A program made the translations under genes and the position numbers. This document shows positions 1-64,000 of a stretch of 64,000 nucleotides of DNA, one piece after another. This DNA is from Amaurobius ferox (Eukaryota > Arthropoda > Arachnida > Araneae > Amaurobiidae): positions 8,728,149 to 8,792,148 of the forward strand of contig OX578142.1 of NCBI GenBank assembly GCA_951213105.1. Reading direction: 5' to 3'. Within the stretch, counting starts at the first letter, position 1. Every line of letters starts with the position of its first letter. The notes under the pieces are model-generated. The model was not told where the DNA came from. It saw nothing but the letters and a program-made list of their open reading frames with translations, and searched no databases.

Positions 1-15
1 CACTAAATATGGTTA

Positions 16-50
16 TCATACAATACAATACAATACAAATAAATTTTATT
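16..50 (-). repeat. Pentanucleotide repeat, possible LINE 3' tail
   Basis: Four ATACA-type repeats followed by an A/T run. Read on the minus strand this is an AATAAA-like stretch followed by a short tandem tail, which is how LINE 3' ends look elsewhere in this window. No coding sequence is attached, so the assignment is tentative. Confidence 0.3.
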
Positions 51-60
51 TTTCTTAGAC

Positions 61-415
61 TGTGGTAGAAAAGGAGGATGAACATGAGTAAATACAGTTA
101 ATATAGGCATTAATAAGCACTGAACATTGATTTACATTTTCCATTTTTTTTACAATTTTAGCTGCACAGGAATCAATAAATTTTTACGTGAAAAACATCA
201 TGTATAAACATTACGCAAAAACATCAAAAGAAAAGACCAAAGGTTGTTTGATCGAGTTTACTACCCCTGGCAAAAATTATGGAATCACTTCTATGTTATT
301 TCAATGGGATATGAAGTTCAATGCTCTACAACTTTTGATGCATGGATACCCTAAAAAACCCTTTTTGAACGAAATTAAAGAACTTTAAAAACTTAACAAA
401 ATAAAAAAATTTTGA
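61..415. other. AT-rich stretch, no gene seen
   Basis: A 66-codon open frame exists at 188-388 but it has no recognisable motif and its composition is like the surroundings. Nothing else is supported here. Confidence 0.4.
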
Positions 416-669
416 AAAATTTTGCACTTTTAATTATTTAATAATTCACAACCAAGAAATGGGAAAAGAGCTGTAGACTGAAAGAAAATACTCGTAAAAA
501 CTAATTTAGAATAATAAATTTGATCATATAAACATGAGGAGATCTGAATAATTTTCCATGATCAAATTTCTTATTCCAAATTAGTTTCTACGAGTTTTTT
601 CTTTCAACCTCTAGCTTTTTCCCCATTTTTTGATCGTGAATTATTAAATAATGAAAAGTGCAAAATTTT
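416..669. repeat. Foldback repeat with 112-bp arms
   Basis: The arm 416-527 is the reverse complement of 558-669 at about 87% identity by eye, separated by a 30-nt loop. Transcripts would fold into a long hairpin. It has the form of a foldback MITE or a pair of closely spaced inverted element ends. No target duplication is obvious at its edges. Confidence 0.75.
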
Positions 670-842
670 GACTTTTATTATGGGGGCGAGATTTCGTGGA
701 TAAACTGAGGGAGGGAGAGCAAGGCCAAAGTATCTCCCTAATGATATATATATTTTTTAATTTTATAATTTATTTGATAGAACGTCAACGTTCGTCAGGT
801 GTTTGGGGGGGGGATCGCCCCTCCTGAAATTCGCCGCTGAGT

Positions 843-1644
843 GCAGCAAGTAGCGTACAGAACTGGAAAGAATAAGTGGTATACCGAAGACATCGGTATT
901 CCGCATCCTTCATGGTGTATTAAAATTAAATTATATTGTATTAAATAATATTGTATTAAAAGTTGAAATCACTGCACCAGCTCTTACCAAATGACACAGC
1001 TAAGCGAGTGCAATTCGCAAATTGGGCTTTGTCGAAAATTGACGAAGATCCACAATGGCTGCTCAATATCTTGTGGACAGACGAGGCTCATTTTTCATTG
1101 CATGGAACAGTCAATACCCATAACTGTAGAATCTGGGCAAAGGACCCACATGCCTACAGTGAGGAGCACCTACATTCCGCACGTGTTACTGTTTGGTGTG
1201 GATTCACTGCATCCATTATTATAAGCCCTTTTTTCTGTGAACAGCCCTGTGCAAAAGCAGGCTGGCTCAATTAATGGAACACGCTACTTGCAAATGCTAA
1301 TGGAGAAAGTGATACCGTGCTTATTGGAACATAATATCCTTGACACAGTGACATTCATGCAAGACGGGGCACCTCCTCATATCGCAAAAAAAGTGAAGAA
1401 GTTCCTGAGCAGAACCTTTACTGAAGAACGATTAATCAGCCATCATTGTACAATTGAATAGCCCCCTCGCTCACCGGACTTAACACCCCTAGATTTTTGG
1501 CTCTGGGGTTACATTAAGTCCCGAGTGTATCGCAATAGCCCATCTTCTTTAGTGCAGTTAAAGGATGCCATTCGCCACGAAATCTCCTGCATCTTTCCGG
1601 ATATGCTACATGCTGCAGTTAACGGTGTTGTCACTCGCTTGTAA
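843..1644 (+). pseudogene. Mariner-like transposase, broken
   Basis: Fragments in several frames make up a mariner-like transposase. A helix-turn-helix piece (ISGIPKTSVFRILH) lies near 865-915. The catalytic core follows with ILWTDEAHF near 1068, FMQDGAPPHIA near 1355 and SPDLTPLDFW near 1473. The spacing between the second and third aspartates is 37 residues, a DD37D-like arrangement. An AT-rich microsatellite (about 920-960) interrupts the N-terminal part, an in-frame stop sits just before the last motif, and at least one frameshift lies near 1240. It cannot encode an active enzyme. It is the same broad family as the complete element at 2833-4573. Confidence 0.85.
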
Positions 1645-1745
1645 ACTATCATTTGTGGTGATGGCGGACACATAGAACAAGTATTCTAGTGCTGTGATGT
1701 GCTTGTAAACATTTGCTTGCATGCAAATAATCTTAGTGTTCCACA
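1645..1745. other. 3' untranslated part of the mariner-like copy
   Basis: Sequence between the transposase stop and the perfect hairpin. No separate feature is visible. Confidence 0.4.
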
Positions 1746-1790
1746 GAATTCTGTGATTGCTTGCGTTCAGCGCAAGCAATCACAGAATTC
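1746..1790. repeat. Perfect 20-bp hairpin with 5-nt loop
   Basis: Positions 1746-1765 and 1771-1790 are exact reverse complements, with the loop at 1766-1770. Each arm ends in GAATTC and carries the core TGATTGCTTGCG. It lies in the 3' non-coding part of the mariner-like copy, about 160 bp inside its right end. Confidence 0.9.
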
Positions 1791-1928
1791 TCTCTATTAA
1801 CAAAATTTTGAACTAATTTTTTTTTCTCTACCAAAAAAATCCCCCTTCATGAGACTAACTTTTAACTAACTAACAAACCGCATTCAAATATACCAATTCC
1901 TTCAATTTTTAGGAGTTTTTAAACTAAT

Positions 1929-1954
1929 TCGGAATTTATGGAACACCCTGTATA
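1929..1954 (+). repeat. Right terminus of the mariner-like copy
   Basis: The sequence ends in GGAACACCCTGTATA. Read inward this gives TACAGGGTGTTCC, a form typical of mariner/Tc-type termini with a TA target. The left terminus of this copy was not found. Confidence 0.5.
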
Positions 1955-2512
1955 TACAAACTCTTTTTTTATACGGTAGATATGTTTCTCAGAAATTCGT
2001 GTAAAAGAAGATAAGTTTCCTATAGTAAAAATTGGGATATGTTCCATATTATCCGAAAACCATGTGAGATGAAATAAAGAACTATATTTAGTTTAAAAAC
2101 CGTTTAAGAAAATGCTGAAAACCGTAAAATTCTGATATGCATGCAAATGATATATACATACATATGCAATTTTATTGAGCAATAAACTTAAAATACATAA
2201 TTCATAGGTAAAAATAAGTAACGCAAATAATTAAATTTTTAATTTAACTTCTAAAGAAATGGCTTGCCTTTTATGAATCTTTGAAACTTTCGACATTTTG
2301 TTAAATGTTATCTAGGGTAAAAATTTTATCTAGATAAAAATACCTTTTTTCACTTCTTAAGGTCAGAAATGTTCAAATACACAATTGATAGCACTATGTA
2401 TGGCTGATAACACGAACAATTGATTAAATATTGTGAGCTAATAAACTTAAAAAATTTAATGATGCAATATCTTATGTAAATGTCATACGAAATGAGTATA
2501 TAAGAGTTATTG
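1955..2512. other. AT-rich intergenic stretch
   Basis: No coding frame, splice-like exon or repeat end was recognised here. Confidence 0.4.
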
Positions 2513-2598
2513 AATAAGGGGATGCCCCAGTAGTTACTGGGGAATCCCTTTAATAAAGGGAGATCCCTTCGAATAAGGGGATTGGGAATCCCCTTATT
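2513..2598. repeat. Cluster of three short GC-rich hairpins
   Basis: Three adjacent inverted repeats: CCCCAGTA at 2525-2532 with 2535-2542; TCCCTTT at 2545-2551 with 2555-2561; and AATAAGGGGATT at 2572-2583 with 2587-2598. The AATAAGGGGAT block at 2513-2523 repeats at 2572-2582, so an alternative larger pairing is possible. A minus-strand open frame over this block is only a shadow of the repeats. Confidence 0.8.
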
Positions 2599-2832
2599 TG
2601 ATAACATTATAGCAGTGTGCAGTGCTGCCTAATTTTTGAAATGTGGTAAAAACGTGAATTTTTTTATACATTGGTACCAAAGACTGCAATTTATACTAGA
2701 CTGCTCATGGTCACGTACATAAGTATAAGACAATGACTTTGAAATCGTGTTAGATCAAATAAATTTTTCAAAAAAGGAAGACTTTTTTGAACCGTTGTAA
2801 CTTCAAATTCGTGTAAAAAAAGAGTTGGGTGT
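2599..2832. other. Spacer before the long-TIR element
   Basis: AT-rich sequence without a recognised feature. Confidence 0.35.
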
Positions 2833-2834
2833 AT

Positions 2835-3019
2835 ACCGGGTGGTCAGAATTAAAACACCCCTACTCTGAGCTCTCTATACATCAAACTACTCAGTGTAAA
2901 GGCTCCAAAATTGTTGAACCTACTATTCAAGACATGGGGGAAAGGGATTACTCGAAAAAAAAATTAGTTCCAGAAACACCGATAGGTGACGCTGTACAAC
3001 AGAAAATATGCTGAAAAGA
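2835..3019 (+). repeat. Left terminal inverted repeat
   Basis: Pairs with 4387-4571 over its full length. It contains the ACACCGATAGGTG block near its inner end. Confidence 0.85.
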
Positions 3020-3082
3020 CACAAAATACACATTTGTAACACATTTTATTTGAACGTACCAAACATTCATATCACAAGGACC

Positions 3083-4156
3083 TTATCGATGTAGGGAATG
3101 GACAGCTTGTTCGACTGCGGATCGTAATTGGTCGATTGAGATGCTTCTCACATGCAGAGTGATACTGTCTTTCAAATCTGCCAAGGTTACTAGACGTCCT
3201 CGATAAACAAGACTATTTAAGTTTAGACCCCACACAGCCAAAAATCACAGGGATTAAGATCTGGAGAACGAGGTGGCCAGGTTGTCGGAAACGCACGACT
3301 AATTACTCTACCATTAGTAAAATGTTGCCGAAGAAACTGCTGTACACAGAGTCCAATATGTGGAGGCGCTCCATCTTGCACACATAAAGGTAATTGAATC
3401 AAGACATTGGTGCTGTTGCAGTTGGGGTACAACAAAATTTTTGAGCATGTTTTTGTACCTCCTGGCCGTCACGGTGCAAGTCACAGGGCCATTAGGAGTA
3501 GCCTCTTCGAAAAAGAAAGGTCCAAGAATGAATGTGGTTGTGAATCCACACCAGACTGTAACTTTCGGTGAGTGAAGTGGAATCTCTTGGAAGGTACGAG
3601 GGTTTTCCGTGTCTCAAATGCGACAGTTATGGGTATTGACTGTTCCATTTAGATGGAAATGCGCTTCATCGCTCCATAGAATCTGCCATGGCAACAATGC
3701 ATCCACTTCAACTCTAGCCAGAAATGTCAATACAAAGGTCAGTTGCTTCTCCCTGTCGATGGTCAGCAAGTGGTGATTGTGACTAATTTTGTATGGGAAA
3801 AACTGCACTATGTTTCTCAGTGCGTTCCGCACTGTGCTATAGGGAACACCCAAGTGTCGTGACACTCCACGTGCACTACTACAGCCTATAACGTTATCCA
3901 TTGATTGTTCAACAATAGCAGTGGCAGCATCGTTAACGACATCTGAACGAGTCAATTTGCGTCCTCAACCCGGCTGAACTCCAAGATGTCCAGTTTTCTT
4001 GAATCGAGCGATCATTCTCCTGAGAGCTTGTGGAAGTAATGGTCCTTTGCGCAAATTCTTAAGTCGGCGAAACTCTCGAAGTGCAGCTGCAGCATGTCCT
4101 TTGTTTTCATAAAACAGCTTCACAAGCAAAGCGCGTTCTGGCAGTGTGACAGCCAT
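3083..4156 (-). pseudogene. DUF4817-type mariner-like transposase, broken
   Basis: The start codon at 4156 opens MAVTLPERALLVKLFYENKG, an N-terminal helix-turn-helix of the DUF4817 type. A frameshift or stop near 3965 is followed by a second helix-turn-helix (GVSRHLGVPYSTVRNAL) and the first catalytic motif ILWSDEAHFHLNG. Further frameshifts between 3614 and 3435 lead to CVQDGAPPHI and SPDLNPCDFWLCG. The second and third aspartates have 37 residues between them. The reading ends at TAA 3083-3085. Total length matches a transposase of about 350 residues. It is flanked directly by the long terminal repeats. Confidence 0.88.
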
Positions 4157-4386
4157 CGCTGATAAGAATGAAAATTTCCTATTTTTATCCCCTTTTATGC
4201 CCAGAATATAGTAGCTGCAAACCAAGGGTTTATGCAAATTTTTATGCTTACAGTGCAAAATTGCAGTTACAATGACAGTTTAAGTTTCTTCACTTTATCT
4301 TCTTTTTTTTTCATATCAGCAAAAGAAATTAAAAAGGAAAAATTCCATATCCCATGTGTTTTTTTTTTTTTTTGTAATTATTTTAT

Positions 4387-4571
4387 GTCGTTTCAGCATA
4401 TTTTCTGTTGTACAGCGCCACCTATCGGTGTTTCATGAACTAATTTTTTTTTTCGCGTAATCCCTTTCCCCATGTCTTGAGTAGTAGGTTCAACAATTTT
4501 GGAGCCTTTACACCGAGTAGTTCAATGTATAGAGAGCTCAGAGTAGGGGTATTTTAATTCTGATTACCCTG
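4387..4571 (-). repeat. Right terminal inverted repeat
   Basis: Reverse complement of 2835-3019. Minor differences include a longer poly-T run. Confidence 0.85.
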
Positions 4572-4573
4572 TA

Positions 4574-6599
4574 TATATTTCAGAAAGAATGTGAATTAAG
4601 TAAAAACAACAAAAATACTTAACATATACCACAGGCATTTAAATGCTCATGTAATGAAATATTTTCTTTTTCAAATTAAAAGTGGTAATAAAAATAATGA
4701 AAATAGTAAAAAAATAGTAAAAATATTAGAAATATTACATAATTCCATATATTAATTTATTTACATCACTCATGGTGTACCTACAAATAATCTTTTAATG
4801 TTGTTTTCTTTGTCAGTTTTAGTATTACATTTTAAAATTACTTCACAAGGCATAAAATAAATTATAGTCACAACCACTTCTCTCAAAGTGGTGATGAATA
4901 ACAGTTAAACATTTATGTACATCTATCAGGAAAAGATAGTATTTTTCCATGATACATTTTTTAAATTTCATGATATATTTAAATTTTAAGTATATTTAAA
5001 TTTTATGCAACATTCAACCGAAGGTCAAACTAGAATAGCCTCAGCTGCTAAAGAGCCTGCCAAAAGCAAAAGCTCCTGTTCCCCCCATGCCCTAATGTCA
5101 TTAGACAATGGAAGTAGCCAATTATACCTGGCCAGGAATGTGGCATATCAATAACCTAGTCAAAGTAAACGAAAATAAATACAAAATAAAAAAAAACAGT
5201 CTAATCAGCCAACATGATCGTGAACAGGCCGTCTGGATCCTCTCTGCTCCATTTATCTGAAATTCTTACCTGAGATTACGCAACTTATAATTTATTTATA
5301 ATCAACAAATAAATACTTCAATTTTGGGGATACCATAATTAATTTTTATTACAACAATAAATCATTATTCCTTAATATAAAATGCCTTTTGGGCTATCAT
5401 TCAAGGTTACTTCTCATTGTATTGAGCTTTTAATCCATCAATCAATGTATTATTATAAATATGCTTAACACTTTTACCTTGACAACACCATAGAAATTAT
5501 TATAGGATTTTGTTAGACACATTGCTTTAGCACATTTTTTTTTAAATAAAAAGCTTCCTTAAAACCATATAAATTTATTTATCAAAATTCATCAACCTTC
5601 ATATTCTTCTCCTCTATGTAACAAAATCATAATCATATCCCAATTTTATATTCATAACCACTCATAATATTTATTCAATCTCAAATTATCGTTCCTATGT
5701 CCTTCCTCATGTGACATTAACTTATATTTGTGTTAATTAACTTCAATCTAACTAGGTCATGTTATTTATTCTAAATTGCAGGATGCATTTATAGTGTCCT
5801 CATTAAGCACTGTGGCTTTTATTTTACTTATCTAGTGTGTCCTAGTCAGAGGTAAATGCATAAAGCAAAAGGAAAGCACCTGTTTCTCTTGCTTGATAAA
5901 TAAATGTTATGCTAAAAATTAAAATCAATCAATACTTTTAAGTTTATAGTATTAAAATCAATCTAAGAGTGAAATCAGTGTAAATATTATGCCGAATTTT
6001 CCTAATCATAATTTTCTACGATTTTTGACCTTTGTCAGGAATTTTACATGGGATGAGACTAGCTCGCATCAGCGGTGGAAAACATAATGTTTCAAGTGCC
6101 CAAATTCAAACTTATACAAAATTCAATACTTTATGCATTTTCATTAATTATCTTCAATCAAACTCAAATAATAATAAAAAAAAATCATATTCGTGTGTTT
6201 GTGTCTAAAATATGCAAAATTCAAATCTTAATTCAAATATCACCAACATTCATCTCCAATTAAATTCTTCAGGTGTGTCGTGTTTTAATTAGCTTATTAT
6301 CAAAATGTACTTTTTTGTTATTTTGTGCATTCCTAATTTTTGTGTCATATTAATTTAAGCAAAAGATAAAATTCAGTATTCTGTTATCAAACCTTTAAAT
6401 TATCAATTTTTTAAATTGCTGTGAACACATATATAAAATAACAAAAAAACATATATCAACAATTTCATAAATTTACGAAAATCATTCTAGAGTATTAGTA
6501 TATTATAATTTTTAGATTACATGTATATATAATTCAACTTAGATATACTTTTCAACATTAATGTACATCACTATCACAAAATCACTCACGAAACACTGT
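4574..6599. other. Unassigned AT-rich region
   Basis: No convincing coding exon, transposon end or tandem array was seen over about 2 kb. A slightly GC-richer patch at 5035-5260 has no recognisable protein on either strand. Confidence 0.4.
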
Positions 6600-6783
6600 A
6601 AGTAGAACACTAATTCCTGAAAATCATCGTCCGCCGAATGGCTCTATTATTTGAGACTCCTTCCATCTCGTGTCTTCCTTATTAGAAATGTGGCCTTCGT
6701 ATATCCCATTGCAATGCCTCGAGCACCCGCAAAAGAGGGATAAATCATTCCCATCTTTGTATAGGGCCGGCGAACTTGCAAGG
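6600..6783. other. GC-richer patch, possible exon or repeat
   Basis: Composition is clearly richer in G+C than its surroundings. On the + strand it ends in TTGCAAG followed by GTAAAAG, which resembles a splice donor. On the minus strand a short frame (start MGMIYPSFAGARGIAMGYTK) is open but unrecognised. It could be a 5' untranslated exon or an unidentified repeat. Confidence 0.25.
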
Positions 6784-6984
6784 TAAAAGTTTTTATTTTT
6801 GCTTAAGGTTTAACATGGTGTTCATTCTATTTGCCATTTCACTTTGTTGCCATAATAGTGCCTGTCTCCATCTTCTTCACTAAAATCATCACAAAGTTCG
6901 TTTCTTAGTAAGTTAAAACTCATTCTCCCTTCGACATTAAATATAGATTAATTATCACCTTTGCTTAACAGGATTTAATTATTA

Positions 6985-7285
6985 AGTTGCCATTCCGAAT
7001 TGGGACGGTGGCATGCCAGCCACCCCCTCTCGAGTCGGTCCAAAATGTACGTCCGTACTCAAAACGTTCAAGGGTCAAAGAGGTCAAGACTGCTCTTTAT
7101 CTCTCCGATGGAAGTGTCATAGGTTGCCTGTCATTAGCTAGTTCCTTTCTCGGGCTACTCTTGTTACCGAGCATGGAAGCTTCACGAAAGATCTAGAATT
7201 CTCAAGAAAGAGGTTCACGATGTGACCGCACCTACGTGCTTGTCAGCGATGTCTGGTGCAGGACAGTTCGTACAAAACATGACTT
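6985..7285. other. GC-rich island, unidentified
   Basis: About 300 bp of roughly balanced base composition with several CpG dinucleotides stands out in AT-rich DNA. The 69-codon + frame at 6987-7196 has no known motif. It may be a promoter or first exon of a host gene, or a fragment of an unrecognised element. Confidence 0.3.
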
Positions 7286-7560
7286 ATAACAACTTATCAT
7301 GACAACATCTAATATAGATAGATAAGGATTCAAATTTTCACCATAGCTTTTATTATTGGGAATATATCTGTTTTGACAATATACAGGAATTTTCCCATCA
7401 CTGCAATCACTTACTGTTAATTCATTTTAATTACATACTATGAAAGCTAAAAATTTAAATATGCAGTAAATTTCAATTGACTAAAATCGTAACTCCTCAT
7501 AGTTCATTTGATAAATTGAGGCAAATAAGATTCCGTACCAGGAATTAGCAAAGAGAGTTT
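7286..7560. other. AT-rich spacer
   Basis: Nothing recognised. Confidence 0.35.
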
Positions 7561-7612
7561 AAGACCCAGGCCACCCGACTCACCCTGGGGTATGAGCAAC
7601 AGTAGCAATGAG
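7561..7612 (-). repeat. SINE 3'-tail fragment
   Basis: Read on the minus strand it carries the GGGTGAGTCGGGTGGCCTGGGTCTT block shared with the tails at 33990-34117 and 37531-37661. It resembles the 3' end of the full SINEs at 14019 and 58033. Confidence 0.5.
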
Positions 7613-8737
7613 ACTGTCACTCATTTTACAATTAATAAAGGGCCGTCAAGCAATATAGCAGGCATATTTAACATTGCTACTACAAGGGGTTTCTTTTTAT
7701 TTTGCAATATTCTATGCACATAATTTTTTTTTATGCTATTATTCAATACCTGCTTAAGTGGAGCCAACTGTATCAACACCAGAAACGTTAATGTTACAAA
7801 GCTAAGGTTTCTTAGCCAGACACAAATTTATATGACATAATATACAAAACTATTAATTTCCTTAACTACACTCATTGATAAACATTTTTACACTGCTCCC
7901 AACACCTCATAGTCAAGTCAGAATAACCCAAATGGCTGTCAATTCAAAGATTTCGTAATAAGCTATGAAAAAAATTAGGTGATAAGCAATAAGAATGACT
8001 TATCTGACTGCATATTGTAAAACAAAAAATCAATATAGTATGGTTAAAATGTATTGTTCTTTCATTTAGGTAGAAATAAAATCAGTAACTTTCTTTTGAA
8101 CATTTGAATTTACAACACATTTGCATAGTACTTTTCATACAAATGCAATACATAAGCAATATGTTTAACATTATAAAAGTATAGAAGATTCAAAGTGACA
8201 GAAAAAATTCACAATAACCAATAGTTTGCTACAACATCTGAGTTAGATATAAGCAAGCTCCACTCAGGGTTTGAAATCAGTGGTCATTAGACATATTTTG
8301 GAACTACAAATTTTGTTTTGACGGCCAAGATTTTAGACCCAATCATCATGTTCTATGCCTAACTTTTCTGCTTTTTTCCGCATGTATAACACTAATTCTG
8401 ACATATCTGTCTTCTAACAACCTAACCAATGCATGTCATGGATTGCATGTGTCTGCACAGTGAGTTAAAGGTGGGACTGCTAATAAAAGGCAATTTGTTT
8501 TATGATCCGCATAATAAAACAAATAGCTTCAAAATTGCAGTAGAACATTTTAGTAACTGAGTAAAAGTAATTAGGTGCTATTGACACCCGGCTCCTAATT
8601 TCTAACCCAGGCACCACTATATTACCTTTAAACTGCTAAATCAAAATTGTTAGTGATTTTTAATTTGTCAGTTTACCAAAATGTCAGCTATATTTTTGTG
8701 ACTGATATGTCTGCTGGTCCAACCTGTTTTCCTCCTC
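7613..8737. other. Unassigned AT-rich region
   Basis: No gene, element end or tandem repeat was recognised in this 1.1 kb. Confidence 0.4.
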
Positions 8738-9072
8738 CAGGGGTTCCTTTTTTTAGTGAATACAGGTGTTGCAATCCCGAGGTACCTTAGCAATATTTTT
8801 CTTTTTCCCCTTCTTCTCTTTCTTCCTTTTTGTCTGTCCCCCTTCCCCTGCTCCCTCAGGGGTTCAGTTCTTTTGTGAATGCGGGTGATGCAATCCCGAG
8901 GTACCTTAGAAACTTTTTTCTTCTCCTTTCTTTTGTCTATCCCCCTTCCCCCCTCTTTATTCTTTTTTCCCCTCTGCTTGTTTGTCTTTCTTGTCCTCAG
9001 CTACTGGTGTCATCAATGCCGAGCCCTTAGTAAACATCATATCTGCTCTGTGAACCCTAGTACCACTCTTCA
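8738..9072 (+). repeat. Tandem monomers upstream of a LINE 5' UTR
   Basis: A 119-bp unit starting CAGGGGTTC at 8738 repeats at 8857, and a third degenerate unit starts near 8998. The units share GCAATCCCGAGGTACCTTAG and are separated by C/T-rich tracts. They end directly at the LINE 5' UTR. Tandem 5' monomers acting as promoters are known in some LINEs; that role here is inference. The open frames at 8830-9085 are low-complexity by-products. Confidence 0.6.
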
Positions 9073-9415
9073 GTCTCTGCCGTAAGACACACCATTTGGA
9101 CTCAGGAATGGGTTCATGTGGGTGTGATGTGAAAGGGGTAGGGCTGCTTGCATCAATAGTTTTGCTTTTAAGAAACGTTTATAGTAAACAGTTCCAAAGA
9201 TGAGTCCCTTGGTTGCATTGGTTGGATGGAGAGTGTTTCATATCGGGAAATCCCCAATGGATCCTTGCTGGTCCTTGGGCCCTGTGCACCAGGTACACGT
9301 TATGGCTCGCTCTCAATCATCTAGCTTTGCGAATAACTCACTTGACACGTTAGAAAAGTGTGGGGAGACGGAGTCTGGCGGGAACTCCTATTGAACTGGA
9401 AGTAATCCGTGGTTT
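9073..9415 (+). promoter_or_regulatory. LINE 5' UTR (shared with LINE-2)
   Basis: About 340 bp from CTCTGCCGTAAG to CTGGAAGTAATCCGTGG aligns, at about 80% identity by eye, with the reverse complement of 53000-53358, the 5' UTR of the second LINE. The homology continues to near the ORF1 start of LINE-2 and then stops. It probably contains the internal promoter, by analogy with other LINEs. The 64-codon frame at 9200-9394 lies inside it and is not a gene. Confidence 0.75.
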
Positions 9416-9620
9416 TTTCAATTAGTGATTACAATATGTAGAATTCAAGTATGCCTTTGGTATCAGGTTCTCAATGTTTTTAAAATGCTAAAGTTGGCGT
9501 TCTCTCGCCATCTATGATGGGAAGTTCCAATTGGGCAGACTTGGTAGAGAAGGAGGATACTTTAAAGTCTTTCTAATACCAGACTTCAACACAATTACTG
9601 TCAGAAGCAAGATATTTCAT
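9416..9620 (+). other. Degenerate 5' part of LINE-1 ORF1
   Basis: Short pieces such as KVFLIPDFNTITV read through here in broken frames ahead of the recognisable ORF1 core. No intact frame is left. Confidence 0.4.
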
Positions 9621-10341
9621 AATGAAAATCGAAAATGGATCATTTAACAATGTGTCACCATTTCTCATACAAAAAAGTATACAAATTGGTGAAGTTGTCT
9701 CAATAAAAAACTAAGATCAGGAGATTTGATGGTGTAGCTATCTTCCAGTGTGCAAGCCAAAAATATCTTAAGAATGAAAACATTGGGGAACTTTGAAGTT
9801 AATGTCACCATCCACAGATCCTTAAATTTTTCACGAGGTGTAATCTCAGAACAAGATCTCCTTTTTGACACTGAAGAAGAAATATTATCGAACTTAAGAC
9901 TTCAAAAAGTGTGTGGTGTTTGCCATATAAATATTAGAAGAGAAAGAAAGATTATCCCAACCAAAAATCTTATACTAACATTCGATACTTCAACCCTGCC
10001 AAAGATACTAAATGTAGTTTATTTAAAATGCCAAGTCAGACCTTACATACCAAACCCCTTGAGATGTTTCAGCTGTCAAAGATTCTTGTACTCAAAGCTT
10101 ACATGCCGAGGAAAAATGATTTGTGTTTTGTACAGTGCTTGGCCATGACAATAGCGAAACAGCAAAATGTGTGAATTGTGAGGGTGAACACCCATCATAC
10201 TCAAGATCCTGTCCAAATTTTATTAAAGAAAAGGAAATACTGACTCTAAAAGTAAACAGCAATTGCTCGTATGCTGAATTAAGGAAAATAGTAAATATGC
10301 TCGTACACCTAAGGCTGGCATCTTGTATGCTAGTGCTATAA
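9621..10341 (+). pseudogene. LINE-1 ORF1, zinc-knuckle RNA-binding protein
   Basis: The visible protein begins MKIENGSFNNVSPFLIQKSI and shifts frame in an A-run near 9705. The main piece (9750-10148) contains SLNFSRGVIS, a long beta/alpha domain, and RPYIPNPLRCFSCQRF, the start of a CCHC knuckle whose GH pair reads LY (CFSCQRFLYSKLTC). After a frameshift near 10123 a second knuckle appears (CVNCEGEHPSYSRSC). This layout is typical of the gag-like nucleic-acid-binding ORF1 of arthropod LINEs that coats the RNA. The mutated knuckle, in-frame stops and frameshifts make it non-functional. A Lys/Ser-rich remnant continues to about 10670. Confidence 0.85.
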
Positions 10342-12079
10342 AATGTAAAAAATCAATGGTTTCAGTTGGCATATAAACTAAAGCTGGAGATCAATTACTA
10401 ACACCTGCTGTAACCGAAACAATCATACTATAAAGAATCTGCACCTACTAAAAAAAATGTAAAATCACCATCAAAATCTTTTTATAATCATACACCTGCT
10501 TTACCTGGAAACTTACAAAACAAAACTTCTGATGGAAAATCAATCAAATTCAAAGACACTAATGTAAAAAGAGTTAAAACAATTAATAAATTTGCTAAGC
10601 TGAAGGTGTCAAGGGAGGTTCCTACTTCCAAAAGACCCCTACTAAAACAGACTTTTAAAAAAAAAAACTAAAGATCAGCTGTCTGTAGATGATGCTGTAG
10701 TTGGATATGTTTCTGGGGACAAGGGTATGGAGATGTAGGAGATCCTTCAAGGGAAGATTACCTCCATATCGTCAGTTTAGTTTTTTCCTTTATGGCTAGT
10801 GTTATTTCTTGGAATTGTCGTGGTTTTCACAACAAACTTTATAATATAAAAGTCCTTATAAAGAATTATAGCAGTCAAGTCTATAGATACAGGCAAAGTT
10901 TGCCGCTTCAGCACTATTAGAAAAGATTATGATCAAGGACGTAAGGTCTCTGGTGGTGTTACATTACTTATGTCACATAACTACCCTTCTCTACTATTGT
11001 CCAACTTAATACACAATTACGAGCAGTGGCTGTTTAAATTCATCTTAATGCATTGATTACAGTTTGCTGTATATACCTTCTACCTAATGACCACATTAAT
11101 CAAAGTAAATTCAATAGCATGATTAATCAACTTTCTGCTCCATTTCTGATCTTGGGTGACTTCAACGGTCACAATCCTCTATAGGGGAACAGTGACATAA
11201 ATGACAGAGGACAGCAAATTGAACAGTTCATTAATGATCATAGTTTGTGCCTTTTCAAAGATAAGGAACACACCTACTTTCATGAACCTAGCAGGACTTT
11301 TCATACTATTGACCTTGTCCTTTGTACACCTTCTATTTTTCTTTTCTGGAACTTTATAGTTGATAATGACCTTCATAATAGTGATCATTTTTCGGTCATC
11401 TTTTCTAGCAGTCAAGTCATTTGCTAAACGGCCATCTCGCTATATTTTCAAAGCCAATTGGGTACAATATACTATCTCTGCTGAGATTACTGATCACATT
11501 GTCCAAAGCTGCGATATTGACACTGCAGTAGATAGTGTTACTTGACTGCTAATCAATGCAGCAAATACTGCTATTCCAAAAAGCTCACCCAAAACACCAA
11601 AATATTACTTTCCTTGGTGGACTTCAGAATGCATAGAGGCCATTCAGCTGCTTTCAGGACTTTATAGAGAACATCCCATTTTCATTCTAAATTGCAACTA
11701 TTAGTTCCTCATTTGACATAGCTAATGAAATTGCCGAAGAGTTTGCAAATGTCTCTAATGCAGCAAACTACCCTGAACCATTACTCACAAACTTAGATTG
11801 GAAACAAAACTATTGTTTTCCCAGAAACAAATAACCTACAGTACAATTCACAGTTTACCATGCCAGAATTGATGATAGCCTTATCAAAAACACATAAAAC
11901 TTGTAGTGGACCAGACGAAATGAATTATCTCATGCTCAAACACTTTTCTCATGACTCCTTGTTGAACCTCCTGCATCTGTTTAACAGAATCTGGTTTAAA
12001 CATAAATTTCCTAGATCATGGCAAAGAGCCATTACCATTCCCATCATAAAACCAGGTAAGGACCCACTAAGTCCTATAA

Positions 12080-12766
12080 CCCTTTTGCATCAGCAGCATT
12101 CCGGAGCTGCTGCAGCCCAAAAGACGGAGCATTTCGCTTCCGAACTGTTCCCAAAGGACGGCAAATTTTTTGCGCTAAGCCTAACTCTCGAAAAAAATTC
12201 ACTAAAAATCACCTATTCAACACAGAAATCTACTTTTTTCAGAAATAAAAAAATATTTATTTTCTATTTGATGTATATTTTTCATACAAATCTGAATACA
12301 AAATACTCGTTAGTTGCTCCCATTCTTTTATCCGAAATAAACGAATAATTTCACTGCTTCTAACCCCCCCCCCCTGCCCCAATAAAAAAAATACTCTCTT
12401 ATATTCCTATGATTCACCAACGAAATCATAACGCTGAAATAAAAACAAAACCCGAAACTCAATTATAAAATTGTTGATGCTGCGAGAATTGCTCTGTCTG
12501 TTTATATTACAAAATCATGTTTCACTGCTCCAAATGGAGAAATAATTCATTGGATTCTCCTTATGCCAAGGTCATGCATCTGCAAAATACATTGAAGTTA
12601 GTTCCACGGACATTTAACGTCATCTAGTAGACAAATTAAAATGTTTCATGTGAAGGCGTGCCACTCTCCGTTTACGGTAAAGTTTCCTCCGTCACGAGTG
12701 CGTGCCGTCCGTCCTTGAATACAAGTTCCCAGCCGACATGCTGGCGTGCCAATCGTCCCGAAAGGG
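12080..12766. mobile_element. piggyBac-type MITE inside LINE-1 RT
   Basis: The 687-bp insert begins CCCTTTTGC and ends CGAAAGGG, and is flanked by ATAA (12076-12079) and TTAA (12767-12770). TTAA duplication with a CCCTTT terminus is the signature of the piggyBac superfamily; one copy has a single T-to-A change. Removing the insert restores the RT reading LSPxSYRSIALTR. It has no transposase, so it is non-autonomous. The apparent 162-codon frame at 11860-12348 runs from LINE into MITE and is not a real protein. Confidence 0.8.
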
Positions 12767-14018
12767 TTAAGTTATCGATCTATAGCACTCACACGCTGTG
12801 TATGCAAACTACTTGAAAAAATGGTGAATGCTAGAGACTTGTGTATTTTTTAGAAAGTAATAAAATATTATCGCCACATCAAAGTGGCTTTCAACAAGGT
12901 AGATCTACTATCGACAATCTTATTGCATTAGAATCACAAATTAGTACTTCCTTTCTTAGGCGAAAACCATTTAGTCTTAATATTTTTTTATATAGACAAA
13001 GCCTATGATTGAACATGGCACTATGGTATTATTAAGGACCTTTTTGATTCTAATTTAAAGGGTAATCTTCCCATTTTTATTTGAAATTTTTTAGATTACA
13101 GGACATTCCAAGTTCGCATTGGTTCAATTCTCTCACACACATATATACAAGAAGAGGGAGTGTACTGTACCACAAGGATGTGTACTGAGTGTGACATTTT
13201 TTAATATCAAAATCAACAGTATTTTAAACCAATTACCATTGTCAGTTCATAAAACCATGTATGTTGATGATCTGCAGGTTTCCTACCAAGCACATGATAT
13301 GCTTTCAGTTGAACAACATTGTCAAGCTGCTGTTAATATCTTGTGATGGATAAATGTAAATGGATTCGGTTTTTCCACTCAAAAGACATGTTGTATTCAC
13401 TTCACAAGAAAACATAGTATTCACTTACCTCAGAAATCTTAATGGGGGACGTTAAGATCACAGTAATAGACGAAGTAAAGCTTCTCAGGGTCTGGTTTAA
13501 TAAGAAGCTCACTTTCTTGCCCCACATACATAAACTGCTAAAGAAATGTGAGAAAGCTCTGAACATCCTGAAAGTCCTTTCAAATACCAAATGGGGGGCA
13601 AATCGTACTTCCATGCTTCGTATCTACTGAGCGTACCTTATTCGTTCAAAGTTTGAATATGTATGTTCTGTGTATGAATCAGCATGAGCATTTGTACTTA
13701 AAGCTTGATCCAATCCATAATAATGCTCTTTGTATTTGTCCTGGTGCCTTTAGAACGTCTCCTATTCAGAGCATATACGTTGACTGTAATGAGACATCTC
13801 TCAAACTTAGGCGAGAACAGCTCTCACTTAATTATCATTTCAGAGTCATGTCCATGAACTACCATCCTTTGAAACATATCATTCTGGATGTGCAGTATGA
13901 TCGATTGTATTCAACCCGACCCTCCTGTATTCCTTCCTTTGGCATGCAAATATGTAATAGTATAGCATCAACTATACTAGAAAATCTTAATATCAGGAAG
14001 AGATAGTCTTGTTGTTGA

Positions 14019-14295
14019 GACCCAGACTGTCCAACCTACCAGAAAGGTGTAAGGTAACTGTTTGGATGGTCGGGAAGTGTCATCCAATTTAGACCGGAAC
14101 CCAGTGGGGGTGGCATCCACAGGGACTGTATCCTCCTTCCCCTACCACCAACCTCTTTGAAGGACTTACGGACCCACATGTTTAACGTGATTGTACTCCG
14201 CATGAACACTGCGGCAGTTTGGGCTGCAGCGAGAATCGAACCCGGGCCTACTGAATGCAATTCCCGCACGCTAACCACTGGACTACCGTGCCCCT
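14019..14295 (-). mobile_element. tRNA-derived SINE inserted in LINE-1
   Basis: On the minus strand the 5' end reads GGGGCACGGTAGTCCAGTGG (A-box region) and later GGCCCGGGTTCGATTC (B-box), the tRNA-like promoter pair of a Pol III SINE. The body runs to a 3' end of GTCTGGGTCTCAACAACAAG. It closely matches the SINE at 58033-58319. Short imperfect direct repeats (AAGAGATAGT / AAAGAGTAGT) flank it as a likely target duplication. Confidence 0.85.
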
Positions 14296-14413
14296 AAAGA
14301 GTAGTACACATAATTCCATTCGTGTTCAACTGTTTGCAAAACATAGAGATTTATTTAAGGAGTTCACTCCTATTTTTACAGATGGCTCCAAAACAGCAGC
14401 ACATGTCGGATTT

Positions 14414-14518
14414 GCTTCTGTATATAATGATATAGTTAAGTCTTTTAAGCTTCTGTATATAATGATATAGTTAAGTCTTTTAAGCTTCTGTATATAATGA
14501 TATAGTTAAGTTTTTTAA
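14414..14518 (+). repeat. 35-bp unit triplicated inside RNase H
   Basis: Units start at 14414, 14449 and 14484 with GCTTCTGTATATAATGATAT and are nearly identical. Because 35 is not a multiple of three, the expansion breaks the RNase H frame. It is a recent local slippage or duplication event in a dead element. Confidence 0.9.
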
Positions 14519-15450
14519 GCTTCATACCTCTTGTTCCTACTGCAGAAATCATAGCAATTTATCAGTCATTAATTTTCATCTCCCATCAAAGGGTAAAAAG
14601 GCATATCATATATACAGATTCATTAAGTTCTTTGTAATTTCTATCATCCAGAATGGCCATGCATCATCCCATTGCCTCAGATATCCTCCAGCTTGTGCAT
14701 CATCTGAAGGCACAAGGACACCAAATTCAGTTTTGTTGGGTTCCGGGATATGCGGGTATTAAGGAAAATGAATTGGCAAATACTGCTGCAAAAACAGCTA
14801 ATGATATTCTGAATCATCCCATCCCTTTGATAGATATAAAAAAAAACTACATAATATATGGTAAATGGCAACATTCATGGAATCAACAATCCCAAAATAA
14901 ATTGTATGAAATAAAGCCCTTAGTACAAAAGTGGACTAGTTTTCAGTGTAGGAAACTTGATGTTATCAACTTGCCAACTCAATACTATAACCAACTCGCT
15001 TACTAATTGATCACACACGTTTTACACACAGACATTTGCTTATAGGTGAATGTGAGCCCTCTTGTAACTGGTGTCAAACATCAGTGAGTGTAAAGCACTT
15101 TTTAACCGAGTGCACTAACTTCAGACATCATTGTCTTAAGCACTTCATGACTTCTGATATTACTTTAATGGACTTGATAGGAGAAGCTCCTCATCCTAAC
15201 CTGTTTTCATTTTTGTTGGATATAGGATTTTTTTACCATATATAACTTTTTACCTCTCACTTTGTATCATTCTTTTACCGTCTATCACCTGATTTTAAAT
15301 TTACATTGTCATGTTATTTTGGTTTACATTTTAAAAATTTTATATTATACGCTTGTTATTGTCTTTTACTCATAAATTAGTTGTTTGTTTTACCATGTGT
15401 GTGGTGCAGCATATCCTTTTTGAATTTTGTGCTACAAAACCCCAATCTAC

Positions 15451-15480
15451 CAACCAACCAACCAACCAACCAACCAACCA
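15451..15480 (+). repeat. (CCAA)n tail of LINE-1
   Basis: Perfect tetranucleotide repeat directly after the LINE 3' UTR, consistent with a tandem-repeat tail in place of poly(A). Confidence 0.75.
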
Positions 15481-15628
15481 GTTTTCCTTAGGTCTATGAT
15501 CCCTCTCTAAATCTGACAATTGTTCCTAGAGCCCATTGAGTACGTCTCAATAGCATCTTTGTACACAACTTGCCTTATCAAAGCAGAAAATCAAGTTCCA
15601 ATTGCCCTTGAGTGAGAACACTGGTCAT

Positions 15629-15816
15629 TTAAAATGCTGCACGATCCGACCTTTTAATGAGCCCTATAACATCATTGGCTCTGACAATTTGATCATTTGC
15701 ATAGCTTATGAAACAACATTTGCATGTTTCGCATCTGTACCTGAATTTTTTTGCAACAGAGTGTATTTTCTTAACACAAAAAGGCAGTATAGTGGAACCT
15801 TCAACAGAAAGGTTTT
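15629..15816 (-). CDS. Candidate host exon, unrecognised Cys-rich protein
   Basis: On the minus strand a pyrimidine-rich stretch ending CTATAG at 15817-15822 resembles a splice acceptor. The frame that follows begins ENLSVEGSTILPFCVKKIHS, contains YRCETCKCCFISY with four closely spaced cysteines, and ends at a stop near 15629. Base composition is richer than its neighbours. An 85-codon + strand frame overlaps it (15602-15859) and cannot be excluded. I do not recognise the protein, and it could be a terminal exon or an unidentified element. Confidence 0.25.
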
Positions 15817-15822
15817 CTATAG

Positions 15823-17690
15823 AGAAAGAATAAAATTGCATACATTAGCTTACCTGTAGATCACTAGATCTTGGGAATCTAGTTAGTGAGGATTAGAAAA
15901 TAGACAGAGTTCCTACCTGTTCAGTTATGAAATTAAAAAAACTACCAATATTTAACATATAATATGCTGTAAATAATCCTACCAAATATAAAAAACAGTT
16001 TTTTTAAAAAATATAAATAAAGTGTTTATAGGCACATGTCCACAAGATTTTCTATCACATATGGAAAGGACATTTCATTCATGCATGTTTACAATGTATT
16101 AATTTAAATAATTTACAGTTTATTTTGTATTTTTTAATTAATAATTATCTTTGTGTATTAATGCAGCTAGATTTGGAATAAAACTCGAAGCTAAAAACTT
16201 TTGATCAATACAGCTTGAAATCAAAGGTTCTTCAGGTTTCAGTTTTATTCTATGTAGAGTGAGTTTATACTACCTGAACTATTTATGGTGTACAAAAAAT
16301 CTTGCTAGTAAACAAAATGGAATTACAAATAAATGGTGAATGAAGTTTTTGCATACAGACTATGCATGTACATCTACAACCTGTGACTTGTATAATAACA
16401 TATTAAGATAGACTTAACAATATTAAAACGTGTTATAATTGGCACTTCCTACCACTCCATTCAATATTATAGTAGAAAACTTGAAATATTTGTCATATTT
16501 GATTATTAATCAAATATAACCGTTCATTATTTTCTGATGTTCAGCTAGATTTAACCAAAAACCAAGTAAATAATAAATATCAATATCACATTTTACTAGA
16601 CAAGTAGACTTCTTAAAATCTTTAATTACTTTGTAAAATATATCTATAAAAAATTAGAAACAAAAGTGCTGATTGCATTATAAAAAACTGATTTATGTTT
16701 TCTTATAAAACCAAATGGGAAAAATACATATATGACACTTTTGTGTTTATGTTTATTTACAGTATTATTAAAATATAAGCTGACAGATTAAGGCAATATT
16801 GAATGTCAAAATATAGTATGTGCCATTCTAACATGTATCTTCAAGATTCATTTTATATGAAAGAAGTGATTGAGATGACAATGACAGTAAATATGTTATA
16901 TAATATTGTCATAATTTGTGAGTTTATATTTTTAAACTTTAAACATAAACAAAGTTTCACATATATACTTTTTCCATTTGTTTTCTTAAACAAACAATGC
17001 AATCAGCATTTTTGCTTCTAATATTTTTTTTATTGGGTGAATTAATTGGAGGTGGTGAATGATATATTTATTAGTACAATGTCGTGGAAATTTTTGAATA
17101 CAGTATGTTGGAACAAGGATAATAAAATTTTAAAAAGTACACTTCTAGAGAGCTAACAATTCCTAGAGGGCGAACAATTCTTCAGAGCTAACAATTCCTG
17201 CAGGCATCACTTATTAAAATTGCAACTAATGCATGGCAACACTAACAGATCCTAAGCCTGTTTCATCTCTAATCTACATTCTATATATGATAGCTTACTA
17301 TCATTTCTGTATGTTAAAAAGTTATAAGCAAAATTTTAATAAATAAATTTAACTAAAATGTTGTTTCATTCCAATGTTGGAAATATATAGAATATTCATG
17401 TATATGTGTAATACAATATTACATCATGGAAGTATTATATTTCAAATCATATGTGTTCATAAATATTAAAACAAATTCACTGTAAAACTATAGGTGTTTT
17501 AAACATTAAAATAATTACAGGAAATTGCTGAAACAAATATTTATTTAAGCACTGTAGGTTTCAAATGTCAGTAGAAGCATTTTATGATTAAATATGCAGT
17601 AATTTTTCATCTGTAAAATTAGCTAACATTTGATATGTATCAACATATGGTTTTAGCTTACAGAATTGTAATGTTAAACCAATATAAATA
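15823..17690. other. AT-rich region, no gene seen
   Basis: About 1.9 kb with no recognised coding sequence. A short motif AGCTAACAATTC occurs three times at 17150-17200 with local variation. Confidence 0.4.
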
Positions 17691-19103
17691 CACTCATTGC
17701 CATAAAAATTTGTACACCAAGAAGTAATTGTGGGATTGTAATGGAACTTGGCATGAAGGTACGTGTCAGGCAGATATGCAAATGATTAGAAATACAGCAT
17801 GATTGTGCATTGCGTAATGCCACCAAAGGGCATTGAACTTCATTCTCCCTGGCCCAGAAAAAAGGTACACAGAAGCTTTCTGTCTGTACTTAATTTGTTG
17901 CAGAGGAACCTTTTTCATTAGGGATGCCGTTACATCACTATCAAAGGCAATTAGCTGTCAGAGTTTGAGAAGGGAAGGATCATCGGGATGATGGAAGCTG
18001 GTTGGTCAGCTCAGCCAGTAGCCCGCCACCTAGGCCATTCTAATTTTACTGTGAGAAGGTGTTGGGACAAGTGAACGAGAGAGAGGTTGCATACACGGCA
18101 GCCAGGCTCAGGACGTCCTTGGCAGACCAATAGCTGAGAAGACCATCACATCACCCGACACACACGCACAGCACCAACTGCATCATTGTCCGCCATCCGG
18201 ACACAGGCAGCACCTTCACTACGGGCGGCTCCTGTGTCTGTCTGTACCATTGCGAGGTACTTGGCTGAAGTACATTTGGTATCTCGGTGCCCATTACATG
18301 TGCCGCCAATGACACCCATGCACCACCACCTCCTTTTGGAGTGGTGTCATGCTTGACGGGATTGGACCACAATCGAATGGAACCAGGTCATCTTCAGCGA
18401 CGAATCGAGATTCAATTTGGGCAGTGATGACAATCGTGTATGTGTGTGGAGACCCCGTGACAAATGCCTCAATTCTGCCTTCGCTTTACAGTGGCACACC
18501 ACTCCCACAGCTGGTGTGATGGTATGGGGTGCCATTGCATACGACACCCGGTCACCTCTAATATTGATCCATGGAGCCATGACAGCCCAGCGATACATTT
18601 GTGACATTCTTCAGCCACATGTGTTGCCACTCATGACAGGGTTCCCAGGATGCATTTTTCAACACGACAATGCTCAAGCACACACAGCAAGGGTGTCACA
18701 GGAATGCCACCACCACATTACCACCCTTCCCTGACCTGCCCGATCTCCAGATTTGTCACCGATCAAGCATGTCTCGGATCACTTGGGATAGTAGCTTGGA
18801 CAGCCTACAAGTTTGGTCAAACTAGAGGCGCGCTTACAACAACTGTGGAATGAGATGACGCAGGACACCACACGGGACCTGTATGCCTCAATGCCTGCAC
18901 TTATCGCATCGTGTATTCACACTAGAGGTGGCCCAACAGAGTACTAGAACATCCATTCATTTGTAGTTTTTCCTGTAATAATAATGATCCTTTTGCTTTG
19001 ACTTTGTATCACTTACTTATATCAACGTTGCACTCAGAGATATGAAATTTTATTCGATTCTGACAATTCTTTCTTGTTGTGCAAATTTTTATGGCAGTGA
19101 GTG
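17691..19103 (+). mobile_element. Tc1-like transposon with both ends
   Basis: Terminal inverted repeats of about 30 bp, CACTCATTGCCATAAAAATT on the left and (reverse complement) CACTCACTGCCATAAAAATT on the right, are flanked by TA at 17689-17690 and 19104-19105. The 1413-bp length is close to that expected for Tc1-type elements. The transposase gene inside is broken. Confidence 0.9.
17924..18947 (+). pseudogene. Tc1-like transposase, broken
   Basis: The reading starts MPLHHYQRQLA and shows a paired-like DNA-binding region in shifted frames. The catalytic core is clearest from 18360: VIFSDESRFNLGSDDNRVCV, then GVMVWGAIAY, then IFQHDNAQAHTARVS and, after an in-frame stop, ARSPDLSPIKH. In the last motif the expected glutamate of the DDE triad (PIEH) is lysine. 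The frame ends RGGPTEY. The stop, frameshifts and missing catalytic residue show that it is inactive. Confidence 0.88.
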
Positions 19104-19105
19104 TA

Positions 19106-19539
19106 GTTTTACTTTAAAATATGTTTAATGTGGTTTTGCCATATTTTAAAGTTTTTAACTATTAAATTATATATTTAATGCAATTCCTTCTTTGAAACAT
19201 TTCGTCCATTAATTGCATGATTAGGAAATTTGAAATATGTTAATAAGTCACAAGATTAAAGATGTTTACATAATTAAAACTAAAGCAAATTAAGAAATTT
19301 GTAACATTCTAAACTTTATTTTTTGTGTTCCGAGTATTAAAAAGAATCAAACTACAATATAATTTATTTTTTACCCGTTCAAATACTCTTCAGAAAACCA
19401 TTGAAATATTTTGCCATATAAGTGAAATTTCATAAAAACTGAATAATCGCAATCTACTGATTTCTGTCAGAAATCAGAAGTTCTGCTTAACTATAGAAAT
19501 TCCGTATCAGCAGTAAATACATATTAAAAGAGAAACAAA
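19106..19539. other. AT-rich spacer
   Basis: Nothing recognised. Confidence 0.35.
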
Positions 19540-19870
19540 ATTGCTTACCAAAATGATGCAAACACATGAAAAGATTTTATCCAAGATAGATGCCGGAAGT
19601 CGTTCCGCACAGAATAGTTGACTGATAAAAGACACATGGTGCACTCTTTAGGTCAACGGAAGTTCCAGAAGATGTCATAAAGCACTTCAAATGGCATACG
19701 ATTGGATCCCATTGCAAGATGGTCTTGAGTATGACGTTTGTGGATGTCTTGCTCAGGATATGACAGTTGTAGGATTTACCGGAGCTTTATTGGATGTCCA
19801 CTGGAAATCTGTGGTTGTATGGGAAGTCATCACATTCTGTATTGATAGACCTCCCCAATGAACTGTTTTG
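19540..19870. other. GC-richer unidentified patch
   Basis: Composition rises compared with the flanks and short open stretches exist on both strands, for example WHTIGSHCKM-like + frames, but none is long or recognisable. It could be part of a SEC13-region non-coding exon or an old repeat. A long T-rich tract follows (19921-19975). Confidence 0.2.
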
Positions 19871-19920
19871 GCTGCCTCAAATCCTATGTTTTTGTTTATC
19901 TCTATTATTTAATTATTTAT

Positions 19921-19975
19921 CTTTTTTTTTTTTTTTTTTTTTGCATTTTTTTTTTTGCATTTTTTTGCATTTTTC
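19921..19975. repeat. Poly-T rich tract
   Basis: Runs of T with interspersed GCA. The 102-codon frame across it is low complexity. Confidence 0.7.
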
Positions 19976-20362
19976 CCATTCTAGTGTTTTTTGTTATATA
20001 CCATTATCTGTGAAAGTTTCAATGAATTCAAAGAACTGCTTTTCTTTTTATCTGCTTTTTTCATTTTGTTGCTTAACTTTTAAACATAAGTGTACTTTAT
20101 GAAAAGTTTCATAATGCTGTGAGGCAAACATGCAAATGCTTTATAAATGAAATATTCAATATCTAATAAAGAATTAAATAACATATAGTAATAGCAAATT
20201 AAAAAACAAATTGATTTTTAATCCTACAAAATGAGATGTATAGAATGGTCTTCTCAGCAAACTATGTATCAACAAATTCATATGGTTGCTGATTTAAGAT
20301 CATACTACAGTCTTTTATGAAGCAAAGTGTACAATAATTTTAAAAGTTATCATTAGTAAATA

Positions 20363-20500
20363 CAAGGTTTGTATGTTCATTAAAAACTCCTTAAGAACTC
20401 CTTAAATTCACATTTTATTTTTAAGGGCCCTAAAACTCCTTATTTTTGCTAGAATCTACTTAAAAACTCCTTAAAATTTTTGCCGCTACAAATTACAAAA
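20363..20500 (+). mobile_element. Terminal fragment of a hAT related to 54207-57360
   Basis: CAAGGTTTGTATG followed by repeated AACTCCTTAA motifs and TAAGGGCCCTAAAACTCCTT parallels, step by step, the left end of the hAT at 54207 (CAGGGTTCGTACG, then TAAGGGCCCTTGAAAACTCC). The partner end was not found, so this is a diverged, truncated copy. Confidence 0.55.
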
Positions 20501-20708
20501 TGCAAAAGGAAGCAAGGCAGATGATGAACAGCTTGAAATCGCAACTGTGAGGAATATTATCAAAATGTGAAGATATTACTATTGGTTTTTTTATTAATTT
20601 TTTTTTTCCAAAATCCGATCATTAGCAGGATCAAAAGTAGAAAAGAAAGTATTCTTTAAAATCTATCCATTCCTAACAAATTCAAAAAATTTTTACATAT
20701 TCATGTTT
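20501..20708. other. AT-rich spacer
   Basis: Nothing recognised between the hAT end and the piggyBac element. Confidence 0.35.
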
Positions 20709-20712
20709 TTAA

Positions 20713-21560
20713 CACTAGAACGACAAAAGCGGTCATTTTGACCGCATAACTACTTTGAGAAACGATTCCTCCAAAGTGGCTAATCCCAGCCCATTGAAAT
20801 TTTATAACTTTTCTTATTTTCTTAAAGTTATTGAAAACTCAGAAGAAAATTATTCTAGGTTTTATAATGAGAGAACAAATCAACGATCTTCCTAGAATGA
20901 CGGCAGTGGTCAAAATGACCGCTAGAGAGATTTCACACAATGATGCAATCCAACTGCAGCGTTGCGCTACTGCAAGCCTTAGGAATGATTGCATCAGCTT
21001 TTTAGCATTATTTGGCATGTTTCAAGAAAGAACGACAACTGTGCCCATGCTGGATGTAAATTATTGCATGAAATTTTGGCACAATGTCTCGTGGGAAGCG
21101 ACTGACTACTGATGAGTGTCTAGCACTTTTGCAGCAACTTAGTGAGAATTTCAGTGATAACGGCGGCGATAGTTATGCAGATTTTGTAGTTTCTGATGAA
21201 AATGAAATTACAGAGCACAGCGTCAGCTCCTCAGAGGAGCAAGCAGACTCTGGCGGTAACAATACATCCAATTCAACTCGCCTTCAATGTAATACCTCTA
21301 CTTCAGCAAATCTTCATGTCAAAGATGGTACTGAGTGGAAAATATTGGATCGAAGCACCACTATTTGTGTTTATCATGCGATAAGCCCACCTGTGGAAAA
21401 TGCCAAGAACGCTTATTGCAAAAAATGTGTTGAAGAAGCATCTTAAATGCTGTAACTATAATGTTTTGGTTTTGAATTAACGATATGTTGTATTTTTTCT
21501 GTGACGGTCAAACTGACCACTGCCCGTCGTTCTAGGTTCAAAATATCCATCATTCTAGTG
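20713..21560 (+). mobile_element. Miniature piggyBac element with residual gene
   Basis: The left end CACTAGAACGAC at 20713 follows TTAA (20709-20712). The right end, read inward, is CACTAGAATGAT and is followed by TTGA (21561-21564). Internal copies of a palindrome-like GCGGTCAAAATGACCGC motif lie near both ends (about 20729, 20904 and 21503). The element is 848 bp and carries only the N- and C-terminal parts of a piggyBac transposase. Confidence 0.75.
21084..21446 (+). pseudogene. piggyBac transposase, internally deleted
   Basis: The 120-codon frame begins MSRGKRLTTDECLALLQQLS and continues with an acidic/serine region (DFVVSDENE...SSSEEQ), the form of piggyBac-family N-termini. After about residue 75 it changes to ICVYHAISPPVENAKNAYCKKCVEEAS, which matches the cysteine-rich C-terminal domain decoded at 44640-45070. 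The whole DDD catalytic domain is missing. Internal deletion joined the two ends into one open frame, so a small DNA-binding fusion protein could in theory still be made. Confidence 0.75.
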
Positions 21561-21622
21561 TTGAGCATAAATATCTTTTTGTCAGTAGAAATATCAGTAC
21601 TTTAATTTTTTCTTCCTTTCAG

Positions 21623-21756
21623 TAAATTCCATATCTTGGGCTCCAAATGAATATGGTTTATTACTAGCTTGTGGAAGTTCTGATGGCTCAGTATCCATAT
21701 TGATCAATGATAGTGATGATCACTGGACTGCTAAAAAGATACACAATGCTCATACT
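21623..21756 (+). CDS. SEC13: SEC13 internal exon (WD40 repeat protein)
   Basis: The acceptor TTCTTCCTTTCAG precedes 21623 and the donor GTAAGT follows 21756. With one base carried from the previous exon the product reads [20 protein letters not shown] and continues [20 protein letters not shown] then HNAHT. This matches the segment of SEC13 running from the SVN...WAP motif of one WD40 blade to the NAHT before the next. SEC13 forms the outer COPII coat with SEC31 and is also in the Y-complex of the nuclear pore. The exon is 134 bp, entering in phase 1 and leaving in phase 0. No other SEC13 exon was found in the window, so both flanking introns must be large or the remaining exons lie outside. 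Strict splice sites and an intact frame argue for a working gene. Confidence 0.9.
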
Positions 21757-21934
21757 GTAAGTATGAACTGCTATATCTATAATAGTAAAAGAAGATGTTG
21801 GTCTGTCTATCTGTCTGTATGTTGGTTATATAGCAGAAAATCTAAGCAACCCAAAACTGTGAAATTTGGTATAGTTCAGACCTTGTTGTTTCTAATCCTA
21901 AAGTAGTGGATTTCGCTAACTCAAAAGTTAGATT
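21757..21934 (+). other. SEC13: SEC13 intron start
   Basis: Intron sequence directly after the GTAAGT donor. It contains a short CTGT/CTAT-rich patch near 21800 and no exon. A Gypsy fragment begins about 180 bp downstream. Confidence 0.6.
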
Positions 21935-22372
21935 TTGGATTATGAATATATTCTTTTGAATGCCCTCGTCTTTAAGACTCATTACTAGTTTGTCTCTTAA
22001 CATAACTGATAAATTAATACCAAAATTACAGTTTCTAGAAAGCTTTTGCAATTCAGATATATATTTTGAAACTGACTCACCTTCTAACTGGTTACTTTTG
22101 TAGAATCTGTAACGTTCCATCATTTCAACAAGAGCCGGACTTAAGTAGTCGGTAAGCAACTTCATGATTTCTTCATAATTCAAATTAGAAGGTTTCCTCA
22201 GTGTGGCAAGATTCTTCAGTATTTTATACATAGGGGCTCCTATCGAACTTAGTAGCACTGCAACTTTTAATTCTTTAACTTCCTTCACTCAGAACAATGC
22301 TTCCATCCTCTCAATATACAATAGAAATTCTTCATCTGTGGAACAATGCGTATCGAACTGGCCCGACCCCAT
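21935..22372 (-). pseudogene. Ty3/Gypsy gag, 3'-truncated
   Basis: The reading starts at the ATG at 22372 (MGSGQFD...FLLYIERMEALF), meets a stop, and continues VKEVKELKVAVLLSSIGAPM, YKILKNLATLRKPSN and NQLEGESVSKYISELQKLS up to LRDKLVMSLKDEGIQKN. These are the usual landmarks of gag in Mag-like or K02A2.6-like Gypsy elements. The gag breaks off near 21935 and no pol follows. The 5' LTR lies immediately upstream at 22390-22539. The insertion is in the SEC13 intron, antisense to the gene. Confidence 0.85.
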
Positions 22373-22389
22373 CTTCGTCACCACTCTGC

Positions 22390-22539
22390 TGTGTATTTAT
22401 ACCGAGGAACAAGGAATAAGACACTCTCAGAACTCAACTACTTTTATTCACACACCTTACTTACAAGTGCAACATCTTTATAGCTGCCTTCGTAGAAGAC
22501 TTCAGTCTTGCATACTAGGCTGACATCATTTCGGTGACA
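22390..22539 (-). repeat. Short Gypsy 5' LTR
   Basis: On the minus strand the 150-bp block begins TGTCACCGAAATG and ends AAATACACA. It contains TATAAAGA and, further on, AATAAAAG, usable as TATA box and polyadenylation signal. It is followed by GCAGAGTGGTGACGAAG and then the gag ATG. A short LTR is typical of the Mag lineage. Boundaries are inferred from TG...CA; no second LTR is present. Confidence 0.65.
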
Positions 22540-22715
22540 TAATAGATTTGTGCATATGCCACAATTTGTTTGAAATTTTTGGTGTGCTGTGGTAATTTTA
22601 CAGTAAAGGAACCAGAGGCAACACCCAGAGTAATTTTTAGGATTGCAAGTATCTTTTCATTTAGAAAACATTGTTGATTCTAAACATGTTTAGCCAAAAT
22701 AGTGTACCCCACACA

Positions 22716-22859
22716 TTTAGGGTCTGTCAAAGGAATTTATTTAGGGCATATCAAAAGAGATTATTTAGGGCATATCAAAAGAGAATCTTTAGGGTATATC
22801 AAAAGAAATTATTTAGCACATATTAAAATAGCTTATTTAAGGCATGTTATGCCTGCACA
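22716..22859. repeat. 24-bp tandem repeat, about six units
   Basis: Units start at 22716, 22740, 22764, 22788, 22812 and 22836 with the consensus TTTAGGGCATATCAAAAGAG plus four bases. The outer units are more diverged than the central ones. Confidence 0.9.
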
Positions 22860-23878
22860 GAGGGCCAAAGGCATATTTTGACAGAAACACAAAACACTTT
22901 CTGACACTTTGCAGTGTCGTTAGTTAAGTCAAGTATGTAAAATCATCTTTCAGTGGACAGCATGTGTGTAAATTTTAATAAACATCAACTGTAACTAAAA
23001 AAAGATTTTGTTATTTGGAAAAGAGGAGAAGGTGCAAGTAATATACAGGAGAGTGTTTTCTGACCTAGATACTTCTGAGAATGGCTGCTTAAGAAAAATT
23101 AGAGCACATTTACGCTCACACACCACTACTTGTACAGCAGTGGCGTAGCATCCATTGAGGCTAAAAAGCTGAGCCTCCCCTGTTTAAAATCTAGTTTAAA
23201 GAATTATTTAAACATACTTTTATTTATTATAATTTTTTAAATAACTTTGTGAATATATATGTATTATTTAGAAAATTGTTACTTTTTACTTGCTTAAAGT
23301 GACACATTTGAAAGTATTTTTCCCATTAAAATGCATATTTTAATGTTTTAGAAGTTGAAATCATTCAGCCTTCGTGGTCTATATGGAGAAACATGCTATT
23401 AGAAACACCCAATTGTTAAACTCCTCCCTAGCTGATTAACAAATATGGAAGCCAGCTTACAGAAAGGTGTGACTATTGCTTCCTCCATTTTCAACCCTTT
23501 AAACAAACAATAATTGGATGTGGGATGTGACGTTTCATCAATGATCGATAGGTGATGATAGGTACTTTGGAAGATACTCCATTTTGGGTCAAACATGATT
23601 CTATTAATTAATATTCACAGAAAATAATCATTATTTGTAATACTAAAGAATTTGAGCCATTTTTCATGAATAACCTAGCATTTACCTAGCTTTAAACAAT
23701 ATCCAGATGAAGAACTATACTAATAATGACTACCATTAAATTTAACTAGTTTGCAAAGTAGATCTAGCTCTTTATATCGGCATCAGTATGATGAAGTATC
23801 AATTTACGTATTTGGGAATTTTAGAATGAATAAATCTGATTTCCCTTTTAAAATCCCATGTTACACAATGTTAGACTA
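22860..23878. other. SEC13-side flank, no gene seen
   Basis: About 1 kb of AT-rich sequence. CAGTGGCGTAGC at 23141-23152 is a form often found at hAT ends, but no partner was seen. Confidence 0.35.
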
Positions 23879-24693
23879 TGTAAAAGAAAACTTGGATATT
23901 TCTGAAGTCGAGAGCAGAATTGTGCAATGGTAAAAGAAAAAAGCTCATGAGTCAAGCTAATCAACAGAATCTATGTTTATTCATAAATGCATAATTTTGC
24001 TAAATTACAGTGATGTGCTGCTATAAGCATTTGCAGCGTAACATATTTATAAGTTGCATAGAGTTGAAGAAACACGAGGTTTGTTTTGGAAACATCAATA
24101 TCGACAGATTTAAATTTACCTTTATATGTCATTCAGCTTCCACCTCGTGCAGGTCATATATTGGAACACAGACAAAAACTTTTCTGATACATTACAGTTG
24201 AATCTTTCGAACTATGAATGGTCGACATCCTTTAAGTTTAAAAGCATAAATATCACCGATGTTTAACTTGTGACAAAAACTGTCACTCACAGACAAATAC
24301 ATCTGAATAGGAACTTTCAATCCTTCAACACCATCATCGTCTAATGCTTAGACATTTTATCATAAAACCATCATACAAGATCGAATGATCGATCTACAGA
24401 ATACCAATAACACAGATCTTTAATACAGATCTACAATATACTTATATTTCCATAGTGAACTTCTTATATACATTGAGATGGGTACCTACCAAAATACCAC
24501 ATCATCTGGGTCCACCCCAAAATATGTAAATGAGTTTGTGTATGCATCGGATATTCAATTTGAATGAAGACTTCTGCTGAAAGAATGCCATGAGTCACTC
24601 CCGAGAACGAAGTAAGTGGTTCAAAATTAAAATTGAGTTTCTGAACATCGATCAGGGGAATGGTGAATCACGATGTTTGTTTACATTCTTACA
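23879..24693 (-). repeat. 3' LTR of Copia A
   Basis: 815 bp, roughly 90% identical by eye to 32303-33200. On the minus strand it begins TGTAAGAATGTAAAC and ends TTTTCTTTTACA. A purine tract (GAGGGAGCC) lies immediately upstream at 24698-24710 as the plus-strand primer site. Open frames at 24010-24201 and 24590-24784 within or near it are not genes. Confidence 0.85.
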
Positions 24694-25726
24694 GCAATCG
24701 GCTCCCTCATGCAAATCATTAAATTCGACACATACACATGTACACTCAAAAAATTTTAATGTCAAATTCTCAGTATGTCATTAAATTATAATGATAGATA
24801 CAATAAGAATTAGCTTTAGTTTTTAAAAATACTTCAGTAACAACAATATCAAAATTTAAGTATACACATAACATTATATAACATCAAGTATAATCATAAT
24901 CAAATTTCTATTGAGTTTTATGTATAACCATTAATTAGAGTCATGAAATTTAGGTATAATTGTAAAGCTAAAATAATCTTTAAGAAATTTGAATTGTAGA
25001 AAATTTTAAGTATAAACATTTAACTTTTAAGAAACATTAGAATTTAAGTATAAACATGTTAAGTAGTTAACATTTAAATCTAAGTATAAACAAGTTAATA
25101 GCCAACATTTAAATTTAAGTATAAACATGTTAATAGCCAACATTTAAATTTAAGTATAAACATATTAATAGTTAACTTTTAACTTTGTGCATAAACATTA
25201 AATTTTTGTAACTTTAAATTTAGCTATAAACATATTGATTTTAAGTCATTTAAATTTAAGTATAATCAATTAATATTTCAGTTTGAATTTAGGTATAATA
25301 TGTTTTAGTGTCAAAATTCAATTACAGTATGCAATTTAAAAATACTAGTAGTTTGAATCAAAATGCTAAAATTACTAAAGATTTCTTCATCACACATAAT
25401 GAAACACATTAGCAAACAAAAAATGCATTTGTGGAATTAAAAGAATGGTATATATATATATATATTGTAGCAAGGAACATTAAAAGTGACATCAATACAT
25501 TGTTTAAACACACATATGCAACTAAACTGCTAAGTGTAAGAGTTTTAAAAATAGTGGATATATATACAAAAACATGTAGGGCATAGAAAGCACATCAACA
25601 CCTTAATTTATACTCAAATGACAATTTAACTTTGTACAATGAGGTAGAAGTAAATTATAATGTATTTTATATAATTGTATCTTCATATCAATTTTTAATG
25701 TTTTAGAAAGTTTAAAGTTTTAAAAA
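24694..25726 (-). repeat. Copia A 3' non-coding region with 35-bp repeats
   Basis: The long AT-rich region between RNase H and the 3' LTR contains many copies of a TTAAGTATAAACAT motif. At about 25040-25185 they form a regular 35-bp tandem (GTATAAACATGTTAATAGCC plus 15 bases). A (TA)n run sits at 25449-25466. The same motif fills the matching region of Copia B (42300-42900). Confidence 0.75.
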
Positions 25727-26145
25727 TCAAATTTTAAATACTTTATTACATAATTTTAGAATTCTATCTTTAGTCCTGGGTTTAGTGAAGTAATCTGCAC
25801 CATTATCTTTGCTATTCACAAAATTAACTTTAAATGACTCCGTTATAACCAAACTTCTCAAAAAATGATATTTGACATCTATATGTTTAGTTCGATGATT
25901 TTCTATTGGGGAATTTATAGCTGCCTGGTTATCACCAAAAATTATACTTTTGCTTTTGTTAAATTTTAACCCTATTTGGTAGCATTCCTCAATAATATTT
26001 TGCATCCAGATCATTTCTTTGGCAGCTTCAGTTAATGATACATATTCAGCTTCCATAGTGGATAGGCTTTCGCATTTATGTTTGAAGGTACGCCATTATA
26101 CAGGTACTTTATCTGCAAAAAACATCATACCCCCTAATGATACTC
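25727..26145 (-). pseudogene. Copia A RNase H
   Basis: The 109-codon frame opens MEAEYVSLTEAAKEMIWMQN, the classic Copia RNase H motif. It continues with IIFGDNQAAINSPIENHRTK and HIDVKYHFLRSLV and ends LKLCNKVF. The key D (GDNQAA) and H (KHIDVKYHF) are present. Upstream residues in a shifted frame (FKHKCESLST) link it to the RT part. Confidence 0.9.
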
Positions 26146-26152
26146 GATCATC

Positions 26153-27617
26153 TCAATTGGCTGCAAAATAAGAGTCTGAATAACAATTCAAATTAAGTTC
26201 ACTAATTTTTGACAGATTTAACGTGTAATTTTTAGTTTTGTCTAAATAACCCAATAATTTTAATAGGCCATCCCAATGTTTTATACCTGGATTCTCTGGA
26301 AACTGAGATAGTAAATTTACTACATAGCACAAATCAGGTCGTGTCCTACTAGAAATGAAACTTGGGCATCCTATCAAACTTCTGTAAGGAATATTTTTCA
26401 TTTGGTTTAACTTCTCACAAGTGCCAGGACAAACTATTTTACTCAGAATGTAACCTTTTGCAATGGGAAGCGAAATAATTAGATATTTAAACTGCTTAAA
26501 TTTTTCACAAACCTTTTCAATATACTGTTTCTGATGTATATAGAACATGTGATCTTTTTCCTCAAATTCTACACCTGACAATTTTTTGAAAGATGACACT
26601 TTAATATCAAATTTGTCATTTAACATTGAAACTACAAAATCTATATCCTTTTGATATTTTGAAAATAAAATGATATTGTCCACATAAACTAATATAAGTA
26701 CTTAAATATATATATATATATAACAGCAATTACACCATTTAAGTTTTATAAATTTCAATTTCTTAAACATGGAATCTAGTTCCACAAAGCAGTCCCTACC
26801 ACTTTGGTAAAGACCATAAATTGCCTTATTTAACATATATACATAATCTTGGTACTTATTATTAATAAAACCTTGTGGCTTCTTATGTAAATTTTATATT
26901 TCAATTTGGCATATAAGTAAACACATTTTATATCAAGTTGAAGATGCATCCAACCAAGCATACTGACAAGGATAGTGAAAAATAATCTGATCACACTGAA
27001 ATTAACAGCTGGACTGAATACTTCGTCATATGTGCCACCCTTTTCCTGTGTATACCTTTGAGCTACTAGCCTTGCTTTAAATCGCTTGATTTCCCTTTTT
27101 TCATCTCTTTTTAGAGTATAAACCCATCGACTGCCTATTATTTTTGCTGAAGGAGGTGCAGGAACTAACTCCCAGACATCTCTTTCTTACATAACTTTAA
27201 TTTCCTCAGTCATGGCATTACTCCATTCAGTTGCTTGGGGTGATTTGAGGGTGGCTTTATAATTGTTGGGTATGTTAATTTCGACATTACTAGTTTCTGG
27301 CTTGTTAACTTTTTTTATCCATTGCTTTTACCTTCCCTGAAGTTAAACAGGTTTTGATTATATTAAATATTATTTTTATTACAATATTTTCTCACATCAT
27401 TATGGGATCTAAGCCTTTTTCTACTGTCCCCCCTAACATAATAGCATACATCTATTCTACTACCATCAGCTCTTGGGATGACTTCGCGATCCCAATGCAT
27501 GTCAAAACAGGGAATCAGGTTGGAATCCACTAGAGTGTCCGTTTCCTCACTGTCTTTGGATAAACCGTTGTCAGTGTCTGTACGCCCTCCTACTTTTTCA
27601 CCTGTTTTCTTAGCCAC
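26153..27617 (-). pseudogene. Copia A reverse transcriptase and IN-RT linker
   Basis: The linker piece (27617-27363) ends in DVCYYVRGDSRKRLRSHNDV. The RT N-terminus (27330-26900) is readable in broken frames: SNHPKQLNGVMP, RWVYTLKRDEK-like and ARLVAQRYTQEKG-like segments. The 26683-26153 frame carries the catalytic-box region as VDNIILFSK (YVDD became YVDN), followed by KLSGVEFEEKDHMFYIHQKQ, YRSLIGCPSFISSRTRPDL and CYSDSYFAAN. Frameshifts, stops and the altered box show loss of function. Confidence 0.88.
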
Positions 27618-28304
27618 TCACTCCTCATCAGAGCCTGTAAAATAGCGATCTGGGGTTACCTTAAAGGTGACAGTATTGGGATTACTTTTACCTTTAATTT
27701 CTTTTGTGTCCAGGATGCTTTCCCCTGCTTCTATGCTTTCCTCAAACTTGAGGTTACTAGTTTCAATTGCGTTTTCTCCTCTTTTATCAGTACCCGGTAG
27801 CCTATTGTACCCGTGGCATAACCCACCATTATCCCTTCTTGGGGTTTCATATCAAATGTTCTTAACTGTTTGGGTTTTCCCACATAAACTTTTCTGAAAA
27901 TCTTTAAATGTTTTACTGAGGGTTTGTGTCCACTGTAGAGTTCGAGAGGTGTTTTCATTTTAAATTTATGACAAATTCTATTCTTAACATATGAAAAGCA
28001 CAAGATTGCAGCTGCCCATAATTTTTCACTAACTTTACTGTCACTAAGCATAGCCTTTACACAATCAAGAGCAGTGAGAATAAATCTTTCCGAGAGCCCA
28101 TTTTTTTGTGGTGTATAAATATTAATTCTCTCTGCCTTAATCCCCTGTTTGCTTAAGTAAGTTTTGAATTGATTATTGCAAAACTCCATACCGCAATCCG
28201 TTCTAATAGTTAGAATCTTTCTTTTCAAAAGTCTTTCTTCCCTAATTTGAAATTCTTTGAAAATCTCAAATATATAAGTTGGTATCATGTCTGATTTCAA
28301 ACAA

Positions 28305-28965
28305 ATAAAATTAAGGACACAACTTTAGACAGAAGGTCTTTTATTAAAACTTCTTATAAGACGTACAAAGGAAAAAATGCCAGAGCACTTTCGAGCGTTA
28401 ATACTGTCTTCATCAGTGGCTACATGGAAAGTAAATAGGATCGTTTATATATAGACACCAGTAATATAGCAAATTTGCATAAATAAATATAAAATTAGTA
28501 AATGAACAGGCGATTATCCAAGAAATATACACAAAAAATATAAAATATTTTAAACTGATTCAAAATGCAAGTATATTGCTAGAAAAGTACAATTAAATAT
28601 TATTACAGGAAAAATGCAAATTCGAAAAGGACAGTCAAGCCCGATCTTTATGAGAGTGACGTCAAAGATAACTATGAAGAGACTTGAATTGCATAGAGTC
28701 GAGAATGAGTCGCCAAGCATAACTTAAAATTTGAACGGGGTCAAAATTACAAATCAATGCACAGTAGATATAAATAAAAAGGGATTTATAAAGGAGAATA
28801 TTACGTGGGTTATTACAACGTATTAAAAGGAAATTTTTTTTCAAAAACTGGCAGAAAATTATCATTAACAACATATTGAGCAAGAGCCATAGAAAGTTTA
28901 CCACTTTTGACATCACGAGCGTGTTCTGCTAAACGGATGCTAACAATAAATGCCAATCTGAAATA
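28305..28965 (-). mobile_element. Penelope-like element 3' end inside Copia integrase
   Basis: The insert splits the integrase after LKQKSD and before KSDMIP. On the minus strand it begins with the C-terminal part of a GIY-YIG endonuclease (28960-28813: IRLAEHARDVKSGKLSMALA then QYVVNDNFLPVF) and then runs through a non-coding tail. Near its end it has CTGATGA ... CGAAAG (28416-28388), the conserved core letters of the hammerhead-like motif described in Penelope elements. The reverse transcriptase is missing through 5' truncation. Confidence 0.7.
28385..28425 (-). ncRNA. Hammerhead-ribozyme-like core in Penelope tail
   Basis: CTGATGA (28416-28410) is followed after 17 nt by GAAA (28392-28389), matching the two conserved single-stranded blocks of a hammerhead. 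The stem II between them (AGACAGTATTAACGCTC) is not a clean helix, and a stem III with a UH cleavage site was not established. It is a degenerate candidate only. Confidence 0.3.
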
Positions 28966-29294
28966 CGTCCGATTTTTGTTTTAAGAAATACACAGAAACT
29001 TTTCTACTATAATCATCTGTGATTGAGAGAAAGTATTTGTTACCACCCAATGACTAATAAGGCATTGCACTTACATGCATGTGTAATAATTCCAAAGGTT
29101 TAGTGGATAAATCCTATCTATAGGTTTGTAAGTTACCCTTTTAGTTTTGGCTAGTTTGCAGTGTTTGCAATTCAATCTACTGAACTTAAATTTTGGAAGT
29201 CCTTTGACAACCGAAACTTTGCTTGTCTGAAATAGATAATCAATGTTGAAATGACAATATCTCTTATGCCAAAGTTTAGTGTTACTGTTTGACT

Positions 29295-30036
29295 ATTTGC
29301 AATTTATAAAGCAGCTGAGCAAATTTATATAAAGGATTATAGTGAGGTACACATCTTCACTGATTCAAAATCAACTTTAACATCTCTAAATTCCTATAAT
29401 ATTCAAAATAGGATGATTGCAGCAATCAAGGACAAAGTTATTAATTATGAAGGCAGAATATATCTTCATTGGGTAAAAGCCCACATTGGTATCAGTGGTA
29501 ATGAAGAGGCAGATATAAGAGCAAAAAGGGCCACTCCATTGAACTCCATAGATTATACATTTAAATTATCCAAAGACCAAATTAAGGATCTGATCTATAA
29601 GCACAGCATTAAGTGCTGGCAGGATAGGTGGGATTCCATCGAAGAAGGTAGAGTTCTCAACTCCCACATACCAAAAGTGACTACTAAAAGAATCATGGGT
29701 AATGTCTACATCAATCAAGTATTGACAGAACATGGATGCTTTAAGAAGTACCAGCATAGATTCTTTGGTAAAACTGATACTTGCTTTTGTGAGAAGGATA
29801 CAAGCACAGCTAAACATAGCATATACGATTGTGAATTGTGGGATAATATCAGAAATATGTATTTTCCCCAAAACTATAAAGAGGTTGCAACCATAAACTT
29901 GTGCAAAGGGCCTAAATCCAAGAAGAGTATTATCCAGATAATTTCTAATCTTTTCTCTAGAGCGAGGTACTCTAATTCATTAAAAATGTTTGGAAATTGT
30001 ATATATTTTGCTTTTGTACCATTAAGCAAATGGTAG
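29295..30036 (+). pseudogene. LINE RNase H/C-terminal fragment in Copia A
   Basis: The reading begins AIYKAAEQIYIKDYSEVHIF near 29299 and continues TDSKSTLTSLNSY. The open 207-codon frame has LHWVKAHIGISGNEEADIRA, a typical LINE RNase H end, and a C-terminal C/H cluster (CFCEKDTSTAKHSIYDC). It ends at TAG 30034-30036. It is 5'-truncated, as expected of target-primed reverse transcription, and is opposite in orientation to the host Copia. Its family differs from both LINE-1 and LINE-2. Confidence 0.85.
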
Positions 30037-30715
30037 TTATTTTATCTTATAAGTTTAAGATATTTGGCTATAAATATATTTTATCCAAGTTAAAGTATAA
30101 GTACATGTATAAAGTTGATTTATATTATATGGATAATGTTAAGACGATATGTGGCATTCCTATATTTGTACTGTAAATAAGATTTGTATATAGATAATGA
30201 AATTTTGATACCTTGATAATGGACTTTTGAGAGTTTGAAATATATTATTGTAAAATTGATCCATGTTGATGTGAAGTATGAAGTGCATGTATATAAGAGG
30301 TTTTTTAGGATTGGTTATTATTTTGGTGGAAACTTGTTAACTTTGTTGTAGAAGATTTGCTTAGCCTGCAATGGCCCTTTGTAGGAGCGAGTTGCTCCAA
30401 ATGCTTTATTAATAAAGTTGTTGGGATCCATTCAGAGGATGAATCACTTCTGGTCGCAGGAGTTGGTTTTGCGGTTTTTGGTTTTTTGACCGAAAGTTTC
30501 GTTGTTAGTGATGAGCGGTTTTCAGCGAGTGCTATAGTCATTCCGCCTGGTTGCTTTGCGACTCTGATGGCTCGAGGGGCTTGTGTGCAGAGTGTCCTTG
30601 GTGCACTACCACAACAATGGAATTTTCTTTTCTGGATACCTACGGTAGGGCGGAGATTAAGGTTGCCATTTGACTCAGTAAATGAGCTATTAGGTTTACT
30701 TTTGTAAATACTAAA
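30037..30715. other. 3' part of inserted LINE plus unassigned segment
   Basis: AT-rich 3' UTR-like sequence to about 30300, then a GC-richer block to 30715. That block has a + frame of 116 codons (30357-30707) and a Lys/Thr/Pro-rich minus frame (about 30690-30305, with KKPKTAKPTPATRSDSSSEW). The minus frame looks somewhat like a LINE ORF1 N-terminus, but I cannot identify either. Copia sequence resumes at about 30715. Confidence 0.35.
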
Positions 30716-31330
30716 CTTTTCATTTATCTGTGTACTTTACCTTTCTAGAATTATTCAGACTTTTTACTTTTACTTTTTGGAGTTTCTTTATTGTTTGATA
30801 CTTTATCCTGATCTTTTAAATTTTTGAATTTTTTGTTATTTTCTTTATCTCTACTTCCTGATTTGCTATCTCTACCTTTATGATCCTTGATATCATTTGA
30901 ACTATTTAGTTAATACTGGGGTTTTAAGAAATATAATCCTTCCTTCCTTTTAGCATAAAAATACTTTTTCCCATTTGGTGTATAGAACCATAGTACCCCT
31001 TTTGCCCCATAAAAATTACAGTTATTCTCTTCTAGTACTGAAGCTGCTAGAAGGTTATGATGTAATTTGGGGAAAAACATTACATCATGCAATACGATAT
31101 CTTTTCTTTGGTCATTTACAACTATAAACATTTTGACTGTCCCTATAGCTTCAACTGGGCTTTCAACATTTTCTACTGCCAGCGACATGGAAATACCTTC
31201 CAATTCTTCAAATTTTGAAAACAGATTAATGTTATTACAGAAATGACGCTTGGCAGCAGTGTCTAACCCAGTTGAACTTATCAACTGGTTCGACAGCAAA
31301 ACTGACTTTAATATTTGATTCAACATTTAA
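30716..31330 (-). pseudogene. Copia A protease and charged linker
   Basis: Protease-like residues STGLDTAAKRHFCNNINLFS stand where Copia proteases have the catalytic DSGA and a following RHxC. The text continues VESPVEAIGTVKMFIV, VMFFPKLHHNLLAASVLEEN and YFYAKRKEGLYFLKPQY. A Lys/Ser/Asn/Asp-rich stretch (30895-30760) follows. The catalytic triad is altered (LDTAA). Confidence 0.85.
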
Positions 31331-32110
31331 CTCAACAATACTGGTTACATTTTTAGTTTTCAATTTTAAACAATTTTTTATAATAGGACCCATTTTCTTA
31401 CATGAATAACAGGGTCCAATTTGTGTTACTTTGGATTTCATTTTGGCATTAAAATTTCTAGATAAATTATTACACTTAGATATATTTTTACTCTTACAAG
31501 ATACAGAATAAGCTGAATTTTCACTCGCATGAAGGTCCTGGTTCTGTTGTTTTAAACAACCTTCTTCTGCGGAAAGTTCTGGCAGGATCTTGTCAAGGGT
31601 AAAGTCAGCTTCCGGCCATCTGTAGATTATTTGGACAATACCTCGGAATACATCAAGGAGGAATCGGGTGGCTTGGAATGCTACATATATATCGGCAACT
31701 GGATGCTTGACATCTTTCAATTTTGCTATGGCTTTCTTGAGGCGTGCACAGAATATATCCACATGCTCATTTTCGTCAGGACAAATGCTGAAGAACTCAT
31801 TGAACAGACGTACTGAATTTGCCCTTGTTGGTTCTTCAAAGTGGTCTTTTAACTTTTCCCAGGCATCCTCTGGATCAACCGTTATATTGATCACCTCTTG
31901 GTATTCGGGCGAAAGGCCATAAAGTAGCATAGATAATGCTTTGTCTCGTCTGCTCTTGAAATCATCTTATTCCCTTCATGATGTGGTTTTGTCTACTGGT
32001 TTAACAGTTCGATTGATAAATCCATAACATCCCTCAGCTTTCAGTGCAAATTACATACTGTTGCACCATGTTGCATAATTGTCCCTCATTAGTAGCATAG
32101 TCTTTACTGC
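31235..32110 (-). pseudogene. Copia A gag
   Basis: The N-terminal piece (about 32090-31960, broken) reads RDNYATWCNSM, FALKAEGCYGFIN and TVKPVDKTTS, a DUF4219-type start. The intact frame from 31930 continues MLLYGLSPEYQEVINI, WEKLKDHFEEPTRANSVRLF and LKDVKHPVADIYVAFQATRF. The zinc knuckle is CYSCKKMGPIIKNC, with the GH of the usual CCHC replaced by GP. The frame overlaps the protease, as in a single gag-pol. Confidence 0.88.
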
Positions 32111-32302
32111 ATCTATGGCCCACTTCGGTAACACACTTTTCCGATAGCGGTGAGACAGCTCAACTCATTACAGCAGCGATTGTTTACTTTCTGACGAGAC
32201 GACATAGGCAGCCCCCATCAATTAGACTCATTTGTCTTTCCTTCCTTTGGGCGTTTTAACTGGCCCGTAACGTAACCATTTATGCCTATTTATGTAACCC
32301 TA

Positions 32303-33200
32303 TGTAAAGGAAAATTTGGATATTTCTTAAGTCAAGAGCAGAATTGTACAGTGGTAAAAGAAAGAAGTTCATGAGTCAAGTTAACCAACAGAATCTATGT
32401 TTATTCATAAATGCATAATTTTGCCAAATTACAGTGGTGTGCTGCTATAAGCATTTGCAGCGTAACATATTTACAAGTTGCATAGAGTTGAAGAAACACA
32501 GGAGGTTCTTTTTGGAAACATCAATATCACCAGATTTAAATTTACCTATTATATGTCATTCAGCATCCACCTCGTGCAGGTCACATATTGGAACATGGAC
32601 AAAACCTTTTCTGATACATTACAATTGAATCTTTTGAACAATGAACGGTCGATATCTTTTAAGGTTAAAAGCATAGAAATCACCTGTGTTTAACTTGTGA
32701 CAAAGACCGTCACTCACAGACAAATACATCTGAATAGGAACTTTCAATCCTTCAACACCATCATTGTCTAATACTTTGGCATTCAGAAGACCATCATACA
32801 AGATCGAATGATCGATCTACAGAATACCAATAACACAGATCTTTGATACAGATCTCACTGATCACCTACTGATCATACTGATCACCAATATACTGATGTT
32901 TCCAAAGTGAACATCTTATATACATTGGGATGGGTACCTACAGATGGATGTGTACCTAGGGATGGGTACCTAGGGTACCTTGGGATGGGTACCTAGAATA
33001 CTACACCATCTGGGGTCTGCCTCAAAATATGTAAATGAGTTTGTGTACACACATCGGATATTCAATTTGAATGAAGACTTCTGTTGAAAGAATGCCGTGA
33101 ATTACTCCCAAGAATGAAGTAAGTGGTTCAAAAACAAAATTGAGTTTCTGAACATCGTTCAGAAGAATGGTGAATCACAATGTTTATTTACATTCTTCCA
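32303..33200 (-). repeat. 5' LTR of Copia A
   Basis: 898 bp. It is longer than the 3' LTR because of two local expansions: ACTGATCA-type repeats at 32855-32895 and four GGATGGGTACCTA-like repeats at 32928-33000. Frames at 32434-32693 are not genes. Confidence 0.85.
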
Positions 33201-33540
33201 GTAAAATTTTCAACGCACCCAAAATCCAAACTCTGTAACTTTGAACCATACGTAGTTATTCCTAATCCATTTGCAGCATGTAAGGAAACTATTCCTGATT
33301 TCAATTTCTGCGAAACAAATGAACTAGGATTACATGAAACCACACTTCCACTATCCAAAAGAAATCTTTGATTTGAAATACTGTCCGTAAACTGCCGCTG
33401 CTTCTGCCAGATTTACAAGGTTTTTTTTACCATAAGCACATGGTGCAACACATTTATGGGCCTTATCCTTAAATCAAAAATGATAGTAGCAAACCCAATC
33501 TTCTCTGTGGGTATTATGCCCTTTACGTTGCTTCCTATTT
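33201..33540 (-). pseudogene. Ty3/Gypsy protease fragment
   Basis: The minus strand reads CYYH*FKDKAHKCVAPC (gag-pol junction typical of Mag-like Gypsy elements). It is followed, after a frameshift, by NQRFLLDSGSVVSCNPSSFV and SLHAANGLGITTYGSKLQSL. LDSG is the retropepsin active-site motif. The fragment ends exactly at the Copia A LTR, which probably inserted into it or was joined to it by deletion. It is not contiguous with the gag at 21935-22372. Confidence 0.8.
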
Positions 33541-33977
33541 CTATCCCGACTCTGAGTTCGTGCTGAGCGTTCCACAATTTTCCACCACTTCAGAAAGCAG
33601 CTTTTAGCTTTGACTTGAGAGCTGGTTTCTTATTATACACTTTGAGAAGCATTTTGATTGTAGAGCTTGTTGCTCTGGGTTAGTAGAGCTTGTTGTAGAA
33701 GCTCTTGATAACATTTAAACAGCTGTTATGCTATGTTATGCAAATAGTCGAAATGTTACGGCTATGCTTTGTATTTAGAGCAATGTTTTCGTCTGATGTA
33801 ACCTTTTGTGAGCTGCATTAAAGTTAAAGATGTATGTTGTTATTCTTTTGATTATCATATGTTTTCGTGAGTAATAAACTTAATTTTTATTTTACCCACT
33901 GTTTGCTTGAATTGAATCACTTCCTGTAATACCTACTGCAAATAGTCTGCTTATCCTGATGTCATGAAAAATTTCAC
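33541..33977. other. Unassigned spacer
   Basis: Contains GAGCTTGTTG repeats near 33666-33705 and an ATAATAAAC-type A/T tail near 33870. Possibly an old LTR or LINE end; no identification. Confidence 0.3.
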
Positions 33978-34129
33978 ACCTCGACGTGACCGGCCGTCCA
34001 ATTAGTTGCTCAAGTCCTCAGGATGAGTCGGACGGTCTAGGTCTTCAACACCTCAATGTAACAGTTACCTTACACCTTTCTGGTAGGTTGGACAGTCCGG
34101 GTTTCAACAATAACAATACCTCGACGTGA
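33978..34129 (+). repeat. Two SINE tails between three target repeats
   Basis: ACCTCGACGTGA (33978-33989), ACCTCAATGTAA (34050-34061) and ACCTCGACGTGA (34118-34129) flank two short inserts. Insert 1 (33990-34049) ends CGGACGGTCTAGGTCTTCAAC. Insert 2 (34062-34117) ends GACAGTCCGGGTTTCAACAA. Both are 3' tails of the tRNA-derived SINE family seen at 14019 and 58033. Confidence 0.75.
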
Positions 34130-34322
34130 AAAATTCCCTCCAAGAAATAGTTTACGGGCCTTAGACATTTGGATAAAAGCCCAATAAAACACTATTTGCA
34201 CAAGTAGTGTATTGAATTGTTAACTGAGTATATAGATGGGAGCCGTGAAACTTAACCCTAACAGAAAAGCCGCTACGTTGTTTATGTTTTCGAGTTTTGA
34301 GATGAGTTGAGTTGAAGCAGTC
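34130..34322 (+). other. Leader region of Copia C
   Basis: AT-rich sequence upstream of the gag-like start. No LTR could be defined here. Confidence 0.35.
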
Positions 34323-37011
34323 ATGGCAGAAATTGATAAACTCAACAGCCAAAATTACGGAACATGAATCATAAACCTGAAATATGCCATAAAAAGTTGT
34401 GGCCATGTCGCTGGAACAGAAATTAAACTAGAAGAAGCAGCAACAAGAAAGGACAGACTGGATTATAAAAGGGGGAGGGATAAAGCCATTGCCATGCTTT
34501 TTTATGGGATGGAAGAGAAGTACAGCTAGCTCATCTCGTGTACGTATGACCCCAAAGTGGCATGGGAGATCCTGAAAGAACACTTTGAGCGGCTATTTAA
34601 TGCGGCCAATTTAATGCGGCTATTGGATGAGTTTTTTGAAGAGAGACCGCTGCCTGATGAACCAATCAGCATTTTCTTAGCCTGTATCAAATGGAAAGTG
34701 CAACGGTTAAAGGATTCGGGGCACTCACTGGCCGATGTGTATGTGTCATTTCAGATCATATGATATCTATTGGAGAACTTCCAAGGCATCGTCCAAATTC
34801 TCTACTGACTTTTGGACGAGGAGTTCAAGCTGGATAGGATCGAATCCGAGCTCCTGGATGAGGAAGACCGACTTGCTCAATAGCAAAGGAACTAGAATCA
34901 TAATGTGAGTACTGCTTCAGCCTTTAGTGTAAAGGACTTAAATTTTAAATCTGTATATAAAGTACCAAATGTATCTAGTAATATTAAATTTAAGTCAAAT
35001 TACAAAAAAGTAGGGCCTTGTTATTTATGCAAGAAATTTGGCCACCTAAAAATTAATTGTAAGAAATTTCATTCTAATATTAATGAAGTAGTTGAAAATA
35101 ATTGTTTTTCACTTAAAAATAATAATGTAGATTATCGACAAATTCAGCTGGGTAATAGGCACAGCAACAACTAGACATTTTTGTAATAAGATAAATTTAT
35201 TTTCAAAAATTAAAAAATTAGAAGGGACATCAATGTCCTTAGCTACTGGAGATTATGAAAGTCCAATTGAAAGTGTCGGTACAATAAAAATGTTTGTAAA
35301 TTACAAGGGAAAACAAAACCAAATTATTTTAATAGATGTAATGTATTCTCCTAAACTTAGACGTAATTTAATTGCTGCATCTGTATTAGAGGAAAACAAA
35401 TGTAGTTTTATAGATGCTATAATGGTACACTTTGGTTTTATACAACAGAAGGCAAGAATTGGTTCTATGCCAAAAAAAATGAGGGTCTGTATTTCCTCAG
35501 ACCTCGGTATATTCTTAAAACTAAATGCAGTAATGTTGAGAATTTTAGGATCAAAAGTGCTAAACCTCCAGTTTTAAAGCATAAAGTTGAAAAATCTAAA
35601 GAAAAGATTGTTAAAAGTGAATGTAGTAATTTTAAATTAAATGATTCTAATGATAATACTTATAAAAGTAAAAATGTAAATCATAAAAGTAATTTTAAAA
35701 ATAAAAGTAAAACTGTAAATCATAAAAGTAATTTTATAATTAATGGTTCCAATGTTTTTAAAAGTGAAGCTGTAAACCATGATAGTAATTTTAAAGTTAA
35801 TAATTCTGATATTTTTAAAAGTAAATCTATGCCAAATAATGGTAAAGTAAATGTTGTTAATGACAAAGTTTTTAAAAGTAAGTCCGTATGTAACAATAAT
35901 TTTAAAAATGTTTAAAGTTTTAAAAATGTCAGTAAGATTTTTAAAAGTAAAAATGTAAGTTCTAGTAGTGCAAGTAAGTTCCAGTAAGTTTCTAGTAAGT
36001 TTTTAAAAGTAATAATGCTAAGCCTTGTAAGTTTGATAATTTTAAAAGAAAAGGCAAGGTAAATCCACTACTGAGGTAGGGGGAAATACTAGACTCTGGC
36101 ATAAAAGGTTTTGTCATATCAACTTTGAATATGTATATCATACCTGTAAGATTTCTGCTGTAAATGGTCTATCAAAAATTAGTGATAGAAAGTTAGATTG
36201 TAAATGTTGTAAATGATTGTAAATGTTGAGGATACCGAATTTGGTTACTAGATGAGTGTAAAATAATAGAAACCAATAATGTTAGATTTAATAAGAGTAG
36301 CAAAGCAAAGGAAGGCGGTCTAGGGCTCAAAGAAGTTGAAAATAAAACTAAAGTTAAATTTGAAAGCATAACTTTTAAACCTCAAAGGTTGGAATATTTG
36401 GACTCTACTGACAAGGAGAATATGGGCAGTGAGGCAGTGAGGAAATGGGGCTTCAATGCCTGGTTTCCTATTCGGGTGCTCCTTGGGTCAGGAAAATAGT
36501 TCCTAGGAAAACTGAATCAAGAATAGATGTGTACTATTATTATCAAGGGAAAACCCCTAGACTTAGATCCGTAAATGATGTTAAGAAATTTTGTAAGGAA
36601 AATAAATGAAAATTTGAAGAAAAATTATTTAGTTTTAAAGCAGATCAAGGTACTTCAGGTAATCAACCTGAAGCAAATAATGTGGAAATCAGGATGATCC
36701 CCCAAAACTTCAGTGAAGCAGTTAATTCACCCCAATCCAGAGAGTAGAATGCAATGGCAGACGAATTAGGTGTCATGAAGGAAAGAGGTGTCTGGGACTT
36801 AGTGCCTGCACCTGTTTCCGACAAAGCAATTGCCTGCAGTTGGGTATATAAACTCAAAAGGGATGAAAAGGGTGAAATTGGCAGATTTAAAGCAAGTCTT
36901 GTTGCCCAAGGGTTTAATCAAGAAAAGGGGCAAACTTATGAAGAAGTTTTTAGTCCAGTCATAAATTTTACTATTGTTAGAATGTTTTTCACTGTATTTG
37001 TTTGTATGTGA
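34323..37011 (+). pseudogene. Copia C gag-pol, truncated and internally deleted
   Basis: The gag starts MAEIDKLNSQNYG at 34323 and continues through KRGRDKAIAMLFYGMEEKYS and WEILKEHFERLFNAANLMRL. An intact CCHC knuckle reads CYLCKKFGHLKINC near 35020. The protease part includes TATTRHFCNKINLFSK and VMYSPKLRRNLIAASVLEEN. A very Lys/Ser/Asn-rich linker follows (35580-36060, many KSK and NFK repeats), then a GAG_pre-integrase relic (LWHKRFCHINFEYVYHT near 36090). Most of integrase is missing. RT begins NAMADELGVMKERGVWDLVP near 36750 and is cut at about 37011. It is the same family as Copia A but opposite in strand. Confidence 0.88.
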
Positions 37012-37031
37012 GGATGGTTACATTTACGGTT

Positions 37032-37099
37032 CTGGAAAAGTTCAGTGGGGGCGAGCCCCCGCTGAACTTTTCCAGAAGGGGTTTTGCCCCCTCTGGGAA
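37032..37099. repeat. Long GC-rich hairpin at the end of Copia C
   Basis: CTGGAAAAGTTCAGTGGGGG at 37032 and its complement form a 21-bp stem (one mismatch) with a 2-nt loop, ending 37075. A second weaker hairpin overlaps (CCAGAAGGGG with CCCCTCTGG, 37072-37099). It marks the breakpoint of Copia C and looks like a terminal structure of another element. Confidence 0.8.
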
Positions 37100-37517
37100 A
37101 TTTCAAGATTTTTTTCTAACTTCATATTTTACTAAATACCAGAAAATGAAATTATTTAAACATAAAAATAATTGAAAGAAAATTCTATCAACTTAAATGT
37201 TACATTTATGTTCAGTCTTGTCCACATCTTCCTTACCATAGCATCATAAACTATCTCGGTCACAAACCAAGCTCTTCTTTTCTCCCAGGAAACATGTTTA
37301 TGCTAATGACAAAAACACCTGGTTATCAGAACTTTTTCGACTGACCACCTAATTCAAAGAGAAATGGAATATTTACAGCCATGGGATTGGCATTTCTAAA
37401 AAGTAGATGTTTCCCTCCAGTAATAACTATAAATGATAACCATGAAGTAGAGATGACTTATTTGGTCTACCTAAAGAGATCTTATCTGCATTTAATGAAT
37501 ATCAAAAAGAAAATCTC
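37100..37517. other. AT-rich spacer
   Basis: No feature recognised. Confidence 0.35.
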
Positions 37518-37674
37518 AATTGTAGTGTGTGGAAGGCCCAGGCCACCTGACTCACCTTAGGATATGAGCAGCAGGATGAGTGGCCGGTAATTGTAGTGTG
37601 TCGAAAGCCTAGACCATCTGACTCGTCCTGGGACATGAACCTCAATTTGGACGGCCGGAGTAATTGTAGTGTGT
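37518..37674 (-). repeat. Two more SINE tails between three target repeats
   Basis: AATTGTAGTGTGT occurs at 37518-37530, 37589-37601 and 37662-37674. The 58-bp and 60-bp inserts between them are minus-strand SINE tails (GGTGAGTCAGGTGGCCTGGG and GACGAGTCAGATGGTCTAGG). The arrangement repeats that at 33978-34129 with different target sequence and orientation. Confidence 0.8.
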
Positions 37675-37699
37675 GTGAAACTTCAACAATTGATTCTGA

Positions 37700-40190
37700 T
37701 TCTAAAACTGAAGAACTTATTACAACAGGTCCCACTCCGACATTGGAACCTTTCTTCAAACTAAACCCTTTACCACCACCTCTGCTATCATCAGAAAATC
37801 TGTGTAAGAAGACGTTTCCTCAACAGAGACAAAATATTACTTTAAAAGGCCCAGTGAAAATGATTTATCAGATTTTTTTTCCATCCACGTCAACCCGAAG
37901 AAAAAGATTTTCCTGTTGCAGAAAAAAAAAGCAATATTTTCCATTAAACAAAGTGACGGCCAATTATTTAATAGACAATGGCTATCTTATAATGAAGCAA
38001 ATAAAATTTTTTATTGTTTTATATGTTTAGTCTATAGCAGTGGAATTTCAACTTTTTGCTCAGGATTTGAAGATTGGAAACATGTTCACCAAAGGATAGA
38101 ACAGCATGAAACCTCCAAAGCTCACATAGAATTGGTTATTTTTTTTCATAGCAGAAAAACAGAAGAAATCTACTCATGATCTACTTTTTAATAATCAAAT
38201 GCAAAAGAGGGGGCAAGAGGTTTTGGAAAGAAGACATATTGTACAAGTTATTGTCGATGTTTTGAAGGTGATACGAAAACAAGGTCTTGTTTCCCAAGCA
38301 TCCACTGAACAGGCATACACTGTTGATGATGAATCAATAAATCACAGTAATTTTCTGGAAATTATATTACTGCTCCGTAAATGTGACACAACATTAAAAT
38401 AACATTTGGATGCTATAACAGCAAAAGGTAAACAACTCCATCAGGCAAGAGAACGTAAAGAGAAGGACATTGGAAAGAAGAACAAAGTAGCAGGAAGAGG
38501 AAGTTTTGTTACATTTCTTAGTAATAACACTGTAATGAAAATAATCCAAATCATCCTAGAAAAAATGAAAGAAAGTATCAAGTGCAAAGAAAGCAGTGAA
38601 GTACTCAATATTAATGGACACAACAATAGACATTTCAGGCAACGATCAGTGTGCATTTGTGGTCTGCTATGTGAAAGGTCATGAAGTATTTGAAAGACTT
38701 ATCTTTAAAGTGTGTCACATCAACTACGGCTGAGGGGCTATTAACTTCATTAAGTAATACTCTGAAAGAAGTGGAAATACCTATCAAAGACTATAGGGCA
38801 AATGTCTTTGATGGTGCTTCAAATATGAGTGGACCCTACAATGGTCTTACTGCCAAACTATCAGACATAATACCAAATCACATCCATACGTGGTGCTATG
38901 CCCATGTAATAAATTTAGTACTCTCGGATACTGCACAGTATTGCCCATCACTATATCCATTTTTCAGAAAGTACAGCTTATAAGCTGGAAGCTATTGGAG
39001 CTACTCATTGGCGAAGTCGAAGCAATGCCAGTGTTAAGATATTTGGATGGATTGACGACTGGACATCACAGTCAGAGAAAGCCCAATCTCAACCAGCTAA
39101 ATATGTTTTCTTCGAACTAACAGTGGCATTATTTCAGATATCTACATCAACGGACTTTAATGCCAAAGTCAGAAATTATGCCACAGCTCTTCTCCGGAAA
39201 TTCATTAGTTTTGAAACAATAATGACGGCTATGATTTTTCTTCAAATTTTCAAGATTACAACACCACTGTCTGACTATCTGCAAACAAAAGACCTGGACT
39301 ATGCTCAGGCATAGCGGTTGGTTGAGTCAGCTGTTTCAAGACTAAGCTGTTCGAAACAGGTTTGATGAAACTTTGGGTGCAGCCAAGACCTTTGTATTGA
39401 AATTTACAGAAAAGATTGAACATTCTTCAGACAGAGACTTCCTTAAAGAACTAACCATTGAAACTGATTTTAGAAGAAAATGACAAAAGAAAATCAAGAA
39501 GATGGCATTAGAAGTGTGTGATGACGAAAAAGTTCAATCTTCACTTGAAGATGAATTTAGAGTCCATGTATTCAACTGCATTGTGGATACAATTATCCAG
39601 ACAATGGAAAATAGATTTGTGAAACACAAAAATCTGTACTTGGACATAGCTTTGTTTGATCCAAAAAGATTTAACAAAAATAAACCTAACGAACTTCCAA
39701 CAAATGCGCTGGAAAAGATTTGCGAGTTGATTCCTTCATTAGATAAGGGGAAACTTAGGAAGAAATAATTCCCTTTATAAATGTTTGGCCTAGCATATGT
39801 AGAAAATCCATGGATGAAGATTACAAGACTGATGTGTTTAAAGAGACTGAATGTGACCAGTGTGACCAACACTTTGAAAAAAATTTGGATGAGGTCGAAG
39901 AGGATATAGTTTTTACACCATGCAATGCCAAAAATCAGTGTAATACATGCATCAAATGTGCATTTGGAGAGATTATTCAGTATAACATGTATAGTCTCCC
40001 ATATACAGAACTTTATAAGGTTTACAAGTATCTACTCACTATTCCATTAACGCAGGTCAGATGTGAAAGAGTTTTCTCCAAATTAAAGCTCATAAACCAG
40101 ACTGAGAGTGTCCATGACCAATGAAATCTTTGAACCTTTTGTCTTAATGCACACTGAGAGAGAGATGTTAAATACCATTGAACCTGATTT
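37700..40190 (+). pseudogene. hAT transposase relic, ZMYM1-like
   Basis: The order of motifs is that of ZMYM1/TTF-type hAT proteins. A TTF zinc-finger part reads QLFNRQWLSYNEANKIFYCF and SGFEDWKHVHQRIEQHETSK (37955-38150). A DUF4371-like part follows (VIVDVLKVIRKQGL, HSNFLEIILLLRKCDTTLK). Then come NVFDGASNMSGPYNGLTAKL and HTWCYAHVINLVLSDTAQ (38800-38940). The C-terminal hAT dimerisation region is TIPLTQVRCERVFSKLKLIN (40050-40110). At least six frameshifts or stops break it. Terminal repeats were not defined. Confidence 0.82.
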
Positions 40191-40305
40191 CGTAATCAGC
40201 AAACTCTGTGAATAGAGTTCAGAAATGAGGCGACTGCTCGTTCTATAATTCAACAACTCTGGACAATGCCGACATTATGTTTATTGTTCATTATATTAAT
40301 GGATC
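40191..40305. other. hAT relic 3' flank
   Basis: The segment 40224-40300 (CGACTGCTCGTTCTATAATT...) is repeated, diverged, at 40678-40756 (CGACGACTTCTCGTTTCATT...), a local duplication of about 80 bp now separated by the SINE and spacer. Confidence 0.5.
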
Positions 40306-40556
40306 TGGTGCCAATGCGGTGGTCGAGCGGTCAAGATAAGCATTTCCTCGCGGTCGTTCGGCTGCCGGGTTGTGGGTTCGAGTCCCACCTTTAGACATGG
40401 ATGTTGTGTCATTGGGCGCAGTGTATTCCGCCCCCACTGGTGCACCAGGGCAACATCATGTGACGGCTAAATGGTTCACGTTTCTGTCCGATGTATAGGC
40501 GAATGATGGAATATCAAGTGCCTGGCCATTTGTAATATATATATATATATATATAT
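40306..40556 (+). mobile_element. tRNA(Ser/Leu)-derived SINE
   Basis: The head GGTGGTCGAGCGGTCAAGAT resembles the A-box half of Ser or Leu tRNA, and GTGGGTTCGAGTCCCAC is a B-box/T-arm. A tRNA-unrelated body follows, ending in an AT-repeat tail. ATATTAATGGATC (40293-40305) and ATATTAATGAATC (40557-40569) flank it as target duplication. Its body differs from the SINE at 14019. Confidence 0.82.
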
Positions 40557-40569
40557 ATATTAATGAATC

Positions 40570-40900
40570 AACTTTTTTTGAGCTTGTTTTAACTTTAAAG
40601 TGTTTCTTGTGAATAAGTTTATTCTATTTTAATTTGAAAATTTGGTGGAAAAATTATGTAACTTAGAATTAAACTAGAAAAGCGACGACTTCTCGTTTCA
40701 TTATTCAAGAACTTTGAACAATGCCAATATGTTCTTTGTTTATTATATAGATTAATGTTTCTCAAAATCATTTGAATCCTGATAAAAACGTTTATAAGTT
40801 CCTTAACTATTTTTTTTTTTGTTAATTGTTGTTGTTAGTATAAGTAAATAGATTTATGGCAGTAAAAATTATTAAAGATATTTGGTGCAAAAATCGTACG
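40570..40900. other. AT-rich spacer
   Basis: Contains the second copy of the 80-bp repeat noted at 40224. Otherwise nothing recognised. Confidence 0.35.
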
Positions 40901-40902
40901 AG

Positions 40903-41000
40903 ATCAATCAATCAATCACTTTATTTATTTCTGCTACATACATAGTGCAAGCAGATGGTCATAGGAAAATACCATCAGGTATAATTGACCCCAGACCATA
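40903..41000 (-). mobile_element. Possible LINE 3' end with (GATT)n tail
   Basis: On the minus strand, sequence ending AAATAAATAAAGT is followed by GATTGATTGATTGATC. This is a typical LINE 3' UTR and tandem tail. No coding part is attached. Confidence 0.35.
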
Positions 41001-41084
41001 AATCACCAGTTAAACAGAATGCCATTATTTTATATAGATTTTGCCTATGGAGACAAAAACATGAGCGTGTAATAGCATGCGATT

Positions 41085-41394
41085 ATTTAGTATGAAGGCG
41101 CCCTCATTAACCTTTGTCCACCGCCCTCCCAAGGCACCCAGCACAAGCTTGGAGGCAAGGTCGGATGATTGTGCGACAGGCCGAAACTGGCCCAACAGCA
41201 TCATTGTCCGCCATCCAACGTGCTACATCCTCTTCCATACCACCCGTGGTACCTTTCACCAAATCACAACGCTTGGCTGAGGTAGGTTACCCTTACGGTG
41301 GCCTTTAAGACGTCTGCCCATAACCCCACAACATCGACAGAGTCGTTTGGAGTGGTGTCGTAGCTGAGCATCGTGGCTGCCAGCAGACTGGCAT
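41085..41394 (+). pseudogene. Tc1-like transposase fragment
   Basis: The frame gives IVRQAETGPTASLSAIQRAT and, in shifted frames, QRLAEVGY and PHNIDRVVW, matching the N-terminal DNA-binding part of Tc1-like transposases. It stops at 41394, where the Copia B LTR starts, so the LTR element probably inserted here. Confidence 0.7.
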
Positions 41395-42184
41395 TGTTGG
41401 AAAAATTTCCAACGTGAAGAAAAACTACAATTCGTTTGATGCATAATATATATGCATAGCAGAGTATGAAAGTGTCCTTGTGCATGAAGGCAGAAATGAA
41501 GACGAAGTTTGAAAGGTCTATCCACTTTTATTAGTGAAAGAAATCCATCATCATGTAATTATTAGAACACTTGGTAATCATCAAAAGGCAAAGCAAAACT
41601 ATTTACAAAAGATGAGCTAGCAAGCTCAAAAATGTTATTACGTCCATTCTGGACTGTCTTAAAGCAACTCAGAGTTCCAGGTAATAGTAAAACAAACATA
41701 TTACCTATATCTAGATGCATGCTCTTGTCAAAGCCACCATAACTGGTGTCACACGTGGCAATACAGATTCCTATGGATAAGGTACTTCCATACTGTAAAT
41801 TACCTTCCGCAACTTCATTAACTATCTCAAATAAGTGTAGTGACCTTTAACTAGGTCAAACTTAACAAGATCGTAAAAACACCGAACTCAAGTCTGAGTA
41901 TCCGACTATATCTCTGCATCTTCGTCTCTCTCTCTGACTGCTCTGAAGTGCTTTAAGATTAGTCCACTATATATATCCAAGGATGGGATTGTTCTGAAAA
42001 GAAACCTGAGCCAGAAACACCCCCCGGATATGCAAATTACTTGCATACGTGTCGAGCACACGATTTGCATGATTTGCATGCCGGGAAAACGTCGCGATTC
42101 ACTCCCGAGAACGAAGTGAGTCGTTCACCAAAAACGCGTTCAGAGGAAGCATGAATCGCAATGTTTACCTACATTTTTCCAACA
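41395..42184 (-). repeat. LTR of Copia B
   Basis: The 790-bp block starts TGTTGGAAAAAT and ends ATTTTTCCAACA, a perfect 12-bp terminal inverted repeat. Internal blocks (GAGCTAGCAAGCTCA, TCACACGTGGCA, GATTCACTCCCGAGAACGAA) are shared with the Copia A LTR or with 63681-64000. The purine tract GAGGGGGCTGAT lies immediately upstream on the minus strand. Confidence 0.8.
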
Positions 42185-43325
42185 ATCAGCCCCCTCATGC
42201 AAATCTCCAAGTCTCGACTCATATGCAGATAGACAAAAAAATTTAATCTAAGGACCATGGCGTGTTAATAAATGCCAAGGCCTCCAGTATCCTACCAAAA
42301 ACATAATGGAGGAAAATTTAATCAATCACATCATTAAACAAATTTAAATTTGGGTATAAATACTTATATCATTGAAAAATGTGTATAACTTACATTATAA
42401 CATCTAATTTGGGAGAAGCACACACATCCACAACCTTTCAAATATTGAATATAAGCATTACAGAAAAAGTTTAAGTTTAAAAGGGATAATTATTAATCGA
42501 GATATCAATTCAGTAGAGTTTAAAATCTAAGATAAAAACTGAGTATAACTATCAAGTTTTTATATGATATTTGAATTTGAGTATAATCATATTATTCAAG
42601 TTTAAATCTTAGGTATAAACATTCACTATGAAGATAGATATTTAATATTTAACACATTAACTTTAAAAGCTTAAAAATTTAAGTACAAACATTGTTTAAG
42701 TTTACAATAAATCTGAGTATAAGCACAGAATTTAAGTTTAAAAGAAATTTGAGTATAAACATTAAATTTAAGCTTACAAGAAATTTAAGTATACAAGAAA
42801 TTTGAGTATAAACATTAAACTTAAGTTTCAAAGAAAATAAACATTAAATTTAAACATACCAGAAATTTGAGTATAAACATTAAATTTAAGTTTAAAAGCA
42901 TCATTTTATCTTTTAGTATATTGGTGCAAGATGAGTATACATAATCAATACTAACAAATTGGAGGAAAATACTAAAAATACTAAAAGGCTAATATTTACA
43001 TGATATATACAAAAAAACTATTAATATGTCTTGTGTGGAAAAAATTCAACATGTATTTGCAGTAAGAAAAATGATTTGTCATCAACACAGATTATATACA
43101 CATAAGCAACTAAATTGCATTATGCAGGTAATCAAAAATGGATATATATTCAATAGTGTAATGTCTAAAAATTCATGGTTACACAATTTATACTCAAGAT
43201 ACATTCATTTGTAGTAATGAGGGAGTAATAAGCAATTATATATAATAACACCATATTTGAAATATAAAGTTGTGTATTCAATTTAATTTTAAAAGTTAAT
43301 TATTTTAAATTACATTTTAAATATC
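42185..43325 (-). repeat. Copia B 3' region with TATAAACATTAAA repeats
   Basis: The AT-rich region is full of GAGTATAAACATTAAATTTA units in irregular tandem (about 42690-42900), like the matching region of Copia A. No protein is encoded. Confidence 0.7.
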
Positions 43326-43680
43326 TCATTACAAAGTTGACATACCATTTTCTCTTAGTCATAAGTTTAGTGAAATAATTTTCCATGTTATCTTTACTAT
43401 TTACAAATTTGACTTTAAATGACCCATTGACTACTAAGTTCCTCAAGAAATGGTACTTATAATCTATACATTTAGTCCTATTATTTTCAATGGGAGAATT
43501 AAAAAAATTTATTGCTGCTTGGTTATCACAAAAAATGACAGTACAGTATGTTTAACTCTAGCCTTCTACATTCTTCAATTATATTTTGCATCCAAATCAT
43601 TTCCTTAGCGACCTCTACAAGTGACACATATTCAGCTTCCATAGTTAACAGACTGACACACTTATGTTTAAAGGTGAAGG
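43326..43680 (-). pseudogene. Copia B RNase H fragment
   Basis: The minus strand reads AEYVSLVEVAKEMIWMQNII, the RNase H start, then degenerates through stops but keeps SFKVKFVNSK-like and YHFLRNLV-like positions. The element is truncated on its 5' side at about 43680. Confidence 0.75.
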
Positions 43681-43699
43681 TTATGTTAATTAGTGATTT

Positions 43700-44125
43700 G
43701 AAAATTCAGTATATGAGGGGGTGACACTGAGCGGTCTGGGTGAAGTACATCGGGAGATTTTCTCCTGGCAGGGCCAGACCAACGTGCCCAGCTAAAGTCA
43801 GTAGGCATGGGAGCCAAGTCAGACTTCTTACCTTTGGGTGCTCCTTAAATAGAAACTGCACATTCCCCTTCTTGTGATAGAGCCGATCAGATGGCATTGT
43901 CCAGATTTGCTAGTGGCCACTTGCGAGGATGTCTGTATAACCACAATGTTAGAGAGTTTCCATGTGCTCTAAGTACGGTGTGGAGAGTGCTTCCCCAGAA
44001 CACATTCTCTCTTGCCTTCGTCTCTCTAGGGAGCTCTTTGAGATGGATCCTTTGCTGATCTTCGATTTTTGATGGTATGGGGACTCATGGAGGCTGTCAA
44101 GCTGCCGCTAGTCAGCGAAGGACTA
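43700..44125. other. GC-rich unidentified block
   Basis: About 425 bp of balanced composition ends in AATAAAATTC (44132), which may be a polyadenylation signal on the + strand. The minus 63-codon frame at 43706-43897 has no known motif. It may be a LINE 3' UTR or host exon. Confidence 0.3.
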
Positions 44126-44502
44126 GTCAACAATAAAATTCAATATGCAATTGCTAACCATTGATGGGTCCTGCAGACTTGATTTTGTAATCATTTCATT
44201 ACCTGTGTATGAGCTGTATGCATATTTAATTTCAATAGAAACAGTCGCTTTCTTCATGTTTGCTTCATTTTTTTTTGCAAAATAGTGTATTTCATTTAAT
44301 TGGGAAAATGATTTCCAATTTTGCAGTCTGTTTGCATTGTCTGAAAATTTTGTGATTATTTCATGTTTTACACAGAAAATCTATTTTTCAAACATATGTT
44401 TAATGAAATGAAGGATTATTTTCTGACTAACAGTATTAAAATAATGATTTGAATATTAATAAATGCAACTATTTCAAAAGCATTAATTAGAATTTGATGC
44501 AT
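44126..44502. other. AT-rich spacer
   Basis: Nothing recognised. Confidence 0.35.
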
Positions 44503-45300
44503 TTGCATTTAAATTTACATCTTTTGAATTTTAATTATAATTTAACATTTGTTTCATCCTTTAGTTTAAATAAAAACAGAAATCCTAATAACTTTAGTTT
44601 TACACAAGAATGACGGGCAGCGGTCAATTTGACCACAGAAAAAATACAACATACTTTTAATTCAAAACCAAAATATCATAGTTACAGCATTTAGGATGTT
44701 CCTTCGACACATTTTTTGCAATAAGCATTCTTGATGCACCATTCTTGGCATTTTCCACAAGTGGGCTTATCGCATGATGAACACTTTTAAATTTACATCT
44801 TTTAAATTTTAATTATAATTTAACATTTGTTTCATCCTTTAGTTTAAATAAAAACAGAAATCCTAATAACTTTAGTTTTACACTAGAATGACGGGCAGCA
44901 GTCAATTTGATCACCATAGAAAAAATACAACATACTTTTAATTCAAAATCAAAATAACATAGTTACAGCATTTAGGATGTTTCTTCGACACATTTTTTGC
45001 AATAAGCATTCTTGATGCACCATTCTTGGCATTTTCCACAAGTGGCCTTATCGCATGATGAACACAAATCTAGTGTTTTATTACGGCAGAACGGGCACTG
45101 ATGACGTTTGTTACTTTTCGCTACCTTTCAACAAAGGAGGACTGCTGGACTCTGCTTGGTCACACAGTACGCAGATCACAGTTTGTTCACAAGATTCTGG
45201 ATGCTGCTTAGTCGCACAGTACGCCGATCACAGTTTTGGCGATCGCATCGTATTGAGGTGGCTCATTTGGTCTAGAACATTCATGCCACACTTTAAGGAA
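44503..45300 (-). pseudogene. piggyBac C-terminal end, tandemly duplicated
   Basis: A unit of about 278 bp occurs twice (about 44503-44785 and 44781-45070). Each holds a piggyBac right end (CACTAGAATGACGGGCAG or variant) and, on the minus strand, the last codons of a Cys-rich domain: CGKCQEWCIKNAYCKKCVEG. It matches the C-terminus of the miniature element at 20713-21560. Further coding-like sequence to 45300 (minus) is broken; it has a 55-bp internal repeat (GTCGCACAGTACGCCGATCA). Confidence 0.75.
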
Positions 45301-46089
45301 TTGTAAAATTTTAGTTTCTGGAAGGTTTTTTGCATTATCGAATTGTTGGCTTAAAAATTAAAAATTAAAAGCAATTTTTAAAAGTAAATGTATTGCACAT
45401 AGCCAATTGTTGATGTAGCAGAGCTAGCCGTGGATTCTTATCATGTCGTAACTTCTTGAAGTAATAGAGACTTTACGTGAAAGAATTTAATTTATTTTCA
45501 TGAAAGAAGCATCAAATATAACAAATAATACTCGTATCCTTGGTTTTGATATGGTATCTGCACAAAGTTGAATTAACAATGTCTTGAAAATTTAACATCA
45601 GACACAAATTTAGGCCTATACAAAACTGGGCACGCACTTTGCGGATTACTGGCAAACATGCTTAAAAGCTTACATAACAGTATGCATAGCACTAGTACGA
45701 TGCTGAAAAAGCAATAGCAGCAACTCTAATATAACATCGTATAATCACATATCACCATATACAACCATGGTGATCACCGTATATGCACTGATGATCACCT
45801 ACCGCATATCACACTCCACTGTGTTTAGGCATGTGTTACTGGACAAAATTGATATTGGCTCGAATCCACCTTATTGCGGATTTTTCTCAATAGGTTTCGT
45901 ATGTTCAAAGTACAATAAAATTTCAGACGTTCATTTTTTGTGTATTATTTATTTACTTGATTAAAAATTTATAATTTAGCCAAATTAAATTTATATGTTT
46001 TGAATAAATATTTAGTTGGAGACATCACAAATAAGTATAAATTATAATTTTAAATAGTTTTAGCAATTTACATGAATTTTAATAATTTT
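45301..46089. other. AT-rich spacer left of the duplicated segment
   Basis: No gene or element end was recognised. This unique sequence adjoins the left copy of the 1.8-kb repeat and has no counterpart at 53359. Confidence 0.4.
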
Positions 46090-46189
46090 TCATAAAATTA
46101 TTTGAAATTTACTTTATTAACAATTGTTTATTTCATTAGCAAAATAGTTTCAATCAGTTCATCAACAAAATAAGATCAATCAGTTTATT

Positions 46190-46770
46190 TCTACAATAGA
46201 TAAGGGGCAAAAACTTGACCAAATGCAATGTAAAATGAAATATTCGACACTAAGAAAGAAATTTAAACAAATAAAGTGTTTATTTTTGTTCTAAATACCA
46301 GATCTTGTAAAGAAAAGCACACTCCCAAAATACTTTGAAAATGTTTCTTTTTGTAGGCAAAAAAATCCTCCTAGTTTTCCAGATGAAATCAGGATTATAG
46401 TTCTCTGTCACAGCACAAGTAAAAACATTCCAATCCCATTTGTTTATTAACAATGAACAACATATTGAATAAAAAAAAATATGTTCAATAGTTTATATCT
46501 AGGATTGACTCGGGGTCAAAACCATGACTGAATGCGATTGAGAACGAATTATTTGACAATAAAAGAAAAAAAAATATTAAAAAAATGAAGTACATAATTT
46601 TGTTCTGCATACCAGATCTTGCAAAGTAATGCAACCTCCCAAAATACTTCTTGAAAAATTTGTATTTGCTGCCCTTTGACAAAAAATCATCATAGTTTTC
46701 AGATAAAATCAAAAATTTAGTTCTGTGTTGAGGGAAAAATAAAAAAATTCCAATCCCATTTATATGTCAA
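46190..46770. repeat. Diverged ~310-bp dimeric repeat
   Basis: The block TACCAGATCTTGTAAAGAAA at 46297 recurs as TACCAGATCTTGCAAAGTAA at 46608, with flanking similarity through CCAATCCCATTT. The second unit has a 75-codon minus frame, but it is not recognisable. The same dimer is in the right copy at 53460-54030. Confidence 0.65.
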
Positions 46771-46872
46771 GGCACAGGTGCCTCAAGATCATACCTCTGC
46801 CACATATGTGTTTGTCGGGTATATAAAACTTCTCTCTATTCTATTATTGGATTTCCATATTATATTTTTATT

Positions 46873-46879
<7 letters not shown>

Positions 46880-46907
<28 letters not shown>

Positions 46908-46908
46908 T
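46880..46908. repeat. (TA)n(CA)n microsatellite
   Basis: Simple repeat directly before the MITE; length differs in the right copy (54143-54174). Confidence 0.9.
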
Positions 46909-47479
46909 GGTTTTCAAGACTAATGCAACAAACTTTCAAGGATGATAGAACACACTGAAACAAACACTTTTCAGCATAGATTGCATAGTTGCAAGTGAAG
47001 CGGTTATGCTCTAGAGGGCGCTTTCAAGCTAGAGGGCTCTTTCGGGCACACATATAAAAGTGAGGGTTTTCGCATGTAGGTAATTAGCAACTTGGAATGG
47101 TTCGGTATACTAATGTAGAGAAGGCGGACATGCATTTTGTCTATGGTCTCGCCAAGGTAATGGCAGGAAAGCGCAAAGGCTTTACCGAGGGTGCTTCTCC
47201 AACAGGTGTATACCTGATCATGGAATGTTTTCACACTTGCATTGCCGACTGTCTGAAAAGGGATCCTACAGTGCTGTCGTGCATTTGTTTTGTTGTTTCG
47301 TGTCAGTCCTGTTTTTGCATTGCGTATGGCTGTGTGTGTGTGTGGAGAAATGGAAACCGCCCTCTAGCACTTAACCGCTTCACTTGTGACCATGCATTCT
47401 ATGATGAAAAGTGTTTGTTTTGGTGTGTTCTATCATCCCTAAAAGTCTGTTGCATTAGTTTTGAAATACCCTTTGTATA
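46903..47479 (+). mobile_element. MITE with ~105-bp TIRs and DUF4817 remnant
   Basis: The left end TTTTCAAGACTAATGCAACA and the right end (inverted) TTTCAAAACTAATGCAACAG open inverted repeats of about 105 bp, running to AAGTGAAGCGGTTA. Inside, MVRYTNVEKADMHFVYGLA, shifting frame into PDHGMFSHLH, is the N-terminal DUF4817 helix-turn-helix of a mariner-like transposase. The catalytic part is deleted. The 142-codon frame at 47097-47525 is therefore not a gene. Confidence 0.75.
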
Positions 47480-47481
47480 TA

Positions 47482-47897
47482 CACTGAGCCAAATCAGTAT
47501 GACCACCCCCACCGTGTACGAATAGGCTTGTCTGGATGATGTGAAGGGCACGTGAGCAGGCGGGAATGGTATTTAATGGCTGCTGGTGATTCTGAGGCAT
47601 AATTCTATCGCTTCCGTGTGTGTGTGATGGGTAAGGCTGCTGATATAAGTGAATTCGATCGAGGGTAGATCATGATGGCCTGATGGCTCAGAACGAGTAT
47701 TTCCGAAACTGCATGGCTCATCGGGTGTTCGCGAGCTGTCGTAGTTAGGACCAATGCAAAGTGAATGAATGACGGTGAAACCAGTAGTAGGCGGCAAGAC
47801 GTTGGATGTCCACGTGTCATCAATGAAACTAGACATTGGAGGCTGTCCCGCTTGGTGAAACAAAATCGGCGACAACCAGTTGCTCAACTGACAGCCG
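47482..47897 (+). mobile_element. 5' fragment of a Tc1-like transposon
   Basis: CACTGAGCCAAATCAGTATG is the terminal repeat found at 57891. The fragment matches the first part of the complete copy and ends at the LINE-2 junction. Minus-strand frames at 47573-47944 are shadows. Confidence 0.85.
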
Positions 47898-48029
47898 CTT
47901 GAATGAATGATATGAAGGTGGGTGGCTCCAGAAGAGCCCAGCACATCGACCAGAGGTCTATTGTACTACCCCGAAAGAGAAAGATCTCTAAGAAAAGAGA
48001 CCAGTAGCCAATGCAAAAATAAGCAGGCA

Positions 48030-48259
48030 CTTGACAGGAATGTCATTCAGCTCCCAGGGTTCAATCACATGACAACCAATGTGTTCGAATCTGTGAGCAG
48101 AGTAAGCCTCACATTCACAGAGAATGTGAGCAGCAGTTTCTTCGCTTGACAGGAATGTCATTCAGCTCCCAGGGTTCAATCACATGGACCACCAATGTGT
48201 TCGAATCTGTGAGCAGAGTAAGCCTCACATTCACAGAGAATGTGAGCAGCAGTTTGTTC
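48030..48259 (-). repeat. 115-bp tandem duplication at LINE-2 ORF2 end
   Basis: CTTGACAGGAATGTCATTCA starts at 48030 and again at 48145; the two 115-bp units are nearly identical. It duplicates the coding sequence for the last residues (HILCECEAYSAHRFEHI) with part of the 3' UTR. Confidence 0.9.
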
Positions 48260-51200
48260 GCTGTAATTGCAGCCTCTGCAAAGCGAATCTTTAGTGATAC
48301 CCTTAATGTTAAGGTGTCTCTTGAGGGTGCAGTGCCCAGTAAGGAGCCCAACAGCCCTCCTGATGCCAGTTCTACTGAGCTTGAAAAGTTCTTTTTGACG
48401 TGTACTAGGGCAATTGCAGTTGAGAATTTTCGCTTGCCTTTGTCCCTTAGTATTACGCCAGTTCTTACATTGAAGCTTCCTGAAGATGTCATAGACAGTT
48501 CTTCTAACAAGGTCATTGGGGATTCCCAAGGCTGGCTCAGGGCCCACAAAAGGAGTATTTGCGCCTTTCCTAGCAAGTTCATCAGCCAACTCATTGCCAG
48601 GAATGCCCGAATGACCTGGCACCCAGTAAAGAATGACATTGTTATTGCTAACAATTTCACAGAGTGCATTTAACATTCCCAAACAAAGGCAGACGTCATA
48701 GTGAACTTCCCAAGAGCCATTAGAGCAGCCTGACTGTCAGAACAGATGAAAATCTGGCTATTCTTATACTTCCTGTCATAACAGATACTACAACACATGA
48801 GGATGGCAAAGACTTTAGCCTGAAAGACAGTAGCAAAATTGCCAAGCGGATGAGACAGCTCAGTACTATCATCAGGGCAACAAACACCAGTACCAGTGCT
48901 TGTGCCAATCTTCGAGCCATCCGTGTACCATACAAAACAGTTCCGTTTTTTGTAGGTGGGAGTCCTCTTCCAGTCGTCCCGCGAGGGGACTTGAATTTCA
49001 TAAGGCTTATCAAACGTATATTTGACATGAATGCCATCAGGTGGCATACGGAAATAAGGATGACTAGCAACATTACTGTTAAGTTCACCCCAAGGTAGAT
49101 AGATACCTTGAGTAATCTTTCCAGTATTTCAGATATTTAAGTCTGTTCATGCAGATAAGTGCTTCTGCTTCAATACGCATGTAGAGCGGATGCAAACCGA
49201 GTAAAAGTTCAAGAGTTGCAGTAGGAGTAGTTTTCATGCATCCAGAGATTGCAATGCACACCATCCTTTGAAGCTTAACTAGTTCTAGTCTAGCTGTTTC
49301 ACATCCAATTATGGACCACCAAACAATGGATCCATAGGATATGATAGGACAGATTACCATCGAGTAAATCCAATGGATAGCTTTAGGATTAAAGCCCCAG
49401 GTTTTCCCAATGGCATTCCTACAAGACCAGAAGATTCTTCTGGCTTTAGTCGTGCAATAATCCAAGTGTCTCTTCCAGTTGAGTCCCTTGTCAAAGTAAA
49501 TTCCCAAGAATTTAACCTCCTTGGAGCAAATAAGCGTCTGCCCAAACAAGCGAATGTCCCCAAGATTAAGTATGCGTTTCCTAGTAAACGCAACCAAAGC
49601 AGTCTTATGCGGATTAACAGTAAGACCTGTATTTTTGCACCATGTCTCAACCCTCCTAAGAGCAGTGGACATCATGTCAGAGACAGTGTTGCCAAATTTG
49701 CCCCTGGCAATGATGACAACATCGTCTGCATAACCAACGCAGGAAGCACCAGAAACATTGATACTCTCCAAAAGAGAGTCCACAACTGTACACCAAAGAA
49801 TTGGCAAAAGCACACCTCCTTGTGGACAGCCCGAAAGTGCATGCACAGTCATACTATCACCAAGTAAAGATGCACATATATACCTATTAGATAACAGGTT
49901 CTTGATCCAATAAGAGATCGTGATATCAACACCTTTTCTATCAAGAGCATCAAGGATGGTGTCGATGGGTACCTTATCAAAGGCACCTTCAATGTCGAGA
50001 AAGGTGGCAAGAGCAACTTCCCTGGCATTGAAGTTTCTCTCCAAAATAAAGGAGAGACTGTAAAGGATAGTGTCCGTAGATTTGCATGGTTGATAGGCAT
50101 GTTGAGAACTTGACAAGGGCTTAGAAGCCAGGATCACTTCTCTTAAGTACCTATCAATAAGCTTCTCAATGGTCTTTAAAAGAAAAGACGTAAGGCTAAT
50201 AGGCCTAAAGGATTTGGCCTCGTAATAATTATCCTTTCCAATCTTTGGAATGAAGATTACTTTAGTATGCCTCCATGCATTTGGTACGTGACCTAAGGCA
50301 ATACAGGCTCTGTAGATACTGCAGGAATGGGAGCTAGCACCTCAATTCCCTCCTGGAGAAGAATTGGAATGTCCGGAGTCCATCAGTCCCCAGAGTTTTA
50401 TAGGATTTATGGGAATTAATTGCCTATTTAACCCTATCAAGAGTAACAATGCTCCTGGCAATGCTCCAACTTTTGTCATCAGAAGAAGACGTGGAGCAGG
50501 CAATAACATTGTCACAATGATCATAAGGATAAGAAACTTGAAAGTGGACCCTGAACAGCTCAGTCAGGGTCTCTTCACCAGTAACAGTAAAGTCACCATT
50601 TGACTTCTTGACAATATTCAAATTACAATTTCTGTCCCTTGCCTTCAGCTTAACAAGTTTTGCCGTGGCAGGGGCATCTTTGATACCTTCGCAGTACATT
50701 CTCCAAGAATTTCTCTTGGAGTCCCTGACTGCCTTATTATAGGAGGTAAGAGCAGATTTATAAACCTGCCCATTCACCATTCTTTTTATCTATTAAAGAG
50801 CTTCCTGCATTTCCCACGCAACTGGCTGAGCTCATTAGACCACCAAGGAACAATCCTTGGGGAGTAGGCATTTGTGGTTCTGCAGTTACTATGGAAAGTT
50901 TGGATAATGGCCTATTGCAATGAGTCAACAGCCAAATCCAGGTTTTCAATAGAAAAATACTCACCATTATGGCTAGCCAACCTGGCACCCTGAGATCATC
51001 TTTGTAGGAACCCCAATTAGTTCTTCTAGGGTTCCTACCCTTATCAGTTGCAGGTTTTACAGGACCTTTAACAGAAAAAGAGATTAATTGATGGTCAGAA
51101 AGAGATATATCATTTAAGACCTTCCAATTTATCATATAGTCATAAGCATTACTATTGCTTAAGCTGATGTCTATCACTTTGTGACGCTTTGCAGTCATGA

Positions 51201-51746
51201 AGGTAGGAGAATTACCCTTATTAAGTACAAAGAGATTGAAGAGAAGAATCTGTTCTAAAAGATCATCACCCCTACGGTTGCAATCACTACTGCCCCAAAC
51301 AGTGTTATGGGCATTCGCATCACAACCAATAATCATTTTTTGCCATTACAATACACAAAAAGATTGATAATGACATTAGAAAGGGTTTCCTTCTCTTCAT
51401 AAGGAAGATAGGCCGAAGCAAAGATGTATTCTATCATATGCTCATTAGTTTTAAGATTTACACTGATGGCAACATTGTCACCATCGAGGAATTTAACAAG
51501 ATGAACAGCATTGAGCTTGTTGCTAACAGCAATACAGGCTCTAGGTCTGATACAGGATGTATCATAAAAGACATTGAATCCCTTGATCCCCAGACCCAAA
51601 ATTTTTCCATTGCAGGTCCAGGGTTCCTGGATGAGAGCAATATCAGCTCTACCATTTAACAGCCTTTTGCTAAGAATAGCAGAGGCAGAACGACTGTGAT
51701 GCAAATTTATTTGCACAACATTAAAACAGCCCATAAACAGGGACAA
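48176..51746 (-). pseudogene. LINE-2 ORF2: endonuclease, RT, RNase H
   Basis: The EEP endonuclease starts FNVVQINLHHSRSASAILSK, with DIALIQEPW, IIGCDANAHNTVWGSSDCN and SLSDHQLISF (51746-51080). RT is clearest in the 350-codon frame 50137-49085: LSSSQHAYQPCKSTDTILYS, FLDIEGAFDKV, LSGCPQGGVLLPILW and the catalytic VGYADDVVIIARG at about 49733-49715. RNase H follows as CFVWYTDGSKIGTSTGTGV, CSDSQAALMAL and LYWVPGHSGIPGNELADELA. The C-terminus has a CRGCNYSEQTAAHILCECEA zinc motif and ends at a stop at 48176-48178. Five or so frameshifts separate the pieces. Catalytic residues are mostly intact, so decay is moderate. Confidence 0.9.
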
Positions 51747-51764
51747 AAAGAGGGCAGAGAAAAC

Positions 51765-52980
51765 CTAGGAGAGAGAGGCCCTCCTAGTAACATGACAATG
51801 ATCAGCGTCAAGCACATTTTCATTGTCAAAATCCTGCATGCGTTTTTCCAGCTCATCATCAGAAATCAGAGGTTTAGCATGTAGTGTAACATCAGAACCA
51901 GAAGCAATTTCTAGATCATTAAGTTTAGGTATCATAGTCTCAAGACTACAGATACTTACCTGAGAGGAGGTCGCCTGATCTTTTGGCTGTTCCTCCATCT
52001 CCCAACTTCCCTTTGGGCTTCTCATTTGGTTCCCGAAGAATCTTAAAGACTCTGCGGTCCAAACCGGTGAAAGCACCAAGGTCAGCTTTGCCAATCGCAT
52101 CCGCAGCCTCCGAATCCCCCTCGAAGATCCATCTTACGGAGAGGGGTTCCACAAAATTTTGCAGAACACGCCACTCCTCAGACTTCAACTCCAGGTTGAA
52201 ACGGTTCAGCCATTTCTGCAAAATGCTCGGCTCCTTGGTGTAAACATCTCTGGTCTTAAAGGCCACCTTGACAGGTTTGGGAAGGGCATTGGCACTCAAG
52301 AATTTAAGTGCCTCCCCCAGAACCTGACTGTTATTATGGAAGGTTTTCTTAACCCATTCCACAGTATTTGCATCATTGCACTGAAGAACCAAGGTTCCAG
52401 CGTTTAAACTGCAGCCATGAATCTTTGGAAGTTGCTCACTAGTGGGGGTCTCATCTATCTTATCGAGAGTCACCACCTGGATGATGTCAACCTCTTCCTT
52501 GCTCAGCTTACTTGAAGGGAAGGGATTCTTGACAATTGCCATCTTGATAACCTGGACTGCCTGAGCATATGTTCCAGGTTGGATGTCTGTCCTTGATCTT
52601 TTCTTAACGACCAGATCTCTTGGAGAAGGTGTGGCTCCTTCCGACCTAAGTCGTTTGGTGCCTCCAATCTTCTCTTAGACAGCGCTAACTTTTGCAAGCC
52701 TCTGATCCAGCTCCCTAGGCATGCGCCTCCTCCTGCGCCTCTGTGCTTTAGTGAGTATATCCTGTGTCACAGCCATGGTTACAGTGTGTTGGTCACCAAG
52801 GCTCGCGACTCCACTTCCTTCCACAGCCGGACTGCAGGTTTCCTCCTTTTTGCCAAGATCCAACCCCAGAGGGGTTGTTTCAATGGCTGATTGGGAATCA
52901 CCCGAAGATGAACCCAATCCTTTAACACTTTCTTTATGACAGCACGGAGAACTAGGGAATGGTACATCTAATTGCTCCAT
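51765..52980 (-). pseudogene. LINE-2 ORF1, DUF4780-like
   Basis: ATG at 52980 opens MEQLDVPFPSSPCCHKESVK. A basic patch KAQRRRRRRMPRELDQRL precedes a single in-frame stop (52675-52677). The same frame continues with RSRTDIQPGTYAQAVQVIKM and a domain resembling DUF4780 (SLNAGTLVLQCNDANTVEWV, VKVAFKTRDVYTKEPSILQK), typical of ORF1 in LOA/R1-type LINEs. It ends near 51946; a shifted tail (ISDDELEKRMQDFDNENV) runs to 51765. No zinc knuckle is present, unlike LINE-1 ORF1. Confidence 0.82.
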
Positions 52981-53358
52981 GATGTAACCACTAAAGAGAA
53001 AAACCACGGATTACTTCCAGTTTGATCGGAGCCCCCGCTAGGCTCCGTCTCCCCCACACTTTTCTGACGTGACAAGTGTAACCGCCAGAGTCATTCGCAA
53101 AGCTAGATGATAAGGAGCGGGCCATAATGTGCACCAGGTACACAGGACCCAAAGATCAACAAGGATCCAAGGGGGATTTCTTGATATGAAACACTCCCCA
53201 CCATCCAACCAACGCAACCAAGGGACTCGACCTCTGGAACCATTTACTACAAACGTTTCTTGAAAGCAAAACTACAGATGCACGCCGCTTTGCCCTTTTC
53301 GCAACACAACCACCTGGTCCCGTTCTCGAGCCCAAAAGGAATACCTTACGGCAGAGGG
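52981..53358 (-). promoter_or_regulatory. LINE-2 5' UTR (shared with LINE-1)
   Basis: Homologous to 9073-9415 over its length. On the minus strand it starts GACCCTCTGCCGTAAG and ends just before the ORF1 ATG at GTGGTTACATC. It likely includes the internal promoter; this is inference. Confidence 0.75.
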
Positions 53359-54143
53359 TCATAAAATTATTTGAAATTTACTTAATTAACAATTGTTTAT
53401 TTCATTAGCAAAATAGTTTCAATCGGTTCATAAACAAAATAGGATCAATCAGTTTATTTCTACAATAGATAAGGGACAAAAACTTGACCAAATGCAATGT
53501 AAAATGAAATATTTGACACTAAGAAAAAAAATTTAAACAAATAAAGTGTTTATTTTTGTTCTAAATACCAGATCTTGTAAAGAAAAGCACATTCCCAAAA
53601 CACTTTGAAAATGTTTCTTTTTGTATGCAAAAAAATCCTCCTAGTTTTCCAGATAAAATCAAGATTATAGTTCTCTGTCACAGCACAAATAAAAACATTC
53701 CAATCCCATTTGTTTATTAACGATGAACAACATATTGAATAAAAAAAAATATGTTCAAGAGTTTATATCTAGGATTGACTCGGGGTCAAAACCCTGACTG
53801 AATGCGATTGAGAACGAATTATTTGACAATAAAAGAAAAAAAAAATATTAAAAAAATGAAGTACATAATTTTGTTCTGCATTCCAGATCTTGCAAAGTAA
53901 TGCAACCTCCCAAAATACTTCTTGAAAAATTTGTATTTGCTGCCCTTTGACAAAAAATCATCGTAGTTTTCAGATAAAATCAAGAATTTAGTTCTCTGTT
54001 GAGGGAAAAATAAAAAAATTCCAATCCCATTTATATGTCAAGGCACAGGTGCCTCAAGATCATACCTCTGCCACATATGTGTTTGTCGGGTATATACAAC
54101 TTCTCTCTATTCTATTATTGGATTTGCATATTATATTTTTATT

Positions 54144-54175
<32 letters not shown>

Positions 54176-54613
54176 GGTTTTCAAGACCAATGCAATAAAC
54201 TTTCAACAGGGTTCGTACGCCTCCTGGAAATCCTTGAAAACTCCTGGATTTTCCGATTTTTATATAAGGGCCCTTGAAAACTCCTTATTTTTTTTATTTT
54301 AGCTCTAAACTCCTTGAAATCGTAAAATACTCCTGGAAAATTGACGTTTTCACTTTTATTTCTCAATATAATCAATAGGTGGCGCCACCAAAATAACGAT
54401 ATTTCGAATTAGCGTTGGAAATCTCTCATCTTTACAACACTGTCTTATAATTCTTCATTCTTGTCATAGGTGGCGCCACCGAAGTAACGGAAAACGTTAG
54501 AATCATTTCGTTTCTTTGTCGTTGTAGTTGTATAGGTATACTACCTTGGTTTAGAAATTTTGTTGAAGCTGACACAAAGCCTTTGTTTTTTATACTTATA
54601 TTTTCCCTCAAAA

Positions 54614-56988
54614 ATGCCTGGAGGAAAGTGTGTATTCAATGATAATTGGTTGGAAATGGATGACTACAGAGAATGGTTACTGAAAACTTCATCGCGGGAT
54701 AAAGCCGAATGCTGTTGGTGCAAGAAAAAAATCGATGTTTCTAACATGGGTGAAGCAGCATTGAAGTGCCATATAAAAGGAAAGAAACTTCAAAGTTTTG
54801 GCTGAAAAATCGAAAAACATTTCTTTGAAAGACTATTTTTCATCACCCTATCCTAGTACCTCTAGAATTGCAAGTGATCCAGATGAGCAAATCCAAAGTA
54901 TTGCTCCACGTGTTCTGAAGGCTTCGGAAACTTTAGATAATTCTCTCACCACCAGTGATCACTTAAAAGCTGAAATATTATGGACACTTAAGGTTCAAAG
55001 CAGCCGTTATTCATATAAATCTTGTGAAAATACAAATGTCATATTTCGACGCATGTTTCCAGATAGTGAGATCGCCCAGAAGTTCACTTGTGGAGAAAAG
55101 AAATGCGCATATTTGTCTGTATTTGGGATTGCACCATATTTTGCTACATGTCTGAAACAAAAAGTGAAAAATGAAAGTGGATTTGTTCTTTTATTTGATG
55201 AAAGTATGAATAATTATATGCAAACTAAGCAATTAGATTGCCATGTTCGATTTTGGGATCATAATCACGTGGTATCACGATATTATTCTTCAGATTTTTT
55301 GGGTCATGCAACAGCAGACATACTTTTTGAAAATATTAATGAAAAGTGTGCAGAGCTGGGGTCATGCAATTTACTGCAATTATCAATGGACGGACCAAAT
55401 GTTAATTGGAAAGTATTTGATTTAATGTATGAGCATTTAAAACAAGAAGGTAGTTCTAACTTATTAAATATAGGTAGTTGTGGTATACATATTATGCACA
55501 ATTCTTTTAGTTTAGGATGTACTGTATTTCCTGAAATTGAACAAATGGCAAGTGCACTATATCGCCTTTTTAAAGATTCTCCAGCTCGGCGAGAGGATTT
55601 TGCTTCAATTAGTGAAAATCCAAAATTCCCCATAAAATTTTGCAAGAATCGATGGGTAGAAAATTCAAGTGTATTTAACAGATTATTAGAAATTCTTCCT
55701 CAAGTTAAAATTTATGTGTCCAAAGTAATTAATAAGAATTTCACTAATCCCGGAAACAAAAGTTTTGAAACAATTCAAACTAGTGTTAACGATAAGTTAT
55801 TTATTATAAAATGTAATTTTCTTATTTTTATTGTGAAGGAAATAGAACCTTTTATGACTTCATATCAAACTGATAAACCAATGTTGCCTTTTATGGCATA
55901 TGACCTATATAATTTGATCAAAAATTTAATGCTAAAATTTATGAAAGAAGAACAAGTTCCAGCTTCTATGATAAAGCTTCTAAGTATTGATGTGGAGGAT
56001 TCATCTTTGCATAAAGATGCAAGCAAAATTGATGTTGGATTCATTGCCAAAAAAATTATAAAAGACGTTGTTAAAAAGAAATCTGCTAATGTTGAGAAAC
56101 AGTTAATGGAATTTTATATTAACTGTAGGGCATTTTTGATCAAAATGGTTAAAAAGTTATTAGAGAGATGTCCTTTAAAGTACAATCTTGTAAGGAACAT
56201 GTCATGTTTAGATCCTCGTACTTTAATTGACGATAAAAAAATAAATATGACAAAAATCAATAATATCCTTATAGCCCTTACAGATTGTGGTAAGATAAAA
56301 GATACTAATTGTGATACTATAATTAAAGAATATAAGAGTTTTGTTGAGGATTTCAGTATTATGGATATAGGAAAGCGATTTAAACACTGTTGCCAAGACT
56401 CTTTTAATCCATTAACTGATAATGTTGATACATTTTTTTTTGAGCACCTTTCAAATAACTCAAAGTATTCTAATTTGTGGGTAGTGATAAAAAAGTTATT
56501 ACTTCTTTCTCATGGACAAGCTACTGTAGAGAGAGGTTTTTCCATAAACAAAAATGTAATGGTTGAAAATTTAAAAAAAGAGTCTCTTGTTGCTAAGCGG
56601 ATCATTGAAGATCACATTCGAAATATAGGTGGGCTTGAAAATATTGTGATTACAAAAGAACTTCTATTGTCTGGAGCAGGAGCTCGTCAGAAGTATTTGT
56701 TATATTTAGATGAACAAAAACAAGTACAGCCTGTCTCGACTGATAAAAAGAGAAAATTACTTGGAACAGATTGAAGAGCTAAAAAGAAAGAAAATTTGTA
56801 CAGAAAATGACATGGCTGAACTTACCAAATCATCTATAGATTATGCAGATAGGGCAGAAAAATCCTGTCAAATAACATTCATTGCCAAATCAAATGCCTG
56901 CCGACGCAGTGCACAGGATAAACAAATATTGCTACAGGATATTAAATGTGAATTAGATGCAAAATGCTTAGAGCTAAAAAATTGTTGA
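54614..56988 (+). pseudogene. hAT transposase, BED finger plus coiled-coil tail
   Basis: MPGGKCVFNDNWLEMDDYRE starts at 54614 and has a BED-type finger (CCWCKKK...CHIKGKK); the final histidine appears to be lost. A one-base shift near 54795 moves the reading into the 658-codon frame ending 56774. That frame includes FDESMNNYMQTKQLDCHVRF, LLQLSMDGPNVNWKVFDLMY, GSCGIHIMHNSFSLG, FCKNRWVENSSVFNRLLEIL and the C-terminal hAT dimerisation motif LLLLSHGQATVERGFSINKN. A second shift near 56750 leads to a coiled-coil tail (YLEQIEELKRKKICTENDMA ... IAKSNACRRSAQDK) ending at TGA 56986-56988. The central frame is completely open, so inactivation was recent. Confidence 0.9.
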
Positions 56989-57360
56989 TTTTTTCAGTAC
57001 AAAATAATTTAATTTTGTTTACATAAATATTTATACATTAGTGATATTTAATAAATTATGAAGTATATTCTTACTATATTTTTTATTTTTTTGTACATGT
57101 GTGTTGCAATGTAATTTTTGTGATTTCTTCAAATAATGATTAAATCTACCTATTCTTCAGATAGTGATATAGCTGGTAGTATGTTTGTAAGCACAAATGC
57201 AAAAGATCTGATGATAGAACGAATCATATTCAGAATCGTAGTTTTGTTTTTGTTTTGCTGTAAAAAGGAAATAAAAAACTCCTGGAAAAATGCGCAAACC
57301 CTCCTGGAAAACTCCTTAAAACTCCTGGAAATAGGTTCCTGCAAAAGAGTATGAACCCTG
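56989..57360 (+). other. hAT 3' UTR and subterminal repeats
   Basis: AT-rich 3' region followed by CTCCTGGAAAA-type repeats at 57280-57330 and the terminal repeat. Frames at 57136-57354 are by-products. Confidence 0.7.
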
Positions 57361-58032
57361 TTTCAAGGATGATAGAACACACCGAAACAAACACTTTTCA
57401 GCATAGATTGCATAGTTGCAAGTGAAGCGGTTATGCTCTAGAGGGCTCTTTCGTGCACACGTATAAAAGTGAGGGTTTTCGCATGTAGGTCATTAGCAAC
57501 TTGGAATGGTTCGGTATACTAATGTGGAGAAGGCGGACATGCATTTTGTCTATGGTCTCGCCAAGGTAATGGCAGGAAAGCGCAAAGGCTTTACCGAGGG
57601 TGCTTCTCCAACAGGTGTATTCCTGATCATGGAATGTTTTCACACTTGCATCGCCAACTGTCTGAAAAGGGATCCTACAGTGCTGTCGTGCATTTGTTTT
57701 GATGTTTCGTGTCAGTCCTGTTTTTGCATTGCGTAAGGCTGTGTGTGTGTGTGGAGAAATGGAAAACTCCCTCTAGCACTTAACCGCTTCACTTGCGACC
57801 ATGCATTCTATGATGAAAAGTGTTTGTTTTGGTGTGTTCTATCATCCCTAAAAGTTTGTTGCATTAGTTTTGAAATACCCTGTGTATATACACTGAGCCA
57901 AATCAGTATGACCACCCCCACCGTGTACGAATAGGCTTGTCTGGATGATGTAAAGGGCACGTGAGCAGGCGGGAATGGTATTTAATGGCTGCTGGTGATT
58001 CTGAGGCATAATTCTATCGCTTCCGTGTGTGT

Positions 58033-58319
58033 TGTTGTTGTTGAGACCCAGACCGTCCGACCTACCAGAAAGGTGTAAGGTAACTGTTTGGACGGCCGGG
58101 AAGTGCCACCCAATTTAGACCGGAACCCAGTGGGGGAGGCATCCCCAAGGACTGTACCCTCCTTCCCCTACCTCAACCTCTCGGAAGGACTTACGGACCC
58201 ACATGTTTAACGTGATCGTACTCCACATGAACACGATGGCAGTTTTGGCAGCAGCTGGAATCGAACCCGGGCCTACCGAGTGAAACTCTAGCGCGCTAAC
58301 CAATGGGCTACCGCGCCCG
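58033..58319 (-). mobile_element. tRNA-derived SINE with 15-bp target duplication
   Basis: CGCTTCCGTGTGTGT at 58018-58032 and 58320-58334 flanks the insert perfectly. On the minus strand the head reads GCGGTAGCCCATTGGTTAGC and then GGCCCGGGTTCGATTCC (A and B boxes). The tail ends GGGTCTCAACAACAACAAC. It lies in the right repeat copy only. Minus frame 58115-58534 crosses it and is not a gene. Confidence 0.92.
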
Positions 58320-58336
58320 CGCTTCCGTGTGTGTGT

Positions 58337-59348
58337 GATGGGTAAGGCTGCTGATATAAGTGAATTCGATCGAGGGCAGATCATGATGGCCTGATGGCTC
58401 GAAACGAGTATTTCCGGAACTGCATGGCTCATCGGGTGTTCGCTAGCTGTCGTAGTTAGGATCAATGCAAAGTGAATGAATGATGGTGAAACCAGTAGTA
58501 GACGGCAAGACGTTGGACGTCCACGCGTCATCAATGAAACTAGACATTGGAGGCTGTTCTGCTTGGTGAAACAAAATCGGCAACAACCAGTCGCTCAACT
58601 GACAGCCGATTACAATACAGGTCCCAGTAGAAATGTTTCGGAGCACATATTTCAGCGGACTCTGATAGATATGGGACTCCACAGCAGACGGAGAACCAAG
58701 AGTCATCGCTATTTACGCCTCCAGTTGGCCCGGGAGCATCGTGACTGGACCATGGAACAATGGAGCAGAGTTGCCTGGTAGGAAGAATCACAATATCTGG
58801 TTCATCACGTCAAAGTATGCTATCTTCCATGTGAACAGTTCCTTGACACATGTACCGCGGGTTATAAACAGGTCGGAGGTGGCAGTATTATGGTTTGGGT
58901 GATGTTCTCATGGGCATCTCTGGGACCGTTGGTTGGGGTGGAACACACCATGAAAGCTGTGGACTATCTCAACATCATTGCTGACTAGTTGCACCCTTAC
59001 ATGGCGTCAGTCTTCCCCAACGAGAATGGAGACTTACAGCAGGAGACAACGCGCCCTGTCACAAAGCCAGAATTGTGCTACAGTGGTTCGAGGCACATGC
59101 GGATGAATTTCAGTTGATGTCCTGGCCACCTAACTCACCAGACTGTAATCCCATAGAGCACATTTGGGATGTCATGGAATGGCAGCTCAGAGCTCAAATA
59201 CCACTGCCCCGGAATATCCGGGAGTTATGAGACCGCTGCTTGCACACCTGGTACCATCTGTCTCTTGCCACCTATCAAAGACTTGTGGCATCCATGACAG
59301 AGCGGGTTGCAGCTGTTTTGCGTGCCAAAGGTGGAGCAACACGATATT
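58337..59348 (+). pseudogene. Tc1-like transposase, broken
   Basis: The N-terminal DNA-binding part includes DVGRPRVINETRHWRL and FQRTLIDMGLHSRRRT. It is followed by LAREHRDWTMEQWSRVAW at the start of the catalytic core, then in shifted frames YKQVGGGSIMVWVMFSWASL, VDYLNIIAD and LHPYMASVFPNENG. Where the second catalytic motif should read QDNAPCHT the frame is broken (QQETTRPV), and the following PNSPDLNPIEH-type region is in another frame. The gene is inactive. Confidence 0.85.
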
Positions 59349-59384
59349 AGGTAGGTGATCATAATGTTTTGGCTCTTCAGTGTA

Positions 59385-60239
59385 TATATATAATAATAGT
59401 TTGAAATTCCAATGATAGAATAGAGAGAAGCTGCAACTCAAAAATCCCAACTTTAAATAAAATCTACATAATAAAAAGAAATATTAAATAGCGAATCATC
59501 AAGCAAATGGAAAAAAATGCAAATTAAGAGTCATAAAGCCAAAAAAAATCAACAAACATCAAAGTTGTGGAATCGATAATAGAAAAACAAAAAAATTCCA
59601 AGCATCAATGCTATACACGTGGACAAAGCCTAGGCCTAATTAATTCAATTGTTCATTTTGAAAAAACTCTTCGTCGGGTCCAAGTATTTAATCAAAATGA
59701 ACACAAAATATGTATGTTTCTGAAGAAATAGATAGATTATATCTATAAACTATTTCTACTTGGACAATACACATAAAAATAGAACAATTTTAAAAGAAAC
59801 AAGAATACCTGGATGATAAAACACTGAAAATGTGCTAACCATAGGAGCTGAAAATGAAGAGACCAGTGTTGCCAATCGCATAGAGATCCACCGTTGCCAA
59901 TCATGTGAAACAAATAACGGTAATGTGAAAAGGCAATAAAAGGTGATATTCTACAATAAGAGCTACAAAATAATGGGGCATATAAACGAAAACAGAGAGA
60001 CTAATATAAAAGGGGATATAATTAAAATGTAATGATAAAACAAGAGAATGTTGATGTCTAGCTAATATAAGATACAAAGAAAAGAATTCATGGAAATTCA
60101 GCTAATCTAAACTAACAATACCATTAACTAAATATGCTGGATATTTGTATAATTTGCTGGTAATTTTTAGATTATTTATATTCATAGCATAAATTTTTTT
60201 ATCTAATAATCTATAAATTCTAAAAAGTTGATTATGGAT
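59385..60239. other. AT-rich region, no gene seen
   Basis: No coding motif or element end recognised in 850 bp. Confidence 0.4.
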
Positions 60240-60451
60240 AATATTTCTAAGCAATTAAATCAAGTTGCAGTAATTAAATGGTAATATTTTATTAATGTTG
60301 AAATTAAAATTGTCTTTTTATCATATAAATTAGTAACTATACCATTAGTAGGAACAATAATTATATTTAAATCCAAAAAATTTATATTATTACTAATAGT
60401 ATCTTCATTAAGAATTATATATATATATATATATATATAGTCTACTCTCAT
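60240..60451 (-). pseudogene. Possible Penelope-like RT C-terminal fragment
   Basis: The minus strand reads NINFLDLNIIIVPTNGIVTN and LYDKKTILIS, resembling the FLDL...YDKR segment at the end of Penelope-type reverse transcriptases. Degenerate coding-like sequence may continue to about 60100. The (TA)n run at 60418-60438 interrupts it. Confidence 0.4.
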
Positions 60452-60539
60452 TTATCTGCAACTCTGCAATCTACAGATGCCTATGATCTGTGATATGTTT
60501 TGGATATAAATAGTTAGGAGGAGGAAATTAAAGATGGTG

Positions 60540-60597
60540 TTAAAAAGTGTTGTCTTACCCCCCCCCCCCCCAACCAAATTCTAGATCCACCACTGTA
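60540..60597 (-). mobile_element. hAT-like terminus next to poly-C
   Basis: The minus strand begins CAGTGGTGGATCTAGAATTT and then TGGTTGGGGGGG, a form common at the ends of hAT elements and MITEs. No partner end was found. Confidence 0.35.
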
Positions 60598-60717
60598 AAT
60601 GTACAAATGGTTTCAATAGAAATGTAGTGAAGGTGTCCCACTTACAACTAACTGGGCCACTTTTATATAAAAAAGTCAAAAAGTTGCATAAAAACTAAAA
60701 GAGCCTTGTAATTTTTC

Positions 60718-60905
60718 TTCAGGATGGCTTACCCATCTTCAAAGAGTGACATGGCATCCGTTATTTAAAACTTTGTGGAGAAAAGTTATTAGTTCATAAC
60801 CTAGCTGCAGAAGAATTCATTAAAGAGCAAAGGAAGAAAATTTGAGTCCAGAACAAATTTATAATGTTGATAAGACTGGACTCTTAACGTTGCTTTCTAA
60901 GGCAA
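60718..60905 (+). pseudogene. pogo/Tigger (jerky-like) transposase fragment
   Basis: In one frame HGIRYLKLCGEKLLVHNLAA followed by EEFIKEQRKK is the DNA-binding to catalytic linker. After a shift, EENLSPEQIYNVDKTGLLTL gives the first catalytic aspartate (NVDKTGL, normally NVDETGL). Only this part remains. Confidence 0.75.
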
Positions 60906-60978
60906 ACTCTGATGATTGCTGATGAAAGTGGCCTATCAGCATTTTAAGACAATAAGGAAAGGGTAACCATTCTCAGAA

Positions 60979-61330
60979 GGTGCAGAGACGACAACCACCA
61001 GCAGAATCAAAATCGCTCAATTAGAAGGTGAGGTGGTAAATTTGGGGGAGGGGGGCTAACTGAGGAAAAAGTTACAATCAGGGAGTTGTCACAACAAAGA
61101 TGCATATTCGAATGATATGCACAAATGGTGCAGAGACTATAGCCACTAGCAGAACTAAAATCGCTCAATTAGAATGTGAGATGTAAAATTGTGGGGCTAG
61201 TTAAACTAAAAGTTACATCCGGGGAGCTGATACAAAATATGTATATTCAGATGACACGTATAGAGGGTGCAGAGACTATAGCCATCACCAGAATCAAAAT
61301 CGCAAATCTAGAATTTCTTTAATTTTTAGG
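60979..61330. repeat. Tandem repeat, ~140-148-bp unit
   Basis: GGTGCAGAGAC starts at 60979, 61127 and 61266. Units share AATCGCTCAATTAGAA, a G-rich patch and AAAGTTACA. Two and a half units are present. Confidence 0.8.
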
Positions 61331-61360
61331 TATTTTTTAATGTTAAATAGCTGAAAAAGT

Positions 61361-61705
61361 AAGACAGCTGGGTAGGTCAAGTGACCCCTCAAACTTATTG
61401 TCCGAAATAACACATTTCTGAAAGTGTCGCTAAAATTAGCCTATCGGTCACCAAATTGGTATATTCCAAAAATAGGAAACTCGTGATGTTTAAAAAATTA
61501 ATTTTAAGTCAAATATATTGAAATTTGCTACCAGCAGATCAGCCAGAGCACAGAACTGCCCCAAATCAGAAATGACCCCCCTTCCCGAAGGACAAAACCA
61601 CACTACATCAGATATGATGAAATGCAAAACAACTACAATAAGTAAGACAGCTGGGTGGGTCAAGTAACCCTTTAAACTGAGTGTCCTAAACAACACATTT
61701 TACTC
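61361..61705. repeat. Direct repeat spaced ~283 bp
   Basis: AAGACAGCTGGGTAGGTCAA at 61361 and AAGACAGCTGGGTGGGTCAA at 61644 start about 60-bp similar blocks ending in AACACATTT. They may be two units of a longer satellite or the ends of one element. Confidence 0.65.
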
Positions 61706-62976
61706 ACGATGGACAGAAACTCCTAAAATACCATAAATACCTCCACCCCACCTCCCACACACATATTCAATTCACTTAGTAAAAGAAAAAAAATATATAT
61801 GTATCCAAGATTTTTTAGATTTCTATTTTCTAATTCTAATACAAAACAGTTGCACCGTGAACCAAAACTGAAAGAACTAGTTTAATAGAACGAATAAAAG
61901 AAATCAAAATTACATAAAAAGAGTAATTTGTTTTCAAATGTTTATTTAAACTTCCAAATTTATTCATAAAAAAAGATGAGAGAGAGAATACACGCATTCT
62001 TAAATATAGAAAATTGAAGCCATATTAGCACAACTAAGCCAATTTGAGAAGTCCCTCTTCATGCTTTATTACTGTTCTGTCTCTTTGGCGAAAAACGCAT
62101 GCAAAACAAAGCCCATATCCAATGCGAACACTGTTTTTTTAAGTCTGTTGTTTTTTTAAGCCAAATTTCTAATATTGTTCACATGCCATTCGCTAGCTCA
62201 GGACAAGATCATAAAATGGATGCAGTCCTTAGTAAATATCCCTTCTCTTGGCTCTCTATTTCCCTGTAATACAGAATTTTCCAGTTCTGAGATTAAAAAT
62301 TTATTTGTATTAACTATGTTTTTATTTTCCTATAGTTTCAGCAGTATCTTGTGTGGAAATTCTGTGAGTTTTGAATCTTTCTGCACAGAATCTGTTGTCA
62401 GTCCTATCTTACTGATGGTGATTGATAGAGAATTGGAGCGATGTGCTTTCAACTCTAGAGGGGAGCAGTTTTCTTCGGTTTTTTCTGCCCTGATTAAGCA
62501 GGATAGCCTTAGTTGTGTCTCGATTTTCTGTTAATTTCTGTCAGGAAAGTTTGATTTTTTGGTAGCGTTTTTCTTTCCCTCTCAATTCTTAAAATTCTAT
62601 TTTATTGATTTTCAATTGATAATTTTTTTTTAGTAGAATGTTTCAATATTCTAAATATTTTTATTATTCATGTGAATTTAGTAGTTTGGAATTTATAAAT
62701 TTGTTTTGACAATATTTGTTTATATTCTATTAATTCAGTTATTCTTACTTTAATTGGGAAATTAGTTTCTTCGAACATTATGTTGAATTTCAAAATTTCA
62801 TTTTTACATTCTCAAGGATTTTTTGTTTCTTTTCAAACTTTTGCATTTATATTAATCGACTTATTGTCTGAATATTTTCAAGATTGAAAATTGTTGATTT
62901 ATTTCTCAGAAATTTGGAATTGCATTATTTTAATTTTCATTGAAATAATTAAGTTCATTTATGAAGTTTATCTTAG
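61706..62976. other. AT-rich region, one unidentified open frame
   Basis: A 119-codon + frame at 62175-62534 (start MFTCHSLAQDKIIKWMQSLV) is open, but it is rich in Ser/Phe from T-rich DNA, lacks motifs and has no neighbours that support it. I do not call it a gene. Confidence 0.3.
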
Positions 62977-63093
62977 ATTAATTTAATTTAGGCTTAGATT
63001 TCATTCAAGTTAATTTAAAGTTTTTATCTTCTTTCTTATTAAAAACAAGCTCTTAAACAAAAACAATCAAATCTAAGCCTAAATTAAATTAAT
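62977..63093. repeat. Perfect 25-bp inverted repeat, 67-nt spacer
   Basis: 62977-63001 (ATTAATTTAATTTAGGCTTA...) is the exact reverse complement of 63069-63093. The form fits a very small MITE or foldback. Confidence 0.85.
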
Positions 63094-63319
63094 TAATTAT
63101 TATTTAATTTTTTTAAAAACAAGCAGGAAAATTAATGAAATTAGATAGTTTTGCTTTAAATGTATTGTATATATATATAGAGTGATTTTTAATTTAATAA
63201 TTCAAATGCACTAATGTCTTATACATATCAGTCTATGCAGTGATGACCTATAATTTGCAAAATTCAATAATTGGCACAACCTCTGGTTCCAAGCTGTGCA
63301 GATTAGAGGGATTAGATTA

Positions 63320-63321
<2 letters not shown>

Positions 63322-63353
<32 letters not shown>
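63322..63353. repeat. (TA)n microsatellite
   Basis: Pure TA run. Frames across it are low-complexity. Confidence 0.95.
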
Positions 63354-63355
<2 letters not shown>

Positions 63356-63680
63356 TATAAAAGCCAGTAAACAAATTCAAATAGAATTCCTATGCAGTTC
63401 CACAAAAATCAAAGGCACTACTCAGGAAAAGGCGCCAAGCCGCTCTATACTCCGAAGCAGAATGTAATCCAAGAAAAAGAAGAATTAAAGGAACTTGGGA
63501 TAACCAAATGCTTTGCATTTAATGGTTGGGGAGGATTGCTGTCGGCTGCTATTTGCTGTGTTAGCTGAGCGACTAGACTAGAAAATTTGAAAGTCATTTG
63601 CAGATTTAGCAGTGTTTGGCCATATCCATATCTGAAGTGCTGGTAAAGAAAATTTTGTAGCAGATGATATGCAGTAGTGA
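63354..63680. other. Flank of the last LTR, unidentified
   Basis: A minus frame (63720-63445) has no recognisable domain. Nothing else is seen. Confidence 0.3.
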
Positions 63681-64000
63681 TGTGTTTTCTCAAGAAAACA
63701 AGCTCGTTAAACACAAACACAATTTATTTGTTGTGAGATCCATTGCATCAGATGAAGTTACAAAATAAAACACTGTAACATTCGTTGCAAAGCAAAATTA
63801 TATACAATGAGCTAGCAAGCTCATGAAAAAGATTGTAAACAGTTTTTATGACTAGGCACACACTCTCAGTTACTATAACATCGGTAAGTAGAAAAAAAAC
63901 AGCTACTGTACCACACATGCCGTGCACGTTAATGAAGCCACCATCATCAGGTCACACGTCATGGCTTTAGAAGTTAGACTACTCTCTACCGATCAAGGTC
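63681..64000 (-). repeat. Copia-type LTR, cut by window end
   Basis: TGTGTTTTCTCAAGAAAACA at the left edge has the palindromic edge form of the Copia B LTR. ATGAGCTAGCAAGCTCATG, AAGCCACCAT and GTCACACGTCATGGC match blocks in 41395-42184. The element would extend beyond the window. Confidence 0.6.

Follow-up and report, generated by a model that had tools for sequence, protein, structure and literature searches.

The 64,000-nucleotide stretch of Amaurobius ferox DNA analysed here, termed the window, contains a LINE flanked on both sides by copies of a single sequence, S, and raises the question of how a repeat of this length came to occupy the position of a target-site duplication (TSD). A preliminary description had proposed the order left flank-S-LINE-S-right flank, with S at about 1.8 kb, unique sequence on the left and a Tc1-like element continuing only on the right, and had read the arrangement as a giant TSD, its possible causes including a distant second nick, repair by copying from a template, unequal crossing-over and assembly error. 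This topology is borne out: the left copy of S (46090-47897) is 1808 bp in length, far above the usual LINE range of about 5-30 bp, and the LINE takes up all the space separating the two copies to within one base. The breakpoints had been placed exactly at the LINE ends. On the left this holds, the 3' tail of the element, (TTCA)n, beginning at 47898, flush with S at 47897/47898; on the right one extra base (53358) separates the 5' end of the LINE at 53357 from the restart of S at 53359. The direct repeats lie 0-1 base from the LINE on either side, as a TSD does.

The LINE (47898-53357, reverse strand) is 5'-truncated, as judged from other copies that reach about 350 bp further 5', and its reading frames are interrupted by stops and shifts. 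It bears an ORF1 with DUF4780 and Pfam matches, all above cut-offs, to an endonuclease (PF14529), a reverse transcriptase (RT; PF00078) and an RNase H (PF00075), the last restricted to profile positions 103-140 of 141, the frame being broken. The combination of APE-type endonuclease, RT and RNase H that marks the I group is present. LINEs of the L2 clade are not known to have an RNase H domain, and the match accordingly places this element outside that clade; the earlier label "LINE-2" was wrong as a clade name and is usable only for the second LINE of the window. From its domain content we regard the element as RNase H-bearing and I-group-like, the RNase H fitting that group. Among 120 RT relatives listed of 480, the animals named are arthropods, including the spider Parasteatoda (60% identity over 60% of the query), and three rows carry bacterial names. 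Near the 3' end of the element lies a 117-bp tandem duplication (48030-48262; 97.5% alike), the unit of which is single in all 19 other aligned copies.

Self-comparison of the window resolved S into three blocks in direct orientation: 46090-46939 with 53359-54206 (96.4%), 46934-47623 with 57361-58032 (95.1%), and 47609-47900 with 58320-58611 (94.9%). The right copy (53359-58608) is interrupted by two insertions that the left copy lacks and that postdate the duplication of S. One, of 3154 bp (54207-57360, forward strand), has inverted ends CAGGGTTC(G/A)TAC and a 6-bp duplication, TTTCAA; its 665-codon open frame has no Pfam match, and from its look we take it to be a hAT-type DNA transposon. 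The other (58033-58334) is SINE-like, its body extending to 58318 and being followed directly by the second copy of a 16-bp duplication, CGCTTCCGTGTGTGTG; a relative, 88% alike, occurs at 14009-14293. With both insertions set aside, alignment of the two copies, a comparison already suggested in the preliminary description, gave 55 substitutions in 1786 aligned bases (3.08%), spread over the whole length at 6 to 14 per 300-base bin in six bins. Chance similarity was dismissed for 1.8 kb at 97%. To the left of the repeat, 44508-45065 comprises a 280-bp tandem duplication (96% alike) with a reverse-strand relative at 21363-21535.

S is a composite of unrelated parts. Roughly its first 780-810 bp are specific to this locus; a MITE-like unit follows (about 46903-47476), and the last stretch (about 47476-47897) is the beginning of a Tc1-like element, the remainder of which forms the right flank (58609-59389, forward strand). 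The MITE-like unit has inverted ends of about 124 bp that are 85% alike. A search of the 3.56-Gb genome, in which 40 of 2296 candidates were scored, placed the entire S at two sites only, both in the window, and matched its first ~780 bases here only; among the matches listed, the MITE-like part had two other genomic places (79-80% alike) and the Tc1-like part further copies at 85-90%. The case that S as a whole occurs nowhere else is thus strong, though not absolute. In all 16 Tc1-like paralogs compared (L012-L028 except L019, which matches the MITE-like part) S and the right flank form one unbroken sequence, and similarity to the left copy is lost no more than about 10 bases from the LINE. 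The left boundary (46089/46090) lies, as had been claimed, in unique sequence; it has no paralog, and the comparison of uninterrupted sites pertains to the Tc1 side.

The preliminary description had further suggested a search for other copies of the LINE with long flanking repeats. A genome search for the family listed 40 copies among 3904 candidates, including that of the window, and 19 of the 39 others were examined in 10-kb stretches. Leaving out L036 (a duplicate of L034), L047 (3' end missing) and L032 (5' end outside the stretch) gave 16 scorable copies, a set that excludes the window copy, picked as it was for its repeat. Fourteen of the 16 have short TSDs of 11-15 bp: exact words of 12-14 bp common to both sides of three full-length copies (L030, L040, L046), 11-12 bp with one mismatch, judged by eye, in three more (L034, L043, L044, that of L044 being 11 bp with one mismatch), and exact words of 11-15 bp in eight truncated copies (L029, L033, L035, L037, L038, L039, L041, L045). 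Bases at the edges can be assigned to either TSD or element, and the real TSDs may be some bases shorter. The other two copies, both truncated, have TSDs above 100 bp: 784 bp in L031, with 15 substitutions in 783 (1.9%), and about 113 bp in L042, with one base of 113 differing (0.9%; a 126-base alignment overran this repeat at both ends, with 12 of 125 differing). Long TSDs recur in the family. They occur in two of ten truncated and none of six full-length copies, numbers too small to establish an association with 5' truncation. The 5' joints of the three long cases, all truncated, show one extra base (window), three bases of microhomology (L031) and six extra bases (L042).

A separate test, on the 20 copies outside the 10-kb set less the repetitive L054 and L057, used 3'-flank pieces of 390 bases, from which a TSD of at least about 130 bp would be detectable. 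A first batch of nine flanks all found their own places; with the queries of L055 and L056 too short, seven copies were testable, and none had a long partner repeat, so that long TSDs are a minority outcome. A second batch of nine flanks found its own places for eight, a dispersed repeat in L066 filling the match list. Two further features of the family emerged from these comparisons. L034 and L036 are the same insertion present twice on one contig (C2), about 670 kb apart, with compared 5' parts 99.7% alike over 1.57 kb, either a recent segmental duplication or an assembly duplicate; and L032 contains, at 2404-5866, a head-to-tail duplication of 1745 bp within the LINE itself, 97% alike, with directly adjoining units.

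L031 offers a view of both sides of the target. Its S belongs to a dispersed repeat with at least 65 matches (40 of 69 candidates scored); the two copies at L031 itself are 98% alike, and the best full-length relatives among the candidates scored are 92% alike. In both paralogous repeats compared, the two best relatives, a single S is joined to both outer flanks (over 150 bases at the 5' flank/S joint and about 60 bases at the S/3' flank joint), whereas the sequence on the LINE side matches these paralogs only in S plus the three bases of microhomology. The state with one S is thus the older arrangement at L031.

The ages of repeat and element could be compared as well. In the 3' part of the window LINE, private substitutions amount to 1.44%, from which 2.89% would be expected between S copies made at insertion; the corresponding tree branch, doubled, gives 4.5%. 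The observed 3.08% falls between these values, and the S pair and the LINE insertion are of one age. The copies of S at L031 (1.9% apart) and L042 (0.9%) lie below the 3.3% and 2.5% expected from twice their private substitutions, a shortfall that may reflect gene conversion or small numbers. At the inner edges of S we found no separate short TSD, the longest shared word being five bases in the window and four in L031.

Recurrence in L031 and L042, the uninterrupted paralogs, the agreeing ages and the lack of a separate short TSD together support a duplication made by insertion, and with it the earlier reading of a giant TSD: in all likelihood the LINE itself generated the duplication of S as it inserted, on the same or a sister chromatid. 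An I-group-like LINE would have entered the Tc1-like element by target-primed reverse transcription (TPRT), from a first nick that we infer at GCCG^ATTAC in the forward strand, a site now seen at 47897/47898 and at 58608/58609. Reverse transcription primed there would make the 3' end of the LINE, and the 5' end of the cDNA would then be attached to a break at a distance of 1808 bp, as against the usual distance of about 12 bp, leaving the DNA between the two breaks copied to either side of a 5'-truncated LINE. The second break was probably a nick made farther along the same chromatid, the long overhangs being filled in, and the class of long TSDs is most simply explained by second-strand joining at such a distal break; the repair route itself cannot be told from sequence.

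A route by way of the sister chromatid, which falls within insertion-made duplication and has odds overlapping with those of the explanation just given, would produce the same map: a cDNA begun at the S/right-flank nick and joined to the left-flank/S break of the sister would yield a tandem duplication with the LINE at its joint, a mechanism put forward for a tumour duplication of 22.6 Mb bridged by L1 (PMC7058536). Such joining should also give target-site deletions, yet a duplication is present in every one of the 16 scorable copies, which mildly disfavours it; the sizes of 113, 784 and 1808 bp resemble the tail of a distribution of nick distances, albeit in a sample of only 16 copies. We regard this route as unlikely.

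Far less probable is an older tandem S-S duplication into whose junction the LINE later landed. Local tandem duplications free of a LINE do exist (44508-45065; also at L029 and L032), yet this course requires an insertion flush within one base, here and again in L031. Normal entry into an existing S-S pair would moreover have left a TSD of about 12 bp between LINE and S, and its absence argues against an older duplication, as do a divergence of the S copies no higher than the age of the LINE predicts and the single S held between the same flanks by the two paralogs of L031. We consider it equally improbable that two haplotypes were erroneously joined at the LINE during assembly. The copies of S do show 3% divergence, with two insertions present in one of them, and it is the assembled sequence alone that was examined, but a join of haplotypes would not set both inner edges of S flush with the ends of the LINE, and the recurrence of the arrangement elsewhere in the genome (L031, L042), with uninterrupted paralogous sites, opposes this cause. 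That S is a terminal repeat, such as an LTR, of a composite retroelement, or a repeat family, has next to no probability despite the coding element lying between direct repeats, since S as a whole is locus-specific, consists of unrelated parts and ends inside a Tc1-like element whose paralogs run through the boundary, and is absent from the other LINE copies surveyed. It is thus very probable that the kilobase-scale TSD is genuine, a side effect that LINE insertion produces now and then, and not an assembly error.

A duplication arising from the insertion itself has precedents in experimental systems. In cultured cells deficient in nucleotide excision repair, TSDs of human L1 had a median of 1495 bp, and in HeLa cells those above 100 bp never exceeded 10% (PMC5223499). 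As reported in the available part of that study, these direct repeats, which range from 0.1 to several kb and are mostly short in normal cells and mostly long in repair-deficient ones, resemble those described here; they differ in stemming from an engineered L1 of another LINE clade in cell lines, whereas the present copies are inherited. HeLa data cited elsewhere give 10-17 bp for full-length L1 and sometimes extremely long TSDs for truncated L1 (PMC2912911, as excerpted), the same trend as in the present family. For ZfL2-2 in wild-type chicken DT40 cells, the accessible text records one TSD of 1228 bp in 25 insertions (PMC2666801), likewise a lone kilobase-scale case among mostly short target-site changes, albeit of an L2-clade LINE in an assay setting. 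The zebrafish I-group LINE Nimb-2_DR has TSDs of 10-15 bp as its norm, equal to the short class here (11-15 bp), and extra bases or microhomology at 95% of truncated inserts, the annealing type to which the 5' joints of our three long cases correspond; no kilobase-scale duplication like the present one is given for it in the sections available (PMC4245944). Nor is one described in the accessible portion of the SR3 paper, SR3 itself having TSDs of 10-12 bp (PMC1291365). The L1-bridged tumour duplication, as outlined in its available text, shares the direct duplication and the short LINE insertion at the joint and differs in being somatic and of megabase scale (PMC7058536). In the literature searched, chiefly openly accessible papers and mostly at the level of listings, we recognised no report of an inherited kilobase-scale TSD of an I-group LINE. 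Surveys can miss such cases by design: one of human and chimpanzee LINEs, in the part available, took TSDs of 5-30 bp only and urged work on longer ones (PMC2912911).

On this well-supported reading, the window contains a natural and inherited instance of something already seen in cell assays. Long TSDs offer a simple source of kilobase-scale duplications that can be mistaken for LTRs or for assembly errors. With its inherited cases, and a clear class of short TSDs accompanied by long outliers, this family makes it possible to measure, in a natural genome, how often the second strand is joined distally and whether this goes with 5' truncation. More tentatively, and we think it doubtful, the germ line may control the second nick only loosely, with an active I-group-like LINE steadily making segmental duplications of 0.1-2 kb that carry the LINE at their joint; if so, the genome would preserve, in inherited and legible form, a parallel to the L1 phenotype of repair-deficient cells.
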